A DNA stretch of 64,000 bases, taken from positions 1-64,000 of the forward strand of contig JALSOH010000009.1 of assembly GCA_026986575.1 (NCBI GenBank), written 5' to 3'. How positions within the stretch are numbered: position 1 is the first letter of the stretch; each line of letters begins with the position of its first letter. Both the position numbers and the translations under genes were made by a program. The notes beneath the pieces were generated by a model. It ran no database searches. It saw only the letters and a list, made by a program, of their open reading frames with translations, and was not told where the DNA came from. Shown piece after piece: positions 1 through 64,000 of this stretch. The DNA is from Thermoproteota archaeon (GTDB lineage Archaea; Korarchaeota; Korarchaeia; Korarchaeales; Korarchaeaceae).

Positions 1-344
1 CTCCCGATCAGCCTCTCTATCTCCTTCAGGATCCTCGGATCCTCCAGATCCTTTATCTCCCTATCTATCAGGTTCAGGTGGGGGCGAGTGTTCACTTCTA
101 TCCGCGTCTCCCCCTCCACATGGAATATCTCCAAGAGCCCCAGCTTCTTCATCGTGAGTACGTTTGAGTAGAGGGTCGAGAAGCTTAGCGTCGGGAATTC
201 CGACCTCACTTCCTCGAATATCTTCTTAAGGGAGGGATGAGATGGACCCAGCTTCTCTATAACCTCCAGAAGGCGCATTCTCTGTGGTGTGAGCCTGAGA
301 CCCGCTTCCTTCAGCTTGCTTACCGCCAGCTCCTTCCAGCTCAC
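1..344 (-). CDS. Fur/PerR-family transcriptional repressor (3' part outside window)
   Basis: I translated the minus strand directly. From a GTG at 344, preceded by a GAGGAGGTG ribosome site, it reads a Fur-type winged helix: LRLTPQRMRLLEVIEKLG, then a recognition-helix region LSFSTLYSNVLTMKKLGL, then GETRIEVNTRPHLNLID, matching the Fur metal-binding linker. About 114 residues are present and the C-terminal dimerisation domain runs off the window edge. Fur-family proteins sense Fe, Mn, Zn or peroxide. It is divergent from a DPSL mini-ferritin, which argues for a PerR-like peroxide or iron role; that role is inferred. Confidence 0.85.
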   Translation of the reverse strand, partial: MSWKELAVSKLKEAGLRLTPQRMRLLEVIEKLGPSHPSLKKIFEEVRSEFPTLSFSTLYSNVLTMKKLGLLEIFHVEGETRIEVNTRPHLNLIDREIKDLEDPRILKEIERLIG

Positions 345-447
345 GGGGTTACACCTCCTCCTCGAGTATAAAAACTAACACTACTTAATAGTAACTTCTA
401 ATTAGAAATATTTATTAATTAGCAATGTCTTCTGTCTCGGTGATGGC
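345..447. promoter_or_regulatory. Divergent promoter with 12-bp palindrome between Fur-like gene and DPSL
   Basis: This AT-rich region contains the perfect palindrome TTCTAATTAGAA (396-407), followed by ATATTTATTAATTAG, which repeats the TAATTAG half. A TATA-like TATAAAA lies at 367-373 for the minus gene. The position suits an operator of the Fur-like protein controlling both genes. Operator function is inferred. Confidence 0.5.
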
Positions 448-999
448 ATGCCCGAGAGGAACAGGAAACTGATCGAGGCGGCGGGAATAGACATCCAGAA
501 GCTTCTTGATCTACTGGTGAGGGCTGCGGCCGCGGAGTTCACCACCTATTATTACTACACGATTCTGAGAAACCATGCAACTGGTGTAGAGGGAGAATCG
601 ATAAAGGAGATAGTGGAGGACGCTAGAATAGAGGACAGGAACCACTTCGAGGCCCTCGTGCCCAGAATTTACGAGCTGGGTGGAGATCTCCCCAAGGACA
701 TAAGAGAGCTCGCGGACAAGGCGGCCTGCATGGACGCCTACCTGCCGGGGGAACCCACAGTAGAGAACATACTCAAGGTCCTGCTGGAGGCGGAGAGATG
801 CGCCGTGTCGATCTACACCCAGATATGTGAGTACACCCATGGCAAGGATCCGAGGACCTACGACCTCGCTCTAGCGATCCTACACGAGGAGATAGAGCAC
901 GAGGCGTGGTTCGAGGAGCTGTTAACCCGCAAACCAAGCGGCCACTTCAGGAGGAACAGGCCTGGGGAAAGCCCTTACGTATCAAAGTTCCTGAGGTGA
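448..999 (+). CDS. dps: DPSL (Dps-like) mini-ferritin, oxidative-stress protein
   Basis: The 183-residue four-helix-bundle protein matches the archaeal Dps-like (DPSL) family. DPSL proteins form 12-mer cages that oxidise iron with hydrogen peroxide and so protect DNA. Carboxylate and histidine ligands are visible: Glu30, the EDRNH stretch around Glu62 and His66, and HEEIEH around Glu147-His151. The DPSL-specific cysteines are present as Cys118 and Cys127 in the segment [12 protein letters not shown]. The C-terminal SGHFRR tail is also typical of DPSL. The start ATG has GGTGAT just upstream. It is divergent from a Fur/PerR-like repressor, its likely regulator. Confidence 0.92.
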
Positions 1000-1156
1000 A
1001 GTGAGTGACCTCTCTTTCATCTTACCCCCCTACCTTACCCTTTTTGAATCGCTGCGATCCGGTCATATCTCTCACTTCCCTCGGATGACTCGCGGGTAGG
1101 ACCATCTTGCTCGATTAGTGGGAAATCTTAAATTCCCATCAACCCTAGATGGGACG

Positions 1157-1402
1157 ATGAATTTCGTGATCGAGGTGGATGAGAGGGGGAGGATCACGAT
1201 CCCCAAGAGGGTGAGGAACTCCCTCAGGATAGGTCGGAAGGTCAGGATGAGGGTTGAGGGCGACAGAATAATAATAGAGCCAATCGAGGATCCTCTAGAT
1301 GAGTTATCCGACCTCGTGAAGGGATCTAAGCTCAGCTCCAACAGGGCAGAGGAGATAGGGAGAGTAGCCTCGGGACAACTTCTCGAGGAGGCTCGACGAT
1401 GA
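1157..1402 (+). CDS. vapB: VapB-type antitoxin, AbrB/SpoVT fold
   Basis: The N-terminal swapped-hairpin motif IEVDERGRITIPKRVRNSL is diagnostic of AbrB-type antitoxins. The C-terminal part is charged and helical, as expected for the toxin-wrapping tail. I prefer the ATG at 1157 because AbrB domains usually begin right at this strand and an A/T-rich TATA-like element (TTAAATT) lies about 25 bases upstream. An in-frame ATG at 1118 would add 13 unlikely residues. Its stop overlaps the vapC start by ATGA. It should bind DNA at its own promoter and neutralise the PIN toxin. Confidence 0.87.
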   Translation: MNFVIEVDERGRITIPKRVRNSLRIGRKVRMRVEGDRIIIEPIEDPLDELSDLVKGSKLSSNRAEEIGRVASGQLLEEARR

Positions 1403-1806
1403 AATGGATGGTGGAAACCGATATAATCTTCTCAGCGATATACAGAGAGGATCCCAACCACAATCTCTCTAGGGAGGTCCTCAAGGGACTTAGGAGGGTA
1501 GCCTTATCCCCGTACTCCCTTATGGAACTGGATCTCCTCATAAGATCAGGTAATCTGGAAGTGGAGAGTTACGAAGAGTTCTGGAGTTCCTTCGGTGAGT
1601 TCCTGAGTCAGTACGGAGTTAAGCTGATACCCTCCAAGCCATCGCACTTCTTGGAGGCTGAAGTGGTGAGGAAGACTCATGGCCTGTCCTATTTAGACAG
1701 CCTCCATGCAGCTGCAGCGATCCACGAGGGTGCGACGCTGATCAGCTACGATGAGTCTTACTCCAGAGTCGGCGGGCTCAGGCACATCCATCCAAAGGAA
1801 CTGTAG
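1399..1806 (+). CDS. vapC: VapC-type PIN-domain ribonuclease toxin
   Basis: The 135-residue PIN domain carries the acidic metal ligands in order: Asp8 (VETDIIFSAI), Glu43 (SLMELDLL), Asp99 (SYLDSLHAA) and a late Asp in LISYDESYSRV. PIN toxins are Mg-dependent ribonucleases that cleave tRNA or rRNA. It is translationally coupled to the AbrB antitoxin by an ATGA overlap. Its 3' end overlaps the tail of a convergent small membrane-protein ORF by 29 bases. Confidence 0.88.
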   Translation: MKWMVETDIIFSAIYREDPNHNLSREVLKGLRRVALSPYSLMELDLLIRSGNLEVESYEEFWSSFGEFLSQYGVKLIPSKPSHFLEAEVVRKTHGLSYLDSLHAAAAIHEGATLISYDESYSRVGGLRHIHPKEL

Positions 1807-2068
1807 GGCTATCATCGGAGGACACTTGGTAGCTTTCCCATTTGGAGTTGATGCCGGACCGGATCGAGATTTCACCGTCCGGATTGAGAGTCCGCGGTGT
1901 CCATTCACCCTTCCCCCTCCTCCATCTCCTGTGTGCATCTTTCGACCATCCAAGGCCCGCCTGAACGTGTCCCTTTTCCTTAGGATACCAGAAAGGGAAA
2001 GCCGCTATTATCACCGCCAGTATGATCACTAGGAGGAACCTTATCGCCTCCCACCTCTTACTCTTCAT
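1778..2068 (-). CDS. Small membrane protein at end of oxidase operon, unknown
   Basis: From an ATG at 2068 the protein starts MKSKRWEAIRF, continues through one strongly hydrophobic helix (about residues 10-28) and ends in a charged soluble tail of about 65 residues with WRRGKGEW. It lies 99 bases downstream of oxidase subunit I on the same strand and could be an accessory subunit. The tail overlaps vapC in the opposite strand, so the true C-terminus may be shorter. I do not recognise a family. Confidence 0.45.
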   Translation of the reverse strand: MKSKRWEAIRFLLVIILAVIIAAFPFWYPKEKGHVQAGLGWSKDAHRRWRRGKGEWTPRTLNPDGEISIRSGINSKWESYQVSSDDSPTVPLDGCA

Positions 2069-2167
2069 GCGATCCCCGGGGGCGCGATTCGGTTCCACAT
2101 TAATGTTCTTACGGACGTTTTGTCCATGACTGTACCCTAAAAAAGGAAGATATGGAAGTGTGGGCAA

Positions 2168-3754
2168 TCACTCCTTCTCTGGCAGGAAGAGACCCAACAC
2201 ATTCCTCAGACCGAACGTCTTTATCACATTCAGAAGGAAGGCTAGGAAACCAAGGGCCATCAGGGCGCCGAAGAACCACGCCCCGGCCATGTAGGGCAAG
2301 TACCTGTCGGTGAAGTAGAGGGTCCTCCTGAGCATTCCCTCCCTCCAAGCTAGCCCCATGGAGAGGGACATCCCAATACCGCCGATGACCCACAGCCAGA
2401 AGTGAATATTCCCCAGCTTCTCGTCCAGCTCCACGTTTGCCAGCATAGGGGTGAGCGCGTAAATGGCAGCGAACAGAATGCTGCTCAGCCCTGTCAGAAG
2501 GGTCTCGTGGAAGTGGAAGCCAGGGACCCACTGGGTGTTATGTATTATCACATTAAGCCCGTAGTTGGCCTGTATGAGGCCGGCCATTCCTCCTAACAGG
2601 AAGCCCACGATCCCTCCAAGCATGAACTTAATCGGCAGCGTTAACTTGAGGGGTCTGGCAAGCCAGAGGGTCATGAGCGCAGTGAAGAAGGTAAGGCCCA
2701 TGGTGAAACCCTCTCCCCAAGTTATGAACTGGCCACTGAAGAGCCTCAGGAACCAGGGTTGAGGCCTGTCTGAGAGCAGGTGGTGGCTCCATACACCCAT
2801 CGAGACTATCAGGTCGGCCAGTATGATGTACCTGACGACCTCCTCCGCGTAAAGCTTCCTGTTGGCCAGCAGGGGAGCGAGGAGATAGAGGGTTCCCGCG
2901 GTCCAGATGAGCACATCTCCATCGGCTATCATGTCGAGGCCCCACCAGTAGATGTTCTTGTAGATCAGCGGGTCTATCACGAGGGGGTTGATGGGACCCA
3001 CGAGCATCCTGTAGAGCATGAAGCCCGCTATTAACGCTCCCGCCCCCGCCAGCACCACGGCATTTATCACGGCATCTATTGAGCCTCTGAAGACGGCGAC
3101 CACGAAGACGGGCAGCTTTTCGGGCTCTCCCTTACCGTCGGTTAGCATAGGCCTCCCTATCCCCAGTCCGAGCTTCACTCTATTCACGAATCCGGTGATC
3201 AGCTTTAGAAAGCCGCCCAGACCGAAGGAAGCGAGCAGCATGGCAGCGACAGCCGATCTCGTGCTGAGGCCGGGCTTGGATACCCTGAGAATGGTGGCGA
3301 ATATGTTGAAGAGGAAGAGGAGTACCGAGATCTCCGTCAAGATCAATCCTAGAGAGAAGGTTAGGGCACCTGGTTCCGGGAAGTGCACGGGCAGGGGCCA
3401 GTATATGGTGTACAGGGAGCCGTAGTAGAACAGGAATCCTGAGAACCAAATAATGAGGACGCCAGCTGCTTGCAACCAGAGGTTGATGGATGCCAGCCTG
3501 ATGCTGAAGAGCTCTCTCTTGAGGAGAGTTGGTACTAGGAAGAAGAATGCACCCATCACCGCCATGTAGGCCCATCCGTAGGTGCCCACCAAAGGATGAA
3601 CGGTCATCACCGCGTAGTAGTGATGCTCGTCGATGAAAGGTATGTTCAGTAGCCTAGTACGCATCATCATACCCTCTATACCCGCGAGAGCGAGGAAGAG
3701 GGAAGCTACCACCACGTACCTGAGTGTCAGCTTCTCTAAGGTGAGCTTACTCAT
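2168..3754 (-). CDS. Heme-copper oxidase superfamily subunit I, NO-reductase-like (B-type relative)
   Basis: The 528-residue polytopic protein aligns with B-type (ba3-like) subunit I. Heme ligands are kept: His53 (VHPLVGTYGW) and His416 for the low-spin heme, His414 for the high-spin heme (VPGFHFHETL). Two metal-B histidines remain, His324-His325 (SHHLL). The third, expected in WWTGHPxVY, is absent: the aligned stretch is WWGLDMIAD, so an Asp (about residue 274) occupies the His position and the cross-linking Tyr is also missing. Asp replacement and Tyr loss are associated with NO-reductase-type members. I infer NO reduction or another quinol-fed reductase rather than O2 reduction. The start ATG at 3754 follows GAGAGGGGG; a longer in-frame start at 3790 would overlap subunit II. 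Confidence 0.8.
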   Translation of the reverse strand: MSKLTLEKLTLRYVVVASLFLALAGIEGMMMRTRLLNIPFIDEHHYYAVMTVHPLVGTYGWAYMAVMGAFFFLVPTLLKRELFSIRLASINLWLQAAGVLIIWFSGFLFYYGSLYTIYWPLPVHFPEPGALTFSLGLILTEISVLLFLFNIFATILRVSKPGLSTRSAVAAMLLASFGLGGFLKLITGFVNRVKLGLGIGRPMLTDGKGEPEKLPVFVVAVFRGSIDAVINAVVLAGAGALIAGFMLYRMLVGPINPLVIDPLIYKNIYWWGLDMIADGDVLIWTAGTLYLLAPLLANRKLYAEEVVRYIILADLIVSMGVWSHHLLSDRPQPWFLRLFSGQFITWGEGFTMGLTFFTALMTLWLARPLKLTLPIKFMLGGIVGFLLGGMAGLIQANYGLNVIIHNTQWVPGFHFHETLLTGLSSILFAAIYALTPMLANVELDEKLGNIHFWLWVIGGIGMSLSMGLAWREGMLRRTLYFTDRYLPYMAGAWFFGALMALGFLAFLLNVIKTFGLRNVLGLFLPEKE

Positions 3755-3755
3755 G

Positions 3756-4229
3756 CTAACCCCCTCTCGAGACCTGAATGGCCCCCTCAACGAACATGTA
3801 GGGATGCTGCGGGCCAGAGTACTCGGTGGACCTCACGGTGTAGTAGCCGGGCTTATCGAAGATCCATATAATGGAGTTCTCGTACTTCGGGACCACTTGC
3901 ATCTGGAATACCATCCTGCCCTCGGGATCGAAGACCCCGAAGCCGTAGGTGAGGTCCTCGCTCGTCGCCACGAACTTCACCGGCACTCCTGCCTCTATTG
4001 AGATGGTCCCGGCCTTGAGCGGCTTCAACCCATTTCCCTCCACCAGGAAGAACTTGTGGCCTTTTATGTGGACTCTGACGATTTGCTTGGGCTGCGGGGG
4101 ATTGAACAGGTCCCAGTGGACCCACGGGACGAGAGGCGAGAGGGTCACGACATTGAAAACTATGGCCACTAGCGCTATTATGCCCAGCCATATCTTCTCC
4201 TCCCTCTCCATCTTGACCACTTCAATCAC
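3756..4229 (-). CDS. Heme-copper oxidase subunit II-like protein lacking CuA ligands
   Basis: This protein has one N-terminal transmembrane helix (WLGIIALVAIVFNVV) followed by a cupredoxin domain aligning with CuA subunit II. Family landmarks remain: TSEDLTYGFGVF, MQVVPKYENS, FDKPGYYTVRSTEYSG and PQHPYM. The CuA ligands are mostly gone: the first His is Tyr (TYGF) and both Cys are Ser (RSTEYSG). Only the second His and the Met survive. It probably cannot bind a binuclear CuA centre, so electrons likely come directly from a quinol or an unknown donor. GTG 4229 overlaps the preceding small gene (GTGA); ATG 4211 is an alternative start. Subunit I begins one base after its stop. Confidence 0.82.
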   Translation of the reverse strand: MIEVVKMEREEKIWLGIIALVAIVFNVVTLSPLVPWVHWDLFNPPQPKQIVRVHIKGHKFFLVEGNGLKPLKAGTISIEAGVPVKFVATSEDLTYGFGVFDPEGRMVFQMQVVPKYENSIIWIFDKPGYYTVRSTEYSGPQHPYMFVEGAIQVSRGG

Positions 4230-4339
4230 CTCTTAGGTTTGGTCAGCTTTCTGGCATACCACGCCATGAACAGCATGACACCGGCGGCGTAGATCAGGTA
4301 AAACAGGTCGATGGCGTCCACAACGCTGAGCTGCAGCAT
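4226..4339 (-). CDS. 37-residue single-helix membrane peptide leading the oxidase operon
   Basis: From an ATG at 4339 with AGGTG upstream, I read a 37-residue peptide with one transmembrane helix (LFYLIYAAGVMLFMAWYA) and a basic C-terminus (RKLTKPKR). Its stop overlaps the subunit II GTG. Small one-helix subunits are common in B-type oxidases (ba3 has a 34-residue subunit IIa). I infer an equivalent structural subunit. Confidence 0.72.
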   Translation of the reverse strand: MLQLSVVDAIDLFYLIYAAGVMLFMAWYARKLTKPKR

Positions 4340-4386
4340 AGCGACACCTGATAACTATTGTCTTTACGTGTCAAATTAATATAGTG

Positions 4387-4398
4387 CGAACATGTTCG
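4387..4398. promoter_or_regulatory. Perfect palindrome CGAACATGTTCG upstream of oxidase operon
   Basis: The 12-bp perfect dyad sits immediately upstream of a TATA-like element (TATATTAATTTG read on the minus strand, near 4373-4384) that serves the oxidase operon. This is an activator-like position. It lies between the operon and a divergent Bat-type regulator, the obvious candidate to bind it. Binding is inferred. Confidence 0.55.
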
Positions 4399-4443
4399 GT
4401 AAAAAATTTTGAAAAACGCTAGGGTTATATTGTATCTGGAAGA

Positions 4444-4461
4444 TTATGACATGAGTCATAA
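4444..4461. promoter_or_regulatory. Inverted repeat TTATGAC-N4-GTCATAA at regulator start codon
   Basis: This perfect 7+7 inverted repeat with a 4-base spacer overlaps the first base of the ATG of the Bat-type regulator. A protein bound here would block initiation or the transcription start, so it could be an autoregulatory operator. It differs in sequence from the CGAACATGTTCG site. Confidence 0.45.
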
Positions 4462-5042
4462 TGATGGTATGCTCCTCAGACCTTCCTGAGGGCTGCTGGC
4501 TCGGGGACCTAACTAGGGAACATCCCAAGGTGAGGGCTAAGGTGCTCTCCCTCTTCACGCGGCCTGGCGCTTGCACCTTCTCGCTGGTGCTGCTGACTCC
4601 TAGGGATGAGGAGGTCCTCTCCTACGTCAAGTCCCATAGAGCGGTTAAGGAGGTGAGGGACGAGGGCTCTTCAGTCATGAGGGTGAAGCATTACTGTCCT
4701 CTAGCTGAGATATTCGAGGCGACCGAACCGCCTCATCTCCCCTTCTCGGTGAGGATGGGAAGGGCCGAGTGGCATCACGCTCGAGAGTTCAAAGACCTCT
4801 GGGAGGCACTGAGGAGGAAAGGCCTCAAGGTTTCGGTCAGGAGGGAGAGGGGAAGGAAGCTGACCAAGAGGCAGAGGGAGATCCTGCTGAGGGCAATAGA
4901 GGAAGGATACTACGACTTCCCGAGGAGGGTGACCCTCTCGGAACTGGCGGAGAGGCTGGGCATCTCGAAGTCGTACCTTTCTGAGACGCTGATGAAGGTG
5001 GAGAGCAAGCTTCTACCCGAAGCCTTGCTGCATCACACCTGA
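4461..5042 (+). CDS. Bat-type HTH transcriptional regulator with four cysteines
   Basis: The 193-residue protein ends in an HTH_10 (bacterio-opsin activator type) domain: LTKRQREILLRAIEEGYY, then VTLSELAERLGISKSYLSETL. The N-terminal domain holds Cys4, Cys12, Cys38 and Cys79, which could hold an Fe-S cluster or act as a thiol sensor. Haloarchaeal regulators of anaerobic respiration (NarO/DmsR group) combine the same HTH with clustered cysteines. It is divergent from the NO-reductase-like operon and probably activates it in response to redox or NO. The start could be the ATG at 4461 or 4464. Confidence 0.82.
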   Translation: MMVCSSDLPEGCWLGDLTREHPKVRAKVLSLFTRPGACTFSLVLLTPRDEEVLSYVKSHRAVKEVRDEGSSVMRVKHYCPLAEIFEATEPPHLPFSVRMGRAEWHHAREFKDLWEALRRKGLKVSVRRERGRKLTKRQREILLRAIEEGYYDFPRRVTLSELAERLGISKSYLSETLMKVESKLLPEALLHHT

Positions 5043-5046
5043 ACGG

Positions 5047-5487
5047 CTAATCTCCCGTTTTGGATCTCAGATATTCCCTGACGTACCCCGAAAATAGTTC
5101 TAAATCATCCAATTTCGTTTTTAAGAACTCCAAAAGTTTGTTCAAGTCGAGCTCACTGTACTGACGGGCTAGGATGTTCCTGAAACCAGGTATCTGAGCC
5201 AATCGGGTGGAGAAGTCTCTAGGAACTACTCCCATTTCACCCAACCTTAAGAAGGCCTCTCTGTAGGTTTCAGGCATTTCAACTCCTTCCTCAGAGATTG
5301 TCATCTCGCTTATGTCTATCGCAGCCTCTATAGCTATCTGGAAGTTTCTCTCGATGGCGCTTCTTAGCTCATAGTTACTCTGGAGGTCCTCTAAGGTGAT
5401 GTTCCGCCTGCTCCTCAAGTAATTCAGTGAGATCTCGAGATATCTTAGCTTCTCAGACACCTTCTCCCTGAAGAACATGTCTCTCAC
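5047..5487 (-). CDS. hepT: HepT-like HEPN protein (DUF86) with altered RNase motif
   Basis: The 146-residue helical protein is downstream of, and overlaps by GTGA, a MntA-type nucleotidyltransferase, the usual HepT/MntA layout. The HEPN active-site segment, normally R-x4-H-x-Y, here reads RNILARQYSELD: Arg and Tyr are present but the His is Arg. It may be catalytically dead or have changed function. The start is GTG 5487; ATG 5478 is possible. Confidence 0.78.
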   Translation of the reverse strand: MRDMFFREKVSEKLRYLEISLNYLRSRRNITLEDLQSNYELRSAIERNFQIAIEAAIDISEMTISEEGVEMPETYREAFLRLGEMGVVPRDFSTRLAQIPGFRNILARQYSELDLNKLLEFLKTKLDDLELFSGYVREYLRSKTGD

Positions 5488-5867
5488 CTAGAGAGGATAA
5501 ATTCGGCCCTCCTACTGTCGTAATACCCCCTGTCCAAGTAGGTCCTCAGGGTGCGATAGATGAACTCCTTCCTCACCCTCTCGTCCCTAGAGAAGAGGAG
5601 CCTGCCCTTCAGCACCTCAAATGCCAGTCTGTAACCGGCGGTATTGAGCAGAACGACATCCACTTTGACATCCCTGAAGCTCAGGCGGCTGGCTATGTCC
5701 AAGAAGGTGTCCCACATGGCGTCTTGGGGTAGGGATGGATCGAGGTAGACAGCAACATCGACGTCACTCAGCTTCCCCGCCTCACCCCTAGCGTGGGACC
5801 CAAACAGGTAGGCGAAGATCACCTCGTCGCAATCCTTTAAGACCTTGACTATTTTCTCTACGAGCAT
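5484..5867 (-). CDS. mntA: MntA-type nucleotidyltransferase antitoxin (MNT)
   Basis: A minimal nucleotidyltransferase with the motif LFGSHARGEAGKLSDVDVAV, that is GS followed by the D-x-D metal ligands. MntA antitoxins neutralise HepT by AMPylating the Tyr in R-x4-H-x-Y. That Tyr is retained in the neighbour. The C-terminal part contains LRTYLDRGYYDSRR. It is cotranscribed with the HepT-like gene. Confidence 0.85.
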   Translation of the reverse strand: MLVEKIVKVLKDCDEVIFAYLFGSHARGEAGKLSDVDVAVYLDPSLPQDAMWDTFLDIASRLSFRDVKVDVVLLNTAGYRLAFEVLKGRLLFSRDERVRKEFIYRTLRTYLDRGYYDSRRAEFILSR

Positions 5868-6015
5868 CCTCCCTCGGTCTATTTTTCAGACGCAAGTAAA
5901 AACGTATCTCTTTGACGTGAGCTTTGCGTCTCCAAGTCTGCTGCGTGCCAGTATCTACCCACCCAAAAAAGTAATGGGAAAGGGACCAAGGTATCGGTAC
6001 CACCGGCTAGCGGTC

Positions 6016-6897
6016 CTAAGGAGCTATCCCCTCCAGTATTCCCAGTCTGACGCCCTCCTCCCTGCATATCGCTATGGCCGTCGAGTAAAGCCTATCCTGA
6101 TACTCCTTAGAGGGGTAGCTCCCTCTAAATATCCTCCGATATCGATAAACGGAGTCCGGAAACCTAGATCTCACTACCCCGAGGAAGGTCCTTTTCAGGC
6201 TTCCCGGCAGGGTGAGAGCGCCCACGAAAACGTAGCTCGCTCTTCTCTTCCTAGCCTCCCTAATGGCCCGTCTTAACTCGTCCTCTCCATCGCTCAGGGA
6301 AGGTATCACCGGAATGAAAGCGACACCCGCCCCTATCCCCTCATCCCTCAGCCTCTCCAGAGCCTCAAACCTCTCGGAGGGGGAGGGGGCTCCGGGCTCT
6401 AGGAACTTGGCCAGTTCATCGTCAATGGTTGACATGGATATGGTGACCAGGGCACCGCTCACCCTGCCTTCTAGGTCGGGTGGGAGAACGGCCTTGCCAG
6501 CTATCTCCGCTAGCAGGTCCGAGTCCCTAGTGACTAGGGTGGACTTAGTGAGGACGTGCACGGGGAACCTGTAATGGGAGATGACGCTGAGCACCTTCCT
6601 CGTTATCTCCAGCTTCCTCTCTACCTCCATGTAGGGTTCCGTTGACGTGCCCAACGCTATGAACCCGTACTCCTTTCTAGAAGCCCTCCTCCTCAGCTGT
6701 CTGTCCAGCACCTCCGGCGCGTTCACCTTCGCGGCCAGCCTGTGTGGCTCCCTCCCGTAACTCCCTCCCCTAGTGTAGCAGTAGATGCACGCGAATTGGC
6801 AACCGTAGTAGGGGTTCACCGAGTAATCGTCGAGGAACCAGCTGTCCCACCTCTTATGCTTGTTCAGGACGCTCTTCACCCTGACCTTGGGGATCAA
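6016..6897 (-). CDS. SPL-family radical SAM protein
   Basis: The 293-residue protein has an early radical SAM cluster motif, YYGCQFACIYCYTRG, with Cys33, Cys37 and Cys40 (C-x3-C-x2-C). Further blocks VSGALVTISMSTIDDELAKF and GIGAGVAFIPVIPSLSD are typical of the archaeal/bacterial spore-photoproduct-lyase-like (SplB-related, Rv2578c-type) family. Members are mostly uncharacterised radical enzymes, so I do not claim photolyase activity. It starts with TTG 6897 after GGGAG, 6 bases after a Cys-rich mini-protein, with an AbrB regulator further upstream. Confidence 0.85.
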   Translation of the reverse strand: MIPKVRVKSVLNKHKRWDSWFLDDYSVNPYYGCQFACIYCYTRGGSYGREPHRLAAKVNAPEVLDRQLRRRASRKEYGFIALGTSTEPYMEVERKLEITRKVLSVISHYRFPVHVLTKSTLVTRDSDLLAEIAGKAVLPPDLEGRVSGALVTISMSTIDDELAKFLEPGAPSPSERFEALERLRDEGIGAGVAFIPVIPSLSDGEDELRRAIREARKRRASYVFVGALTLPGSLKRTFLGVVRSRFPDSVYRYRRIFRGSYPSKEYQDRLYSTAIAICREEGVRLGILEGIAP

Positions 6898-6903
6898 GCA
6901 GGA

Positions 6904-7035
6904 TCACTCCCTCGGTTCGAATGCCTTCTTGGGACACTGGTCGGCTGGCATATCAGCGGGAACCACGTGACCGAAGCAGTCTCCCTTACTCTCATCAATC
7001 GGCTTGTACCACTTGCAATCCTTGCACGTGTACAT
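6904..7035 (-). CDS. 43-residue cysteine-rich protein, possible small Fe-S subunit
   Basis: The peptide starts MYTCKDCKWYKPIDE and continues GDCFG and DQCPKKAFEPRE. The Cys spacing C-x2-C ... C ... C resembles the small Fe-S or zinc-binding subunits of glycyl-radical decarboxylases and benzylsuccinate synthase. GGAGGTG precedes the ATG at 7035. It sits between an AbrB regulator and a radical SAM gene in one tight operon, so a redox partner role is plausible but inferred. Confidence 0.72.
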   Translation of the reverse strand: MYTCKDCKWYKPIDESKGDCFGHVVPADMPADQCPKKAFEPRE

Positions 7036-7039
7036 CCCA

Positions 7040-7321
7040 TCACCTCCCTTCCCTCATCTTATCCTTAACCTTGAGGAAGAACTCTTCATCCTCGAGGAGC
7101 ATACTCATGAGCTCGTCCATCTTGTCCAGCTTTATGAGCACTATACCTGCGCCGTCCATCCTCCTGAGGACTAGAAGCTGATCTCCTTCTTTTATGTTTA
7201 GATCTGCTCTCAGATCGGCGGGAATGGATATCTGACCCTTGGATGTGACAGTCACCACTCCGTAGACGATCCTCTTCTTTCCCTCGGTGCACACACCCTT
7301 ACTCGAATTTTCCTTACTCAT
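7040..7321 (-). CDS. AbrB-family DNA-binding regulator or antitoxin
   Basis: This protein contains the AbrB/SpoVT hairpin (VTVTSKGQISIPADLRADL) after a 20-residue N-terminal extension with one Cys. The C-terminus is acidic and helical. No PIN toxin follows; the downstream partners are a Cys-rich protein and a radical SAM enzyme. It may therefore be a local transcription factor rather than an antitoxin. Repeats directly upstream may be its operator. Confidence 0.82.
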   Translation of the reverse strand: MSKENSSKGVCTEGKKRIVYGVVTVTSKGQISIPADLRADLNIKEGDQLLVLRRMDGAGIVLIKLDKMDELMSMLLEDEEFFLKVKDKMREGR

Positions 7322-7358
7322 GAGTATACTCCTTACTTATCTTACTTTTCTTACTTAA
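7322..7358. promoter_or_regulatory. Palindrome plus three tandem 9-bp repeats before AbrB gene
   Basis: Directly 5' of the AbrB start is the perfect palindrome GAGTATACTC (7322-7331). It is followed by three tandem copies of CTTACTTWW (7332-7340, 7341-7349, 7350-7358) in 9-base register. On the minus strand TTTTAAG at the distal end may be the TATA element, so the repeats fill the region between TATA and start codon. This is suited to cooperative autorepression. Confidence 0.5.
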
Positions 7359-7483
7359 AAGCACTGCGATCAGTTCAGGAAAACGATACTTGACGGGGGA
7401 CCCCGTCTCAGGTGACACTGTGGCGCATTCTTTCGCGTTATCGTAACTCATTTATAGTGAAGCTGTGAGGTTCTCTAGAGTAA

Positions 7484-7915
7484 GTGCTCTCGGGGATTAA
7501 TTTGGTATCCCGTTTCGGGGACTGGATGAGACAGGCGGAAAGAAACTTGAAATCGGCTACTGCAAATTATGACGCGGAACTTTACGAGGAGGCGTGCTAT
7601 GAGGCCCATCAAGCAGCGGAAAAGGCCATGAAGGGACTTCTCAACCTTCTGAATCGGGAAAGGAGGGGCCACTCAATCTCATTCCTTGCACTGGAGAGCG
7701 GGCTAAAGGTCCCTGAAGAAGTCCTCAAGTGCTTGAAGTACCTAGACAAGCACTATATCCCCACTAGATATCCTGATGTCTACGATGAGGGAGCGCCATG
7801 CGATTATTATACGAGAGAGGACGCGGATAAATGTCTAGAATGCGCAAAGAAAGTGATGGAGTGGGTAATTGAGAATGCCCAAAGAATTAGGGGATCTCCT
7901 AGCTCGTTATCGTAG
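7484..7915 (+). CDS. HEPN-domain protein, partner of nucleotidyltransferase
   Basis: This 143-residue HEPN protein has the hallmark LYEEACYEAHQAAEKAMKGL and the late IPTRYPDVYDEGAPCDYYTREDA, found in archaeal HEPN/MNT pairs. HEPN proteins of this type lack the R-x4-H motif of HepT and their toxicity is uncertain. The start is GTG 7484; TTG 7502 with CGGGGA upstream is possible. It overlaps the downstream MNT gene by about 40 bases. Confidence 0.82.
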   Translation: MLSGINLVSRFGDWMRQAERNLKSATANYDAELYEEACYEAHQAAEKAMKGLLNLLNRERRGHSISFLALESGLKVPEEVLKCLKYLDKHYIPTRYPDVYDEGAPCDYYTREDADKCLECAKKVMEWVIENAQRIRGSPSSLS

Positions 7916-8261
7916 GTTCAAGCCCAAGCTAGTTGTATTGTTTGGATCTAGGGCTAGAGGAGACTATACCGATAGCAGCGATTACGACATCTTGGTCGTT
8001 TCTGATGACCTTCCGAGGGATCCTAGAGAAGCTTTTGACTTACTCTATGACTTGGATTATCCAGATGTCTCTCCGATAGGTATGAACACAGCTTCCTTCC
8101 TCAGGAAGCTTGAGGAGGGCAGCACATTCATTCTAGAGATACTGGAAGATGGCAAAGTCCTTTTAGCCGATGAAGATTTTCTGAGAGAGGTGATGACAAA
8201 GTTCAAAGAGATCAGAGGGAGGTTTAAGCGAGAGGGGAAAACTTGGATCCTTGTTAGATGA
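7875..8261 (+). CDS. Minimal nucleotidyltransferase (MNT) of HEPN/MNT pair
   Basis: Contains VVLFGSRARGDYTDSSDYDI, the GS...DxD signature of MNT-type nucleotidyltransferases, at about residues 20-40. I take ATG 7875 rather than an upstream TTG at 7869. It overlaps the HEPN gene end, so the two are translated together. The gene order here is HEPN then MNT, the reverse of the 5.0-5.9 kb pair. Confidence 0.85.
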   Translation: MPKELGDLLARYRRFKPKLVVLFGSRARGDYTDSSDYDILVVSDDLPRDPREAFDLLYDLDYPDVSPIGMNTASFLRKLEEGSTFILEILEDGKVLLADEDFLREVMTKFKEIRGRFKREGKTWILVR

Positions 8262-8276
8262 ATGAGTCAGAATGCT

Positions 8277-8423
8277 TTAGGACCCACGATGCAAAAGCTC
8301 CTCCCATCCGCTTAATTTGCTGATCGCACATCTCTCACGAGTTGTCTCTCCATCTCTCTTCCCGGTGAGATGATCGGCGAGTACCCCAGTATCTGCCACT
8401 ATAACGAGGGAAGTGATTTCCAA
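8277..8423 (-). pseudogene. Possible PIN-domain (VapC) fragment in the 8262-8583 gap
   Basis: The minus strand reads LVIVADTGVLADHLTGKR, like the first strand of a VapC PIN domain, but stops about 30 residues later without the other acidic motifs. This could be a decayed toxin gene. The rest of the gap shows no coding signal except a TATA-like TTTTAATC near 8553 for the downstream AlaX gene. Confidence 0.25.
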
Positions 8424-8583
8424 ATATCAGAAGCGTTTTCTCGCTGCTCGCTAGAGGCAGGTCTTCTTGACCCTTGGGCTATGTGCAAACGCATCTAATA
8501 GTCTTTCAGAACCTCCTTGCTTTACGAAGAGACCGGATAGCGCGTGGTCCAAGTTTTAATCTTATGACACTTCCTCCTACGAG

Positions 8584-9333
8584 ATGAAAATCAGTGACTT
8601 GGTGGAGGGTCTCCCGCCAACCGAGAAGCTGTACTTGGTGGACTCTTACTTAAGAAAAGCACCTACAAAACTGATAAGGGTGGTCAAGGAGAAGGGAAGC
8701 AGGTACTACGTGGTCCCAGCCCACTCTATATTTCATCCATTGGGAGGGGGGCAGCCTAGCGATAGGGGGTGGCTGACTGGCGACGTGAGGTTCGAGGTGA
8801 AGAAAGCGCTGGAAAGCGGAGGAGTAATCGTCCTCTATGGAAAGCTGGTGGAGGGCGAGCTCGTCGAGGGCATGGAGGTCACTCAAGAGCTGGACTGGGA
8901 GAGGAGGTACTACATAATGAGGCTTCACACCGCCGGCCATGTAATAGACAGGGCCGTTTCCGACGTGGTGGGTCGACGAGTTAACACTCTGGGTGCCCTT
9001 CACGGCCCGCCCAAGGCATACGTGGAGTATGGCGCCAGGATGGATGACCTCCTCCTCGGCGAGATAGAGGAGAGGGCGAATGAACTCTTGGATGAGAGAC
9101 GGGTCCTCATTCTGGAGGTCAGCAGGGATGAGCTCCCCAGCAAGATTTACGGCGCGCCCAATCTAGGAAGGCTTCCCGAAATGGACAGGTACAGGGTCGT
9201 TGAGATAGAAGGAGTGAACGCCATTCCCTGCTCCGGGACCCACGTGAAAAACACCTCCGAGATAGGTAGCATCAGACTGCTGGGGCTAGAGGAGATAGAG
9301 GGCGGAGTACGTCTCTTTTACGACGTTAAGTAG
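8584..9333 (+). CDS. alaX: AlaX-type alanyl-tRNA editing protein
   Basis: The 249-residue protein matches medium-length AlaX. It contains the glycine-rich FHPLGGGQPSDRG of the alanyl-tRNA synthetase editing region and the zinc site HTAGH (H-x3-H) plus CSGTH (C-x3-H). AlaX hydrolyses Ser (and Gly) mischarged on tRNA-Ala in trans. A TATA-like element about 30 bases upstream supports the ATG at 8584 with a short or no leader. Confidence 0.93.
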   Translation: MKISDLVEGLPPTEKLYLVDSYLRKAPTKLIRVVKEKGSRYYVVPAHSIFHPLGGGQPSDRGWLTGDVRFEVKKALESGGVIVLYGKLVEGELVEGMEVTQELDWERRYYIMRLHTAGHVIDRAVSDVVGRRVNTLGALHGPPKAYVEYGARMDDLLLGEIEERANELLDERRVLILEVSRDELPSKIYGAPNLGRLPEMDRYRVVEIEGVNAIPCSGTHVKNTSEIGSIRLLGLEEIEGGVRLFYDVK

Positions 9334-9488
9334 AATCTTATCCCGGCTCCCTCAATTGACTAGGACCGTCCTCACGCTCCGAACGGGTTCGGCTCCTTTC
9401 GTTGAAGGGTCCTCCAAGCGAGGAAACGGATGCGCCTGTCGATGGGATCTTTTTATACTATCACAGCATTAATCCGCAGGTGCAGAGC

Positions 9489-9905
9489 ATGAGCGAATCG
9501 ATTCCCGTGATGCAGGTTAAAAGTTTTATCAAGAGGACCGAGCCCGTCACCATACTCCCAGATGCCTCCCTGAGAGAGGCTGCTAGGAAGATGGCGGATG
9601 AGAAGGTTGGTTTCCTCGTTGTGGTTGATCCGAGCGATCCCATGAGGGTTTTAGGCGTGCTCTCAGAGAGAGACATAATAAATGCCTTCGGCTACGGGAA
9701 GGATGACTCGAAGGTCAGGGACGTGATGAAGACCGATGTAATCTCGGTCAGGTACGACGACACCGTCTACAAGGCAGCTAGACTTCTCAGCGAGAATAAC
9801 ATAAGGCACCTCGTGGTGTTGGACGAGGAGGGGAAGCTGAAGGGGGTCCTTTCCATAAAGGACCTCGCCTACGGTGAGGGGGCCTTGTTCTCCATAATCT
9901 TCTGA
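9489..9905 (+). CDS. Tandem CBS-domain protein
   Basis: Two CBS motifs in 138 residues: TILPDASLREAARKMADEKVGFLVVVD with RVLGVLSERDI, and DVISVRYDDTVYKAARLLSENNIRHLVVLD with LKGVLSIKDL. CBS pairs bind adenosine nucleotides and regulate partner proteins. Start ATG 9489 has AGGTG six bases upstream and a TTTTTATAC box near 9450. The in-frame ATG at 9402 lies before the TATA box and is rejected. The target is unknown. Confidence 0.87.
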   Translation: MSESIPVMQVKSFIKRTEPVTILPDASLREAARKMADEKVGFLVVVDPSDPMRVLGVLSERDIINAFGYGKDDSKVRDVMKTDVISVRYDDTVYKAARLLSENNIRHLVVLDEEGKLKGVLSIKDLAYGEGALFSIIF

Positions 9906-9973
9906 TCCCATCCCTTCCCGCCGAGGGAATTTTTTAATCAATAATTTTTTATTTCCTATAGGTTAAATAAATT

Positions 9974-11020
9974 GTGAATTCGCGGAATTCTCTCTTCTTA
10001 GTGATTATGATAGTATTTATGCTCCTCTTTCCCTCCCAGATCCCTACCAGACAGGAGATAATCTTAGAGAGTAACTCAGAACTAGTCATCTTGAGTAACT
10101 CGATCGACATAGGTTTGGCTGGAGACTTTCTTGAGGAGATGAGACAGCTTGGATTCGATGTTGTGAGCCTCCATCCCTCCCAATTCTCCACCCAGAGGAT
10201 GGCCGACCTGATAATCATTCTGGGCGGACCAGATGCCTACGAGGGAACTGGGGGAATAGTGGGATCACTCCTCAACTCCTCCATGATGTCAACGGTCAGG
10301 AAACGGGATGCGAGTTTCCTTCTAGAGTTGCACGATGTCTGGAAGGAGGGACAGATGGTCCTAATCGCTATGGGCTGCAATAGAAACGGCACTAGGAGGG
10401 CCTATCAAGAGGGGTACGATAGGATCCTCTCTACAATTGCCCCGCGCCTCCAGCTCGGAGGTGAGGTCAGGATCAAGGGGAAGGTAATCACCTCGTCCCT
10501 GAAGCTGGGTCCGGATACGACGGTTCACCTAGATGGAGACACGATGATCGTCTCCTTGGGCCCCTTGGAAATGACTGGAAGGGTTGTGGGGGAGTGCGCA
10601 GCTCTAGCTCTGATCTCCTCGTCTAACATCACCCTACAAGGTGAGGTGAATAACTCATGCCCATCCCACCCTCCTGAAGCGATACCTCCGAATCAAAGCA
10701 CGGAAAACGTTATCCTGCCCGGCGTACTCGTGTGGGGAGCTGGGAACGTCACGATAAAGGCAAACATCACCACCAGTGGGGAGATAATGGTTTCCGGAGG
10801 CCCGAACCCTTTAGAGGTCGGTAAGAGGCTAGAGAGCGGTCAGAATCTCAGTGGAGCATCTCATGTGCCTCCTAGTCAGGGAAACAAGCCGAAATGGCTC
10901 CCTTGGGTGCCGCCCAATCCTGTAAAACAGCAACAGCCGTTCAAGAACTTCGTAGTAGTGAAGAACTCGAAGTTCGTCCAGAGGGGGCAGAGGCGGCTGC
11001 GTGTGGCAGCGGCTCTTTAG
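9974..11020 (+). CDS. Secreted glycine-rich beta-helix/adhesin-like protein, segment 1 (frameshifted gene)
   Basis: A signal peptide (SLFLVIMIVFMLLFPSQIP) leads into an alpha/beta domain (residues about 35-150, ending LIIILGGPDAYEGTGG). This is followed by repeats of strand-like segments with Asn glycosylation sequons (NVTIKANITTSGEIMVSGG) that look like a parallel beta-helix. GTG 9974 sits about 25 bases after a TTTTTTAT box, leaderless. The frame dies at 11020, but coding sense continues one base over from the G-run at 10983-10987 as RGGCVWQRLF and KNSYFKSRDG. This is the first part of one gene spanning to about 12184. Confidence 0.7.
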   Translation: MNSRNSLFLVIMIVFMLLFPSQIPTRQEIILESNSELVILSNSIDIGLAGDFLEEMRQLGFDVVSLHPSQFSTQRMADLIIILGGPDAYEGTGGIVGSLLNSSMMSTVRKRDASFLLELHDVWKEGQMVLIAMGCNRNGTRRAYQEGYDRILSTIAPRLQLGGEVRIKGKVITSSLKLGPDTTVHLDGDTMIVSLGPLEMTGRVVGECAALALISSSNITLQGEVNNSCPSHPPEAIPPNQSTENVILPGVLVWGAGNVTIKANITTSGEIMVSGGPNPLEVGKRLESGQNLSGASHVPPSQGNKPKWLPWVPPNPVKQQQPFKNFVVVKNSKFVQRGQRRLRVAAAL

Positions 11021-11852
11021 ACCCAAGAAGAGCTGGGTGCTCACGGCTTGGGGAGGTATCTACCTCAAGAACAGCTATTTCAAGTCGAGGGACGGTAGGA
11101 GCGGGTGTAACAGGACTGCTGATGGTAAGGCCGTTGCGGGTAGCGGGGAGCACGGAGTGGGCCTCTCGATGTTCGTTGAGGGCTTTAAACTCGGCCTAGG
11201 ACCGAGAGGGAACTTGGTAGTGGAGGATACGACCTTCAGGACCGGTAACGGCGGGAAGGGTGGAACCGCGATCGCCTTCCTTGGGAGGGATGGGAACGCC
11301 GAGGCGAAAGGTGGACCTGGCGGCTGGGGAGGCGAGTCCCTGATCGATGTGGATGGCTACTTGGAATTCAAGGGGACGGGCAAGGTAATCCTAGGTGGAG
11401 GAGGCAGGGGAGGAGATGCGATGGCCTCAGGAGCCAAGGGAGAGGGTGGCTGTCCTGGACGTAACGGCGGGGATGCGACGGCGGAGGCGGGAGATGGCGG
11501 AGGTGGATCCTACCGAGTGGTATCAGGTAGCTTCAGAGGTCCCGTTCCCTCGATAAGCGGAGGAATGGCCGGAAACGGAGGTGACGCTGGGACCATACCG
11601 GGTGATGGGGGTGACGGGAACGCCACTTCCTGCGACGGAGGTATGGGAGGTAAGGCTAAGGCGATAGCGGTAAAGGCGGTAATGCCGTACTTACTGCGCC
11701 CAGCGGAATCATCCCAGCATCGGGCTTCGAGGGAGGAAATGGAGGAAAAGCCTTTATATCTGGAGGAAACGGTGGGGGCGGAGCAACCGGGTGTATCTAC
11801 GGGAGCGAGATCTTCAAGGAAGGTGGCAAGGGAGGTAAAGGAGGTAACGTGA
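11001..11852 (+). CDS. Glycine-rich adhesin, segment 2 (frameshifted continuation)
   Basis: The middle segment continues the same protein: beta-helix-like LVVEDTTFRTGNGGKGGTA, then Gly/Asp/Asn-rich repeats (GGNGGDA, GDGGGG). Its true sense ends near 11658, after GGMGGKAK. Beyond that, residues up to the stop at 11852 are out-of-frame noise, because the neighbouring frame reads GDSGKGGNAV and further Gly-rich sequence. The displayed ATG at 11001 is unlikely to be a genuine start. Confidence 0.5.
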   Translation: MWQRLFRPKKSWVLTAWGGIYLKNSYFKSRDGRSGCNRTADGKAVAGSGEHGVGLSMFVEGFKLGLGPRGNLVVEDTTFRTGNGGKGGTAIAFLGRDGNAEAKGGPGGWGGESLIDVDGYLEFKGTGKVILGGGGRGGDAMASGAKGEGGCPGRNGGDATAEAGDGGGGSYRVVSGSFRGPVPSISGGMAGNGGDAGTIPGDGGDGNATSCDGGMGGKAKAIAVKAVMPYLLRPAESSQHRASREEMEEKPLYLEETVGAEQPGVSTGARSSRKVAREVKEVT

Positions 11853-12184
11853 CTGCTAAATCGGGAAACCACGGTATTGGAACACTGGGGAACGGGAAGG
11901 ACGGGACTGTCGAAGTGAAATCAGCCTCCAACGGCGGGAATGGTGGGGATGGAAATCCACCCGGCATTGGAGGGCTACCGGGCTCCGAGAACATAACTGA
12001 CCCGAGCGGAAAGACGTCCATCAAGGATTCATTCATTAGAGGACAGGCGGGAAATCCGTGTCTCGGGTCTATCTATCCCGGTCGTGCCATCAGGCTGGAA
12101 ATTGGTATTCCATGTGTTGATATGGGGGTCAGAACCCCCGACCCCCCTCAGGCTAGACTACCCTCCTCAGGTCCCTCAGCTTGA
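11849..12184 (+). CDS. Glycine-rich adhesin, segment 3 (C-terminal part)
   Basis: The C-terminal segment is in the same frame as segment 1. Open sense begins near 11660 with GDSGKGGNAV and GFEGGNGGKAFISGGNGG, and continues past 11849 as TAKSGNHGIGTLGNGKDG. So one upstream insertion is balanced by one downstream deletion. It ends by overlapping the tail of the convergent gene by 32 bases, beyond a GC-rich hairpin. Confidence 0.5.
   Translation: MTAKSGNHGIGTLGNGKDGTVEVKSASNGGNGGDGNPPGIGGLPGSENITDPSGKTSIKDSFIRGQAGNPCLGSIYPGRAIRLEIGIPCVDMGVRTPDPPQARLPSSGPSA
12124..12146. terminator. GC-rich hairpin between convergent genes
   Basis: GGGGGTC and GACCCCC form a 7-bp stem around a 9-base loop near the convergent 3' ends. 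It may act as a bidirectional terminator or RNA end-protecting hairpin. No clear T-run follows on the plus strand. Confidence 0.35.
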
Positions 12185-13403
12185 CGCTGCCTAGGATGCT
12201 CCCGAGTATATCCGGCGGATAGTCTCCGAGGCCCACGATGACAGCCTTGCTCCTAGGCCAGACCACATCGGCCTCCAATGATATCTCGTAGTGTATCGCG
12301 AATTCGCTAGCGGGGACCTTGGCACGCACCTCCTCCCCAGGGAAGAGCACCTTGTTTACCTTGACCTCCTGATCGCCGCTCACAAGCTTTTCCACCTTGA
12401 TTGGTCTCTCCCATATATTCTTCATCATCGCCTCCTCGCCCTTCACCTCCACACCCAAATGATCTCCCAGCTGCAGGTACCTGCCGAACACCTTCACTAA
12501 GGGGACACTCCTGACGGTTCCCGAGAAGGTGGCTATCATCTGGAGCCTGTAGTCCACATCCAACACGTACAGGTACTTATCAGAGTACTCGGCCAGCACT
12601 CCTTGGTAAAGCTTCCTCTCACCCTCCACATCGTCAACCCTCACCGTGACTAGCCTACCTATACTGTTCTCTAACAGAGGATCGTAGGTCTGGGCGATCA
12701 GGGAGGTCACAGCTTTCTTTTCTGCCTCTTCCAAGTGGGCCCTCAGATCCTTGGGGACCGCAGGAGTCACCACGCTGACCGTGGATGTGAGGGACGAGGC
12801 CACCTTGTCCTTGACGTAGCTCAGGGCGTTGTAAACCTTCCTCTTGAACCTCTTGAGGAAGGGCCTACTGTAGAGCGAGGTGAACTCCTTCCACCTCCTC
12901 TTCCTCTCCTCTTCGCTCATGAAGTCCACGAAGCTCGCTATCATCCACAGATCTCCCAGCTCGTTGGAGTAGACCTTCCTAGAGACGAGGCTGGGAGGGG
13001 CCCAGGGATCTATCTTCACGTCCTCTATCTCGACATCCTGCTCCAACACACCCTTTTCCTTTAAGTAGTCGAGGATTAGCTTAGCCTTCTCAAGGAACCT
13101 CTCGTTCCCAGTCTCGTGGTAGTTCTCCACGAGGAACGCGACGAGGGACAGGGGATTCTCAACGGCAGCATCCTCGTAGAACACCTCGAACCCACCCTTA
13201 CTCCTAGGTGGGATGTGAAGCCTGCCATAGTGCGCCTCCTTGCCTAGGAAGACGAAGGCCCTCCTCCCTCTAACCAGCTTCAGGACCCTGTCGATAGAGA
13301 ACATCTCCACTAGGGAGAAGAGTACCGAGAGCACAACACCCAAGCCTAGTAGGTAGAGGAAGGGGGTGAGCTGATCGATAAGGGAGAGGGTCAGGGCCTC
13401 CAA
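12153..13403 (-). CDS. Membrane-anchored protein of unknown function
   Basis: 416 residues: an N-terminal transmembrane helix (FLYLLGLGVVLSVLFSLVE), a helical region (about 75-200) with LVENYHETGNERFLEKAKLI, and a beta-rich C-terminal half with VTVRVDDVEGERKLYQGVLA and YLYVLDVDYRLQ. No family recognised. The start lies five bases from the stop of the S9 peptidase gene upstream, so the two are probably cotranscribed. Confidence 0.75.
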   Translation of the reverse strand: MEALTLSLIDQLTPFLYLLGLGVVLSVLFSLVEMFSIDRVLKLVRGRRAFVFLGKEAHYGRLHIPPRSKGGFEVFYEDAAVENPLSLVAFLVENYHETGNERFLEKAKLILDYLKEKGVLEQDVEIEDVKIDPWAPPSLVSRKVYSNELGDLWMIASFVDFMSEEERKRRWKEFTSLYSRPFLKRFKRKVYNALSYVKDKVASSLTSTVSVVTPAVPKDLRAHLEEAEKKAVTSLIAQTYDPLLENSIGRLVTVRVDDVEGERKLYQGVLAEYSDKYLYVLDVDYRLQMIATFSGTVRSVPLVKVFGRYLQLGDHLGVEVKGEEAMMKNIWERPIKVEKLVSGDQEVKVNKVLFPGEEVRAKVPASEFAIHYEISLEADVVWPRSKAVIVGLGDYPPDILGSILGSVKLRDLRRVV

Positions 13404-13407
13404 ACCA

Positions 13408-15306
13408 TCACCTCCCCGCTAGGTGATCATCCAGCCACCTGACTATTCTCTCCAACCTCTCGACCCTGTGCTTCGGCTTCCCTTTTCTGCTGAGGTCGTG
13501 ATCCTCCTCCGGGAAGAGGACCAGCTCCACCTCGACCCCTAATACCTTTAGGGCGGTGAAGAACTGGAGGGCCTGATCCAACCAGCACCTGTAGTCGTTC
13601 AAGCTGTGTATTACGAGGGTAGGCGTCCTCACTTTGGCCACATAAGCTAGGGGACTCTTCTCCCAGTAAGTCTCGAAGTTCTCCCAAGGGTGGCCCCCTA
13701 TCTGATCGGGGTTGAAGAAGAACCCTATGTCCGTGGTCCCATACTCGCTTATCCAGTTGCTTATCCCCCTCATCGTCACCGCAGCCCTGAACCTGTGGGT
13801 ATGTCCTATGATCCAGTTCGTCATGAAGCCACCGTAGCTGCCTCCCATCACTGCCAAGCTCTCCGGATCCGCTAGGCCACGGGATACCGCTTCGTCCACA
13901 GCTTCCATCAGGTCTTGGTAGTCCCTCTCCCCGTACCTCTCCCTTATATCCCTGAAGTCCTCACCATACCCCTCGCTTCCCCTTGGATTGACTGCCAGGA
14001 CCGCGTAGCCCTTTTCCCTGAGAAGGTGGAGTTCATGCATGAAAGCGTGTCCGAAAGCAGTTGCCGGACCTCCATGCACGTATAAAACGGTGGGATACGG
14101 CGGGTCACCTTCGGGCCTGTAGAAGAAGCCCTCAACCTCCATTCCATCGCTGGCCTTGAATCTGAACTCCTCCGGCTTCTTTAACCCGACTCTACTCAAG
14201 AATCCCTCATTAAAATGCGTCAACTTCCTGAGGGAGCCCATTCCCGCTGCTAGAGAGGCTTCGTACAATTCAGCGGGCTCGTCTATCCGCATCGCGGTCA
14301 AGAAGACCCTCCCACTCCTTATGTCGAAGCCCTCTATGGAGATCGGCCCCGATATGACCGATCTTGGATTGCCGTCGCTCTCGTAGAGGTGAACGGCCGT
14401 CCCCTCATGCACCAAGAAGTACCACCTGCCGTCCGCCCACCTGGGCCTCGTGTCCATGCCTCCCCTCACGTCGCTGTTCAGGCTGTTCCCCAAGCTCCCG
14501 TCCATGGGAGAGAGGTCAACAGGATCCCATTCATCCACTGAAGTTTCGTACAAGTGCTTGTTGGTAACGAGACCTCTCCTCTTGTCGTGTCCCACCACGG
14601 CAAGGGCCCTTCCGTCGCCTCGCCAGCTAACTTGGGTGAGGTACCAATTACCGGGCCCGATCTCCCTCACATCCTCCCCGTAAATATCTGAGACGAATAG
14701 GCTTACATCCAACTGCTTGGATCTGTCCTTAAGAACGAGGAACGCTACCTCTCTTCCGTCGGGAGAGGGCACGAAGTCCTTCACGTGCAGCTCGGGAGGA
14801 GAGATGGGCCACGTCTCGCCTGTGTTCAGGTCCACCCCCCTCAACCTGTTCACCGACCAGTAGGTCCACCCCTTCCCGTTCCACCAGAATGGGATCTCCC
14901 TAATAGTCTTCACATCCTCTTCCTTCTTTCCCTCAACGAACAGGGCTACCCCGATATCCTTGAACGCCCACTCCGCCCCCTCTATGCTGTTCTCATGCTT
15001 CAACACCTTGTACTCGGGGTATTCGCCGGTCCACACGTAGAGCTCGTTCCCATCATCAGTACCCCTGATGAAGAGGAATCTACTTCCACCAGGCTCCCAC
15101 GACGGATTTCCGTCCTTAGGACCTTCAGTCAACGGGAAGATCCTTCCTGAAACGGTATCGTACCCCCATATCCTGTAATCGTACTCGTTATCCTCTAGAA
15201 GAGCTCTTCCCACGCGGAACGCAACGAACTTCCCGTCCTGCCTCGCCCTCGGCGGTCCCATCAGGACTAGCTTGGAGAAGTCATCTAGTAGCAGCGACCG
15301 CGGCAT
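13408..15306 (-). CDS. S9 family peptidase (acylaminoacyl-peptidase/POP-like)
   Basis: A 632-residue protein with an N-terminal beta-propeller of WD-like repeats (WEPGGSRFLFIRGTDDG and similar) and a C-terminal alpha/beta hydrolase. The catalytic triad is visible: Ser490 in GGSYGGFMTNW, Asp571 in HSLNDYRCW and His603 in EEDHDLSRKGKP. Oxyanion-side motif YVHGGPATAFG is also present. The family removes acylated N-terminal residues or cleaves short peptides in the cytoplasm; no signal peptide is seen. It heads a two-gene unit. Confidence 0.92.
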   Translation of the reverse strand: MPRSLLLDDFSKLVLMGPPRARQDGKFVAFRVGRALLEDNEYDYRIWGYDTVSGRIFPLTEGPKDGNPSWEPGGSRFLFIRGTDDGNELYVWTGEYPEYKVLKHENSIEGAEWAFKDIGVALFVEGKKEEDVKTIREIPFWWNGKGWTYWSVNRLRGVDLNTGETWPISPPELHVKDFVPSPDGREVAFLVLKDRSKQLDVSLFVSDIYGEDVREIGPGNWYLTQVSWRGDGRALAVVGHDKRRGLVTNKHLYETSVDEWDPVDLSPMDGSLGNSLNSDVRGGMDTRPRWADGRWYFLVHEGTAVHLYESDGNPRSVISGPISIEGFDIRSGRVFLTAMRIDEPAELYEASLAAGMGSLRKLTHFNEGFLSRVGLKKPEEFRFKASDGMEVEGFFYRPEGDPPYPTVLYVHGGPATAFGHAFMHELHLLREKGYAVLAVNPRGSEGYGEDFRDIRERYGERDYQDLMEAVDEAVSRGLADPESLAVMGGSYGGFMTNWIIGHTHRFRAAVTMRGISNWISEYGTTDIGFFFNPDQIGGHPWENFETYWEKSPLAYVAKVRTPTLVIHSLNDYRCWLDQALQFFTALKVLGVEVELVLFPEEDHDLSRKGKPKHRVERLERIVRWLDDHLAGR

Positions 15307-15417
15307 ATGGGACGGTACCGGGTGAATGATTTAACTATCAGATCCGAGTCGGTAGATGCTCCAAGTGTCCGAAAGCTTAAGCTTCCACAGGCATTCAAAC
15401 ACGACGATCAGGCCTCC

Positions 15418-15785
15418 GACGCAGTATCACTTGTCCCATGTCCAAAATAACTCATCAACACCTTCACTATGCCTCTCGCCCTTTCAAGGGAGATCTCAGC
15501 TTCTTCCCGACTGGCAAACTTTCCCAAATAGTCTGCTCTCTTCCTAACGTTATAAAACTTCCTGAAATCGCTAGAAAGCTCCTTAAAGCTTTGATTCTCG
15601 AATAGATTAGCCAGCTTACTTCTCTCCTGGGAATTGAAGGCTTTCTAGACCTGAGAGATAAAACCTACCACATCTTAGCGGCGAAGTAGCTTGCTGAGGC
15701 ACTCTTATTGTAACTTATTGTAATTTCCAACTTTCAAGTCTATTCTATCTTCTTCTAGCAGTCTAGCGGCCTTCTCTACGCTCAA
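15418..15785 (-). pseudogene. Decayed HEPN-domain gene
   Basis: Pieces of a HEPN protein are readable in different frames on the minus strand. The N-terminal part is SVEKAARLLEEDRIDLKVGNYN, then ASASYFAAKMW in another frame. After stops comes a C-terminal part FRKFYNVRKRADYLGKFAS with REEAEISLERARGIV. Stops and frameshifts separate them, so no intact protein can be made. Confidence 0.6.
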
Positions 15786-16072
15786 ACCCCCTCCCCAGAC
15801 CTGCCTTCTCTATGAAGGCCTCCACTGCAGGATCGTCGGGCGTGGTTATCAGCGGACTTATGGTGTTCTTCTCACTGGACTTCCTCTCCACCTCCCTCTT
15901 CCAGCACCTCCGAGACCATGCACTCATCCCTTCCCTCATGACCACCAGTACGTCGCTCTCGTAGAACAGGGGCTCCTCCTCATCGAGGGCCGCCGACATG
16001 ACGAGCCGATCACCAGCTTTGGAGGAGAGTTTTTCAGCGAAGATCAGAACGGATCTTCCCCAGAGATCCCCG
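15763..16072 (-). pseudogene. Decayed MNT nucleotidyltransferase gene
   Basis: Upstream of the HEPN remnant and overlapping it, the minus strand reads GRSVLIFAEKLSSKAG and FYESDVLVVMREG, resembling the LFGSRARGD...SDxDVLVV core of MNT enzymes. The GS motif is destroyed and one Asp of D-x-D is missing. The order matches functional MNT-HEPN pairs elsewhere in the window. Confidence 0.45.
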
Positions 16073-16659
16073 TCCTCCTAACTAGGAGGCTCAGGAGATG
16101 CATCTAGACAATCTGGGAGGGTGGACCTGAAACCTAATTGCATACCTCTATGCGAGAATCTCCTTAACAGAAAAGGTCCGAGCCATTCACTCAACACTAC
16201 TCAGACTCGAAGCAGATTTCTCAGCGTCCGGCATCTTCCAAGACAATTAGCCGCCCATCAAATCTTAAGGAACTCATTGATTGTTGAGAGGACTCCATCA
16301 TCGCCAGCGGCGATTCTCCTGACTGGAGCACTATGACCTCCCCTCAAGAACGGTGTCCTCATGTGTACACCTCTGGACCTCAGCAGGGAGGCAAAGCACC
16401 TGGCTTGGTGGTTGACCCATCAGTCACTCATTCTCACGACGGATCACTCAGGGTGGATGTGATTAGGATGAATAAAAGGGAGCGTTCCGGTACAAGTAGA
16501 ACACCCAACTGGAGGCATCTGAATCCCCCAAATTACAATTTCGATCCTAGGTAGGCTTGACTCGCCCGTTAGATAGCTTTGGAGAGCTCCGCATGACCCT
16601 AATGTCCCCTAACTATGGAACGGAATCTCGTGCATGGCGCGATCGCGCAAGTAAAAAAT
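16073..16659. other. Non-coding or eroded stretch
   Basis: About 590 bases with only short open frames lacking recognisable motifs, initiation signals or steady codon preference. It adjoins the decayed HEPN/MNT pair, so it may hold more degraded accessory DNA. I see no RNA gene in it. Confidence 0.4.
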
Positions 16660-16712
16660 GAGAATTTTTAATTCTCAAGCTTTTTATATGGTTGAGAGAA
16701 GGTAACTCTCAA
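16660..16712. promoter_or_regulatory. Promoter with two inverted repeats before AAA ATPase gene
   Basis: GAGAATT-TTT-AATTCTC (16660-16676) precedes a TTTTTATATG TATA box (16681-16690). Then TTGAGAG-N7-CTCTCAA (16692-16712) overlaps the start codon. Both dyads share GAGA/TCTC arms and bracket the TATA box, as expected for a repressor with two operator sites. Confidence 0.55.
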
Positions 16713-17932
16713 TGGAGGAGCTGATCGAGTCCCTCAATCCATGGTGGATGGGCGAGGAAGACCCCGCTCTAGCGAGATGGAGGGCTCTCCGTTTCAAGGT
16801 TGTTCCTAATTGGATACGTAAGCTGTCACTCGACCCCTTCTCACTAAACTTCGTGGTGGGTCCCAGGCAGGTCGGTAAGACTACAGGGATCAAGCTCCTG
16901 ATAAGGGAACTCCTGAATCCGAATTCCATAAACCCAGCATCAATCCTGTACTTGAACTGTGAGATATTCCCCTCCTTCAGGGATCTGCTGGATATCCTGA
17001 GATGGTACTTAGAATTCAGGAGGAGGAAGGGAGCAGGTCACTCCTACATATTCTTGGACGAGGTCACCTCTCTGGAGGGGTGGTGGAGGCCGATCAAGGT
17101 CCTAGTAGACTCAGGAGATCTTCTAGGGGATGTCATAGTTGCAACCGGCTCCTCGTCGATTAAAGTTAGGAGGGACGCCGATTTCTTCCCAGGAAGGAGA
17201 GGAGCGGGAAGGACGGTGGAGGTGATCCCCCTATCATTCAGGGAGTACGCGAGGATGATGGGAGCAGATACAGATAGCCAGGTGAGGAGGGCCTTCCAGG
17301 AGTACTTGGAGGTGGGCGGTTTCCTGTCCAAGATGAACGGCATGCCCGATGCGGAGTTGATAAGTGGATACCTGAACGAGATGGTGAGATTCGGGAAGAG
17401 CCTAGAGATAGTGAAGGAGATCGTGGCATCCCTTTTCAGAAAGGCCCCATCAGCTGTGAGCTACCGCTCCCTCGCTGCCGATACATCGGGTTACTCATAC
17501 AAGGTAGTCCAAACGTATCTGGAATTTCTGAAGGACCTCTATCTGGTAGGAATAGCTTATCTAAAGGATGATGGAGTGAAGTACAGAAAGGAGAGGAAGT
17601 TCTTCTTCAGGGATCCTGCACTAGCTAGGGTGTTCAGTCAGTGGGCAGATCAGAAATTTTTGGAGTCCGCTCTCTACGAATGGGTGGTCCAGGAACACGT
17701 CTACAGGGAGTACGGAAGGGTATTCTACTACAGGAATGGCTACGAAATAGATGTGGTGGCAGATGGCCTCAAGGTAGAAGTGAAGGCGGGAAAGCCGCAC
17801 AGGAGATACCCCAAGGGGGTGATCCTGCTGGACGAGTCCAACATATGGAAATTCCTGCTGGACTTGGGTGGTGATCTCTGGATAGGCGGAGGTGAGGAAC
17901 CCGGTCCCATCGATTTCGATGGGCTTTTGTAG
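16712..17932 (+). CDS. AAA-family ATPase with DUF4143-type C-terminus
   Basis: Walker A is VGPRQVGKTTG (about residues 49-59) and Walker B is SYIFLDEVTSL. The region EYARMMGADT and GGFLSKMN fits the AAA_14/DUF4143 family. The C-terminal part (YYRNGYEIDVVADGLKVEVKAG) resembles the PD-(D/E)xK-like fold found at the end of this family. The role of these ATPases is unknown; they are frequent in archaeal mobile or defence-rich regions. A leaderless start fits the TATA box at 16681-16690. Confidence 0.85.
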   Translation: MEELIESLNPWWMGEEDPALARWRALRFKVVPNWIRKLSLDPFSLNFVVGPRQVGKTTGIKLLIRELLNPNSINPASILYLNCEIFPSFRDLLDILRWYLEFRRRKGAGHSYIFLDEVTSLEGWWRPIKVLVDSGDLLGDVIVATGSSSIKVRRDADFFPGRRGAGRTVEVIPLSFREYARMMGADTDSQVRRAFQEYLEVGGFLSKMNGMPDAELISGYLNEMVRFGKSLEIVKEIVASLFRKAPSAVSYRSLAADTSGYSYKVVQTYLEFLKDLYLVGIAYLKDDGVKYRKERKFFFRDPALARVFSQWADQKFLESALYEWVVQEHVYREYGRVFYYRNGYEIDVVADGLKVEVKAGKPHRRYPKGVILLDESNIWKFLLDLGGDLWIGGGEEPGPIDFDGLL

Positions 17933-17986
17933 GAGGACCCAGCTGTTTAGATGGTGGTCCCCCAAAGAGCACTGAAACTCAGGAAC

Positions 17987-19030
17987 ATGGAGCTGATACC
18001 TGTCTGGGCTGATTCACTGGGAGCCAAGTCCTTCTGCACCCTCGTCAGAACTCCCGACACCTCCATCGTGGTGGATCCGGGGATAGCGATAATGCATCCC
18101 TCCTTCCCCGCGTCGTGGGAGATGAAGGAGAGGTGGCTGATTGAGGGTTATGAGGCTATTTCCGAGGCAGTGAAGGATGCGGACGTGATAGTCATAACTC
18201 ACTACCATTACGACCACTACACGGACTTCGAAGAGCTCTTCTACAGGGGAAGACTGATCCTAGCCAAGTCCCCGAACGAGTACATAAATGATTCTCAGAG
18301 GGAGAGGGCCCTGCACTTCTTCACCAATCTGTTCTCCATGGAGGGGATCGAGCTCGATGAGGTTATGGAGGAGCCCTCTGAGCTGGAGATCGGAGATCCG
18401 TTGGAGCAGATTCCTCACGCCATGAGTTTGGACTACGCCGACTACTCGGAGAGGAAGAGAGAACTGCTGGATAAGGGGATGAAGTGGTTCTCAAAGAGGG
18501 TCGAGAGGTGGAGGAGGTATGATAGGATACCGGAGCACGATGGCGGGGTCTTCAGGTTGAGGTTCGCCGATGGGAGGGAGTTCACCTTCGGCGAGACCAA
18601 GTTGAGGTTCACTCGGCCCATGTTCCACGGAATTGAGTTCAGCAGGGTCGGCTGGGTTATCGGCTTGACAGTGGAGAGGGCCGGCGAGAAGGTCCTGTAC
18701 ACTTCGGATGTGAACGGGCCCATAATAGAGGACTACGCTGACTGGGTGATAGAGGAAGGACCAAAGGTGGCGCTGATAGACGGGCCGGCCACCTACACCT
18801 TGGGTTACATGCTGAACCGGATAAACCTGGGGAGGGCCGTCGAGAACCTGAAGAGGATAGTCAGGGAGGCCGGATGCGATCTGATCCTGCTGGATCACCA
18901 CCTCCCTAGGGAGCCTAGGTTCAGGGAGAGGCTCAGGGAAGTATACGAGCTGGCTGAAAGAGAAGGGGTTCGCGTTGTCACGGTGGCAGAGCACCATGGA
19001 AAGGTGCCTGTGGTCCTCTCATCTGGCTAG
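17987..19030 (+). CDS. UPF0282 family metallo-beta-lactamase-fold hydrolase
   Basis: Begins MELIPVWADSLGAKSF and contains the metal motif ITHYHYDHYTD (H-x-H-x-D-H), later TSDVNGPI and LLDHHLPREPRFRE. These features match archaeal UPF0282 (MJ1629-like) proteins, whose substrate is unknown. ATG 17987 fits the family N-terminus; an in-frame ATG at 17951 would add 12 residues. It directly follows the AAA ATPase gene. Confidence 0.88.
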   Translation: MELIPVWADSLGAKSFCTLVRTPDTSIVVDPGIAIMHPSFPASWEMKERWLIEGYEAISEAVKDADVIVITHYHYDHYTDFEELFYRGRLILAKSPNEYINDSQRERALHFFTNLFSMEGIELDEVMEEPSELEIGDPLEQIPHAMSLDYADYSERKRELLDKGMKWFSKRVERWRRYDRIPEHDGGVFRLRFADGREFTFGETKLRFTRPMFHGIEFSRVGWVIGLTVERAGEKVLYTSDVNGPIIEDYADWVIEEGPKVALIDGPATYTLGYMLNRINLGRAVENLKRIVREAGCDLILLDHHLPREPRFRERLREVYELAEREGVRVVTVAEHHGKVPVVLSSG

Positions 19031-19652
19031 GCCCTTTCAGATTCCCGTGATCTCCATCCAACCAAGCGCGCCGCTCGATCTTTGTCCACACTTGAACTTT
19101 AGCTGATTAACGAATCTCTCATGACAGATGACTTAGAGATCTTAGAGAGGAGATAGTAGACCTCTGGAGCGGTGAAGTTTAATAGAAAGGCGGCCACAAT
19201 TGCCTGCTAACTTACAGATTTCATCCTCTATTAGCTGCGTAGACTATTGAAGTGAGATGCTCACCAGATCGAGGTTAGAGATATTCCGAAGTGGTGATGG
19301 GGAGCCTTCACAGAGTGAAAACCCCTGCCAGCGAGGAGGGGGGTACACCCTGCCGGAGAGGGCGCTCACGATACAGGATGTCTACGACCACGCCTGCCTC
19401 TTGACCGAGGATCAGAGGGAGGAACTGTGCAGGGAGTTCTACAAGGTGAATAAGGGGACCTCTGGGGGGACGAGGGTGACGGGACGGAAACTTAGCACAT
19501 CTCCTCATAATGAGGTCCTCCCTCTCCAGCTAACCTGATGGTGCATGCGTAGTGCTCTCGAAGACAGCGACAACACTAGCAAAAACTTGGAGTTCACTGT
19601 GGCCACCCTCTACAAGTATTATAAACTCCAATTTCCATATATACAGGTAGAA
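19031..19652. other. Weakly coding or non-coding stretch
   Basis: A 93-residue open frame (19257-19538) includes LTIQDVYDHACLLTEDQREELCREFYKV, which could be a gene fragment. The remainder lacks coding character and I recognise no family. A TATA-like TATTATAAAC near 19617 belongs to the downstream membrane protein. Confidence 0.35.
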
Positions 19653-20231
19653 ATGAACAGAGAGGAGCTCAAAGTCAGGATAAGGAGGATCTTAGGCTCG
19701 CTGATAAAGCTCACCATTGCAATGATCGCCTTAGCCGCCCTAGATGCCATGTTCGGGGGAATGAAGTTCGAGGCCTTCGGCCTCCTTCTGGACACTAGCG
19801 AGATCCTAGGAGGAGTTAGGCTCCTAGCGATCATATACTACGGGTACTGGGTCCTGAGGGACTCGCTCTTCTTCTTAGACGTGTTGAGTGACATCCTCGC
19901 GAGGAGGTTCGGTCTGGGGGAGAAGGGGAATTTGAGGAGGGCAGGCTTGGACTTCCTCTACTTGCTATCCACGGCCCTAGCGTGGTTCGGCCTCTCACCC
20001 TTCTTCAGACTACTGCCGGACACGGTGATCAGGATTATCTCCGTCCTATTCATCCTGATCTCACTACTCTTCGTCTACGATCTGGTGAAGACCGTGTACT
20101 CGATGCTCAAGATAAGCTTCGAATCCTTGGTGGAGACCCTTTCCGACCTGTTGGGGAGGGAGCTGGTGGGGAGATCAGGGGAAGAGGAGGAGAAAGTAAA
20201 TCTCGCTCACGACAAGGTGAAGGAAGGTTAG
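19653..20231 (+). CDS. Integral membrane protein, unknown
   Basis: From ATG 19653 (AGGT seven bases upstream, TATA-like box about 30 bases upstream) there are 192 residues with about four hydrophobic helices, for example LIKLTIAMIALAALDAMFGG and VIRIISVLFILISLLFVYDL. The C-terminal tail is charged (GRSGEEEEKVNLAHDK). It converges with, and overlaps by 57 bases, the permease gene on the other strand. Family unknown. Confidence 0.65.
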   Translation: MNREELKVRIRRILGSLIKLTIAMIALAALDAMFGGMKFEAFGLLLDTSEILGGVRLLAIIYYGYWVLRDSLFFLDVLSDILARRFGLGEKGNLRRAGLDFLYLLSTALAWFGLSPFFRLLPDTVIRIISVLFILISLLFVYDLVKTVYSMLKISFESLVETLSDLLGRELVGRSGEEEEKVNLAHDKVKEG

Positions 20232-21428
20232 TGGAGCTCCGTACTTGGTGAATTCCATCGGGTTGAGTCCTTCCTCCTTCTGGAGGACTCCAACAGCCAC
20301 GAGGGAGGGGGGCGAGGCGAAGTAGGTCAGGTTACCTCCTATATTAGCTCCCACCGCCACCGCGTAAGGGAGGACCTTGGTGAGGGAGGGCATCGCCTTC
20401 AGTATCGAGGTGAAGGTGAGGGCCACGGGTATGTTATCCACGAACCCGCTCAACAGCCCAGAGGACCACAATGTCAGAGTCAGGAAGGTGAGGGGAGTCT
20501 CCCTCAACCCACCCATGTAAGAGGAGATATAGTTTAAGAGGTCAGCCTTCTCCACGCCTCCCACCACCACGTAGAAGGAGGCTAGGAAGAAGACGGTGGA
20601 CCAGTCCACGTTGGAGAATATCTCGTCCGGATCGGCCCCACCCATCCAGAGCATGAGAGTAGCCATGAGGAACGCGACGAGGTCCATGGGGAATTGAGGT
20701 AAGTTGGCCACGATCAGGGCGAGGAAGGCGGAGAAGATCAGGAAGGACCTGACGAGCTTCCCCCTCGCGAAGGAGCTCCTAGTGGCGGTGAGCTCACCTC
20801 CTCCCTCTCGGTAGAGGCCACCAGTCGCCACCCCCACCAACGCAGTTACGGTCGTGAGTAGGAGGGATAGGGGCAGGGCCACCCTCAGGAACTCGTTGAA
20901 GCTTATCCCGAAGTTGAGCGCGACGATCAGGTTGGGTATGCTACTTATCATCAGGCCCATGGCCCCGCTGTTTGCGATCACGGCTTCGTAGATGATCCAC
21001 TTCTTCAGGTTGATGCCTAGTCGATCCCTGAGGCTGGTGGTAATTGCAGCCATGACCAGCATGGCTGGGAAGTTCGCTAGGAAGAGGGTGACCGCCAAGG
21101 TTAGGTACATGAAGGACACGAAGAGAAGGTTCCTCCTCCTAGCGAGGGCTCTCGCTACGAGAAGGCCCATCGCTTGGAAGAGTCCCGACTCGGAGAGCCC
21201 CTCCACTAGGATGAGGACTCCCACAATAAAGAGGAGGGTGTGCCAGTCAATGAAGTTGAAAACCTCCTCGGGCGAGAAGAGCCCGTAGACATAGGCGCCG
21301 AAGTACACCATGATGGCGGCGCTGATCATGGCTGAGGTGGCCCTGTGGTACTTCTCGGTGACTAGGAGGAGTATCGATAGTAGGAAGACTCCCAAAATCG
21401 CGAGCTGAGGATCAGTCAGCTGGATCAT
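20175..21428 (-). CDS. ArsB/NhaD/SLC13-type permease
   Basis: A 417-residue polytopic protein with about eleven helices. Motifs such as ANFPAMLVMAAITTSLRDRLG, SGAMGLMISSIPNLIVALN and VGANIGGNLTYFASPPSLVAVG match the ion-transporter superfamily that includes ArsB, NhaD and citrate/dicarboxylate carriers. The substrate cannot be read from the sequence. It overlaps the upstream 105-residue gene by 17 bases. Confidence 0.85.
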   Translation of the reverse strand: MIQLTDPQLAILGVFLLSILLLVTEKYHRATSAMISAAIMVYFGAYVYGLFSPEEVFNFIDWHTLLFIVGVLILVEGLSESGLFQAMGLLVARALARRRNLLFVSFMYLTLAVTLFLANFPAMLVMAAITTSLRDRLGINLKKWIIYEAVIANSGAMGLMISSIPNLIVALNFGISFNEFLRVALPLSLLLTTVTALVGVATGGLYREGGGELTATRSSFARGKLVRSFLIFSAFLALIVANLPQFPMDLVAFLMATLMLWMGGADPDEIFSNVDWSTVFFLASFYVVVGGVEKADLLNYISSYMGGLRETPLTFLTLTLWSSGLLSGFVDNIPVALTFTSILKAMPSLTKVLPYAVAVGANIGGNLTYFASPPSLVAVGVLQKEEGLNPMEFTKYGAPLTFLHLVVSEIYFLLLFP

Positions 21429-21729
21429 TCCGTTCCCCAGCCGATCTAGCCAGCTCCTCCACCTTACTCAGGAAGTTCTCGTCCTGTTCAAGCCCCCTCG
21501 CATCCTCAACTGGTATATCGAGGGGAATTATGAGGAAAGAAGCACCTTTCTTCTCTAAGAAGAGGTGTGTCAGCCTCTCCACCCTCTCTAAGTAATACTT
21601 GTTCTTAAGGAGGTTTTCCAACCTCTCCTGATCCACTTCTCCCTTAAGATATATTTTCACCCTGACGAAAGGCCTTATAGCTCTCTCCACCTCATCTCGG
21701 AGATCCTCATACTTGTTGAGTTTGCTCAT
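21412..21729 (-). CDS. Small hypothetical protein upstream of permease
   Basis: From ATG 21729 this reads MSKLNKYEDLRDEVERAI, then RVKIYLKGEVDQERLENLL and GASFLIIPLDIPVEDARG, a mixed alpha/beta protein of 105 residues. An upstream extension is open but lacks sense, and CTTTTTAGC lies about 30 bases before this ATG. Its 17-base overlap with the permease suggests a regulatory partner. Family not recognised. Confidence 0.6.
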   Translation of the reverse strand: MSKLNKYEDLRDEVERAIRPFVRVKIYLKGEVDQERLENLLKNKYYLERVERLTHLFLEKKGASFLIIPLDIPVEDARGLEQDENFLSKVEELARSAGERNDPAD

Positions 21730-21830
21730 CGAGTCGTCTTCATCAGATAAAGCTAAAAAGTTGCTTTTCCAGCCGCTAACTGACACTTCCGTCAAGGACG
21801 AGTTATTTTGTCTCCCTACCCATCTGAAGT

Positions 21831-22727
21831 ATGTTACTGAGTACGGATGTTGGAGCCCTTGATAGAGTATCGGCACTGATATCAGGCCTAGGCCTCTCGC
21901 GAGATAAGTACGAGGATCCTCTTTTCTTCCCACCTAAGGATGATTCGGTGGAGAGGCAGCTCGGCTTCTTTCTATCAATGGTTGCCATAGATCATCGTAC
22001 CCGCACAGAGCTCACCGACTTCTCCGCTGAGATAGAGGGCAGGGAGCTGGTAGGAGCTGATCTCCTTTACTACCTCGGGATGGGCGTATATGAGGACAGG
22101 AGATCATTCACACCGGAATGGCTCGCTCACCTGACCCCGGAGGAGGCCAAGCGATTACTTTGCTTCGAGGAGAATTGCGTCTGGGATTTCTACACGAGGA
22201 TATTCCTGCTCAGGGATCTGGGTAGGAAGGTGAGAGAGAGCTTCGCTGACCTGCTGCTCGTCGATGGCTTGGAGGAGCTGATATCTAACCTGTCGAGCTT
22301 CAGGGCCTTTGAGGATCCGGTGAGGAAGAAGGCGTTCCTTCTCGCTAAGTTCCTTGATGGCAGGGATTTGGTCAGGCTCGAGGGTGAGAGGCAAGTCCCC
22401 GTGGACAATCACCTGATCAGGATAGCGATGAGGCTGGGCATGGCCGATCCATCCGAGGATCTGCTTGAGAGAATGCGTAGAGATATAGAGCTCACGAGAG
22501 AGGAAGATGTGGAAGTCAGGATGACTGTCAGGGAGATTTGGAAGGAGGTATCAAATAGGAGCGGGGTAGAACCTTTCACACTTGACGATTTCTTATGGCC
22601 TTTCGGTAGATCCACATGTAAGGAAAAACCTAACTGCAGAAAGTGCCCTCTATCAGAGGTGTGCAGGGCTAATTCCACGGGAAGATACTGGAAGGAGCCG
22701 AAGCACACCCTCACTTGGTACTACTAG
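21831..22727 (+). CDS. HhH-GPD-like DNA glycosylase relative with Fe-S cysteine cluster
   Basis: Near the C-terminus are four cysteines, STCKEKPNCRKCPLSEVCRA (C-x5-C-x2-C-x5-C), like the Fe-S loop of endonuclease III/MutY glycosylases. The preceding VPVDNHLIRIAMRLG parallels VDTHVxRVxxRLG of that superfamily. The N-terminal half is helical. I infer a DNA repair glycosylase or relative, not tied to a substrate. Its start overlaps the upstream promoter region of the divergent 105-residue gene. Confidence 0.62.
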   Translation: MLLSTDVGALDRVSALISGLGLSRDKYEDPLFFPPKDDSVERQLGFFLSMVAIDHRTRTELTDFSAEIEGRELVGADLLYYLGMGVYEDRRSFTPEWLAHLTPEEAKRLLCFEENCVWDFYTRIFLLRDLGRKVRESFADLLLVDGLEELISNLSSFRAFEDPVRKKAFLLAKFLDGRDLVRLEGERQVPVDNHLIRIAMRLGMADPSEDLLERMRRDIELTREEDVEVRMTVREIWKEVSNRSGVEPFTLDDFLWPFGRSTCKEKPNCRKCPLSEVCRANSTGRYWKEPKHTLTWYY

Positions 22728-23070
22728 GCGCGAACACCAGCCAGGATGGGTATCTCCAGCATGTCAGGCAGTTAGAGGTATCGGTTCGCTGATAGATAGG
22801 CCAATTTTGCCCTGCCTCCTTTCTTAAAACCCTTTGACACGCCCAACAGCCGGTCCCATGATTCTGTCATTTTTAACCTGCAACTGATGCCAGAAGGTCC
22901 GCGAAAACATTTGGAGGATTTAATTTCCGAGAACTTCACTGCTGTTCAATAGACAGTGGCGCTGCTGACGACTGAGAGACAGTGATCTAAGGTGTTCGAT
23001 ATGCCCTGATTAACGTACGTACCCGATTCTCAGGCATCCATCACTCTGCCTAAACTCTAATTTCATGTAA
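22728..23070. other. Intergenic stretch, nothing recognised
   Basis: About 340 bases without a convincing open frame, RNA gene or repeat, between two convergent genes. Confidence 0.4.
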
Positions 23071-23814
23071 CTACCTCTCATAAATCGGAGCATCCAAGAA
23101 TCTCCCATACAGCCTCAGGATTTCCTCCTCGCCCTCGCTCTCGTCACCGTAGATGAGGACCCCCTCGTCAACTATGGTCTTAGCTAGGGCTAGGTCCACC
23201 TCTAAGTTTAGCACAACCAGATCGACCCGAGCCTTAAGTAGGTCCTCAAGCTCCACTTGGAGTCTCCCTACGTCTAGCATGCTTCTGGGTTTCTCTTCCA
23301 GCTTAACGGCCAGATCCACGTCATTACCGCATCCCTCCCTAGCTAGTGAGCCGAAGACGAACGCTAGCCTTATGCCCAGCTCCCTAGCTCTCTCCCTTAT
23401 CCTCTCTCTAACACTGTCCAAGCATGGATCTTCAGCTAACCTGCTCAGACGCTCTATCAACTCCGGGACCTTCTCAGCGAGTTCCTCAAAGGCCCTCGTC
23501 TCCATCTCCCTGTCTATGTCACCGTACATGTGAACTAGGATATTTCTGAACCCCGCTACTCCCTCTAGGAACTCCCTTAAGCTAGGATCTACGACATCCG
23601 ACAGCCATCTTGCGAGGTCCTTGTACGTATCCGGTTTTCTCCCCTGCCTCTTTGAAGCGAGGACTGCTGCGAAGTCCAAAATTACTTGGGATATCAGCTG
23701 AGCGAGCCGCTCGACCGCATAAACACTCTCTGTTCCCGACCGGTAATTGCTCAGAGCCTCTACGAACTCTCTATAGTAATACTCCAACTTCTCCAACAAT
23801 TTCTTGAGCTTCAT
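23071..23814 (-). CDS. HepT-MntA fusion: toxin and antitoxin in one chain
   Basis: Residues 1-130 form a HepT/DUF86 HEPN domain with an intact FRNILVHMYGDID (R-x4-H-x-Y). Residues about 140-247 form a MNT nucleotidyltransferase with LAFVFGSLAREGCGNDVDLA (GS...DxD). Normally HepT and MntA are separate genes, and MntA AMPylates the HEPN tyrosine to block RNase activity. Here both are joined through RLAEDPCLDSVRERIRERA, so regulation must occur within one polypeptide or oligomer. I found no sign of a lost stop codon or frameshift. Confidence 0.85.
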   Translation of the reverse strand: MKLKKLLEKLEYYYREFVEALSNYRSGTESVYAVERLAQLISQVILDFAAVLASKRQGRKPDTYKDLARWLSDVVDPSLREFLEGVAGFRNILVHMYGDIDREMETRAFEELAEKVPELIERLSRLAEDPCLDSVRERIRERARELGIRLAFVFGSLAREGCGNDVDLAVKLEEKPRSMLDVGRLQVELEDLLKARVDLVVLNLEVDLALAKTIVDEGVLIYGDESEGEEEILRLYGRFLDAPIYER

Positions 23815-23958
23815 TATGATATCTCAAGGGGCTGATCTAAAAGACCTTACCGTGTACAGGGATGCAATTCACCTTCTAGGGTTCGCATCCCAATTCCTCA
23901 GGGCCTATTCGTACAGAGATCTATTAAAGGACTCCCACTCGACAGTAATCACGCAAAC

Positions 23959-24369
23959 TCACCCCCTTTCACGCTTTACTATGTTCTTTATAACCTCATC
24001 TAGGTCATAGTACTCCAGATCGTTCACGAGAGCCGTAGCTGCGTGAATTGAATCGAAGAAGGAGAGTTGGGAGTACTTAACCCTCAGCTCAGCAGCACCC
24101 GATATTATCTCGAATGTCAGTTCAGGGAAGGAGGGCCTTGTATACCTCCTTATTAAGGATTCCATGGCAGCGAGAGCCCGACTAATTCCCTCCTCAGGCA
24201 ATCCCTTAGACTTAAGTATCAAGGAAAGCTCAACGAGCGAGGCAGGAGAGATAAAGATCTTCACTTCACCTTCCCTCGCCTGCTTCAGCAGATCGACGGC
24301 CCACCCACGATTCCTGTCCCTCGGATTCAAAGAGACCAAGAACCCCGTTTCTAGTAGGACTTTTGTCAA
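23959..24369 (-). CDS. vapC: VapC-type PIN-domain toxin
   Basis: A 136-residue PIN protein: VLLETGFLVSLNPRDRN at the first strand (Glu where Asp is usual), SLVELSLIL with the conserved Glu, and LSFFDSIHAATALVN with Asp. The terminal acidic motif is less clear (YYDLDEV). It overlaps the upstream AbrB antitoxin gene by 4 bases. Confidence 0.83.
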   Translation of the reverse strand: MTKVLLETGFLVSLNPRDRNRGWAVDLLKQAREGEVKIFISPASLVELSLILKSKGLPEEGISRALAAMESLIRRYTRPSFPELTFEIISGAAELRVKYSQLSFFDSIHAATALVNDLEYYDLDEVIKNIVKRERG

Positions 24370-24608
24370 GCGGACACCTCTTCCAAGGCCTGCTGCTCAG
24401 CTACCCTCCTGAGCTCCCTAGAGAACGTGAGATCACCCAACAGCTCCTCTAATACCTTCTCCGGATCTTCCAGCTTTTTTATGAGGATTCCACTCTTCTC
24501 TAATGTTATAACTACCTTGTCACCTTCCCTCAAGCCAAGCTTTTCCCTCACCTTCTTCGGGAGCACTATCCTCCCCTTACTGTCTACCACCGCTTGCATC
24601 GTATTCAT
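24366..24608 (-). CDS. vapB: VapB-type AbrB antitoxin
   Basis: AbrB hairpin AVVDSKGRIVLPKKVREKLG, then KVVITLEKSGILIKKLEDPE and an acidic helical tail. ATG 24608 lies about 22-25 bases after a TTATTTATA box, consistent with leaderless translation. A longer in-frame start at 24644 would include the promoter. It is coupled to the PIN toxin. Confidence 0.83.
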   Translation of the reverse strand: MNTMQAVVDSKGRIVLPKKVREKLGLREGDKVVITLEKSGILIKKLEDPEKVLEELLGDLTFSRELRRVAEQQALEEVSA

Positions 24609-24644
24609 TAGTGGGTCCCACCTATAAATAATTTCCCACCTCAC

Positions 24645-25346
24645 CTCAGGTGTTCAGCACAGATGTCCTAGAATGTCGAAAGAAACACCGAAAGAATCAC
24701 CCTTTAACCGCTGAGTATTCTTCCACATGAGCTTGACCCTCCCGTAGTAGATCCTGATAAAACTTCCCAAGAAAAAGTAAAATGGAACTCTACTATCCTC
24801 AGTAAGGAATAGAATTAGCTGGTGGTGAGGAACTCTCGGCTCCCATAGAGGAATTCATTGAGGTCGTCGATTCCTTTACCTAAGCTGGATCTCAACTGAG
24901 TCGATATTTACGGAAGAATGCCTTCTATTGCTTCTACGGGATCATCCTCGAGTTCAGGTATCTTCATCGGAGACAGCTGAGATCCAGAGCGAGATCGTCT
25001 CCCCACCTCCCGCTTAGTGATCCTCCGGTGTGACCGAACCTCTTCATGATCGACTCTTTGAACCATCTTCTCTGGTCTGGCTGTCCATGCTCACTCAGAT
25101 CGTTGCTGGAATTAGGCTCCCGTTATTTTTCACTTATCGCCACTTAGCCATACGCAGCAATAATTCCCGGATATCGACCTTCTCCAACCCAGAGTCGGGC
25201 GACCCGAAACATTGGGACCCGACCTATAGAGAGGAACGATCTTCAGATCCAAGCCTCCCCTTTAATCCACTTAGCTTCCGGCCTCATGGAAAGGTGAGAA
25301 ACAGGCCCTGCTCTCTTCCAGCCTGTTATAATTGCGAGAGGGATCC
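24645..25346. other. Long non-coding or eroded gap
   Basis: About 700 bases. An open frame at 25030-25533 on the plus strand is Pro/Ser-rich, partly antisense to the thiQ-like gene and without a ribosome site. No RNA or repeat structure was recognised. It may be remnant accessory DNA next to toxin-antitoxin genes. Confidence 0.35.
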
Positions 25347-26339
25347 TCAGTGCAGGGGAAACCACCTCCTCACCTCTATCTCGAACTCCCTCCCGGGTAC
25401 TCTGGGGAGCCACACCTCCATCTCCTCACGCGAGAACTCGGATCTGACCTTCACCCTATATCCGGAGCGCCACCTCGAGATGGCCTCGACCTCGACGGGC
25501 AGGCCCTCGCCCAGCCCCACGTCCTCCGGATAGAATCCGATCCTCAGCTTCCCCAGCCCCACCTCGTACCTGACGGTGAGCCTACCGGCGCCGTAAACCC
25601 CCGGGGAGACCTCCACCAGCTCCACAACGTTGGCACCTAAAAAGGAGGCGACGAAGACCGTTCGAGGATCGCTCACCACCTCCTCCACGCCCCCCTCCCT
25701 CACGATCCTGCCCTCATTCATAACGGCCAGCCTGTCTGCTATGGCCATGGCTTCGGACTGATCGTGCGTCACGTGTATTGCAGTGAACCCGTTCTCCTCC
25801 CTCAGCCTCCTGACCTCCCACAGGAGCTCCTCCCTGAGCTTGGCGTCGAGCGAGCCGAAGGGCTCGTCCAGCAGGAGGATGCGCGGGTCCGGAGCTAATG
25901 CCCTAGCGATGGCGACCCTCTGCTGCTGTCCACCCGAGAGCTGGTGTGGATACCTGTCCTCCAGCCCCTCCAACCTGAGCATCTCCAACACCTCCCTCGC
26001 TCTCTCCTTTGCCTCTCCTCTAGGCATTCCCCTGGCCTCGAGCCCGAATGACACATTCTCGAGGACGGTCATGTGGGGGAAGAGCGCGAGATCTTGGAAG
26101 ACCATTCCAACACCCCTTTCCGAGGCCGGCGCGTCAGTGACGTCCACCCCGTCGAAGTACACCCTACCTTCATCCGGCGTCTCCAGCCCGGCTATCACCC
26201 TGAGCAGGGTCGTCTTTCCCGAGCCGCTCGGGCCGAGTACGGCGGTTATCATCCCATCCGGAGCCGTCAGATCGACCCCGTCCAGTGCCTTGGTACCTTG
26301 GAACCTTTTCCTCACATCAACTACCCTGATCTCCGCCAC
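25347..26339 (-). CDS. thiQ: Thiamine ABC transporter ATP-binding protein (ThiQ-like)
   Basis: ABC ATPase with Walker A GPSGSGKTTLL, Q-loop VFQDLALFPHMT, signature LSGGQQQRVAIARAL, Walker B ILLLDEPFGSLDAKL and switch HVTHDQSEA. The extended C-terminal domain resembles TOBE regions of Fbp/Pot-type importers. I choose GTG 26339 because GGTGAGGTGC precedes it; the longer frame from 26366 is less likely. It is last in the operon after thiB and thiP, so it should energise thiamine uptake. Confidence 0.85.
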   Translation of the reverse strand: MAEIRVVDVRKRFQGTKALDGVDLTAPDGMITAVLGPSGSGKTTLLRVIAGLETPDEGRVYFDGVDVTDAPASERGVGMVFQDLALFPHMTVLENVSFGLEARGMPRGEAKERAREVLEMLRLEGLEDRYPHQLSGGQQQRVAIARALAPDPRILLLDEPFGSLDAKLREELLWEVRRLREENGFTAIHVTHDQSEAMAIADRLAVMNEGRIVREGGVEEVVSDPRTVFVASFLGANVVELVEVSPGVYGAGRLTVRYEVGLGKLRIGFYPEDVGLGEGLPVEVEAISRWRSGYRVKVRSEFSREEMEVWLPRVPGREFEIEVRRWFPLH

Positions 26340-26472
26340 GCACCTCACCCGTCCTCTCACGCGCACCTCCTTCGGAGATCGCAGTCAAGGCGTCCCACTT
26401 AATCACTATGTCTTCCCGTGTGCCGAACTTTACCATTACCATCAGCCCTCAAGTCGCACACAGACTCCCCAG

Positions 26473-28005
26473 TCACTCCCTCACCCACCTCAGCCTAGAC
26501 TCCACCCTGCCCTTCACCCAGAGGAAGAGCCAAGTCAGCCCCATGACGAGTACGGAGGCCGCTGATGCCAGTTGGAACCTTCTAGCACCGGAGTACCTCA
26601 AAGCTGCGACGGTGAGGGTCATGGTCTCGGGAGTGGCTAGAAGGGTGGACGCAGAGGTCTCGGAGAGAGATATGGCCAGGGAGTAGAAGGCCGAGGAGAG
26701 GACGGTCGGCATCGCTGCCGGGAGGACGACCTTGAAGATCGTGTCGAGCCTGCTCAGACCTAACGTCTCGGCAGCATCCATGAGGTGGGGCGACAGTCCC
26801 GCTACTCCGGATTCCAGCACCTTCAGGGAGAACGGGAAGGCGATGAGGAAGTGACTTAGAACTATCGCGACCCAGCCGGGGATCCCCACCCTGTAGCTGA
26901 GCAGCAACAGCCCCAAGGCTAGGGTGATGGGCGAGGTTCCGAGTGGTAGGATGGAAAGAGAGCTGGCCAGCCTCATTGCCCTCCTCGAGAGGAGAAGGAC
27001 GGAGGAAATGGTCAGCACGATGAGGGAGGTCATCACCGCGTAGTAAATACTGTTCAGGAGTGGCCTCAAGGGAGAGACGCCGATGGCGGGATCGTAGGAA
27101 GGGCTCAGCAGCCTCAGGTACACCCAGGGGTTGAACTCGCCGGTAAAGGGGTTGTAGAGGGACCTGATAACCAAGTAGGCCATGGGATAGGAAGAGATGA
27201 GGGTCAGCGCGTAGGGGAGGAGGGCAACGCCAGCCCTAGCAGAACGGCGCCTCCTCACCTCCAGCGACCTAGCCTCCACCCCCCTCATGGTGAGCAGGAA
27301 GGTCAGGGCCATGGTCACGATCAGTTGGAGGATCGCGGCCGAAGAAGCCCTCTCCTCATCTAGGAAGACCTTGTAAAGTGAGTAGATCTCCACCTCCAGC
27401 GTCCTGGAACCGGGACCGCCCAGCAGCAGGGGTACGGCGAAGCTGGTGAAGCTGAGGGTGAATGTCAGGGCGAACCCATAGGAGACACCCCTGAAGGCAA
27501 GAGGGATTATCACCCTCTTCCATACCATCCACCTGCTCGCTCCCATGACCTCAGCAGCCTCCTCTAGACGCTTGCCCACCGATAGCAGGGAGGAGGAGAC
27601 AAGTGAGGCGCAGAAACCGAAGTTGAAGTAAGCGTTAGCCAAGGAGATGGCCAGAAGGCCGGGAGGGAGCAAGCCGGATCTGACTATGAGGAGGAAGGCC
27701 AGGGCCACCGACACTGTGGGCATGGTGAAGGGAGCTAGGGTAATCACCTCAACGAGCCTCCTGCCGGGATAGTCGAAGGAGGCATTGACGTATCCCAGAG
27801 GTATCCCGACGCCGACGGCGATTATTGATGCGAGGAGGGCCTGCTCGAAGGAGAAGAGAAGCGCAGACATTATGGCGGGATCCGTAAACACTTCGGGAAT
27901 GTGGGTAACGCCCGAGACCATGAGCGGGAGGAAAGCGATGGCCCACAAGAGGGGAGCTAGTGAAGCGGATGCCAGCGCTGCCAGATGCTCCCCCCTCCCA
28001 CCCAT
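26473..28005 (-). CDS. thiP: Thiamine ABC transporter permease, two-domain ThiP type
   Basis: About 510 residues with two homologous permease halves. Each carries an EAA loop: EAAEVMGASRWMVWKRVIIP and DAAETLGLSRLDTIFKVVLP. This fused layout is typical of ThiP and Fe(III) permeases. ATG 28005 directly follows the stop of a small ORF; GTG 28017 is an alternative start. The riboswitch at the head of the operon identifies the substrate as thiamine or its phosphates. Confidence 0.85.
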   Translation of the reverse strand: MGGRGEHLAALASASLAPLLWAIAFLPLMVSGVTHIPEVFTDPAIMSALLFSFEQALLASIIAVGVGIPLGYVNASFDYPGRRLVEVITLAPFTMPTVSVALAFLLIVRSGLLPPGLLAISLANAYFNFGFCASLVSSSLLSVGKRLEEAAEVMGASRWMVWKRVIIPLAFRGVSYGFALTFTLSFTSFAVPLLLGGPGSRTLEVEIYSLYKVFLDEERASSAAILQLIVTMALTFLLTMRGVEARSLEVRRRRSARAGVALLPYALTLISSYPMAYLVIRSLYNPFTGEFNPWVYLRLLSPSYDPAIGVSPLRPLLNSIYYAVMTSLIVLTISSVLLLSRRAMRLASSLSILPLGTSPITLALGLLLLSYRVGIPGWVAIVLSHFLIAFPFSLKVLESGVAGLSPHLMDAAETLGLSRLDTIFKVVLPAAMPTVLSSAFYSLAISLSETSASTLLATPETMTLTVAALRYSGARRFQLASAASVLVMGLTWLFLWVKGRVESRLRWVRE

Positions 28006-28006
28006 G

Positions 28007-28264
28007 TCACGAGGCACCGTCCGGTAAGAGAGAGGAAAAAGATAAGCTTGCTACTCCTCGAGGAACCTTCCACATCCTCTTCACGGCATACGAGATGTAG
28101 TAGAGGATTCTGGTCTTTCGCTGGAACCTCCTCAACTCCGAGAGGACCCCTTGACCTCTAAGGAGAGGGAGTAGCGCTTCTCCCAAGTCGATCAGTGATG
28201 GCTCCTCACCGACCGAGTAGTAGGGAGGAATGGGTTTAGTTAGGTCTGCCTTAATTTTGATCAC
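28007..28264 (-). CDS. Small hypothetical protein inside the thiamine transporter operon
   Basis: An 85-residue open frame between thiB and thiP on the same strand, ending right at the thiP start. It reads DLTKPIPPYYSVGEEPSLIDL, then GVLSELRRFQRKTRILYYI and VKRMWKVPRG. It is basic with no signal peptide. No ThiBPQ operon I know carries such a gene. Start codon and reality are uncertain. Confidence 0.45.
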   Translation of the reverse strand: MIKIKADLTKPIPPYYSVGEEPSLIDLGEALLPLLRGQGVLSELRRFQRKTRILYYISYAVKRMWKVPRGVASLSFSSLLPDGAS

Positions 28265-28325
28265 TGGGGAGCTTACGATTTAAGGTTCAGCAGCTGGCTT
28301 AACCCAAAAGAGATGAGGAGGGAGA

Positions 28326-29429
28326 TCAGGAACCCACTGCCCTCCTCCACTCATCTAACCACGTCTTTAGGTTTTTCCCCACCTCCTCAGTAGGTAAGAC
28401 TTCGTTCAGCAGCTTTATCTTGGTTGGATCGAGCGCGTACTTCACGTACTCCTCGGGCAGCTCTACGTTCTTGTTAGCAGGATACATCCAGTTGTTGAGG
28501 GGTATGTGCCTCTGCACCTCCTCGCTGATGAAGTACTCCACGAACCTCTCGGCCAGCTCCCTGTGGGGCGCGTTCTTCACCACCCCAAGCCCCTCTATCT
28601 GCAGCCATCCCCACTCCTCGCCGTTGAGCGTGATCAGCGCAGCCTTGTATCTGGTCTCATTGTAGAAGTGGTAGGAGTAGGCCCCGTCAGTTCCGTAGCT
28701 GACTACTATGGGTCTGCCCTGCTTTTCGTCGAGGAAGACGTCGTAGGCGTCGCCCCAGCTCCCGGTGACGAGCAGCCCGTTGGCCTTCGCTTCCTTCCAC
28801 CACTCAGTCCAGTCACCGCCTTTCACCTTGTAGTAGGCGATCTGCCAGAGGAGGAAGTTTAGGCCGGTGCTGCTCACCGTCGGGTCCTCAGCCACTAGCT
28901 TTGAGGCGTACCCCTTACTCGCCAGTTTCTCGAAGGTGAGACCCTCCATCTTATCCTCGGGCATCCTCTTGCTGTCGTAGACTAGGGCTATCAGCCCGTA
29001 GTCGTAGGGCACTACATGGTAGGAGGGATCCAGCGACTTCACGAGCCACTCATGGATCTCTCCCACGTTCTTGGGCTTGAACTTCTCCAGCACTCCCTCC
29101 TTCAACGCCTCGTGGATCAGCACGTTATCGATCCCTATTATGACATCCGCCCTCGGCCTGTCCCTCTCCTGTATGACCGTCAGCAGAGCCGTCCTCGCAT
29201 CGTCGAACTCCCTTATCTCCACCTTGCAGTTGTACCTGCGCTCGAACTCGCCGAACACAGCCTGCCTCGTCGCGTTGGGGTCGTCCCCCCACTTGAGAAG
29301 GCTCTCGTATGTGTAAATAACGAGCTTCCTCTCGCCGCTGGGCTGGGAGGTCAGGTACCAGTAAGAAATACCCAAAACGACTATGACTACTATGGCTAGG
29401 GCCAATATGACCTTCCCACTCCACCTCAT
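28326..29429 (-). CDS. thiB: Thiamine-binding periplasmic-type protein (ThiB/TbpA)
   Basis: An N-terminal membrane anchor or signal (VILALAIVVIVVLGISYWYL) precedes a type 2 substrate-binding domain. TbpA-like blocks are visible: LVIYTYESLLKWGDD, ADVIIGIDNVLI, VPYDYGLIALVYD, PTVSSTGLNFLLWQI, VVSYGTDGAYSYHF and WGWLQIEGLGVV. ATG 29429 follows GGAGGG, which is buried in a hairpin. A frame continuing upstream into the riboswitch is not a gene start. It captures thiamine outside the cell for ThiPQ. Confidence 0.88.
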   Translation of the reverse strand: MRWSGKVILALAIVVIVVLGISYWYLTSQPSGERKLVIYTYESLLKWGDDPNATRQAVFGEFERRYNCKVEIREFDDARTALLTVIQERDRPRADVIIGIDNVLIHEALKEGVLEKFKPKNVGEIHEWLVKSLDPSYHVVPYDYGLIALVYDSKRMPEDKMEGLTFEKLASKGYASKLVAEDPTVSSTGLNFLLWQIAYYKVKGGDWTEWWKEAKANGLLVTGSWGDAYDVFLDEKQGRPIVVSYGTDGAYSYHFYNETRYKAALITLNGEEWGWLQIEGLGVVKNAPHRELAERFVEYFISEEVQRHIPLNNWMYPANKNVELPEEYVKYALDPTKIKLLNEVLPTEEVGKNLKTWLDEWRRAVGS

Positions 29430-29437
29430 CACCGCTG

Positions 29438-29459
29438 CCCTCCAGCGGGCACTGGAGGG
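29438..29459 (-). promoter_or_regulatory. Hairpin covering the thiB ribosome binding site
   Basis: CCCTCCAG and CTGGAGGG form a perfect 8-bp stem with a 6-base loop. The 3' arm contains the GGAGGG ribosome site of thiB. Lying just after the TPP aptamer, it is a good candidate expression platform that blocks translation when closed. Confidence 0.6.
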
Positions 29460-29482
29460 GCCGCCAGCATAAGGAGCTGCCG

Positions 29483-29585
29483 CGGGCACGCTCCCTACGC
29501 CGGCATTACCCGGATCAGGTTCGAGGGGTCGGCGGCAGACTAGCCGCCCTCTCAGCCGGGTTCTCCCCAGCTCCCCCGGTGCCCG
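29483..29585 (-). promoter_or_regulatory. TPP riboswitch (THI element) controlling thiBPQ
   Basis: Read on the minus strand, P1 is CGGGCAC paired with GTGCCCG. Inside are the invariant CTGAGA (GGCTGAGAGGGCGG), a variable GC-rich P3 hairpin, and the second conserved half ACCTGATCCGGGTAATGCCGGCGTAGGGA in pieces: ACCTGATC, GGGTAATGCC, GGCGTAGGGA. These are the TPP-contacting segments. It sits between a TATA box and the thiamine transporter genes. TPP riboswitches are uncommon in archaea. Confidence 0.93.
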
Positions 29586-29610
29586 CCAGACCTTAAAGTC
29601 GGTAAACCTT

Positions 29611-29620
29611 GAAATATTTT
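29611..29620 (-). promoter_or_regulatory. TATA element of the riboswitch transcript
   Basis: AAAATATTTC on the minus strand lies about 26 bases before the 5' end of P1, so transcription would begin almost exactly at the aptamer. Confidence 0.55.
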
Positions 29621-29759
29621 ACGCTCCACGCGGGCGCCATCCTGCTCCCGTCGGAGTATACAGCAAGGCCAGATTCCCACGATAACTTGCACGACCGAGA
29701 ATATCTTGGACCCCACATGCGGAGAAAACCCTTGTGAACCTTCCCCATGCGTGTTAAAG

Positions 29760-30200
29760 TCAATCTCCATACTCCCTAATGTGCTTAAGGGAGGGTTCCT
29801 TCCCTACCAGTTGCCGAACGACCCTCTCATCCGCTGTATATAGGATGGCCCCAAGCTTGCGGGCCAGCACCATGTAGTAGGCGTCGTACACAGTAAGACC
29901 CCTCTCTAAGGAATAATCCAGCGCCTTTCTCACGAGTTCCTCGTTCTCCTCTATCATCACCGGGGCGGACTCCACGAGGAGATCGAACACCTCCCTCATC
30001 TCCCTTTCTCCAATGATCCCCCTGACTCGGTACTTCCTCAACACATTCGCGAATTCAAGAACGGCGTATCGGGGTATGACTACCTCAACCCTCCCGTATA
30101 GATGGTCCTCCAGAAGGGCCTTTGCCTCCTCGTGGTAATCCTCCGGAATGAACCATTTCACCAAGATGTTGGAGTCGACAACGATTCTCTTTCCCTTCAT
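29760..30200 (-). CDS. vapC: VapC-type PIN-domain toxin
   Basis: A complete PIN domain: Asp9 in IVVDSNILVKWF, Glu in AVLEFANVL, Asp in LTVYDAYYMVLA and a final Asp in LYTADERVVRQL. All four acidic positions are present. Coupled by ATGA-type overlap to a ribbon-helix-helix-like antitoxin. Confidence 0.9.
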   Translation of the reverse strand: MKGKRIVVDSNILVKWFIPEDYHEEAKALLEDHLYGRVEVVIPRYAVLEFANVLRKYRVRGIIGEREMREVFDLLVESAPVMIEENEELVRKALDYSLERGLTVYDAYYMVLARKLGAILYTADERVVRQLVGKEPSLKHIREYGD

Positions 30201-30427
30201 CTGTCCTCCCTATCTTCTCTCACGAGTTCAACGGATAGATTACCCTCTACCCTCCCGATGGACCTCTCCAATTCCCTTAATCTCCTCATTATTCTCTCTG
30301 CCCTCTTTCTCCTGACTAAATCCTCTAGAAATTTCCTTATTTCCTCTGAATAGTTGATCTCCAACTTTTCCAGCTCCTCCTTAAGCTTCTTCGGGACCCT
30401 TACTCCTATCACTGCGCTCGTGTTCAC
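30197..30427 (-). CDS. vapB: VapB-type antitoxin, CopG/ribbon-helix-helix-like
   Basis: A 76-residue protein with VIGVRVPKKLKEELEKLEIN, the strand and first helix of a ribbon-helix-helix fold, then a charged helical tail. This is a different antitoxin class from the two AbrB-type VapBs in the window. GTG 30427 is about 25 bases after an AATAAAT box, leaderless. The operator-like repeat lies in between. Confidence 0.85.
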   Translation of the reverse strand: MNTSAVIGVRVPKKLKEELEKLEINYSEEIRKFLEDLVRRKRAERIMRRLRELERSIGRVEGNLSVELVREDREDR

Positions 30428-30434
30428 ACCGGTT

Positions 30435-30453
30435 GTTAACTGTAAGTGTTAAC
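30435..30453. promoter_or_regulatory. Double GTTAAC operator candidate of VapBC
   Basis: GTTAAC-N7-GTTAAC, where each 6-mer is itself a palindrome, lies between the TATA element and the vapB start codon. Ribbon-helix-helix antitoxins typically bind paired short sites, so this suits autoregulation. Confidence 0.5.
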
Positions 30454-30579
30454 ATTTATTGTTTACTAGTAGACTTGAACCAAGGGGAACGGTCGGCGAT
30501 CTATTCAGCTCATTAGACCTGGAGACGGAGATCTCCGTTGCTCGCGTGGAGGGCGAATGTGTCGATTCACCAAATCCCC

Positions 30580-31395
30580 TCAATTCATTAGGAGGAGAAC
30601 CACCAATCCGAGCGCGAAGCAGTAGTAAGCGAAGAGGTGAAACTCCCTCCTCCTGATCACCGCGAGCAGGGCCTTGATGGCGATCACCCCGACAGCGAAC
30701 GAGCTGACGAATCCCACGAGGTTTGCGGGCGCCATCACCTCTCTAAGTGGAGATCTTATAACCTCTAGAGTCAACGCTCCGGCTATAGCCGGGACGGACA
30801 ACAGGAAGGAGAATGTGACGGCCTCATCCCTCTTCAGGCCACTGATCATGCCGGCGGAAATCGTGCTACCGGACCTCGAGATCCCCGGGACTATCGCCGC
30901 GACTTGGGCGAGCCCCACGATCAGGGAGGTCCTCAGATCTAAGGATTTACCCTCCTTGGAGCGCTTGGTGGCGAGCAGGAGGAACCCCGTGATGAACAAG
31001 CCTATCCCCGCGATTTCGGGGTTGGAGAACATCGCCTCGACCGCATCGGCAAGCAGGAGACCAGCTAAAACGATCGGTACGGTGCCCACCAATGTGTACC
31101 AAGCGAGCCTCTCCTCAGGGGTAAGGGATCTGTGAGTGATAGTTGCTAGGGGTAAGGAGAGGAGACCCCTCACGAGTCCCAGCACCTCCGTCCTGAAGAC
31201 CACTATAACTGCTAGGAGGGTTCCCCCGTGCACCATGGCGTCGAAGAGCACGGACTCGTAGGATATCACCCTCTGAACTATGACTAGGTGTCCAGAGCTG
31301 CTCACTGGCAGCCACTCAGTCACTCCCTGCAGGGCACCGAGCAGCGCGGCCCATATTAGGTCCAGATGGATCCCCCGTCCGTCTGGAGATCTCAA
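30580..31395 (-). CDS. uppP: Undecaprenyl-/polyprenyl-diphosphatase UppP (BacA) family
   Basis: A 271-residue polytopic protein with both family motifs: GALQGVTEWLPVSSSGHLVI near the N-terminus and IVPGISRSGSTISAGM in the middle. It dephosphorylates polyprenyl diphosphate, recycling the lipid carrier; in archaea probably dolichyl-type carriers for glycosylation. The only usable upstream start is TTG 31395, after a TTTTAAG element. Many secreted proteins in the window carry Asn glycosylation sequons. Confidence 0.9.
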   Translation of the reverse strand: MRSPDGRGIHLDLIWAALLGALQGVTEWLPVSSSGHLVIVQRVISYESVLFDAMVHGGTLLAVIVVFRTEVLGLVRGLLSLPLATITHRSLTPEERLAWYTLVGTVPIVLAGLLLADAVEAMFSNPEIAGIGLFITGFLLLATKRSKEGKSLDLRTSLIVGLAQVAAIVPGISRSGSTISAGMISGLKRDEAVTFSFLLSVPAIAGALTLEVIRSPLREVMAPANLVGFVSSFAVGVIAIKALLAVIRRREFHLFAYYCFALGLVVLLLMN

Positions 31396-31529
31396 CTTAA
31401 AACCCCGCCCGCTCTCGAACGTCGGTCAGCTAGGTCGTTCCTCGGGCTCACACATAAGTGGTCCTTTTGATTAACTGAAACATCATATATTAGCAAAGAT
31501 TTTTAAGATAAAACTGATCAACTTATCCG

Positions 31530-33776
31530 ATGAGGGGAAGAATATACGCTTACTCCCTCCTTTCCTTGACGTTCATGACGCTGATCCCACCCATTCCCGC
31601 CAACGCTGGATCGAGCACCCTTAAGATCACGGGAAGGGTGATCAGCGCCGCTATATCCTCCTCTAGGTACTTGGCCTACACAGACTTCTTGGGGTACGCT
31701 CACCTGCTATCTCCAGACGGAAGGGAACTCTGGAGGGTCAAAGTGACTAACGCGACGAAGTACGCCTATGTGGATATATCCGAGGACAGTAAGGTGGCCG
31801 TGCTCTCGGAGGAGAGGATTTCAGTCCTCTCTCCGGAGGGAAAGGTGATCTGGAGCAGGGAAAATCCCCACAAGGTGCACTGCTGGATGACCTATCCCAT
31901 CAAGATATCCCCCGATGGTCGCATCGTTGTCGTCGCTTGGGAGGGAGACAGGTACATAGCAGGCTTCTCCGGGAGTGACGGGAAGATCCTCTGGCAGAAG
32001 ATCCTGAAAAGCGTGGACGGAGCTTATCACTCCTCCAAGGGCAAGTACCTAGCTGTGCTGGAGGATTACGTTCTGACGGTGTTCAACACCACCACAGGTG
32101 AGAGGGACCCTCACTTCAAGGAGGTTTTCACCATGGAGCCCCTAGTGGACGACGAGGGATACTACGCGATCATAGAAATGAACACGGTGACCCTTTACTC
32201 CCCCTCAGGAGACGAGATCTGGTCCCAGAGCTTCCACGGCATAATATTCGGGGGAACCTTCCTCCCTGATCACAGGAGAATGGCCATCACGATACCCATG
32301 GGGAACGGTACTCAGGTTCTGATACTGAATGAAACTGGAAACACGGTTGAGGAGTTCAGAAAGCCGTTTTTCGTCAGGGGAATAAAGACATCGCCGGACG
32401 GGAGCCACATGATCCTATGGGGAGATTCCAGGGCCATGTACATTCTCGACAAGACGGTCAGGATGCTTGGAGACGAGGGAATGCTGATGGACCCTGGGAC
32501 TCAGGTCGATGATCTCCCCCACGACGAGGGGATCACGGTAGCTGTTGGCTCCGTTGGGAGAATTTCCGTCTACGACACCAGTGGGAGAAAGTGGTCCGTC
32601 CTCTTGCCCTACGGGCTCTTCGACTTTCCCGGATCGATTCGATTCTCATATTTGGGCGAGGTGGTGACGGCTTCCCTTATCAACGGTACCGTTCTGGTCC
32701 TTAACTCGACGGATGGATCAGTCGTCTGGAGGGTAGATAGGGAGGTCGCGTTCCCCGAGCGCGCATTCTCATCGGACGATGCTAGGTACCTCCTAGCCGT
32801 CTTCGACGATGACACGATTTTTGTCTACGAGAACTCGAACGGGAGCGCTGAAGCCCTCTTCGCTAAGTCATGCGACGAACCCTTGGCCCTTCCCTCACCC
32901 GACTGGCGGACGATAATCTTCACCTCCGGGAAGGAGGTATTTCTAACATCCCTGAGGGGCGAGATTAAGTGGAGGCTCGATCTGGACTCCTATCCGAACA
33001 TATTGGTCACCTTGCGCGATCGATACCTCCTGTCAACCGGTGAGAGGACAGCTTACCTGCTCTCCACAGGCGGCACCATTGTGAGGTCGCTCCGGATCGA
33101 TGGGAACCTCTCAAACTTCATCCCCATTGGGGAGAACGACGCACTACTACACATTTACAGGAGCGGTGGAACTGCCTTCGAGTTGATGCGAATGAACTTG
33201 TCGACGGGGGAGATCACTTGGTCCAAGAATTTCGATCTAAATCAGTACCCGGTTTGGTGGCGTGGACTGTGCGCGGGCAGGGAGGGAATATTGTTGGGAG
33301 ACATCACGGGCAGGGTGTACATGCTCGCTGATGACGGCTCCCTGAAGCAGGTCAGGGAGCTGGAAGGAGGCGTAGATGGCCTGTTCTGTGGACCGAAGGG
33401 ACCCGCTCTGGTCCTCCTGACGGTAGGGGAGATCGAGGTACGAGGAACAGGAGTGAAAGCTGAAGAGAGGGGAGTGTCCGGAGCAGTACCTCCAGGTTCA
33501 GGCACCGCGGTGCGGTCCACGCGGGTATCTGCGTCGGTGTCGGGGGAGCGGATATCTGCCGCTTTTGGGATCGTGGGTATCGTGCTACTGGTTTTCCTGC
33601 TGGGTACATGGCTGCGTCTGAGGTCAGCCTCCAAGTGGGGAGAGTTCCTGAGAGGAGTATCAGAGGCGGGTGGAAGGGCTGGCGATAGTAGAAGGGGGGT
33701 CAGTAGGAGGGGAACTCCACCCCCTTCTCCCTCAAGACCGCGTGAGCAGCGGCAAGCCTGGCCACGGGCACCCTGA
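31530..33776 (+). CDS. Secreted membrane-anchored beta-propeller protein
   Basis: A signal peptide (YSLLSLTFMTLIPPIPANA) is followed by about 600 residues of PQQ/WD-like beta-propeller repeats, for example LLSPDGRELWRVKV, VLSPEGKVIWSREN and VLNSTDGSVVWRVD. A Ser/Thr/Val spacer and a C-terminal transmembrane helix (AAFGIVGIVLLVFLLGTWL) with a basic cytoplasmic tail follow. Many NxT/S sequons suggest surface glycosylation. Function is unknown; such propellers bind proteins or sugars. The last 77 bases overlap PPDK on the other strand, so the tail after about residue 720 may not be under selection. Confidence 0.8.
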   Translation: MRGRIYAYSLLSLTFMTLIPPIPANAGSSTLKITGRVISAAISSSRYLAYTDFLGYAHLLSPDGRELWRVKVTNATKYAYVDISEDSKVAVLSEERISVLSPEGKVIWSRENPHKVHCWMTYPIKISPDGRIVVVAWEGDRYIAGFSGSDGKILWQKILKSVDGAYHSSKGKYLAVLEDYVLTVFNTTTGERDPHFKEVFTMEPLVDDEGYYAIIEMNTVTLYSPSGDEIWSQSFHGIIFGGTFLPDHRRMAITIPMGNGTQVLILNETGNTVEEFRKPFFVRGIKTSPDGSHMILWGDSRAMYILDKTVRMLGDEGMLMDPGTQVDDLPHDEGITVAVGSVGRISVYDTSGRKWSVLLPYGLFDFPGSIRFSYLGEVVTASLINGTVLVLNSTDGSVVWRVDREVAFPERAFSSDDARYLLAVFDDDTIFVYENSNGSAEALFAKSCDEPLALPSPDWRTIIFTSGKEVFLTSLRGEIKWRLDLDSYPNILVTLRDRYLLSTGERTAYLLSTGGTIVRSLRIDGNLSNFIPIGENDALLHIYRSGGTAFELMRMNLSTGEITWSKNFDLNQYPVWWRGLCAGREGILLGDITGRVYMLADDGSLKQVRELEGGVDGLFCGPKGPALVLLTVGEIEVRGTGVKAEERGVSGAVPPGSGTAVRSTRVSASVSGERISAAFGIVGIVLLVFLLGTWLRLRSASKWGEFLRGVSEAGGRAGDSRRGVSRRGTPPPSPSRPREQRQAWPRAP

Positions 33777-36357
33777 AGGGGGAGGCGCTCACGTAGTCGA
33801 GGCCTATGCGGTGGCAGAACTCTATGCTCCTAGGATCTCCACCGTGCTCCCCGCATATGCCTATCTCCAAGTCGGGGTTGGCGGTCCTACCCTTCCCAAC
33901 GGCAATCCTCATAAGCTCGCCCACCCCGTCGAAATCGAGGGACTGGAAGACGTCGAAGTCCAGTATTCCCTTCTCCAAGTAGTCGTGCATGAACTTGTTC
34001 TCCACGTCGTCCCTGCTGAAGGTGAAGGTGCCTTGGGTCAGATCGTTGGTCCCGAAGCTGAAGAACTCGGCCTCCCTCGCTATCTTGTCAGCGGTGAGGC
34101 ACGCCCTGACAACCTCTATCATGGTGCCTATCGCGGCCTTAACACCCAACTCCTCCAGCACGGGCTCGATAGCGTGCTCCTTGACGTACCCTATCTCCCT
34201 GTAGTCACACACCTGAGGTATCATTATCTGAAGATGGAGGTCCTTGCCCTCCCTCCTCAGCTCTAGGTAAGCCTCAGCTATGGCTCTGGTCTGAGCCTCG
34301 TATATCTCGGGATTGGTTACGCCGAGCCTCACGCCCCTGTGTCCCATCATGGGGTTGGCCTCCTTCAGCTCCCTGACCCGCTTAAGCACGGCCTCCAGCC
34401 TCTCCACCTCGGCCTCATTCCCTCTGAGTTTAGCATCGCATATCCTCTCGAGGAGCTCCTCCGGGCTGGGAAGGAACTCGTGCAGTGGTGGGTCGAAGAG
34501 CCTCACAGTTACTTTCAACCCCTCCATCACCCTGAATATCTCTAGAAAGTCCCTCTTCAGGTGAGGGATGAGCTCTCTCAGGGCTTCCCTCCTCTCCCCC
34601 TCGTCCCTAGCCATTATCACGCGCTGGAATATCTCAAGTCTCTCCGGCTGTCTGAACATCCTCTCCGTCCTCAGCAGTCCAATGCCCTCGGCCCCGAACT
34701 CCCTAGCTATTTTCGCGTCCTCGGGCGTGTCGGCATTTGCCCTCACGCCCAGCCTCCTCACCTCATCAGCCCATCTGAGCAGCTCGAAGAACTCCTCGGG
34801 CAATTCACTCTTTGCAGTGGGTATCTCGCCCAAGTAGACGTTCCCAGTGAAGCCATCTATGGTTATGACATCCCCCTCCCTGACCACTAGATCGCCGACG
34901 CGGAACTCCCTCCTCTCCAGATCTATCTTTATGTCCTCAGCGCCCACCACAGCTGGCTTCCCTATCGCCCTAGCAACGACTGAGGCGTGACTGGTCATGC
35001 CTCCCCTGCTGGTGAGTATGCCCTGAGCCGCGTAGAAGCCGTGCACATCATCGGGCTTGGTCTCCTCCCTGACCAGTATCACCTTTTCGCCCCTCTCCGC
35101 CCATTCCACGGCCGTGTCGGCGTCAAAGACAACCCTTCCAGTGGCCGCTCCGGGCGAGGCGTTCAATCCCCTGGCTATTGGCTCGATACCCCTCTCCCTC
35201 ACGTACTTCTCATCTATTCTCGGGTATAGGAGTCCCATGATGTGTTCCGGTTTTACCCTAGCCAATGCCTCCTCCTTGGTGAGCAGGCCCTCCCTGACCA
35301 TAGCTACTGCGGTCCTCACCCTAGCGAGGGGCGTCATCTTGCCGTTCCTCGTCTGCAACAGGTACACCTTCCCCCTCTCGATGGTGAACTCTATGTCTTG
35401 GACCTCCTTCTTCACCCTCTCGAGCTTCTTCGCCATCTCGTACAGCTGCTGGTAGAGGTCCGGCCTTTCCCTCTTCAAGTCATCTATGCTCTTGGGGGTC
35501 CTAATGCCAGCGACGACGTCCTCGCCCTGGGCGTTGGGCAGGAACTCTCCGTACAGCACATCCTCACCGGTGGCCGGATCCCTGGTGAAGAGCACCCCCG
35601 TTCCTGAGTCCCAGCCCATGTTCCCGTACACCATGGCCACCACGTTCACGGCCGTTCCATCGGCTATATCCGGGGTGATCTTGTTGGCTTTCCTGTAGTA
35701 AACAGCCCTAGGGGAGTTCCATGACCTGAATACCGCCTCTATGGCCAGTTCGAGCTGCTTCCACGGGTCTTGGGGGAACCTATCGCCCAGCACTTCCTTG
35801 TATCTCCTCACCACCTCCTTCAGGTCCTCCGCCGTGAGTTCGGCATCTGTCTTTGCCCCTCTGAGGGCCTTCACCTCCTCCAAAATGTCGTCGAATACCT
35901 TGCGATCTATGCCGAGGACGGTCGTGCCGAACATCTGAAGGAAGCGCCTATACACGTCGTAGGCAAACCTCACATCCCCAGTCATCCTAGCCAAGGACTC
36001 CACTATCTCGTCATTGATTCCCAGGTTGAGTATGGTGTCCATCATCCCCGGCATCGACACGGGAGCGCCGCTCCTCACCGACACTAGGAGAGGGTTCGAG
36101 GGGTCGCCGAACCTCTTTCCCGTCTTGGACTCCAGCCACCTCATGGCCTCCCTTACCTGATCCATCAGGCCCTCCGGAAGCCTCTCGCCCCTTCTGTAGA
36201 ACTCCCTGCATGCCTCCGTTGTTATTGTGAATCCCGGAGGCACGGGGAGCCCTTGCTTGTACATGAGAACTAGTCCGGCGCCCTTACCACCCAGCAGCTT
36301 CCGGTTCTTGGGATCCGCCTCATCATACGTGTATACCAGCTTCTTCACAACATCCAC
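33700..36357 (-). CDS. ppdK: Pyruvate, phosphate dikinase
   Basis: An 885-residue protein of standard length. The ATP-grasp N-terminus (LLGGKGAGLVLMYKQGLPVPPGFTI) is followed by the phospho-histidine domain GGMTSHASVVARAIGKPAVVG with the catalytic His. The TIM-barrel PEP/pyruvate domain has GIGLLRTERMF and IGICGEHGGDPRS with the catalytic Cys. It interconverts pyruvate, ATP and Pi with PEP, AMP and PPi, serving gluconeogenesis or glycolysis in archaea. Confidence 0.97.
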   Translation of the reverse strand: MDVVKKLVYTYDEADPKNRKLLGGKGAGLVLMYKQGLPVPPGFTITTEACREFYRRGERLPEGLMDQVREAMRWLESKTGKRFGDPSNPLLVSVRSGAPVSMPGMMDTILNLGINDEIVESLARMTGDVRFAYDVYRRFLQMFGTTVLGIDRKVFDDILEEVKALRGAKTDAELTAEDLKEVVRRYKEVLGDRFPQDPWKQLELAIEAVFRSWNSPRAVYYRKANKITPDIADGTAVNVVAMVYGNMGWDSGTGVLFTRDPATGEDVLYGEFLPNAQGEDVVAGIRTPKSIDDLKRERPDLYQQLYEMAKKLERVKKEVQDIEFTIERGKVYLLQTRNGKMTPLARVRTAVAMVREGLLTKEEALARVKPEHIMGLLYPRIDEKYVRERGIEPIARGLNASPGAATGRVVFDADTAVEWAERGEKVILVREETKPDDVHGFYAAQGILTSRGGMTSHASVVARAIGKPAVVGAEDIKIDLERREFRVGDLVVREGDVITIDGFTGNVYLGEIPTAKSELPEEFFELLRWADEVRRLGVRANADTPEDAKIAREFGAEGIGLLRTERMFRQPERLEIFQRVIMARDEGERREALRELIPHLKRDFLEIFRVMEGLKVTVRLFDPPLHEFLPSPEELLERICDAKLRGNEAEVERLEAVLKRVRELKEANPMMGHRGVRLGVTNPEIYEAQTRAIAEAYLELRREGKDLHLQIMIPQVCDYREIGYVKEHAIEPVLEELGVKAAIGTMIEVVRACLTADKIAREAEFFSFGTNDLTQGTFTFSRDDVENKFMHDYLEKGILDFDVFQSLDFDGVGELMRIAVGKGRTANPDLEIGICGEHGGDPRSIEFCHRIGLDYVSASPFRVPVARLAAAHAVLREKGVEFPSY

Positions 36358-36403
36358 CGGTAAATGGAGGGAAGAAGGAACTTTTATTCGTTCATGATGG
36401 GGG

Positions 36404-36670
36404 TCAGAACTTCTCTATCTTTGAGTAGAGCTCATCACCCTCGAGCGAGAGTGTCACGTAGTTCTTGGCACCCTTTACTATCTCCACGGGAACCCTCCCC
36501 TTGGCCCTAAACCCAAACTTGGAGCCGAGTTTCTTGGCGACGCTCCTCTCAAGACTGACTATCAGCCACCCGACCCTCCAATCATCGTCCAGCTCCAAGT
36601 CCTCTACCTCACCTATGAACTCGCCGTCTAGGGCCACGACCTTCTCTCCTATTATCTCCTTGGCCCTCAT
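36404..36670 (-). CDS. PRC-barrel domain protein
   Basis: A small beta-barrel protein: MRAKEIIGEKVVALDGEFIG, then EVEDLELDDDWRVGWLIVSL and VPVEIVKGAKNYVTLSL, the PRC-barrel pattern. Archaeal stand-alone PRC proteins are linked to RNA processing and, in some groups (CdpB), to cell division. I prefer ATG 36670 over GTG 36679. It lies between a methyltransferase and PPDK on the same strand but separated from both. Confidence 0.82.
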   Translation of the reverse strand: MRAKEIIGEKVVALDGEFIGEVEDLELDDDWRVGWLIVSLERSVAKKLGSKFGFRAKGRVPVEIVKGAKNYVTLSLEGDELYSKIEKF

Positions 36671-36708
36671 CTCCTTCACCCGGTTCTGATCCCCTTAGAG
36701 GATATAAA

Positions 36709-37515
36709 TCATCCTTCTAGGAGACTGGGAGGTTTCAGGTCCTCCACTTTCCAGGCGTCTCGGGGCCTCATCCCCATTATTATTCCAGCGCTCTGATCCG
36801 ATAGGATGGGGAAGTACTCCACATCCTCGAAGAAGGCCCAGACCAAGGCGGACATGAGCGAGAGGTTCCACTGGTATACCCCGTACTCCACTGCCTCGCC
36901 CGTCTTGGGGGAGACCATGACCCTCCTCATGGATCCTCCCCTCGTGTCGTATCCCCTAAAGAGGCTCAGGGTGAGGTCACCGTCGAAGAAGAAAGGATAT
37001 ACTTCCCCGGAGGGATGCAGGTAGCCCTCCCAATACACCTGATCCAAGTGGTGTATCAGGATCGCCCCCTCCGGTTTCGTGATCTCCCTGATCGAGTTAA
37101 GGAGGAGGATCGTTCTCCAAGGATCGAAGTGAGGCATCGTCAACCCATAGACTAGGACCACATCCGCTCGCTCCACCAGCTCGTGGGCGAGGAAGGCATC
37201 CCCCTCTATCAGCTCCGGGATCTGCCCCAGCTCTTCCAGAACGAAATCCTTGGCCTTAGAGAGAGCATCCTCCCTCAAATCCAGTATAACAAGTTCAATC
37301 CCCTTTCCAGCCTCTTTAAGCACTTTACAAAGTGCCACCCCGCCTATCCCGACCCCTCCCATCAGATCTAGCACTTTGAATGAATCCCCTGAGAAGTAGG
37401 GATGCTTCACGACCTCCCTGAAGTACCCTATCGCCCTCTCGTATCTCTCCCTTCCAGGTCCCTCCGGATCTTCGGGCCATGGGAAGAGCGAGTAGAACCT
37501 CTTCATGTCCCCCAA
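36709..37515 (-). CDS. SAM-dependent methyltransferase-like protein, paralog A
   Basis: About 268 residues with a Rossmann SAM-binding start (FKVLDLMGGVGIGGVALCKVL), then IELVILDLREDALSKAKDF and ADVVLVYGLTMPHFDPWRTI. The N-terminal FYSLFPWPEDPEG and GRERYERA are shared with the neighbouring paralog B. The methyl acceptor is unknown. Starts TTG 37515 or ATG 37506 are both possible. It begins five bases after the stop of paralog B, one operon. Confidence 0.78.
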   Translation of the reverse strand: MGDMKRFYSLFPWPEDPEGPGRERYERAIGYFREVVKHPYFSGDSFKVLDLMGGVGIGGVALCKVLKEAGKGIELVILDLREDALSKAKDFVLEELGQIPELIEGDAFLAHELVERADVVLVYGLTMPHFDPWRTILLLNSIREITKPEGAILIHHLDQVYWEGYLHPSGEVYPFFFDGDLTLSLFRGYDTRGGSMRRVMVSPKTGEAVEYGVYQWNLSLMSALVWAFFEDVEYFPILSDQSAGIIMGMRPRDAWKVEDLKPPSLLEG

Positions 37516-37519
37516 GGTA

Positions 37520-38370
37520 TCACCTCAGCATTGATGGGAGCTCCAAGTCCTCGGGTCTGAGCTTCCTCCTCGGTCGCCTCGCCAGCAGGATGAACCTCCT
37601 ATAATCTAGGGAATGTAAGTCCACCTCCTTGAAGAAGAGCCACATCAGGGACAGGAAGTCCGCGACTCCCCAGAAGTAGACCTCGAGCTCGGCAATCTCT
37701 CCTCTAAGTAGAGAGAAGTGAGCCCGCCTGAATGTCCCCCTCTTGAAGTCGTATCCCTTGTGCATGCTCAGGATGGGCTCATCTCCCTTGAACTCAGCCA
37801 TTACATCCTTGTATCCGGTCATGTAGAACACCCAGTACCTCCTGTCCGCCTCCTCGACCAACAGGACCCCATCGTCCTTCAGTGACTCGCTTATGGAAGC
37901 TAGGAGGAGACTCGCCCTCCAGGGATCGAAATGTGGGGTAGAGAGCCCGTACATCAGGACCAGATCAAGGTCCTTCAACACCTCGTGGACTCTCGTGGCG
38001 TCGTGGACTAGGATCTCGCCCTCCTCGCCCAGCTCCTCCCTTGAGAACCGTCTAGCTACCTCCAGCGCCTTCTCCCTCAGGTCCAATAGGTACAGCCTCA
38101 CCCTCCTATCCAGAGACTTGGAAAGGGCCACCCCTCCTATCCCCTCACCGCTCAGTATGTCCAGTATGCGGGGCTCTTCAGGTAGCTCGCTCAGGAATGG
38201 ATGATTCTTGAGCTCTGAGAACTCTTTCAAAGCCCTCTCGTACCTCTCCCTCCCCTCAGGCGTATACGGATCCCCGTGCCATGGTAGGAGGGAATATACA
38301 CCGTCAAGTTCCGATCCCTTCAGGAGATCACCCTTACAACCCGACCGTCACAGACTAAAACTTTCTTCAT
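37520..38370 (-). CDS. SAM-dependent methyltransferase-like protein, paralog B, with apparent N-terminal frameshift
   Basis: The body (from about 38330 down) reads YSLLPWHGDPYTPEGRERYERA, RILDILSGEGIGGVALSKSL, LYLLDLREKALEVARRF and VLMYGLSTPHFDPWRASLLL, parallel to paralog A. No ATG, GTG or TTG exists in that frame before 38230, which is well inside the homologous region. ATG 38370, about 25 bases after a CTATTTTT element, opens MKKVLVCDGRVVR in another frame. Adding one base at the GGG run (38331-38333) joins the frames. Either a sequencing or genomic indel, or a CTG start near 38317, explains this. Confidence 0.7.
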
Positions 38371-38409
38371 GGAGGGTGGACGCAGGCACAGAAAAATAGG
38401 GAGATGAGC

Positions 38410-38967
38410 TCAACCCTTTAACATCTTGATGAACTCTCTCATCCAAGCAGGCAGGTCCGGCCACGCTCTGGCGGTTACGAGGTTCTCGTGGACGACCACC
38501 TCCTGATCGACGTACTCAGCCCCATGGGCCTTGACGTCGGGGCTCACGGCCACATATGATGTCATCTTCATACCCGGACTTATCAACTTGTATCCAGTTA
38601 GGAGGAGTGGGCCGTGGCATATCGCAGCGATAGGCTTCTTGGCCTCCATGAAGTGCCTGACGATCCTCTCCAAGTCAGGATTCAGCCTGATGTACTCAGG
38701 CGCCCTGCCTCCAGGTATGACAAGCCCGTCGTACTCCTCTGGGTTCACCTCCTTGAACTCCTTGTCCACCCATCCGAACCTGTATCCGGGCTTCTCGGTG
38801 TAGGTCTCCCAGCCGGGCTCGAAGTCATGAACGACGGTCATCAGGGTTTTCTTGGTTGGGGCCGCAACGTGGACCTCGAATCCCTCCTCCTTGAGGCGCC
38901 AGTATGGGTAAAAAAGCTCTTGGGCCTCCACAGCATCCCCGGCTACAATAAGGACCTTCTTGGTCAT
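38410..38967 (-). CDS. DJ-1/PfpI family protein (deglycase/glyoxalase III-like)
   Basis: A 185-residue PfpI-type protein with nucleophile elbow AAICHGPLLLTGY (Cys) and the conserved Glu region near KKVLIVAGDAVEAQELFYPYW. DGLVIPGGRAPEYIR is also typical. Members hydrolyse or repair methylglyoxal adducts, and some were first described as proteases. Probable cytosolic stress function. Confidence 0.9.
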   Translation of the reverse strand: MTKKVLIVAGDAVEAQELFYPYWRLKEEGFEVHVAAPTKKTLMTVVHDFEPGWETYTEKPGYRFGWVDKEFKEVNPEEYDGLVIPGGRAPEYIRLNPDLERIVRHFMEAKKPIAAICHGPLLLTGYKLISPGMKMTSYVAVSPDVKAHGAEYVDQEVVVHENLVTARAWPDLPAWMREFIKMLKG

Positions 38968-39060
38968 GTGGTCACCTAATTATCAAGGAATCGAGGGAGA
39001 GATAACGATTTCCCCACTATAGTAAAAATTTTGAGGGAAAGCTCTGAAATACTGCGACTA

Positions 39061-39975
39061 CTAAGTTCCCTCATTTCCCCTCTTGGATGTGAGGAAAGCC
39101 CAAGCGAGTATGACCAGTATCAGCACTAGGGACAGTCCAGTAGGCAGGTGAATACCGAAGGCAGTGAGCAGGAAGGCCACTCCTAGATAGAGCAAGTATA
39201 CGGCTAGCCCCTTGCCCAAATTCTCTAGGCGCTTGACTCCATGTTCCAAAACGAAGTAGAGGGATCTTAGACCCAGAACCGCGAGTATGTTGGACGTGTA
39301 GGCCGTGAAGAACTCCCTAGTTATCGCGAGAACTGCGGGCACGGAATCGAAGGCGAACATTATATCGGTAGTCTCTATAGCTAGGAGCACGAGCACCAAG
39401 GGGGTGAACACCCTCCTGCCGCTCCTGACTACGATGAACCGGTCTCCCTCATACTCGTGGGTCAGGGGGAGGAACCTCTTAGCCAGCTGAACGACCTTAT
39501 TCTTACCCGGATCTACGCTCTCTGCGCCGCTCTTAGCCATCTTGTATCCGGAGTATATCAGTATGGCGCCGAACACGTACACCATCCAGTGGTACCTCTC
39601 CAGAAGCGCAACGCCTACGATTATGAATAACCCCCTGAAGAGGGCGGCGAATATTATACCTAACAGGAGGACGAAGGGCCTTGAGTGATACGGCACGGAG
39701 AAGTAGGTGAATATTGCTAGGAAGACGAACACGTTGTCCATTGACAGCGTGTACTCGGTTACATAGGCTGTTATGTACTTGATGAACTCCTCCAGACCGT
39801 AAATGTCCAGAATAAAAACGGAAAAAGCTAGTCCGATTGATATCCAGATAGCCACCCATTTTAAACTATCCTTCAACGTGACCTCTGTCTTCTTGTAGTG
39901 TCTGAGGTCCAAGTAGAGGAAGACCACGATCATCGCGTGGAATGCTATCCAGAAGGTGGGAGAGGTCACCTCCAT
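39061..39975 (-). CDS. TerC/Alx family membrane protein, likely metal exporter
   Basis: A 304-residue protein with about eight helices and both acidic TerC motifs: TEYTLSMDNVFVFLAIF and AIETTDIMFAFDSVPAVLAIT. TerC proteins such as Alx/MeeF export Mn. A TTTTTAATAG box sits about 30 bases upstream of the ATG. It is close to an Nramp-like carrier, and the two may balance metal levels. Confidence 0.92.
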   Translation of the reverse strand: MEVTSPTFWIAFHAMIVVFLYLDLRHYKKTEVTLKDSLKWVAIWISIGLAFSVFILDIYGLEEFIKYITAYVTEYTLSMDNVFVFLAIFTYFSVPYHSRPFVLLLGIIFAALFRGLFIIVGVALLERYHWMVYVFGAILIYSGYKMAKSGAESVDPGKNKVVQLAKRFLPLTHEYEGDRFIVVRSGRRVFTPLVLVLLAIETTDIMFAFDSVPAVLAITREFFTAYTSNILAVLGLRSLYFVLEHGVKRLENLGKGLAVYLLYLGVAFLLTAFGIHLPTGLSLVLILVILAWAFLTSKRGNEGT

Positions 39976-40159
39976 TTCAATCCATTAGCCCGAATGAGGC
40001 TCTATTAAAAAGTTAATTGGGGAAAGGGGAGAATGAGCCGCGGAAATTGGTTGAGACGTTGAGAGGGGCTGTCCAGTCGCTTCGGAAAGGCTTTCACTTC
40101 TAATATGAAAATTTATTCATCCATAATTAGCTCGAAGGAAAAAATAGGGAGGGTATGTC

Positions 40160-41653
40160 TCAGCCACCTAGGAACTGGACGTTGAGGTAGAGAGCGAAGG
40201 CGTAGGTAAACATTATGGCGCTTATGAGCATGAAGATGAATGGTATCCACGAGGGCCTGACCACCTTGCCGGCCGGGTGTATCTTAGGCAGCATGTACCA
40301 GTTCTGGTAGAGGAAGAGCCAAGTGTAGATCACCATTATGAACATGTTGGTGACACCGGTGAGTATTATCAGGAAGCCCGGCCTCTGGAGCAGCACAGTT
40401 ATCGCTCCTATCACCGTATATATGGTTATCAGGTAGTAGTAGATCTTCCTGTACTCTATCTTCTCGGGCACGCCCGGTAAGGTGTAGGCGTTGCTGGCGA
40501 ATATCCTACCGACTCCGTCCAAAGCGGTTATGTAGGCATCGACCAAGAAGAAGAACCCTATCAGGTAGAGAGCAGCCCTTCCTGCATCTCCCCAGAGGTG
40601 ACCGAACCACTCGGCCTGCACGACCACCAATTTAAAGCCCTTAGGCAGCGCTTCAGCTCCCTTCTGGAGGTATTCTGGTCTGAGGACGGCATAGGTCAGC
40701 AGGGTCGTGAGCACTATCGTGAGGGTGTTCAACGCGACTCCGAATAGGTTGTCAACCCAGAGCCAAGTCATCCAATCCTTCCATCTCTTCCTGTTCTCTG
40801 GCGTGTCAGGGAAAGCTACTCCGACTCCGGGTATGGGCTCTGGCTCACCAGTTATGGGGCTGGTCACCCTGCCTATGTGGGCAGACATACCGGCGTTCTT
40901 GTCTCTAACCCAGAAGCTGTACAGGAGGTTCCATATACCTCCAGCTCCCGTGTAGGCTATCAGCGTTATGAAGATGCCCATGTCAGCCTTGTCGAAGTTG
41001 GAAGGAAGTAGGTTGAATCCTTGGCTGAAGGGTATCAGGGCGGGGAAGTACTCGCCAACGACCTTACCTACGGCAGGCGAGAAGAGCACGACGAGAAGCA
41101 TGCCGCCGAATGACACTATAGCAGCTAAGCTCTCTATGTACTCCACTATCTTGTAGGCCACGGGACCTATCATGAACATGACCCAAATGAGGAAGATCGC
41201 CACTTCGGACCAGAACCTGGTCTGGCCTGCAGCATCCCATCCCGGTGGGAACTTTGTGAGCGCAGCTAATGCGGTCGCACCGCCTGATACATAGCCTCCT
41301 ACCCACAGATAGACCACGAGAGCCACGAAGAAGGCGAACCATCCGTAGAGCCTATTAACCCTGTGGAATCCCTCGAATATGGACTCACCAGTGGCCATGG
41401 TATACCTAGCAATCTCTAGGTTGACCCAGTACTGGAGGGAGGCGTAGAAGAGGAGCCATCCGAGGAAGAAGAGGCCGTACTTGGCCACCATGTAGGGCCA
41501 CCATATGAGCTCTCCGCTTCCTTGGGAGAGCCCTGCCCACACCAAGCCCGGTCCGAACATCGCAGCCCATCCTGGGAAGTCTGGGAGATCCTTCACGTCA
41601 AAGGGCTTAGTGAATCTCCCAAAAATGAGGCTTCCACCTTCCTCCTTAGCCAT
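40160..41653 (-). CDS. Nramp-superfamily-like transporter with altered metal-site motif
   Basis: About 497 residues with roughly eleven helices. The opening MFGPGLVWAGLSQGSGELIWWPYM occupies the place of the Nramp helix-1 motif DPGN, here SQGSGE. So the classical Mn/Fe ligands are changed and the substrate may be different. VALVVYLWVGGYVSGGATAL and the soluble loop after residue 270 are also unusual. ATG 41653 has AGGGTG upstream; GTG 41662 is an alternative. Confidence 0.72.
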   Translation of the reverse strand: MAKEEGGSLIFGRFTKPFDVKDLPDFPGWAAMFGPGLVWAGLSQGSGELIWWPYMVAKYGLFFLGWLLFYASLQYWVNLEIARYTMATGESIFEGFHRVNRLYGWFAFFVALVVYLWVGGYVSGGATALAALTKFPPGWDAAGQTRFWSEVAIFLIWVMFMIGPVAYKIVEYIESLAAIVSFGGMLLVVLFSPAVGKVVGEYFPALIPFSQGFNLLPSNFDKADMGIFITLIAYTGAGGIWNLLYSFWVRDKNAGMSAHIGRVTSPITGEPEPIPGVGVAFPDTPENRKRWKDWMTWLWVDNLFGVALNTLTIVLTTLLTYAVLRPEYLQKGAEALPKGFKLVVVQAEWFGHLWGDAGRAALYLIGFFFLVDAYITALDGVGRIFASNAYTLPGVPEKIEYRKIYYYLITIYTVIGAITVLLQRPGFLIILTGVTNMFIMVIYTWLFLYQNWYMLPKIHPAGKVVRPSWIPFIFMLISAIMFTYAFALYLNVQFLGG

Positions 41654-41870
41654 AGATAGCACCCTGTCTGTTGTCTAACATTCCTTAGGCAATTAATATA
41701 AAGATGGCTCTCCGGTCCCCGCTGAGCCCAAGGCCAAGCTTCAGGAACCGTTGCTCGAAATGGCCATCTTTTTAACGTTAAGTTTCAGCATTAACTCCTC
41801 CTAAATCTTATCAATATATGTTGTAATATCTGGGGTATGATGATTATTAAAATGAAAAGACGCCCTAATA

Positions 41871-41886
41871 GAAACATATATGTTTC
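41871..41886. promoter_or_regulatory. 16-bp perfect palindrome upstream of cupin pair
   Basis: GAAACATATATGTTTC is a perfect dyad about 57 bases before the first cupin ATG, upstream of a TATA-like ATTAATATC. It is a candidate operator or activator site. Confidence 0.5.
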
Positions 41887-41942
41887 ATGGAGTATCCGAG
41901 CAAAGATTAATATCGTTTCCGGCCCTTATCCGCGGTGATGAT

Positions 41943-42290
41943 ATGTATAAGATGGTTAGGAGGGTCGAGGCCAAGCCATATGAGACCTGGCCGGGCGTCA
42001 CTCGGAGAGCCCTCGCGCTGGGTGAGAAAATACTCCTCTTGGAGATTTCACTGGGGAAAGGGGCAGTAGCGCCTGCTCACTCCCATCCTAACGAGCAGTC
42101 AGGTTACATCGTGAGAGGAAGGCTCAGGATAAGGATAGGAAGCGAGACGCATGAGCTTAATCCAGGTGATGCCTACATAATCCCCCCTTATGTTGAGCAC
42201 GAGGCGGAGGCTATGGAGGACACGGTAGTGGTTGAGGTGTTCTCTCCCCCTCACGAGCTCCTGAAGAAAGATCTAACGGGTGAGGTGTGA
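41943..42290 (+). CDS. Cupin-domain protein 1
   Basis: A 115-residue single cupin: motif 1 PAHSHPNEQSGYIVRGRLRI and motif 2 GDAYIIPPYVEHEAEA, with the usual His/Glu metal ligands. ATG 41943 follows GGTGATGAT. Small cupins may be isomerases, dioxygenases or sugar-binding sensors. It overlaps the next cupin frame closely (two-base gap from stop to ATG 42293), so they form an operon. Confidence 0.85.
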   Translation: MYKMVRRVEAKPYETWPGVTRRALALGEKILLLEISLGKGAVAPAHSHPNEQSGYIVRGRLRIRIGSETHELNPGDAYIIPPYVEHEAEAMEDTVVVEVFSPPHELLKKDLTGEV

Positions 42291-42292
42291 TT

Positions 42293-42709
42293 ATGCCTAA
42301 GTATGTGGTTAGCCCTGAGGAGATTACTGGTGGCGCTCCCATGGAGAAGGGGGCTGGTGAGAGGAAACCCGTGAGGGACCTGAAGATAATATATCCGGAG
42401 AACGTGGATCCGGATCCCAAGACCCTCATTCTGGGAGTGGTGGAGGTAGATCCGGGCCATCACACCCCCTTGCACAGGCATAGGTGCGAGGAGGTTTACT
42501 ACATCCTGCAAGGGGAGGGAGAAGTGGAAATAGAAGGCCAGAAGTATCCGGTGAAGGCCGGTTACGGAGTTTTCCTGCCTGAGGGTGTGAGGCACAGGAT
42601 TCACAACACCGGGAAGGAGGTGCTCAGGTATGTGGCAGTTGGCGGTATAATGATGGTCCCCTTAGTACCTAAATGGCCTACAGAGTCTCCCTACGAGATA
42701 CTGGAGTGA
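42293..42709 (+). CDS. Cupin-domain protein 2
   Basis: A 138-residue single cupin with motif HHTPLHRHRCEEVYYILQGEG and GYGVFLPEGVRHRIHN. The His-rich metal site (HRHR...E...H) is complete. GAGGTG lies five bases before ATG 42293. It is not a close copy of cupin 1. The pair may form a heteromer; function unknown. Confidence 0.87.
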   Translation: MPKYVVSPEEITGGAPMEKGAGERKPVRDLKIIYPENVDPDPKTLILGVVEVDPGHHTPLHRHRCEEVYYILQGEGEVEIEGQKYPVKAGYGVFLPEGVRHRIHNTGKEVLRYVAVGGIMMVPLVPKWPTESPYEILE

Positions 42710-42754
42710 TTAGTCACCATCTACCTTTTTATGTGTGGTGGGGAGGTCCGCTGG

Positions 42755-43228
42755 ATGTACAAGGCTCCCCCGAAATTCATCTACGTAAGGTGGATAGGTC
42801 TGCTCTGTACCCTAGTACCGATGATCGCCTTTCTCGTGGTTACTGTACTATCGAGCGGATACCACGGGGTTCCCTATACCTTGGCTAGCTTCCTACCCCT
42901 GCTCGTCCTCTCATACTACCTCGATAGGATAGTAGGGGCTCTTCCCCTTCCGGAGAGGCTCAGGCACCCCTATTTATTGATTGCACTAGCTTGGCTCTTG
43001 GCTTATCCCTTGGCTAGGCTAATGATCACTGAGCCCATGCTGATAGTCCTAGGATATCCCACCTTGGCCTTCAACGGATTGATGGGCGCCCTACTGATAC
43101 TTCTGGGATTGGCTTTCTTAGGGTTCGCGTACGGGACCTTCTTCTACACAGCATACATAACAATCTTCAGGATCTATCTCAAGAGGAAGCTGAAAAAAGG
43201 AGAGGTACCTAAGGAGCTCACCGAGTGA
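42755..43228 (+). CDS. Polytopic membrane protein, unknown
   Basis: About 157 residues with four hydrophobic helices (WIGLLCTLVPMIAFLVVTVL, LASFLPLLVLSYYL, YLLIALAWLLAYPLARL, LMGALLILLGLAFLGFAYG) and a basic tail (KRKLKKGEVPKE). ATG 42755 has GGAGGT upstream. The 3' end overlaps ilvD by 11 bases. Family not recognised. Confidence 0.7.
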   Translation: MYKAPPKFIYVRWIGLLCTLVPMIAFLVVTVLSSGYHGVPYTLASFLPLLVLSYYLDRIVGALPLPERLRHPYLLIALAWLLAYPLARLMITEPMLIVLGYPTLAFNGLMGALLILLGLAFLGFAYGTFFYTAYITIFRIYLKRKLKKGEVPKELTE

Positions 43229-44873
43229 TGCTCAGATCAGGTCTCATCACGGCCCCGACATCAGCTGAGGCTGCCAGCATGGAGTAAATTGCTAGGAACC
43301 CACTCTCTTTTTGAGGAGGTGGCGTCCACCTCTTTCTCCTCTCCTCCAGCTCGTCTTCGTCCACCAAGAGGTCGAGCCTCCTGTTCGGTACATCTATGAG
43401 GATTTCGTCACCCTCCTCTACTAAAGCTATTGGCCCACCCTCAGCAGCTTCTGGTGAGACATGTCCTATAGCTGGACCCCTCGTGGCCCCCGAGAACCTC
43501 CCATCTGTTATGAGGGCAACCCTCTTGAGTCCCATGCCCATTATAGTTGCGGTAGCCGTGAGCATCTCCCTCATCCCGGGACCCCCCTTCGGTCCCTCGT
43601 ACCTTATCACCACCACATCGCCCTCTGCTATCCTCCCGTCGAATATTGCCTGAACAGCATCCTCTTCCGAGTCAAAGGGCTTGGCTCTTCCCCTGAAGAC
43701 TAGCATCTCCGGGTCGACGGCGGTCTGCTTTATCACAGCTCCTCTCGGGGCCAATGATCCCCAGAGGATCGCTAGACCACCCTGCTCATGGTAAGGATCG
43801 CTCTTAGGCCTTATCACGTTCCTATTTCTTATCTCGGCCCTCTTCACTATTTCCGACCAAGTCTCCCCTGCGACAGTGAGCTGATCGAGGTGCATCAGCT
43901 CGGCCAGCTCCTTGAAGACAGCTGGCACACCGCCAGCGTAGTGGAGGTCCCGGACGTAGTGCGGGCCTGCAGGATTGAGGTTGGTGATGTGGGGCGTCTC
44001 TCTACTTATCTCGTCGAAGAGCTCTAAGGGGAGATCTACTCCTGCCTCCTTGGCTATCGCCATCAGGTGGAGCACCGCGTTAGTGGATCCACCTAGGGCC
44101 ACATCGACCCTTATGGCATTCTCGAAGGCCTTCCTCGTCATCAGATCCCTTGGCTTTATGCTCCTCCTCAACAGATCCATCACGGCCCTTCCAGCTGCTC
44201 TCCCAGCCCTGATCCTCTCCGCCGAGACGGCTGGTATGGTGGATGTCCACGGAAGAGCCATACCCAGAGCCTCGGCTGCTATGGCCATGGTGTTGGCCGT
44301 GTAAAGGCCCGCACAGGATCCGGGGCCAGGGACGGCCATGGATTCAATCCTCCTCAGTTCTTCCTCACTTATCTTCCCAGCTTTGTACTGACCAACGGCC
44401 TCGAACACGTGGCTGACCGCCATTTCCCTCCCATCCACCACTCCAGGCAACATGCACCCGCCATTGACTAGGACAGCAGGGATGTTGAGCCTAGCTGCCG
44501 CCATGAGCATTCCCGGGGTTATCTTGTCACACGAGGTTACCAGCACTAGGGCGTCGAAAGCGTGAGCCTTTGCCATCAGCTCAACACTACCGGCTATCAA
44601 CTCGCGGCTGGGAAGTGGAGCCTTCATGCCCTCGTGTCCCATAGCTATACCGTCGCATATCGCAATGGTGTTGAACTCCAGAGGAGTCCCACCAGCTTCC
44701 CTCACACCCTGCTTCACGGCCTCAGCCACTCTATCTAAATGAACGTGGCCAGGAACTATCTCATTCCACGAGTTAGCTATACCTATGAGGGGCTTACTGA
44801 GGTCCTCATCATCAAGACCTGCAGCCTTAAACAAGGATCTCTGGGGGGCCCTCTCTGGCCCCTCCGTTACCAT
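43218..44873 (-). CDS. ilvD: Dihydroxy-acid dehydratase
   Basis: A 551-residue IlvD/Edd enzyme: NTIAICDGIAMGHEGMKAPL, VLVTSCDKITPGMLMAAARL, PGPGSCAGLYTANTM and TDGRFSGATRGPAIGHVSPE. The Fe-S cysteines and C-terminal catalytic region are present. It dehydrates dihydroxy acids in valine/isoleucine synthesis. Conserved sequence seems to extend upstream of the ATG (LKWRSR before MVTEG, typical of the family), so the true start may be upstream, for example a CTG at 44897 after AGGGTG. Confidence 0.95.
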   Translation of the reverse strand: MVTEGPERAPQRSLFKAAGLDDEDLSKPLIGIANSWNEIVPGHVHLDRVAEAVKQGVREAGGTPLEFNTIAICDGIAMGHEGMKAPLPSRELIAGSVELMAKAHAFDALVLVTSCDKITPGMLMAAARLNIPAVLVNGGCMLPGVVDGREMAVSHVFEAVGQYKAGKISEEELRRIESMAVPGPGSCAGLYTANTMAIAAEALGMALPWTSTIPAVSAERIRAGRAAGRAVMDLLRRSIKPRDLMTRKAFENAIRVDVALGGSTNAVLHLMAIAKEAGVDLPLELFDEISRETPHITNLNPAGPHYVRDLHYAGGVPAVFKELAELMHLDQLTVAGETWSEIVKRAEIRNRNVIRPKSDPYHEQGGLAILWGSLAPRGAVIKQTAVDPEMLVFRGRAKPFDSEEDAVQAIFDGRIAEGDVVVIRYEGPKGGPGMREMLTATATIMGMGLKRVALITDGRFSGATRGPAIGHVSPEAAEGGPIALVEEGDEILIDVPNRRLDLLVDEDELEERRKRWTPPPQKESGFLAIYSMLAASADVGAVMRPDLSITR

Positions 44874-45098
44874 CCGGCTTCTCCACTTGAGATCCAGGGA
44901 AACACCCTAGGAGAGAGACCGGAGTTAGATATAGCTTTTTTGTGCGGGCTAGAAGCTACTTTTCAGCGAACTGATCTCTCAGAGGTCGAGCAAATATATG
45001 ACAGCTACAGTGGCTAATCGGCGTAATACTCTCATCGATTTTTAATTGGTATGTAACATTAATCCCGAACTGTCGAGCGGATATTTCAATCTATGTTT

Positions 45099-45119
45099 GT
45101 GAAAAAGCGTGATTTTCAC
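45099..45119. promoter_or_regulatory. Inverted repeat GTGAAAA-N7-TTTTCAC before secreted protein gene
   Basis: A perfect 7+7 dyad directly upstream of a TTTTATATTTAA TATA box (45124-45135) belonging to the secreted repeat protein. Possible regulator site. Confidence 0.4.
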
Positions 45120-45204
45120 GCCGGTTTTATATTTAACTGCCTTGGATGAGCAAATTATTTATTTAGCTTGTCTCGATAATTTTTTTCAGGAGGTGGGAAG
45201 TAAA

Positions 45205-46209
45205 GTGAAGTTAAGTAGGATCACTGTCTTCCTCGCCGCTGCGCTACTGGTGTCGAGCTACGCTCTGGCATCGGCTTCTCCCGTTAAACCTCCCACTGCG
45301 ACCATACTTCCTCCCCCAATACAGCTGCCGACCCCCGTACCGATACCGATAATCACTGTAACCAAGACGGAGCCTACCGTGACCATACCCAAGCCTCCAA
45401 TCACGATAATACCTATACCAACCGTCACTATTCAGCCGACCACCGCGACCTTCAGGAAGTTACATGAGGTGATCATCGAAGTGGATCCTCCCTATGCGGG
45501 GGAGGTGAAGCCCCTCGGCCAAGGAAAGCACTCCATGAAAGAGGGTAAGAGGATAGTCCTGAGGGCCGTTCCCAACGCCGGATATAAGTTCGACCACTGG
45601 ACGCTAGATGGTCATCGCAAAGTATACAGCAGGGTACTCAGGTTGCAGGTCAAGAAGGATCATGTGATCGTTGCTCACTTCGTCAAGGCCTCAAGTAGTA
45701 CTAGGAGCCCCCCTAAAATACCCACTGGATCACCATCTCCCGCAAGGGAAAGTTCCCCGGCCGGGTGCATCCTACCCAGCGACTTTCCGAAGTCTATGGC
45801 TTACTCCGGTATGTACGCTGATCTGCTGTACAACGAGGACCTGCTAGCGGGATTCGGAGAGGGAGTTGCGGGCAAGGTCATAATAGGGAGGGAGGCAGTG
45901 AGACCGCAACCCTGGCACAGTTACGGTGTGGAGATGGGCGACCTGATCCTGCGGGTTAATGGGACTAGGTACAGGGCGAGCTTCGGCTCTGAGGACTACG
46001 GCATAATATACCTTAAGTGTGAGGGCGGCCAACTCACCATAAGAGTCGCCGGATTGACTAGGTACGGCACCAGAGCGGCGCTGCTTTACCTCCTCAACCA
46101 TCCGGAGGTTGTGAACGGCAAGGTGCTTATCGTCCTAGAGTGGAAGGACTCTAACTCCAACAGAAAAGTTGAGTTGGAGGAGGTACTCCCCTTGGTATCG
46201 GTACCCTGA
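45205..46209 (+). CDS. Secreted protein with Pro-rich linker and InlB B-repeat-like domain
   Basis: From GTG 45205, preceded by GGAGGTGG, a signal peptide (ITVFLAAALLVSSYALASAS) is followed by a Pro/Thr-rich linker (TILPPPIQLPTPVPIP). Next is a domain with IVLRAVPNAGYKFDHWTLDG, the divergent InlB B-repeat or bacterial-repeat fold. The C-terminal half has YSGMYADLLYNEDLLAGFGEG and about 150 residues I cannot place. No C-terminal anchor is seen. Probably extracellular or S-layer-associated. Confidence 0.75.
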   Translation: MKLSRITVFLAAALLVSSYALASASPVKPPTATILPPPIQLPTPVPIPIITVTKTEPTVTIPKPPITIIPIPTVTIQPTTATFRKLHEVIIEVDPPYAGEVKPLGQGKHSMKEGKRIVLRAVPNAGYKFDHWTLDGHRKVYSRVLRLQVKKDHVIVAHFVKASSSTRSPPKIPTGSPSPARESSPAGCILPSDFPKSMAYSGMYADLLYNEDLLAGFGEGVAGKVIIGREAVRPQPWHSYGVEMGDLILRVNGTRYRASFGSEDYGIIYLKCEGGQLTIRVAGLTRYGTRAALLYLLNHPEVVNGKVLIVLEWKDSNSNRKVELEEVLPLVSVP

Positions 46210-46213
46210 TCCC

Positions 46214-47032
46214 TCATACCTCCTCCATCATCTTCTCTATCCACGATTTTTCTCTCCTAACTCTCAGACCCCTGAACCTAGCGAGAGCGTCAAGTATCTT
46301 GGTCTGGCCCAAGAGCAAGACTAAGGAGACAGCCATGTAGAGGAGGTTCAAGGCCCATCCTTTCATGAGGGAGAGGTAGGTTTCATAGATCCCTAGGGGC
46401 TCCTCTATTAACGCCATTGGAACCAGCTCAAGGAGGAACTCGCCTGCCAAGTTAATGAATCCTATGATGGCCGTCCCTATTATGAAGCTCAGGACCCTCA
46501 GACTCTTCGTTCTCCTATATATCATGGCAAATAGTACCTCACCAGCTAGGGCTATGACGAAGAGTATGGAGATTCCAAAGGTTACAGACACTCTCATAAT
46601 ATCAATAGACCTTACATATTCCAAGAAGACGGCCCTGAAGAGGTAATACGTGTAGAAGAGCACGTAGAAGACGAAGAGGAATATCATCGTTGGAACTAGG
46701 TAGAAAACCCTGAACTCCATTAGGTATACCGCAAGCGTAGCTACTGCTGCGGATGATAGGAGGAGGAAGCTCAGAGCTAGGAACCAGCTGAATATCTTCA
46801 CTGTGGTCTCGGCGTAAACCAGAAAGACGCTCCTGTTTAACCAGTAGTAAAATACCAAGGAGAACTCTGAGAGGGCAAAGACTAGGAATGTGCTCAGAGA
46901 GAGGAGTAACCTCCTTTCTCTTGTCCGGAGTATCTCCGCGAATATGTAAAGAGAGATCGCTATCTCGGATACCAATCCCACCAAATGGGCTAGGGGATAG
47001 GGACTCATCAGGATGGACAACAGGGGAGCCAA
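46214..47032 (-). CDS. Seven-helix membrane protein, possible receptor of the GTPase cluster
   Basis: 272 residues with about seven hydrophobic helices (IAISLYIFAEIL, LSTFLVFALSEFSLVFYYWL, FSWFLALSFLLLSSAAVATL, YLVPTMIFLFVFYVLFYTYYL, SVTFGISILFVIALAGEVLF, VLSFIIGTAIIGFINLAGEF, LLYMAVSLVLLLGQ) and a basic cytoplasmic tail ending WIEKMMEEV. It begins 12 bases after the stop of the longin-like gene, with GGAGGTGAT before a TTG at 47032. The linkage suggests a membrane partner for the signalling proteins; family not recognised. Confidence 0.72.
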   Translation of the reverse strand: MAPLLSILMSPYPLAHLVGLVSEIAISLYIFAEILRTRERRLLLSLSTFLVFALSEFSLVFYYWLNRSVFLVYAETTVKIFSWFLALSFLLLSSAAVATLAVYLMEFRVFYLVPTMIFLFVFYVLFYTYYLFRAVFLEYVRSIDIMRVSVTFGISILFVIALAGEVLFAMIYRRTKSLRVLSFIIGTAIIGFINLAGEFLLELVPMALIEEPLGIYETYLSLMKGWALNLLYMAVSLVLLLGQTKILDALARFRGLRVRREKSWIEKMMEEV

Positions 47033-47043
47033 AGTATCACCTC

Positions 47044-47502
47044 CTACATGAAGAAGAGGCCCCTAGATCTCTCAAGGGCCTTATCTACTATTCCCCGATC
47101 GTATCTCTTCTCCTCTCCCGAGGCCTCATAGCTCTCAAGCGTCCTGAATATGTCTGGGAGTATACTCTTCAGGAGTTCCTTAGTCAGCGCCTTGTTCTCG
47201 CTCAACTGCCTGTAGACTTGAATCAGCCCACCTTCCAGCCTCGAGACATCACCCTGATTCTTAGAAACTGCTAGGAGGGACGCTATCCCCGCTCGCGGCC
47301 TCTCTCCTTCCAGCCTCATGGTTATACCAACGAAGTAGAACCCTCCATGGACAAACTTGACGATCTCCCCTCCCTTAGCTGAGAATGGGAAGGACCTAAG
47401 GGGGACCGTTCCCATCTCATCTGAGAAGCTCTTTGGATAGCCAGCAATGATCTCTAGACCTCCCGGCTCGAGCGAGGCGAGCAGTAGATACTCAAGCCCC
47501 AT
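47044..47502 (-). CDS. Longin-like protein in the GTPase cluster
   Basis: The 152-residue protein begins MGLEYLLLASLEPGGLEIIA and continues GGFYFVGITMRLEGERPRAG with IASLLAVSKNQGDVSRLEGG, then helices LSENKALTKELLKSILPDI. The order of strands and helices is compatible with a longin fold (strand-strand-helix-strand-strand-strand-helices), a partner fold for small GTPases. This assignment is by pattern, not by a strict motif. Own TATA box (CTTTTATTATT near 47530) and GGAGG before ATG 47502. It is coupled to the seven-helix protein. Confidence 0.6.
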   Translation of the reverse strand: MGLEYLLLASLEPGGLEIIAGYPKSFSDEMGTVPLRSFPFSAKGGEIVKFVHGGFYFVGITMRLEGERPRAGIASLLAVSKNQGDVSRLEGGLIQVYRQLSENKALTKELLKSILPDIFRTLESYEASGEEKRYDRGIVDKALERSRGLFFM

Positions 47503-47599
47503 AATCCTCCACTCTCAACTACTCTGGAATAATAAAAGGATACCAGCGTGTCAGATCACAGATGTTTCAGGAGAGCGAGGGCTTAGAAATACTCGTTGG

Positions 47600-48490
47600 T
47601 CACTCGGCGTACCTGGCCATCATGTCAATAAGAATGTCCTTCACTTTACTGTAGTCCTTGGTCTTCGATATGCTGTTGATCACATCCATTAAAAGGGCCC
47701 TGACTTTGCTCTCTGGGGACCTCTTTGGTATCAAGGCAGCTGCAAGCAGCCCCTTCTTGTAGGCTATCACGATCTTCCTGTCCTTCATTTCTATGGACTG
47801 GGGGATGTCCCTCAAGGCATCCTCCGTGTAGTTCTTAGTGAGGGATAGAAACGCGCTCAGAGTGAGGCTCCTAGATGAAGATGTCGACACCAGAGGGTTG
47901 CCATGCTCGTCGAGGATCACGAGCTCCTCGATCCTCATTGGATGAATGACTTCTCCACCGGTGAGCTGCTCGTAGAGCCAAGCGAACGCCTCAAACAATC
48001 CAAAGCCCGTAAGGGCGCTGGTCCATACCACCTGCCAAGGTATCCCTTCCAGCTTGGTCAGGTCGAAGTAGTCTATCACCTCCATGACCGTGGCAGCATC
48101 CTCCAGATCCGCCTTGTTGGCCAGCACTAGAAGGGGGATGTTCCTCTTCATCATCGAGATAACGTTCCAGAGCTCCGCCTTTGCCTCATCAAATCTCTCT
48201 CTATCGGCGGAGTCGATGACGAATATTATGGCATCTGCCTTCTCTGCGTACTCAGCCCAGATCCTTCGGAGGGACCTCTGTCCTCCAAGATCCCATACAT
48301 TAAATTCGAGGTTCCTGACTCTGAGCCTCTCGTAGTTCGCTCCCACCGTCGGTATCGTCGATCCAGGCTCTCCCTTCCTTAAGTAGTTCAGTAGGGTGGT
48401 CTTACCGGCCCCATCAAGTCCCAGAATGACCAGAGTTGCTGACCTCCTGAAGAGGCCCAGCAGATTTGAGATGAGTCTTCCGAAGGGCAT
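47600..48490 (-). CDS. Arf/Sar1-like small GTPase with C-terminal longin/roadblock-like domain
   Basis: Residues 17-175 form an Arf-family G domain: P-loop GLDGAGKTT (24-32), switch I Thr48 in PTVGANYE, switch II DLGGQ (67-71) with the Arf-type RRIWAEYAEKADAIIFVIDS, NKAD (125-128) and TSAL. There is no Gly2 for myristoylation. Residues about 176-296 form a second domain, starting ELVILDEHGNPLVSTSSSRS, with alternating strands and helices like a roadblock or longin module. Rag/Gtr GTPases have a similar G-domain plus roadblock layout. It has its own TATA-like element (CTATTTTAG) about 30 bases upstream. Confidence 0.88.
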   Translation of the reverse strand: MPFGRLISNLLGLFRRSATLVILGLDGAGKTTLLNYLRKGEPGSTIPTVGANYERLRVRNLEFNVWDLGGQRSLRRIWAEYAEKADAIIFVIDSADRERFDEAKAELWNVISMMKRNIPLLVLANKADLEDAATVMEVIDYFDLTKLEGIPWQVVWTSALTGFGLFEAFAWLYEQLTGGEVIHPMRIEELVILDEHGNPLVSTSSSRSLTLSAFLSLTKNYTEDALRDIPQSIEMKDRKIVIAYKKGLLAAALIPKRSPESKVRALLMDVINSISKTKDYSKVKDILIDMMARYAE

Positions 48491-48558
48491 CGGGATACTG
48501 TGGAGTGATATTCTAAAATAGTTTTTCTAGGGTAGGCAGCTCTTTTTGTAAAATATTT

Positions 48559-48948
48559 TTAATTAATCTCCGACCCATCGCCTCCAAGGTACGACCTGAG
48601 CTCCGATATCAGGTAGTCTATCTTCTCCTTCATGTCATTGTAATCCCTCACTCCAAGCCCCAGGTAGACATCCTTCCCTACTGTGGCAAGCACCATGCAA
48701 CCGTTCTCAGATCTCAGAAGGCACATATTGAAGCTTCCCAAGCCAGCGTGTTCTGAGAGAGACCGGGATATCTCGACTATGGCTGCGCTTGAGGCAAGGA
48801 AGAAATCCTTAACCATCTCCTCGGAGAGGGAATCGTAGAGAGATATCCCGTCGGGAGTGAACAGCCCTATAAAGAGCAAGTCCTCCCCCGCATCGTCCGC
48901 GAACCTCTCAAGTATGGCCCTGAATTCCTTAGTCAGCTCGGGCATCAT
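48559..48948 (-). CDS. Roadblock/LC7 domain protein (MglB-like)
   Basis: A 129-residue protein with the Roadblock pattern: ELTKEFRAILERFADDAG, LFIGLFTPDGISLYDSLSEE, FFLASSAAIVEISRSLSEHAG and MVLATVGKDVYLGLGVRDY. Roadblock proteins form dimers that bind small GTPases; MglB is the GAP and regulator of MglA. It overlaps the upstream coiled-coil gene by ATGA and lies just before the Arf-like GTPase gene, strongly suggesting they work together. Confidence 0.88.
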   Translation of the reverse strand: MMPELTKEFRAILERFADDAGEDLLFIGLFTPDGISLYDSLSEEMVKDFFLASSAAIVEISRSLSEHAGLGSFNMCLLRSENGCMVLATVGKDVYLGLGVRDYNDMKEKIDYLISELRSYLGGDGSEIN

Positions 48949-49688
48949 TCACCACCGCGCGGGAAGATGACTGAGCTGCTCCTCAGCTCATCAAGGTACC
49001 TAGCCACTCCAGGAGCCAACTGCCTGTACTTCCCCACCAAGAACCTGAGGTATCCGAGGATCTCCATGAGGTCCTTGATCTTGTTAGCGATCTCCCTCTC
49101 CTCGAAGTCGCTGTAGACCTCCCTAAGTACCTCACCTATCTCATCGAGCTTGTCGGCTATGGACTCAACATCCCCGTCGTAGGGAGGAAGCATGTCCCTC
49201 ATCAGGTCCACCAGCATCTCCAAATAGTTGCTTGGCATGTAACTGAGCTTGGCTGGTGCCTCGTTTACCCTCGCTGCTAGGAACCTTATCTCGGCTCCTG
49301 CATCCGGCATCCTCCTGAGCACCTCTCCTAAAACGGACGTCGCAAGCTCTATCTCTCGCTCTATCTGGGTGAGTAGGTCGCCTATCCTATTCCTCATCCT
49401 CCTGATATCTTCCCTGAGCCTTCTCATCTCCTCCCTCTTCGGAAGTTCCCCCTCGGCTCGATCGAGAACTCTGCTCATTCCATTTATCAGGAGGGACACC
49501 TCCCTCTCTAGTTCATTGAGCTCTCTGTCGAAGCTCCTCCTGAGAAGGGGGCTCGAGGCCTTGAGGAGGCTGTCAGCTCTCCTGAGGTCATTCACCACAT
49601 AATAAACGTCCTCATAGAGTGAGAGAATGAGTAACTTCATTTCCAACCTTTTCGCTTCATCTTCCTCCAAATATCTTTCCAACATCAT
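48945..49688 (-). CDS. Coiled-coil protein of the GTPase cluster
   Basis: 247 residues, almost all helical, rich in Glu/Arg/Leu heptads (MRRLREDIRRMRNRIGDLLTQ in two pieces; DRELNELEREVSLLINGMSR). A segment APAKLSYMPSNYLEMLVDLM resembles one in the 562-residue protein encoded divergently (QPEKLSYRTESDFLKSLIET), so the two share a domain. Leaderless ATG about 22 bases from a shared TATA box. Function unknown; perhaps a scaffold or effector for the GTPase and Roadblock protein. Confidence 0.78.
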   Translation of the reverse strand: MMLERYLEEDEAKRLEMKLLILSLYEDVYYVVNDLRRADSLLKASSPLLRRSFDRELNELEREVSLLINGMSRVLDRAEGELPKREEMRRLREDIRRMRNRIGDLLTQIEREIELATSVLGEVLRRMPDAGAEIRFLAARVNEAPAKLSYMPSNYLEMLVDLMRDMLPPYDGDVESIADKLDEIGEVLREVYSDFEEREIANKIKDLMEILGYLRFLVGKYRQLAPGVARYLDELRSSSVIFPRGGE

Positions 49689-49710
49689 GCGTAAGGGACA
49701 CTAGGATGCA

Positions 49711-49720
49711 TTTATATTTT
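49711..49720. promoter_or_regulatory. Shared bidirectional TATA element
   Basis: TTTATATTTT reads AAAATATAAA on the other strand. It lies midway in the 59-base gap between two divergent helical-protein genes, about 25 bases from each start codon. One element could direct both leaderless transcripts. Confidence 0.5.
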
Positions 49721-49747
49721 GGGTGGACCACGACTCCCTGATAATGG

Positions 49748-51436
49748 ATGGAACCGAAGACCTTGGAGGAGATACTCAATCACCTGAGGAATTCTGGCCT
49801 TCCCCCCGAGAGGATAAATAAGTTCGTTAACCTGTTGAGGAAGGACGGAGTTCTAGATGTGATTGTGAGGGTCCTCAGCAGGTGCCGATCCTTGGAGGAT
49901 GCGCTTAAGGAGATCTCCAGCCTAGGAGGAATGGCCGATGTCTCTAAGGAGATCTCCCACAAGGTCAGTATAGTCAGGAACTTCGTCCTCACGTCCCTAG
50001 TGAATCTTTCCGTTGACAAGTCCTACATGAGGAGTTTCTTCAGGAAGAAGTCTAAGGCTAAGAAGCTAAGAGAGATACTTGTATCTACCGAGGAGGAGCT
50101 TAAGGAGACAGAGGCTCGTCTCTTAGAAGCCGTGAGGGGTGTACTCCTCAAGACCCTAGAATCCCTTGAGATCAGGGATGGAACACTCAAGGCTGAGATA
50201 GAAGGAATAAAAAGCCTTCAGGATCTAGAGATAGCCAAGAAAATTTGGAATAAGATTAAGCCCGAGTTAGAAAGGGCTGTGGATGGGACCAAGTCTCAAG
50301 GCCAAGTGAGAAGGGGCGAGGAGGCCGTGCTGATAACAGACGATTTACTCAACGAGATACTCGAAGCCTTGGCGAGGATGGAAGACAACAGGAAGGAGCT
50401 AGAGCTGAGAGGGTGCACCTTCCTCCTCCTCTCTGAGGTATCATCCCTCAAGGATCAGATCCTAAGCTGGCTCTCTTCTAACTTCGGGAAGGAGTCTTAC
50501 GGGGTAACTAGTCTCCTTAAGATAATAAGAAGGCTATCCGACGACTCGGAAACCCTCCTCTCTACTTCCATTAGACTGCTGAACTTGAGGTCCGAGCTTG
50601 AGGCGGTCAAGAGGGAGGTCTTGGATAAGATCAGCCGGAAGATGCCCCATCTCACGGAGGCCATATCGATGATAGGACTGAGCTCACCGAGGCTCCCCTG
50701 CATCATCTCCATGCCCGAGGAGATAGCCAGCCTGAGGTACGAGGTTTCAAGGCTTGGAGACACGGTGAATGCCCTCAAAGAGCTCAGCAGCGAGCTGGAT
50801 CACTTCACTGACGAGATCAAGTTCCAGCCGGAGAAGCTGTCCTACAGAACAGAGTCCGACTTCCTGAAGAGCCTAATAGAGACTCTCAGGGCCTTCAGAC
50901 TCTCTAGAGGACTCCCAAGCACGGCTTACTCTCTACCAGGTCTAATGGAGGAGCTGCTCTCCCTCTATCCGAGATGGAGGGAGTACGTGAAAGAACAACT
51001 GGAGGAAAAGGGCTACCTTGAGATAGGGGAACTCTCATTCATACCGGAGATGTGGAGAGAGTGGTTCCTTTCTAACTTGGAGGAGGAGGGGCTTACCACA
51101 ATCTCCGATGGGAAGATACTCCCCAGAGCTCCCAGTTCCGAACTAAGAAAGCTCAGAATGAAATTCGAGTTCCTGAAGGACACCTACGAGGACATGAAAC
51201 CCATATTCCAGAAGGCGGGGATAAGCGAGCAATACTTAAACTCCTTGGAGAGGAAGCTAGCCCTCCTGATGGATCCCAACTATGGGGGTGAAGATAGAGA
51301 GAAGCTGCAAAGGGAGGTTGAGGAAGGCATAGAAAGGGCCCTGAACGTTCTCAAGGGTGGTGGGGTGCCCGATGAGAAAGATGAGACTGGTGGTGATGGG
51401 CCCGCACCAAGCTGGCAAGTCCACCTTGATTCATAG
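49748..51436 (+). CDS. Large helical/coiled-coil protein of the GTPase cluster
   Basis: 562 residues, highly helical, with long coiled-coil segments (ILVSTEEELKETEARLLEAV; LEAVKREVLDKISRKMPHL). There is a shared motif FQPEKLSYRTESDFLKSLIE near residue 360 with the 247-residue neighbour. A winged-helix-like stretch follows (LEEKGYLEIGELSFIPEMWR). No enzyme motif. Its 3' end overlaps the GTPase gene by 65 bases, so the two are coupled. Probably a scaffold connecting the GTPase to the membrane machine. Confidence 0.78.
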   Translation: MEPKTLEEILNHLRNSGLPPERINKFVNLLRKDGVLDVIVRVLSRCRSLEDALKEISSLGGMADVSKEISHKVSIVRNFVLTSLVNLSVDKSYMRSFFRKKSKAKKLREILVSTEEELKETEARLLEAVRGVLLKTLESLEIRDGTLKAEIEGIKSLQDLEIAKKIWNKIKPELERAVDGTKSQGQVRRGEEAVLITDDLLNEILEALARMEDNRKELELRGCTFLLLSEVSSLKDQILSWLSSNFGKESYGVTSLLKIIRRLSDDSETLLSTSIRLLNLRSELEAVKREVLDKISRKMPHLTEAISMIGLSSPRLPCIISMPEEIASLRYEVSRLGDTVNALKELSSELDHFTDEIKFQPEKLSYRTESDFLKSLIETLRAFRLSRGLPSTAYSLPGLMEELLSLYPRWREYVKEQLEEKGYLEIGELSFIPEMWREWFLSNLEEEGLTTISDGKILPRAPSSELRKLRMKFEFLKDTYEDMKPIFQKAGISEQYLNSLERKLALLMDPNYGGEDREKLQREVEEGIERALNVLKGGGVPDEKDETGGDGPAPSWQVHLDS

Positions 51437-52016
51437 GCTCGATCCTTGGGCCGTCAGGATGGACTACTCCAAGGGCACCTTCTCAACCACCGTTGGCTTC
51501 GACTACGGCATAGTCCTCTGGGACGCTACTGAGGACAGGATATACAGGAGGGATCAGATAGATCTCGTGGACCCCTCGAACGAGATATGGAAGGTCACCA
51601 TAACCGGAACTCCGGGACAGATAGCCTTCGCCCCTGTGAGGAAGGTGCTGGCTAAGGGTAAGGATGGGGTGATGCTCGTGATCGACAGCGCACGTCCAGT
51701 TCAGATGGTCTACGCGTTGAGCCAGTATCAGGAGGCGAGGGAGTCTGCTGGTTCCGTGCCTCTCATAATACTCGCTAATAAGCAAGACCTTCCACATGCT
51801 AAGAGTGCCGAGACGATAGCCTCCCTCTTGGGCATAAGGTGCAGAGTCGTCCCGATATCCGCGCTGAAGGGGACCAATGTGGAGGAAAGCTTTCTCCAGT
51901 TTCTCAAGGAGGTAAGGAGAAGCATCCTCGCTAAGTCCATATCGGAGAGATTGGCCGAGAGAAAGGAGTCAAGGTGGATATCTTGGATGAGAAGAAAGCT
52001 AGCATCATCCGTTTGA
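51372..52016 (+). CDS. MglA/COG2229-like small GTPase
   Basis: 214 residues: G1 MGPHQAGKSTL, G2 Thr in TFSTTVGFDYG, G3 TGTPGQ (in place of DxxG; shared with COG2229 GTPases), G4 LANKQD, G5 ISALKG. COG2229 proteins pair with Roadblock proteins in bacterial conservons. A basic amphipathic tail (SRWISWMRRKLASSV) could contact membrane. ATG 51372 follows GGTGGGGTG. A close relative starts at 63958. Confidence 0.88.
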   Translation: MRKMRLVVMGPHQAGKSTLIHRLDPWAVRMDYSKGTFSTTVGFDYGIVLWDATEDRIYRRDQIDLVDPSNEIWKVTITGTPGQIAFAPVRKVLAKGKDGVMLVIDSARPVQMVYALSQYQEARESAGSVPLIILANKQDLPHAKSAETIASLLGIRCRVVPISALKGTNVEESFLQFLKEVRRSILAKSISERLAERKESRWISWMRRKLASSV

Positions 52017-52546
52017 GGGCTGACCTTTCTTTTAGACCCAAACCCAAATGCACGCTTACCTCCTCGGGTTACCGCGTCGAGGTGCTACCGATGGGATGTT
52101 CCTCTACCTGCGCCTCAATAATGATGGTCTCCTCCCTACCTACCCTCCGTCCCGAGGTCAGATTGATCGTCTGCGAAGAGGCGATCTCCATCAAATTGAG
52201 TGGTGTCCCGATACCCAAATCAAACCCTATCCTCATAGTACACAACAGATGCGACTTGGAGCTCGGCGGGAGGACGCTCGTGCTTCCCTGTGGGGAGGGG
52301 GCCCTCCCCACCTACTTGGAGGTCAGTAGCGTTAGAGAGGAGATGCAGGAAATAGGTCTCAATTTAAGGGGAAAGGTACTCTACAAAGGCGATCTCTCGA
52401 TATACCTCCTTCAACTGCCCACCGGAGGAGAGTTAATAGCAGGAGCAGGAGGTTCGATCATATTCAACCCTGGCAGCTACCTACTGATCACTGAGGCAGG
52501 AAGATCTAGACTCAAAGTAGATGGGGAAGAACTGATCCTCCCCTGA
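51974..52546 (+). CDS. Hypothetical protein coupled to GTPase
   Basis: A 190-residue beta-rich protein: TSSGYRVEVLPMGCSSTCAS, ILIVHNRCDLELGGRTLVLP, LLQLPTGGELIAGAGGSIIF, with four Cys in the N-terminal half. It overlaps the GTPase stop by 43 bases. GTG 51974 has GGAG six bases upstream; TTG 52013 is an alternative. No family recognised; regular strand pairs suggest a beta-sandwich. It may be the GTPase partner or effector. Confidence 0.62.
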   Translation: MDILDEKKASIIRLRADLSFRPKPKCTLTSSGYRVEVLPMGCSSTCASIMMVSSLPTLRPEVRLIVCEEAISIKLSGVPIPKSNPILIVHNRCDLELGGRTLVLPCGEGALPTYLEVSSVREEMQEIGLNLRGKVLYKGDLSIYLLQLPTGGELIAGAGGSIIFNPGSYLLITEAGRSRLKVDGEELILP

Positions 52547-52548
52547 AA

Positions 52549-53061
52549 TCAAGGAACTTCAACGCTTTTGGAGACAATTTTCCCATTATCTAGGGTACCC
52601 CCTACCACCAGGATCTTACCGCTGGGTACGTACTCGGAAGGAATGAAAAGGGAGAGCTCCAAGCTTTCCTTAGGGTCAAGAGGGGCATCTAGTTGATAAC
52701 CACCCGTCACATTCTCTCCTGTGATGAGGTACACCTCTCCCCGCCCGAAGCCTAGGGTCTTGAATTGAAGCTTAACTATGGGGGAGCTACCTGCGTTACT
52801 AATCCTGAGATCTATGGCGTATCCACCCGTTGGATCCCTTAGGTAGCCGTATAGAGATGTAGGATATGAAAAGCTATAGATAGCATCGCTCGCGAGGTTA
52901 AAGGGTGGCTCAGGGAGATACTCAGATCTCAGTATCCTCACGTAAATGTCCTCTTCCAGCTCTCTAGCGGAAATAGTGGTCTGATACGCTATGAAGAGAC
53001 CTACAACGATCGAAATAGCGAGGACAATCGCTATCCAGCTCACATTCTCCGCGGTCTCCAT
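52549..53061 (-). CDS. Pilin-like protein 1
   Basis: Starts METAENVSWIAIVLAISIVV with one N-terminal helix and Glu5, then a beta-rich domain of about 140 residues (AIDLRISNAGSSPIVKLQF). There is no positively charged leader or cleavage site before the helix. It resembles the 55174 protein in layout (YVRILRSEY versus YVRLINSQY after the helix). It is last in the pilus operon behind the TadC-type gene. Confidence 0.75.
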   Translation of the reverse strand: METAENVSWIAIVLAISIVVGLFIAYQTTISARELEEDIYVRILRSEYLPEPPFNLASDAIYSFSYPTSLYGYLRDPTGGYAIDLRISNAGSSPIVKLQFKTLGFGRGEVYLITGENVTGGYQLDAPLDPKESLELSLFIPSEYVPSGKILVVGGTLDNGKIVSKSVEVP

Positions 53062-53081
53062 TTTGAACCTCCCATTGGAGA

Positions 53082-54677
53082 TCAGCGATAGAGCGCGAAG
53101 AGTGCCGGGGAGACCAGCGAATGAATAACCACTATCATTATCATCGAGACTATCGCGTATAATATACTCTGAATGTTTCCATGCCTAGTACCATCTGAGA
53201 CGCTGCTTGTGAAGATCCCGAATATGAAGATGAACATAACGGCGAATAGAAAGTAAACATCGATTATCCACGTCTTCGCCTTGAGGAAGGAGAGCAGCAT
53301 CAACATACCCTGCATCCCCGTGGCTATCTGGGTTCCCGCGTGTTGGACCTGAGCCATGGATTCGGACACCTTCTCACCTAGGAAGGCCATGAGGTCAACG
53401 AAGAGCATGCTGAAAGAGAGACTAACTGCCATCAGAAAGCTGTTCATGGAGAGAGTACCCCTTATCTTTTCGTAAACGGTGGACATGAGAGCTATTATCG
53501 TTCTGACGTTAAGAAGCGCTTCGTATCCGTAGATTCCCTTCTGGAGATCCGTTATCAGCTTCTTATATATCTTGTAAACGTAAATCCTCTCGAAGTCCTT
53601 CTTCTCAGGTATCTCCCCCACATTAACTAGGTTACCTAGGCTGAATTTGAGGACCTTCGAGAACCTCCCGTAAATGTCTAGGGGCATCGAGGTCACAGCC
53701 TCGGTGAATGTCTGCCCTATACTTATCCTCCCTCCCAAATCGGCTAGGAAAACCGGAAGGAACGTGTAGGTGTCCTTTCTCAGCCCAATGTACTCCTTAG
53801 TAGCTAGATATCCTACGATGAAAAAGGTCAGGACCCCCAAGAACAGGGAGTAAGTGCCGATTATGAAGTAACCAGCTACAGAGACCAGAGCGGCGAAAAT
53901 CAGCTGGATGAAGAACAACTTCCCACTGAACATTATTTGCTCGGGGTAGTACAGGAACTTGTTCTCTGAGAACAGGAGTATGAGCCCGACACCAAGCCCT
54001 AGGGCGAGGTTGATGAATAAGTACTCGACGAAGGGCATGTTGGCCACTCCACCGAGGAGAACCAGCATGAGGGGGGTCATTATGATGAAGGGCATGAGAC
54101 CGCTCAGGAAGGAGTTTATGAACCGTTCGAATGTCTCAATATTCCTCTGACTGTCTATGATCTCCTGCTGTATAACCATACTGAAAATCCCCTTGGTATC
54201 AATTCCCGTTGTCATCCCGTTGTATATGCTCGTCAGGAAGCTCTTGAAGCTCACTCCCAGTCTCTTTTCCTCTTGGAGAACCCTATTGATAGCTTCCCTC
54301 AGGTCCATGCCCATAAAGTAGAAGTAACCCATGATCTTCCTGAAGACATAGCTCCCCTCATATTCCCTCATTCGGGCGAACTGGTCAAATATGCCCGTGA
54401 CATCGAAACCTGCGTTGGCTAGTATGAAGCCATGCAACGCGAAGAGCACAGTCTCTCTGTTCACGAGCCCGTAATCCCTCCCCGTGGTGAAGAGACCGTA
54501 AAGGAGCATGATGGCGAAGAGAGGGATGAGGACGAGCACAACGTAATAGCCCGTTACGTAAGCGAGCACTCCGAGTAGCAGTGAGGAGGCGATTACCTTC
54601 TTTATGGCCCCCTCGAGCCTCTCCTTAGCGTTATATACTCCCCTCTTTTCAAGCTCAAGGGCTATAGCATCTAACAA
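53082..54677 (-). CDS. tadC: TadC/FlaJ-type pilus membrane platform protein
   Basis: 531 residues with two T2SSF-like halves: GYFYFMGMDLREAINRVLQEE and GGRISIGQTFTEAVTSMPLD, each followed by hydrophobic helices (GLMPFIIMTPLMLVLLGGV, LLFSENKFLYYPEQIMFSG). About nine helices in total. This is the inner-membrane core that the TadA-type ATPase drives to polymerise pilins. A TTG at 54677 overlaps the preceding pilin-like gene by 23 bases. Confidence 0.88.
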   Translation of the reverse strand: MLDAIALELEKRGVYNAKERLEGAIKKVIASSLLLGVLAYVTGYYVVLVLIPLFAIMLLYGLFTTGRDYGLVNRETVLFALHGFILANAGFDVTGIFDQFARMREYEGSYVFRKIMGYFYFMGMDLREAINRVLQEEKRLGVSFKSFLTSIYNGMTTGIDTKGIFSMVIQQEIIDSQRNIETFERFINSFLSGLMPFIIMTPLMLVLLGGVANMPFVEYLFINLALGLGVGLILLFSENKFLYYPEQIMFSGKLFFIQLIFAALVSVAGYFIIGTYSLFLGVLTFFIVGYLATKEYIGLRKDTYTFLPVFLADLGGRISIGQTFTEAVTSMPLDIYGRFSKVLKFSLGNLVNVGEIPEKKDFERIYVYKIYKKLITDLQKGIYGYEALLNVRTIIALMSTVYEKIRGTLSMNSFLMAVSLSFSMLFVDLMAFLGEKVSESMAQVQHAGTQIATGMQGMLMLLSFLKAKTWIIDVYFLFAVMFIFIFGIFTSSVSDGTRHGNIQSILYAIVSMIMIVVIHSLVSPALFALYR

Positions 54678-55161
54678 CTTCTACATCACCAGACTCCAAC
54701 CACATTATCACGAGGTAGTAGTCCTCTGATGGGTAGGAGGATATGGAGGGGAGATCTGTTAGGTTGACATCCACTTCAACCAATTCCTTCGCTGGGAACG
54801 ATATGACAGTTCCGTTCACCTCTGAGTACTTGGTTCCATTGTAGTAGATCGTGAGGTTCTCCCCGGTTTCACTGTAGAACACGGATATCCTGTCGGTGTA
54901 AACCCAGTCTCCGTAGTTGTAGAAGTGTATGGCAGTGTAATTGTGATCGGGGACGAGGCTTCCCCCGCTCAAGCGGTAGGTGGTGTTGGTATAGCAGGCC
55001 ACGACCGCTATGGATTTGCTGGAAGCCTTGGATGAGAGCCTGCTTATGTATGTGTGGGCCTCGGAATACTGGCTGTATGCCTTGATAAAAGCAGTAGAGA
55101 CTATAGCTAAGGCAACCAAAACTATACCTACCATAGCGAGCTTGGAAAAAGAGAGTTCCAA
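54655..55161 (-). CDS. Pilin-like protein 2
   Basis: Starts MELSFSKLAMVGIVLVALAI with one helix, then a domain with several NxT/S sequons (YTNTTYRL, DHNYTAIHF, ENLTIYYNGT). Three Cys are present. It starts at TTG 55161, 13 bases from the preceding gene. It overlaps tadC-type. Probably a minor pilin or platform-associated protein. Confidence 0.72.
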   Translation of the reverse strand: MELSFSKLAMVGIVLVALAIVSTAFIKAYSQYSEAHTYISRLSSKASSKSIAVVACYTNTTYRLSGGSLVPDHNYTAIHFYNYGDWVYTDRISVFYSETGENLTIYYNGTKYSEVNGTVISFPAKELVEVDVNLTDLPSISSYPSEDYYLVIMWLESGDVEVVRCYSP

Positions 55162-55173
55162 GGGGAGGTCCCC

Positions 55174-55605
55174 TTACGGAATCTCTATAGTCTGGGCAGC
55201 GGTCGTTCCATCACTGAAAGTAGCAGTTATCACCAAGGATTTGCTTCCAGAGACGTACCCTCCAGAGACCTTCACAGTGATATCCATTGTACCCTTCGGC
55301 GGTATGTTCAGAGTGGTGAGGTCAGCGGGACTTATTGGAGTCACGGAAGCGCCAGAGCCGAACCCGACGGGAGAGAGGTCTATACCAGTCAGCGTGTTTC
55401 CTCCTTCACCGGTGTTCACTATTCTGAAGCTGATGACGTAGGAGGAGTCAGCATCGGAGTACTGGCTGTTTATCAGCCTAACATAGAACCTCTGCCCGAC
55501 CTGCTGAGCTCCAGTGAGCACCTGACCCATCAGGAAGAGACCCACGACTGCCACAACCACCAGTACCAAGGCGATCCACACGACCTTTTCCACGGTTATC
55601 TGCAA
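55174..55605 (-). CDS. Pilin-like protein 3, possibly the major subunit
   Basis: Starts MQITVEKVVWIALVLVVVAV with Glu6 and a single helix, followed by a compact beta domain with IVNTGEGGNTLTGIDLSPVG and Ala/Gly/Ser/Thr-rich content, like archaeal filament subunits. TTG 55605 has a strong GGAGGGTG and its own CTTTTTATT box, so it may be transcribed strongly. An in-frame stop directly upstream excludes a longer leader. Major-pilin role is inferred. Confidence 0.72.
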   Translation of the reverse strand: MQITVEKVVWIALVLVVVAVVGLFLMGQVLTGAQQVGQRFYVRLINSQYSDADSSYVISFRIVNTGEGGNTLTGIDLSPVGFGSGASVTPISPADLTTLNIPPKGTMDITVKVSGGYVSGSKSLVITATFSDGTTAAQTIEIP

Positions 55606-55639
55606 GGACTATACACCCTCCTTTATCATCTGCCATCCA

Positions 55640-55651
55640 AATAAAAAGATA
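55640..55651 (-). promoter_or_regulatory. TATA element of pilin-like gene 3
   Basis: The minus strand reads ATCTTTTTATTT, about 35-45 bases before the TTG start, leaving a short leader that contains GGAGGGTG. The AT-rich gap 55652-55860 otherwise holds no gene. Confidence 0.45.
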
Positions 55652-55860
55652 GCCTTTCTTTTCCTAGAGCAATCGCCGACGTCCCTTATTTTTCTTTAAA
55701 GACAGTTTAGATCTGGAAAATTTGTAGGAAAAAAGAGAACAGAGGCTCTCCACGCAATCATGTCTTTATGGTAAACCCAATTATATAGATTAATTAGTGA
55801 CTGGTTGAATGCACAATATAATCAGTTCTAATGGCTAAGATTCAAAAATTTCAGGGATGT

Positions 55861-56232
55861 TCAAAGGCCCACGTTGTACTGGAACACGTGCTTTCCAACA
55901 TTCACGGCTATGATTACAACATCTCCTCTGAGATTCCCGTCACAGTAGCCGAACAACTTGACGGTCCTCTCTGTGTATGAGATCTCGCTCACATTGCATG
56001 GAGATCCATTAGTTTTCATAACCGTAATATTCTGAATTTCGCTATCTGATGTAATAGAAATGATGAACCAAGTTCTATTCTGTGAGAATTCAGAGTCCTC
56101 GACTCTAACCATTATACCCGGCTCCATGATCTTCATTTGGGTGGGGAGGACCTCAAACACTATGGATCCCACTACGATGATTGACGTAAGAGCTATCACG
56201 ATGAGGGATATGGTCTCTAGTGTTATCTCCAA
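55861..56232 (-). CDS. Pilin-like protein 4
   Basis: 123 residues: MEITLETISLIVIALTSIIV with Glu6, then a beta-rich domain with NRTWFIISITSDSEIQNITV and two Cys that may pair. TTG 56232 lies four bases after a GGAGGTGA ribosome site and directly after the TadA-type ATPase stop, so it is translated from the ATPase transcript. No leader peptide. Confidence 0.72.
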   Translation of the reverse strand: MEITLETISLIVIALTSIIVVGSIVFEVLPTQMKIMEPGIMVRVEDSEFSQNRTWFIISITSDSEIQNITVMKTNGSPCNVSEISYTERTVKLFGYCDGNLRGDVVIIAVNVGKHVFQYNVGL

Positions 56233-56236
56233 GGGC

Positions 56237-57808
56237 TCACCTCCTGTAATACCACCTGACCAGCTCCCTGTAGAAGTCCTCCAGCTCTAAGTCCATGTGA
56301 GTGAGTAGGAAGTCCAGCCTGTCCTCGAACTCATCCCTGAGATCGCTGACGGGTACGTTGGTTCTGGAGTGCAGCTGCCACAGGAACCTGTCCAGATCGA
56401 AGTCGGTGGGGTGCTGGTACACACGTATCATATCACCCGTGCTTATGTCTACCATGTAGATCTGGTCCAAGACCCTCCTGTCCTCCTTTATATTCAGGAA
56501 GAGGAGGGACCAGAGCTCCCTCATCACCGAATTGATCAGCTCCTCACTGGCGTTCTCTCCGTAGTACATCCTGAGGAGCATCCTGACCCTCAGCTTGAAT
56601 TCCTCCACCGTGTTGGCGTGTATGGTGAAGGCCAGCCCGTGACCGGTCTGAGAAGCGATCACATCCCCCAGCTCCCTTCCCAAGACCTCAGCCAGTATCA
56701 GGAGGTCGGGGGTGATTCTGAGGGCGAACTTCACTATCTCGTAGAATTCCCCTCCCCTAGCGTAGTAGGGGACCCAACTGTTACCCTTGAACCTCAGAGC
56801 GAGCTCCTCAATGTCCTCTATTGTTACCAGCTTCTTTCTCGGATCGAACATGGCCAGGGCGGCGTTGAGGAGGGTGGTCTTGCCCGTACCCACTGGGCCC
56901 GAGTAGGCGACCTTGCCCTTGTGGTCGACCATCATCCATATGGCCACGGCTGCCTCGGGTGAGAGGGACCCGAACTTTATCAGGTCATTGAATAGGAACG
57001 GTTTAGCGGGGAACTTCCTTATCTGCACAGTGGTCTGCTCGCTCTTAACCCCGCCGAAGCTCGCAGCCACTCTGAATCTGAGGCTCCCGTCCTTGCTCTT
57101 GTACATGAAGGAGACGAGCGGGGTGGCCTCGCTTATACCCCTCCCGTAGAGCGAGGCGATCCTAGAGGTGAACCTCCTAAGAGCTATCTCCGTCGGGAAC
57201 CTGACGTTGGTGTTTATCCACCTGCCCGCGAAGCGCCTCATCTTCACCCTGACAGGCTCCGTTCCCTTAACATCGATGTCAGTTATGTTCCAATCGTATA
57301 TGAGGGGCTGGATCATGCCGAAGCCTATGGTGTCCCTCAGCACGTAGTACATGACCACATCTTTCCTCAGGTTGAACTCGGTCTCAAGCCTGTACTTCCT
57401 GACTATGTCCTGTATAACCTCCTCAAGCCTACCAGCCACGAGTTTGTCGTAGTACTGCTCTTGGAACATCATCACGTCCGAAAGTATGAGGTTGATCAGT
57501 TTCTTGTCGTTCTTGGTGAGCATCCACTCGTTGACCACGTACCTGTAGCTTCCATCAGACTCCCTCACTAGGACGTTGGTGAAGCCCGTCCCCTCGGCCC
57601 TCATCAGTTCCCTACCAGGAGGAACTTCCTCCCTGGTTACGTAGATCTCCTTACCTATGATTGGTATCTTAAGCTCTTCCTGTTCCTTTCTCCTTCTTTC
57701 CTTCTTGCTCTCCAGATCGACCGATTCCAACCCCTCTATGACGCTGACCATATTCAGATTCAGGGAAATTCCCCTGAGAGGAAACCTCAACTTCCCGATC
57801 CCTAACAT
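56237..57808 (-). CDS. tadA: TadA/FlaI/VirB11-type secretion ATPase
   Basis: About 523 residues. Walker A GPVGTGKTTLL (near residue 305), ITPDLLILAEVLGRELGD as Walker B, and the His box TGHGLAFTIHANT. N-terminal domain contains VRDTIGFG-like LRDTIGFGMIQPLIYDWN and VRVKMRRFAGRW. It is the cytoplasmic hexameric motor for pilin assembly. ATG 57808 follows GAGGGGGGTG; GTG 57814 is possible. Confidence 0.93.
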   Translation of the reverse strand: MLGIGKLRFPLRGISLNLNMVSVIEGLESVDLESKKERRRKEQEELKIPIIGKEIYVTREEVPPGRELMRAEGTGFTNVLVRESDGSYRYVVNEWMLTKNDKKLINLILSDVMMFQEQYYDKLVAGRLEEVIQDIVRKYRLETEFNLRKDVVMYYVLRDTIGFGMIQPLIYDWNITDIDVKGTEPVRVKMRRFAGRWINTNVRFPTEIALRRFTSRIASLYGRGISEATPLVSFMYKSKDGSLRFRVAASFGGVKSEQTTVQIRKFPAKPFLFNDLIKFGSLSPEAAVAIWMMVDHKGKVAYSGPVGTGKTTLLNAALAMFDPRKKLVTIEDIEELALRFKGNSWVPYYARGGEFYEIVKFALRITPDLLILAEVLGRELGDVIASQTGHGLAFTIHANTVEEFKLRVRMLLRMYYGENASEELINSVMRELWSLLFLNIKEDRRVLDQIYMVDISTGDMIRVYQHPTDFDLDRFLWQLHSRTNVPVSDLRDEFEDRLDFLLTHMDLELEDFYRELVRWYYRR

Positions 57809-57821
57809 AAGCACACCCCCC

Positions 57822-58970
57822 TCACGGTAAACCGGGAGATCCCTCCATGAACTCGGACGAGAAGACCCTGCCGAGATCAGTAACTATCTCCACAGCCGTT
57901 ATCTTGTTCCTCGCATCCTCGAAGGAAAACCTAGAGTAAGTGGCAGGGCTCAGACCCTCAGGCAGATCCCCGAAGGAGAGCTTCCTCACCTGAGGGGGAG
58001 TGAGATACGTGGGTGCAGCGAATATCTCATCAAACCAAGCATCATCGGCCATGCTGGTGCTCTGAGGAAGATTTATCTGGTTCAGATTGGGCTGGAAGCC
58101 GCTATCTATCTCGGATTCGAAGTCCACAATTCGCCCGTTGACGAGGAAGTAGAACTCACTGATCCAGTTAGTGCCATTCCAGTACCTCCTCGTGGTCACG
58201 CAGTAGTGGTTCCATTCATCCGGAGCCGCTACTCTCTCATCGGGCTGATCCAGTTCCATCCCGTTGGTTATCTTCGCGATGATTCTGGGACTACCTGAGT
58301 GCGGGTCCACCCAAAACTCGAAATCCTGAAGCTTCAGCAGGAGCCAAGGAGATCCCGATCCCTTGGGATTCCTGACCATGATCCAGGAGCATCCGGTGTA
58401 GTTGTAACTCGAGGGGAGCTGGAAGTGACCCACTCCCCAGTTATCGTAATTTAGATCCACGTGCAGAGAGAAGCCCCTCAGCCCCGCCTCCAGCCTAGCT
58501 GCGATGGGGTTGTTCCCCCACCTGAGATCCCCCACACCCCTATCATCATAAATGGTGACGAACCCTGTGCAATCGGGCTGATCACACTCTAGATGGGGCC
58601 TTACGTACTCCAAGAGGCTCACCTTCACGGATTCACCTTCCCCGAGCGGAACCCCCGGACCGGTCCATGTGCCAGCGGGAAGGTTAGTGTCGTTTATCGA
58701 GAGTTCCTTGAAGAAGGTGGGTGTCCTTGATCCGTTGATGTGGACGTAGAGATACCTTAACACCGTAGATCTTCCCCTATTAACTACCAGGAGGCTATAC
58801 CTGTCTAACCATCTTATGAGAACGCTCTCTTTGGATCTCTCCCTCTCCATCTCCAGTTTCTTCCTCATCTTGACCACTGACTGACTCGCGGAAGTCTGCG
58901 CGCTAAGGAAGAAGGAGAGAGCTATCACTGTCAAAAAAACAAAGAAGATGAGGCCGATGGCGCTGTCCAC
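57822..58970 (-). CDS. Pilin-like protein with LamG/ConA-like lectin domain, A
   Basis: 382 residues. The N-terminus MDSAIGLIFFVFLTVIALSF is a pilin-like helix without leader, followed by a basic helix (KMRKKLEMERERSKE) and a stretch VVNRGRSTVLRYLYVHINGSR. From about residue 150 there is a concanavalin A/LamG-type jelly roll: GFSLHVDLNY, WIMVRNPKGSGSPWLLLKL, DEWNHYCVTTRRYW and EFYFLVNGRIVD. Such domains bind sugars or proteins. It starts with GTG, eight bases before the TadA-type gene. Homologous to the 61869 protein. Likely an adhesive tip subunit. Confidence 0.82.
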   Translation of the reverse strand: MDSAIGLIFFVFLTVIALSFFLSAQTSASQSVVKMRKKLEMERERSKESVLIRWLDRYSLLVVNRGRSTVLRYLYVHINGSRTPTFFKELSINDTNLPAGTWTGPGVPLGEGESVKVSLLEYVRPHLECDQPDCTGFVTIYDDRGVGDLRWGNNPIAARLEAGLRGFSLHVDLNYDNWGVGHFQLPSSYNYTGCSWIMVRNPKGSGSPWLLLKLQDFEFWVDPHSGSPRIIAKITNGMELDQPDERVAAPDEWNHYCVTTRRYWNGTNWISEFYFLVNGRIVDFESEIDSGFQPNLNQINLPQSTSMADDAWFDEIFAAPTYLTPPQVRKLSFGDLPEGLSPATYSRFSFEDARNKITAVEIVTDLGRVFSSEFMEGSPGLP

Positions 58971-58979
58971 CTAAGTCCC

Positions 58980-61796
58980 CTAGCCCTTCCACACGTAGCT
59001 CCCCGAGAAGGGAACCTGGTAGCTCTCCACCCCACCGCGTCCCTTGAAGAACACGTTGAGGGTGAATGAACTCAGCTCGTGGCTCAGATGCAGCGTGAAC
59101 GTCCCGTCAGGACTGACTATCACCGCATCGCCCGTCTCAGCCACCACTACCTGCACGAACTCCCACTCGTTCTGCGGCCTGAACTCCGTTCCATCGTCCC
59201 ACACTAGCCTACCGGTCACGGTGGTACCTGATACCTGCACATCGTCGAATCTCAGCGTTCCAACCCTAGCGTTGACCCTCACAGTGTAGCCATCAGTCCT
59301 CACGAGCTCTATGGTCACGTTGTTGCCTATGAGGGACATGGCCTCGCCGGGATGCTCCAGCAGATCGTACAGCGGGAAGAACTGCAGACCCTTACCTCCG
59401 CTGGTATCCACGTAGGTCTTGTTCTCCACCTCGTTGTACACCATCGGCAGGCCGGTCACGTAGGTGGAGCCGTTCCAGTACTTCGCGTACTTGGAGACGA
59501 TTATGTAGGTCCCACTAAAGTTGCCCGGAAGCTCCACGTCAAGCCATCCGCCAAGTATCACTCTGGTGTTGTAATTCGCACCAGCGGTGATCTCGGTAGT
59601 GGCGTTCGGGTTCCTCACGAGGCGCAGGGTCACTTCGGAGGTGAGGTTGTCGGAGGTCAGGGCTATGGTCAAATTGGACGGGAAGTAACCCTCCTTAGAT
59701 GCGGTGATCAGCCAGGTCCCCTCATCGGAGGAGAAGTAAGCCGTACCATTCGCATCGGTGTAGGAGAAAGCGCTCATCCCATCAGATTCCTTGGTCATGA
59801 CGACGTAAGCCTGATCTATAGGTCCAGAAGTCTCGTTGTCCACGACATGCACCGTGAGCACTCCCTCAGCCCTCTGAAGCCTCATCTCATAGATCCCGGA
59901 GTGGTCTATGAGTATAGTCTCATTCCTCGGTAGGTAGCCCTCCTTGTAGGTGTAAACCCAGTAGAGTCCGGGGTCTATGGGATGGTCGGGCTGCCACATA
60001 CCTGTTCCATCTGTGGTACCTTCAAGTCTGACATCTGGGGAGCCTATAATGACAGTTGCGCTGGGGATGACTTCGCTCGTCTCGTTGTCGAGGACCTTTA
60101 TCACAGGCGTGACCTTGTGGTCGGGCTTGGTGAACAGCACTATCGCATCCGAGTAGAGCAGATTGTTGTAGGCCAGCAGCGCTATGCCGCTGAAATCTTT
60201 ACCATTCAGGTCGATGGTCCCCTCGAAGACGTAGACGTTGTGGTAGCTGTGATGGCATCCACATCCCCATCCATGCCCGCTCTCCACCAAGTGGCCCGGC
60301 AGCTCGTACTCATCAGATACGGTGAACTTGAAGAGGGAGCCAGCGTAAGAGTGCCATATCATCTCATCTATGTCTCTCTCCTTCTCAAACGAGGAGATCA
60401 CAAGTAGCTTAGCCTTGGTGAAGTTGTTCTCCCACACGATGTTCGGATCCACCCAGAGCTTCACATGGTATCTCTTCGGCCCGATCGTCTCAATGGTGTA
60501 ATTGAGGATGGTCGGCCTCAGGACGGGACCGTAGACGATCTTCCTTTCCATACCATCGGTGGTATTGAGGGATGCGATGAACACAGGGAGGTCCTCGTTG
60601 TAGAAGAGCACATCCTCCACGCTAGCGGAGGCCGTGGCCTCGACGCTCCTGTGGTAGAAGGTCAGGTGATCCGTCACACTCTCCGAATCTATCTCCCTGA
60701 TAGGAGCGTCATCCAAGCTCGGATAGACGAAGGAGTCTTTGTACACCAGATCGTTAGAGAAGAGGAACCAGCGGAAGTAGTGATGCCACCACCTCCATCC
60801 CCAAGTGGTGACGTTGGAGTAGAAGTACCTGAACATGTGTCCCTCATCGGTGTCCCAAGATCTCTTCCTCTCGTAGGCCACGCTTCCATACCTGTACGCT
60901 GGGCACGGGGTGAGCATCATCGATATCCTAGTGGTGGTCGGGTTGCAGTGACAGTAATTCATAGCCTCCTCATGTGTCAGGAACCTGTTGGAGGTCACGT
61001 TGAAGTAGAAGAACGCGAAGCTGTAAGCTATCCCGTTGACATTCAGGTGTGGGAAGAAGCCCGATACCACGTCGCTGGAGGAGCAGCTACCGCAGTGTCC
61101 GCAGTGCCCGAAGAGGTGGAATTTCTCCGTGCGGAGGAGCTCCCACTTGCCGTAGTTGTTGAACCACACCGACACATTGGCGTACCTGCCTCCGCAGCAC
61201 CCTCCTTCCTCCACCTCAGCCGTTATCTTGAATGGTCCGCAGACATTCCCGAAGCACTGGCTCACATTGAAGGTGGCGAATGTAGGGGCAGCCTTCAGCA
61301 GGGAGTGCCCTATCGCGAATGCCCTGAATGGCTCGCGATTCAGGACGTGGTCCTCCCATCCTGGGCGGAACAGGAACTCGTACTTGTTATAGAGGTGCTT
61401 GATATAGTTGGAGTCTATCGCTCCAATGAACGCCTCCGCTGTAACTGGTACGTCCATATCTCTAGCATCCCATCCACAGCAGCTGGCCCTCAATCCGGAC
61501 TCGACGTCAAACCTGAGACCGTGGTGAGATATGAGCAGATCCACATCTAGGTCCTTGCTACAGTGACATGCCGGGGAAGCTGGGCAGCCTATATCACCCT
61601 CGTGAACCTCGTAGGTGAAGATGCTCCAGAATGGGTGCAACGGATTGCTGTATACTGGAAGAACCGGGACTATAAGGATCGATAATGTCAGAATAAGGAT
61701 AATCCTTTTCCAAAATCTTCCATCCAAATTCCTCCTCAGGGCTTTCATTTCCATCTCCGCGCTCGTGCGCTCGGTAACTCTTATTAACCTTCTCAT
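58980..61796 (-). CDS. Large Cys/His-rich surface protein with carboxypeptidase-regulatory-like domains
   Basis: 938 residues. A signal or anchor helix (IILILTLSILIVPVLPVYS) precedes an N-terminal half loaded with Cys/His clusters: SPACHCSKDL, ASCCGWDARD, EEGGCCGGRYA, FGHCGHCGSC, NYCHCNP and later GWGCGCHHSYH. Two beta-sandwich domains follow (VIKVLDNETSEVIPSATVII and VHVVDNETSGPIDQAYVVMT), like CarboxypepD_reg/Ig-like repeats, then another beta-rich region. No C-terminal anchor. Clusters may be disulfides or metal sites. A GTTAATAAG element near 61783 suggests the real start could be ATG 61754 or 61748 (14 or 16 residues shorter). Confidence 0.8.
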   Translation of the reverse strand: MRRLIRVTERTSAEMEMKALRRNLDGRFWKRIILILTLSILIVPVLPVYSNPLHPFWSIFTYEVHEGDIGCPASPACHCSKDLDVDLLISHHGLRFDVESGLRASCCGWDARDMDVPVTAEAFIGAIDSNYIKHLYNKYEFLFRPGWEDHVLNREPFRAFAIGHSLLKAAPTFATFNVSQCFGNVCGPFKITAEVEEGGCCGGRYANVSVWFNNYGKWELLRTEKFHLFGHCGHCGSCSSSDVVSGFFPHLNVNGIAYSFAFFYFNVTSNRFLTHEEAMNYCHCNPTTTRISMMLTPCPAYRYGSVAYERKRSWDTDEGHMFRYFYSNVTTWGWRWWHHYFRWFLFSNDLVYKDSFVYPSLDDAPIREIDSESVTDHLTFYHRSVEATASASVEDVLFYNEDLPVFIASLNTTDGMERKIVYGPVLRPTILNYTIETIGPKRYHVKLWVDPNIVWENNFTKAKLLVISSFEKERDIDEMIWHSYAGSLFKFTVSDEYELPGHLVESGHGWGCGCHHSYHNVYVFEGTIDLNGKDFSGIALLAYNNLLYSDAIVLFTKPDHKVTPVIKVLDNETSEVIPSATVIIGSPDVRLEGTTDGTGMWQPDHPIDPGLYWVYTYKEGYLPRNETILIDHSGIYEMRLQRAEGVLTVHVVDNETSGPIDQAYVVMTKESDGMSAFSYTDANGTAYFSSDEGTWLITASKEGYFPSNLTIALTSDNLTSEVTLRLVRNPNATTEITAGANYNTRVILGGWLDVELPGNFSGTYIIVSKYAKYWNGSTYVTGLPMVYNEVENKTYVDTSGGKGLQFFPLYDLLEHPGEAMSLIGNNVTIELVRTDGYTVRVNARVGTLRFDDVQVSGTTVTGRLVWDDGTEFRPQNEWEFVQVVVAETGDAVIVSPDGTFTLHLSHELSSFTLNVFFKGRGGVESYQVPFSGSYVWKG

Positions 61797-61868
61797 CCAT
61801 TATTTAGCTCCAAAATCACAGGAGGCGGCTCCCTCATGAAAAAAATGTCGCTCAGCGAGTGCTGTTCG

Positions 61869-63014
61869 CTACCCAGGTATTAAACTCTGAGGGGTACTGG
61901 AAGCGAATATCACGCCGAGATCGGTCACTAGATCGATCCTAGTGATGATATTAGGGAGCCTATCGAAGGAGAAGTATATGTACGGCACTCCTGGATCGAA
62001 TATCGCGTTAGCGGCTAGGGCCCTCACCGCGCTGGGTTCGAGGTATCTCCTAGCGATGTAAAGATCGTCGAACGCAGCCACCTCAGCCTTTTCATACTGC
62101 TGGTGAGGTAACTGGATGTAAGAGACACTCAAAGGAGAGGGCTGGCTCTTCATGTCCACCACTCTACCGTTCACGTAGAAGAGCATGTGAGTACCATTGG
62201 AGACGAGGCAGTAATGGTTCCAGTTGGTGGCATTCGCGTAGTCCGTTCCTTGGACTAGGTCGGTTCCAGCGACCCTCAGGAAGACCCTAGGGTGATATTC
62301 CCCCCCATCGAAGTTGGGATCCACCATAATCTGAATAGAGTCCATATCCAATACCGTCCACGGGCTCCCCCAGTTCTTGTGATCTATGATCTTAAGCCAG
62401 AGACAGACGGTCCAATTCTCTCCAGACGAGAGCCCTGTGTCCACCCTTGGCCTTGTGACGGCAGACAGATTCCTATACAGCGCGTAACCATCAGCCCCGA
62501 AGTCTAACCAGCTTGCGTTCAGGAACTGCTCGTCAGGGAAGTATTTGGAGGGATCCGTATCTGAGGGAATGGGGACCTGCAGCAAAGAGGAAGAACCACT
62601 AGCTATCTGCTCCAGATTGTAGAGAATCCTCCAGTGCCCGAACTGCTCTAAGTTTAATCTCACCCTGACGTTAGGACCCAGTAGAAGGCCTTCTGAGTAG
62701 TAGTGAGGTCTCAGGGTACCATTGACGATAGCTACCAGATCTTCTACTTTCAAGCGGAAGTTCGGCACCCTTGAGCCGTTGACGTAAATGTAGATGTACC
62801 TTACGCTGGTATTGGTGCCGAGATTCCTCAATGTAACGTCATATCTCCCCATCCAATTTATCTCAGCGTTTTCCTTCGCCCTTTCCCTCTCAAGGGCTAG
62901 GATCTTCTGCACATTATTTGAAAGAGAGAGGAAATCTGTCTGTATCTGGACGACCAAGCCGATCATGAGCAGTATTATGATGGCAAAGAATAGTAGAGCT
63001 ATGGCACTTTCCAC
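61869..63014 (-). CDS. Pilin-like protein with LamG/ConA-like lectin domain, B
   Basis: 381 residues, parallel to the 57822 protein throughout. The N-terminus MESAIALLFFAIIILLMIGL is followed by a helix (LALERERAKENAEINW), then VTLRNLGTNTSVRYIYIYVN. The LamG-type part has WTVCLWLKIIDHKNWGSPWT, NWNHYCLVSNGTHMLFYVNG and a C-terminal IDLVTDLGVIFASS matching VEIVTDLGRVFSSE in paralog A. GTG start after GGGGG. It heads the large minus-strand surface operon. Confidence 0.82.
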   Translation of the reverse strand: MESAIALLFFAIIILLMIGLVVQIQTDFLSLSNNVQKILALERERAKENAEINWMGRYDVTLRNLGTNTSVRYIYIYVNGSRVPNFRLKVEDLVAIVNGTLRPHYYSEGLLLGPNVRVRLNLEQFGHWRILYNLEQIASGSSSLLQVPIPSDTDPSKYFPDEQFLNASWLDFGADGYALYRNLSAVTRPRVDTGLSSGENWTVCLWLKIIDHKNWGSPWTVLDMDSIQIMVDPNFDGGEYHPRVFLRVAGTDLVQGTDYANATNWNHYCLVSNGTHMLFYVNGRVVDMKSQPSPLSVSYIQLPHQQYEKAEVAAFDDLYIARRYLEPSAVRALAANAIFDPGVPYIYFSFDRLPNIITRIDLVTDLGVIFASSTPQSLIPG

Positions 63015-63171
63015 TTTTCGCAGCCCCCTTTCCCGTCAGTATGGAACACCTCCAATATATCCCTAACTTACAATTCTTTCTGTTCCTGTCCAACGGTAAA
63101 AATTAGATGGGATTGGGTGGACCCTTTACTTCCGCGTTTTACCCTTTTAAGCATCATACATATCACAATGA

Positions 63172-63927
63172 GTGAAAATGAAAATTCCACCGTCGCACTT
63201 GAAGTTGGGCTTGGTGGTTCTATTAGTAATCCTATGCATCCCTCTAGTGAGGAGCTTTGCTACGGAGGGATGGATAACTGGTATAAGCACGGAGGAAACC
63301 CCCACCAACGAGACGGCTGTTAAAGTCACCGTCGAAATCGGAGTTAAGGTCCAGTTTGACTCTCCTGGCTATTACGTGGTACTTATAAGGGACGACTCGA
63401 CTGGCGAGTACCTCGCGGAATCCATCAGGTACTCGGTGGGGGCCATATCAGAGGAGAAGACGATAACTCTGCACTTCGAGAGACCAACAGACCCCGGAAC
63501 TTATTCATACACCGCCATTTTGAAGATGAAGGATTCATCCTCTGGATGGTTCGATGCTGACACGGAGCACTTCTCGATCGTGGTACCGGTCCCTCAGACC
63601 ATCACAAACGTTACCACAGTCACCCTGACGGAGACAGTGACTAAAGCCTTGGAATACCTTCAAACTGTAACCCAGACGGTTACTGCAACGGAGACGACAA
63701 CGTACACTCAGATTAACATAACTACCCTCACGATCCTCAGGACGGTGATCCAAAACCTCACAAAAACAGCCACCCTGACTAGGAACATCACCCTGACCAA
63801 GGTAATCACGGTAACGGTTACTCCCGTATCCCAAGAGAGTCCATCAATGGATGTTCGACTGATCGGTTTGGGGGTTATTGGCGTTCTAGTGGCTATTCTC
63901 TTGGTGATGGCCCTGAGGAGGAGGTGA
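63172..63927 (+). CDS. Surface protein with Thr-rich stalk and C-terminal anchor
   Basis: 251 residues: signal peptide (LGLVVLLVILCIPLVRS), a beta-sandwich domain (VTVEIGVKVQFDSPGYYVVL), then a Thr/Val-rich stalk (TLTETVTKALEYLQTVTQT, ATETTTYTQINITTLTIL) with NxT sequons, and a C-terminal helix (LIGLGVIGVLVAILLVMAL) with RRR. Such stalk proteins anchor or space S-layer structures. GTG 63172 or ATG 63178; a TTTTAAG box lies about 27 bases upstream. It precedes a GTPase gene. Confidence 0.8.
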   Translation: MKMKIPPSHLKLGLVVLLVILCIPLVRSFATEGWITGISTEETPTNETAVKVTVEIGVKVQFDSPGYYVVLIRDDSTGEYLAESIRYSVGAISEEKTITLHFERPTDPGTYSYTAILKMKDSSSGWFDADTEHFSIVVPVPQTITNVTTVTLTETVTKALEYLQTVTQTVTATETTTYTQINITTLTILRTVIQNLTKTATLTRNITLTKVITVTVTPVSQESPSMDVRLIGLGVIGVLVAILLVMALRRR

Positions 63928-63957
63928 TAGAGATCTAGAGAGCTGGAGGGCCCCGCC

Positions 63958-64000
63958 ATGAAGAAGATGAAGATCGTGGTGATAGGACCCCATCAGGCCG
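63958..64000 (+). CDS. MglA/COG2229-like small GTPase, 5' end only
   Basis: ATG 63958 with GGAGG eight bases upstream opens MKKMKIVVIGPHQA, which matches MRKMRLVVMGPHQAGKST of the GTPase at 51372 over all 14 residues in order with conservative changes. It is cut by the window edge just before the rest of the P-loop. It is the second copy of this GTPase near the pilus genes. Confidence 0.8.
   Translation, partial: MKKMKIVVIGPHQA

Follow-up and report, generated by a model that had tools for sequence, protein, structure and literature searches.

Fusions between longin domains and Arf-like GTPases were reported from Lokiarchaeum in 2016 (PMC4917890, Box 1, citing Klinger et al.), and a structural survey mentions a Lokiarchaeon in which Rag/Arf-like GTPases carry fused longin or roadblock domains (PMC10933270). 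The archaeal Arf relatives (ArfRs) were described as exclusive to Asgard archaea in a 2025 review (PMC12554972), and a passage of the 2016 review lists small GTPases of this kind as absent from TACK archaea (PMC4917890). In the receptor of the signal recognition particle, SRβ, which is related to Arf and Sar1, is bound by SRX, a domain of SRα with a longin fold (PMC4686813).

Here, we analysed a korarchaeal stretch of 64,000 nucleotides (the window) encoding ArfL, an Arf-type GTPase with a predicted longin domain fused to its C terminus, in a row with a separate longin-fold protein (LongP) and a predicted seven-helix membrane protein (7TM). ArfL shares with the lokiarchaeal fusions the combination of an Arf-type G domain and a longin, and Lokiarchaeota ArfL has the same layout at 298 aa, but the reports of those fusions, in the parts that treat them, concern Asgard archaea and do not describe LongP or 7TM partners, whereas the present case is korarchaeal. 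The SRβ/SRX pair likewise brings an Arf-family GTPase together with a longin at a membrane, as we propose for ArfL; SRX, however, is part of SRα and SRβ has its own membrane anchor, whereas in the ArfL set one longin is fused to the GTPase, a second is separate, and the 7TM protein is a candidate anchor. Eukaryotic Arf1 has the same type of G domain, and the longin subunits with which it works in AP and COPI coats (AP sigma/mu, zeta-COP) are nearest to the model of the ArfL C-terminal domain, but there Arf and longin are not fused and the C-domain resembles those subunits moderately (TM about 0.6). Rag/Gtr GTPases and LokiRagO (8yl2) also place a roadblock/longin-class domain after the G domain, yet differ from ArfL in the type of G domain and in the secondary-structure order of the second domain. 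Our literature search, outside which lay the 2025 Asgard Arf papers in Nature Microbiology and Nature Communications, found no report of an Arf, LongP and 7TM set or of ArfL in korarchaea. The Arf-longin fusion itself was already known; its korarchaeal location and the accompanying gene set appear to be new.

Results

The locus comprises the following features, with the basis of each assignment in brackets:

47600..48490, minus strand: ArfL, Arf-type GTPase with fused C-terminal longin domain, 296 aa (ATG start)
48443..48490, minus strand: N-terminal segment MPFGRLISNLLGLFRR of ArfL, predicted amphipathic helix as in Arf (hydrophobic moment)
47960..48490, minus strand: Arf-type G domain of ArfL, residues 1-177 (PF00025, E 3.8e-53, 180 bits)
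47603..47959, minus strand: predicted C-terminal longin-type domain of ArfL, residues 178-296 (AlphaFold2 model, Foldseek)
47044..47502, minus strand: LongP, separate protein of predicted longin fold, 152 aa (AlphaFold2, Foldseek, profile homology)
46214..47032, minus strand: predicted seven-helix membrane protein, 272 aa (family-profile hydropathy and charge pattern)
48559..48948, minus strand: roadblock/LC7-like protein, 129 aa (PF03259, E 0.0017, under the Pfam cut-off)
48945..49688, minus strand: 247-aa protein, helical and probably coiled-coil, first in the gene row (4-base overlap with the roadblock gene)

The Pfam Arf profile matches residues 11-175 of ArfL (E = 3.8e-53) with 180 bits against a cut-off of 22.3, compared with 54 bits for Ras, 44.5 for SRPRB and 30 for Gtr1_RagA. 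An earlier note, made from the letters of the window, had read a full Arf motif set in this G domain, and both the ORF with its coordinates and the motifs bear this out: GLDGAGKTT (residues 24-32), PTVG (47-50), WDLGGQ (66-71), NKAD (125-128) and TSA (157-159) provide Arf-type G1-G5 motifs with the catalytic glutamine in WDxGGQ, which by motif and profile assigns the protein to the Arf family. Residues T48, W66, Q71, N125, K126 and D128 are unchanging across the ArfL family alignment (A1), and ArfL and Arf1 numbering coincide for T31, T48, W66 and Q71. All top matches in a PDB sequence search were Arf/Arl proteins, and the G domain did not group with bacterial-type GTPases only, an outcome that the earlier note had named as fatal to its reading; its closest matches are not bacterial GTPases. 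Across two family searches of sampled archaea, complete ORFs of the window's genus scored 170-184 bits against the Arf profile and one truncated copy 133; the highest score among 29 sampled Asgard genomes was 148 bits. Ratios of dN/dS of about 0.01-0.2 in both ArfL domains indicate purifying selection on each. The 11 residues RLISNLLGLFR ahead of G1 reach a maximum hydrophobic moment of 0.71, against 0.57 for human ARF1, and are predicted to form an N-terminal amphipathic helix of the Arf kind. Transmembrane segments were absent from the Lokiarchaeal ArfL proteins in a hydropathy scan, and the ArfL sequence of the window shows no evident one either.

The SRPRB profile also matches ArfL (E 1.5e-11), and in SRX there is a precedent for the binding of an Arf-family GTPase by a longin (PMC4686813), so that the locus might encode a targeting receptor related to that of the signal recognition particle, with ArfL as SRβ, LongP as SRX and the 7TM protein as a translocon-associated factor. 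We regard this as very unlikely, given an SRPRB score of 44.5 bits against 180 for Arf, a gene row that showed no connection with SRP or Sec genes, and absence from most korarchaea, which would be odd for a core targeting factor. Membership of ArfL in the SRβ family was itself rejected on the same two scores and on the lack of an evident N-terminal membrane anchor.

For the C-terminal region, AlphaFold2 modelling of residues 178-296 with 19 homologues (pLDDT 80.8, pTM 0.75) gave the order β-β-α-β-β-β-α-α, with no helix ahead of the first strand and two helices past the last. Longin domains have the order bbabbbaa, while roadblock domains start with a helix and run a-b-b-a-b-b-b. Foldseek searches of the PDB with the model returned sigma and mu subunits of AP-1/2/3, Mon1-Ccz1, MglB, zeta-COP and an Asgard roadblock (E 2.4e-5 to 1e-3, TM around 0.4-0.65). 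In the model the longin/roadblock fold class is therefore secure and the nearest subfamily is not; we claim no specific kinship with the AP/COPI longins, because the match is moderate and near that of other longins and MglB. By order and fold match the domain is predicted to belong to the longin superfamily, and a roadblock identity was ruled out by the predicted order, though the two folds are close. The region of about 120 residues is conserved across korarchaeal and Lokiarchaeota relatives at about 97% to 14% identity, and no direct sequence relationship between the fused longin and either LongP or the roadblock protein could be detected. The earlier note had proposed a C-terminal region of roadblock/longin type and had conceded that an unrelated fold would overturn it; structure prediction and Foldseek agree on that fold class, now narrowed to the longin order, and no unrelated fold was seen.

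The same note had observed that Rag/Gtr GTPases share this layout with a G domain of another type, which the Arf and Gtr1_RagA scores confirm. The layout might nevertheless reflect a Rag-like switch, in which ArfL would form homo- or heterodimers through its C-terminal domains on a Ragulator-like platform of LongP and the roadblock protein and report nutrient state. Such a switch would fit the G domain followed by a roadblock/longin-class domain, the roadblock gene next door, the likeness of the LongP model to GATOR1 subunits and other mTORC1-pathway longins, and one G-domain tree in which Rag falls close to ArfL and the cassette Arfs, a placement with long branches that is not significant. 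It is unlikely in our estimation, since Gtr1_RagA scores only 30 bits against 180 for Arf and the fused domain follows the longin order; its Rag counterpart is a roadblock-type domain with an N-terminal helix that the ArfL model lacks. On these scores and the domain order, ArfL was not assigned to the Rag/Gtr family.

LongP gave no match in sequence and profile searches of Pfam, NCBIfam and the PDB, and only its fold revealed its identity. Its AlphaFold2 model (pLDDT 77.9, final 21 residues of low confidence) has the order bbabbbaa, and Foldseek matched it to GATOR1 subunits, a crystallised Lokiarchaeota longin domain and Lst4, so that it too is predicted to be a member of the longin domain superfamily. 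Profile comparisons between korarchaeal and Asgard LongP (hhalign E 1.6e-14, 7.7e-9 and 1.5e-6, each a single comparison; reversed controls at best 0.037) argue firmly for homology between the window's genus and Asgard archaea. In a Lokiarchaeal ORF of 275-283 aa (L206:4576-5400, equivalent to L107), LongP runs directly into an ArfL-type longin domain and the G domain is missing, suggesting that the two longins meet; it may be a natural fusion or a deletion product.

The family profile of the 272-aa protein contains seven hydrophobic segments, with positive charges mostly in the tail and in the loops that follow helices 1 and 5, a positive-inside pattern that predicts a 7TM protein with its N terminus outside and C terminus inside. 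The predicted cytosolic tail ends in SWIEKMMEEV and conserves W-I, and Pfam and NCBIfam searches with the protein gave no match. Homology of the membrane proteins between korarchaea and Asgard archaea is moderately indicated for the TM2 family of f50 and f52 (hhalign E 2.9e-5; 20 block shuffles at best 0.12), more weakly for others, and weakly for Lokiarchaeota TM proteins (E 0.011).

ArfL, LongP and the 7TM gene are adjacent in the window, separated by 97 and 11 bases; LongP and 7TM lie downstream of ArfL, and the genes for the roadblock-like and 247-aa proteins upstream. A promoter and terminator scan, with models of bacterial type, was near chance and hence uninformative. The profile of the roadblock-like protein matches an Asgard roadblock (9jue, E 0.002); its gene adjoins ArfL in most of the genus, with a distribution less strict than that of ArfL, LongP and 7TM, and it is not among the gene sets seen in Asgard loci. 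The 247-aa protein is missing from the equivalent place in two other loci (L007 and L009). An adjacent roadblock gene, together with the matches of the C-domain model to MglB chains, invites comparison with MglA/MglB polarity switches, the roadblock protein serving as GAP and the fused longin as a built-in GAP or dimerisation device that would position surface machinery. This seems decidedly unlikely, as the G domain carries the Arf-type WDLGGQ and not the TPGQ type of the MglA-like protein at 51357-52016, and the roadblock protein stands outside the Asgard gene sets and differs in distribution.

Other genes of the region were also recorded. On the plus strand at 51357-52016, in the opposite orientation, lies a second GTPase of 219 aa with the G3 motif TPGQ (MglA/archaeal type), which overlaps the end of the gene for a 562-aa helical protein (49748-51436) and has relatives elsewhere in the genus. 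A probably secreted protein of 366 aa, encoded at 45109-46209 on the plus strand, contains a divergent InlB B-repeat domain (PF18998, E 4.4e-8).

Among korarchaea, ArfL occurs in a single genus, in 10 of its 16 genomes. ArfL, LongP and 7TM are found in the same 10 of 29 korarchaeal genomes, all of the window's genus, and are missing from the same 19; G005 and G008 carry two copies of each. The chance of identical sets is about 5e-8 per pair if genomes are taken as independent, which korarchaeal genomes are not. This co-occurrence shows shared function, not mechanism. In two of the ten genomes intact LongP is not directly beside ArfL: G005 has it at a distance of about 3 kb on the contig that carries ArfL, and the only copy adjoining ArfL in G001 is partly decayed. 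G001 also has, on contig C36 at about 15.0-17.5 kb, a diverged pair of LongP and 7TM near a small GTPase of Ras-like and not Arf type (L026), which may be a related set built around a different switch. At the thresholds applied, neither the longin domain of ArfL nor LongP had a match in any other non-Asgard genome among 394 sampled archaea. Contamination was rejected because ArfL and its neighbours occur in G009, a single contig of 1,590,757 bases, as well as in ten genomes of the genus, and because the window genes are similar in composition.

In Asgard archaea, 11 Lokiarchaeota loci align to ArfL over residues 13-254 at about 31-35% identity with the same domain order, and all 11 have LongP and one or two multi-TM genes beside ArfL. 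ArfL of families f50 and f52 adjoins LongP, mostly followed by TM genes, in the usual order ArfL, LongP, TM1, TM2, while the row in f37 and f42 consists of LongP, a single-domain Arf without the fused longin, and 7TM. At least five Asgard families thus have the set in other gene orders, two of them with an Arf that lacks the fused longin; because the fusion occurs in only part of the sets, we take the core to be Arf, LongP and 7TM. One Asgard ArfL (L109) has no LongP on its short contig.

Several further Asgard loci contain related proteins. A Rag-like GTPase (L195:1891-2877) overlaps by a few bases the ArfL nearest the korarchaeal ones, on a short contig without LongP. Loki- and Helarchaeota proteins (L057-L061, L050) have the reverse order, the Arf-type G domain coming after an N-terminal region that looks longin-like by eye. 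Most Lokiarchaeal loci have upstream of the cassette a FAD-type oxidoreductase-like gene and a gene (L039:1605-2357 and equivalents) for a 250-aa protein that weakly matches the first longin of FUZ/MON1 (PF19036, E 0.0027). In family f37 (L208 and L210), a flavin-reductase-like gene downstream of the cassette is followed by one or more proteins of about 467 aa with weak longin matches of INTU/CCZ1 type.

A first maximum-likelihood tree of the G domain joined ArfL of korarchaea and of Asgard archaea as a single clade (93.9/99) on the Arf side, grouped with Arf/ArfR; in a second, with more sequences, clade support was lower and details disagreed with the first. Among the eukaryotic references in these trees, SAR1A and RAGA are letter-for-letter identical to PDB entries and ARL8 matches PDB ARL8 chains. 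The AU test rejected none of eight alternative topologies, and the trees are therefore not used here to infer how eukaryotic Arf arose.

Discussion

We propose that ArfL is a membrane-associated switch of the Arf family that works in complex with the products of its neighbours LongP and 7TM, a reading that we hold with moderate confidence. On binding GTP, ArfL would expel its N-terminal amphipathic helix onto the inner side of the cell membrane, the way eukaryotic Arf does, and the fused longin would pair with LongP to form a longin-longin platform. LongP may touch the G domain and serve as exchange factor, effector or anchor, comparable to the way in which the SRX longin of SRα holds SRβ, and the 7TM protein, with its positively charged cytosolic tail, could act in the membrane as a receptor or anchor, recruiting or setting the switch. 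In the window's genus the roadblock protein would be an addition, possibly a GAP or adaptor like MglB. The Arf profile, the longin folds, co-inheritance, adjacency, the Asgard sets, the ORF joining LongP to a longin and the SRβ/SRX precedent count for this model; the displaced or decayed LongP in two of ten korarchaea, the Asgard ArfL without LongP and the weak homology of the Lokiarchaeota TM proteins count against it. A more far-reaching version, which we offer tentatively and consider rather doubtful, is a receptor-coupled prokaryotic Arf switch in which 7TM signals to Arf through the longin pair, and which predates eukaryotes, extends outside Asgard archaea and resembles the ground state of Arf-longin coats, of the SRP receptor and perhaps of 7TM-coupled G proteins.

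The earlier note had further suggested that the fusion may illustrate an early step in the origin of eukaryotic GTPase-longin regulation. The Arf-type G domain and the predicted longin-class C-terminal domain stand, while the G-domain tree and the eight AU topologies are compatible with a lineage ancestral to, sister to or distant from eukaryotic Arf or Rag. As worded, the suggestion was not supported: Arf-longin fusions were already known in Lokiarchaeum, and presence in a single genus allows transfer from Asgard archaea. The set was either acquired in this way or kept from a common ancestor, and horizontal transfer is plausible because of its restriction to one korarchaeal genus.

Conclusion

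The conserved gene neighbourhood is the most informative part of the locus. A strong Arf in the single-contig genome of a korarchaeal genus challenges both the view that ArfRs are exclusive to Asgard archaea (PMC12554972) and their listed absence from TACK archaea in the relevant passage of the 2016 review (PMC4917890). With the Arf, LongP and 7TM set present in a non-Asgard archaeon and in several Asgard lineages, the link between an Arf switch, longins and the membrane is probably older and wider than eukaryotes. The conserved set names concrete partners for an archaeal Arf, a longin protein and a 7TM protein, and therefore makes the origin of the Arf-longin-membrane link testable with small recombinant proteins, including those of thermophiles.
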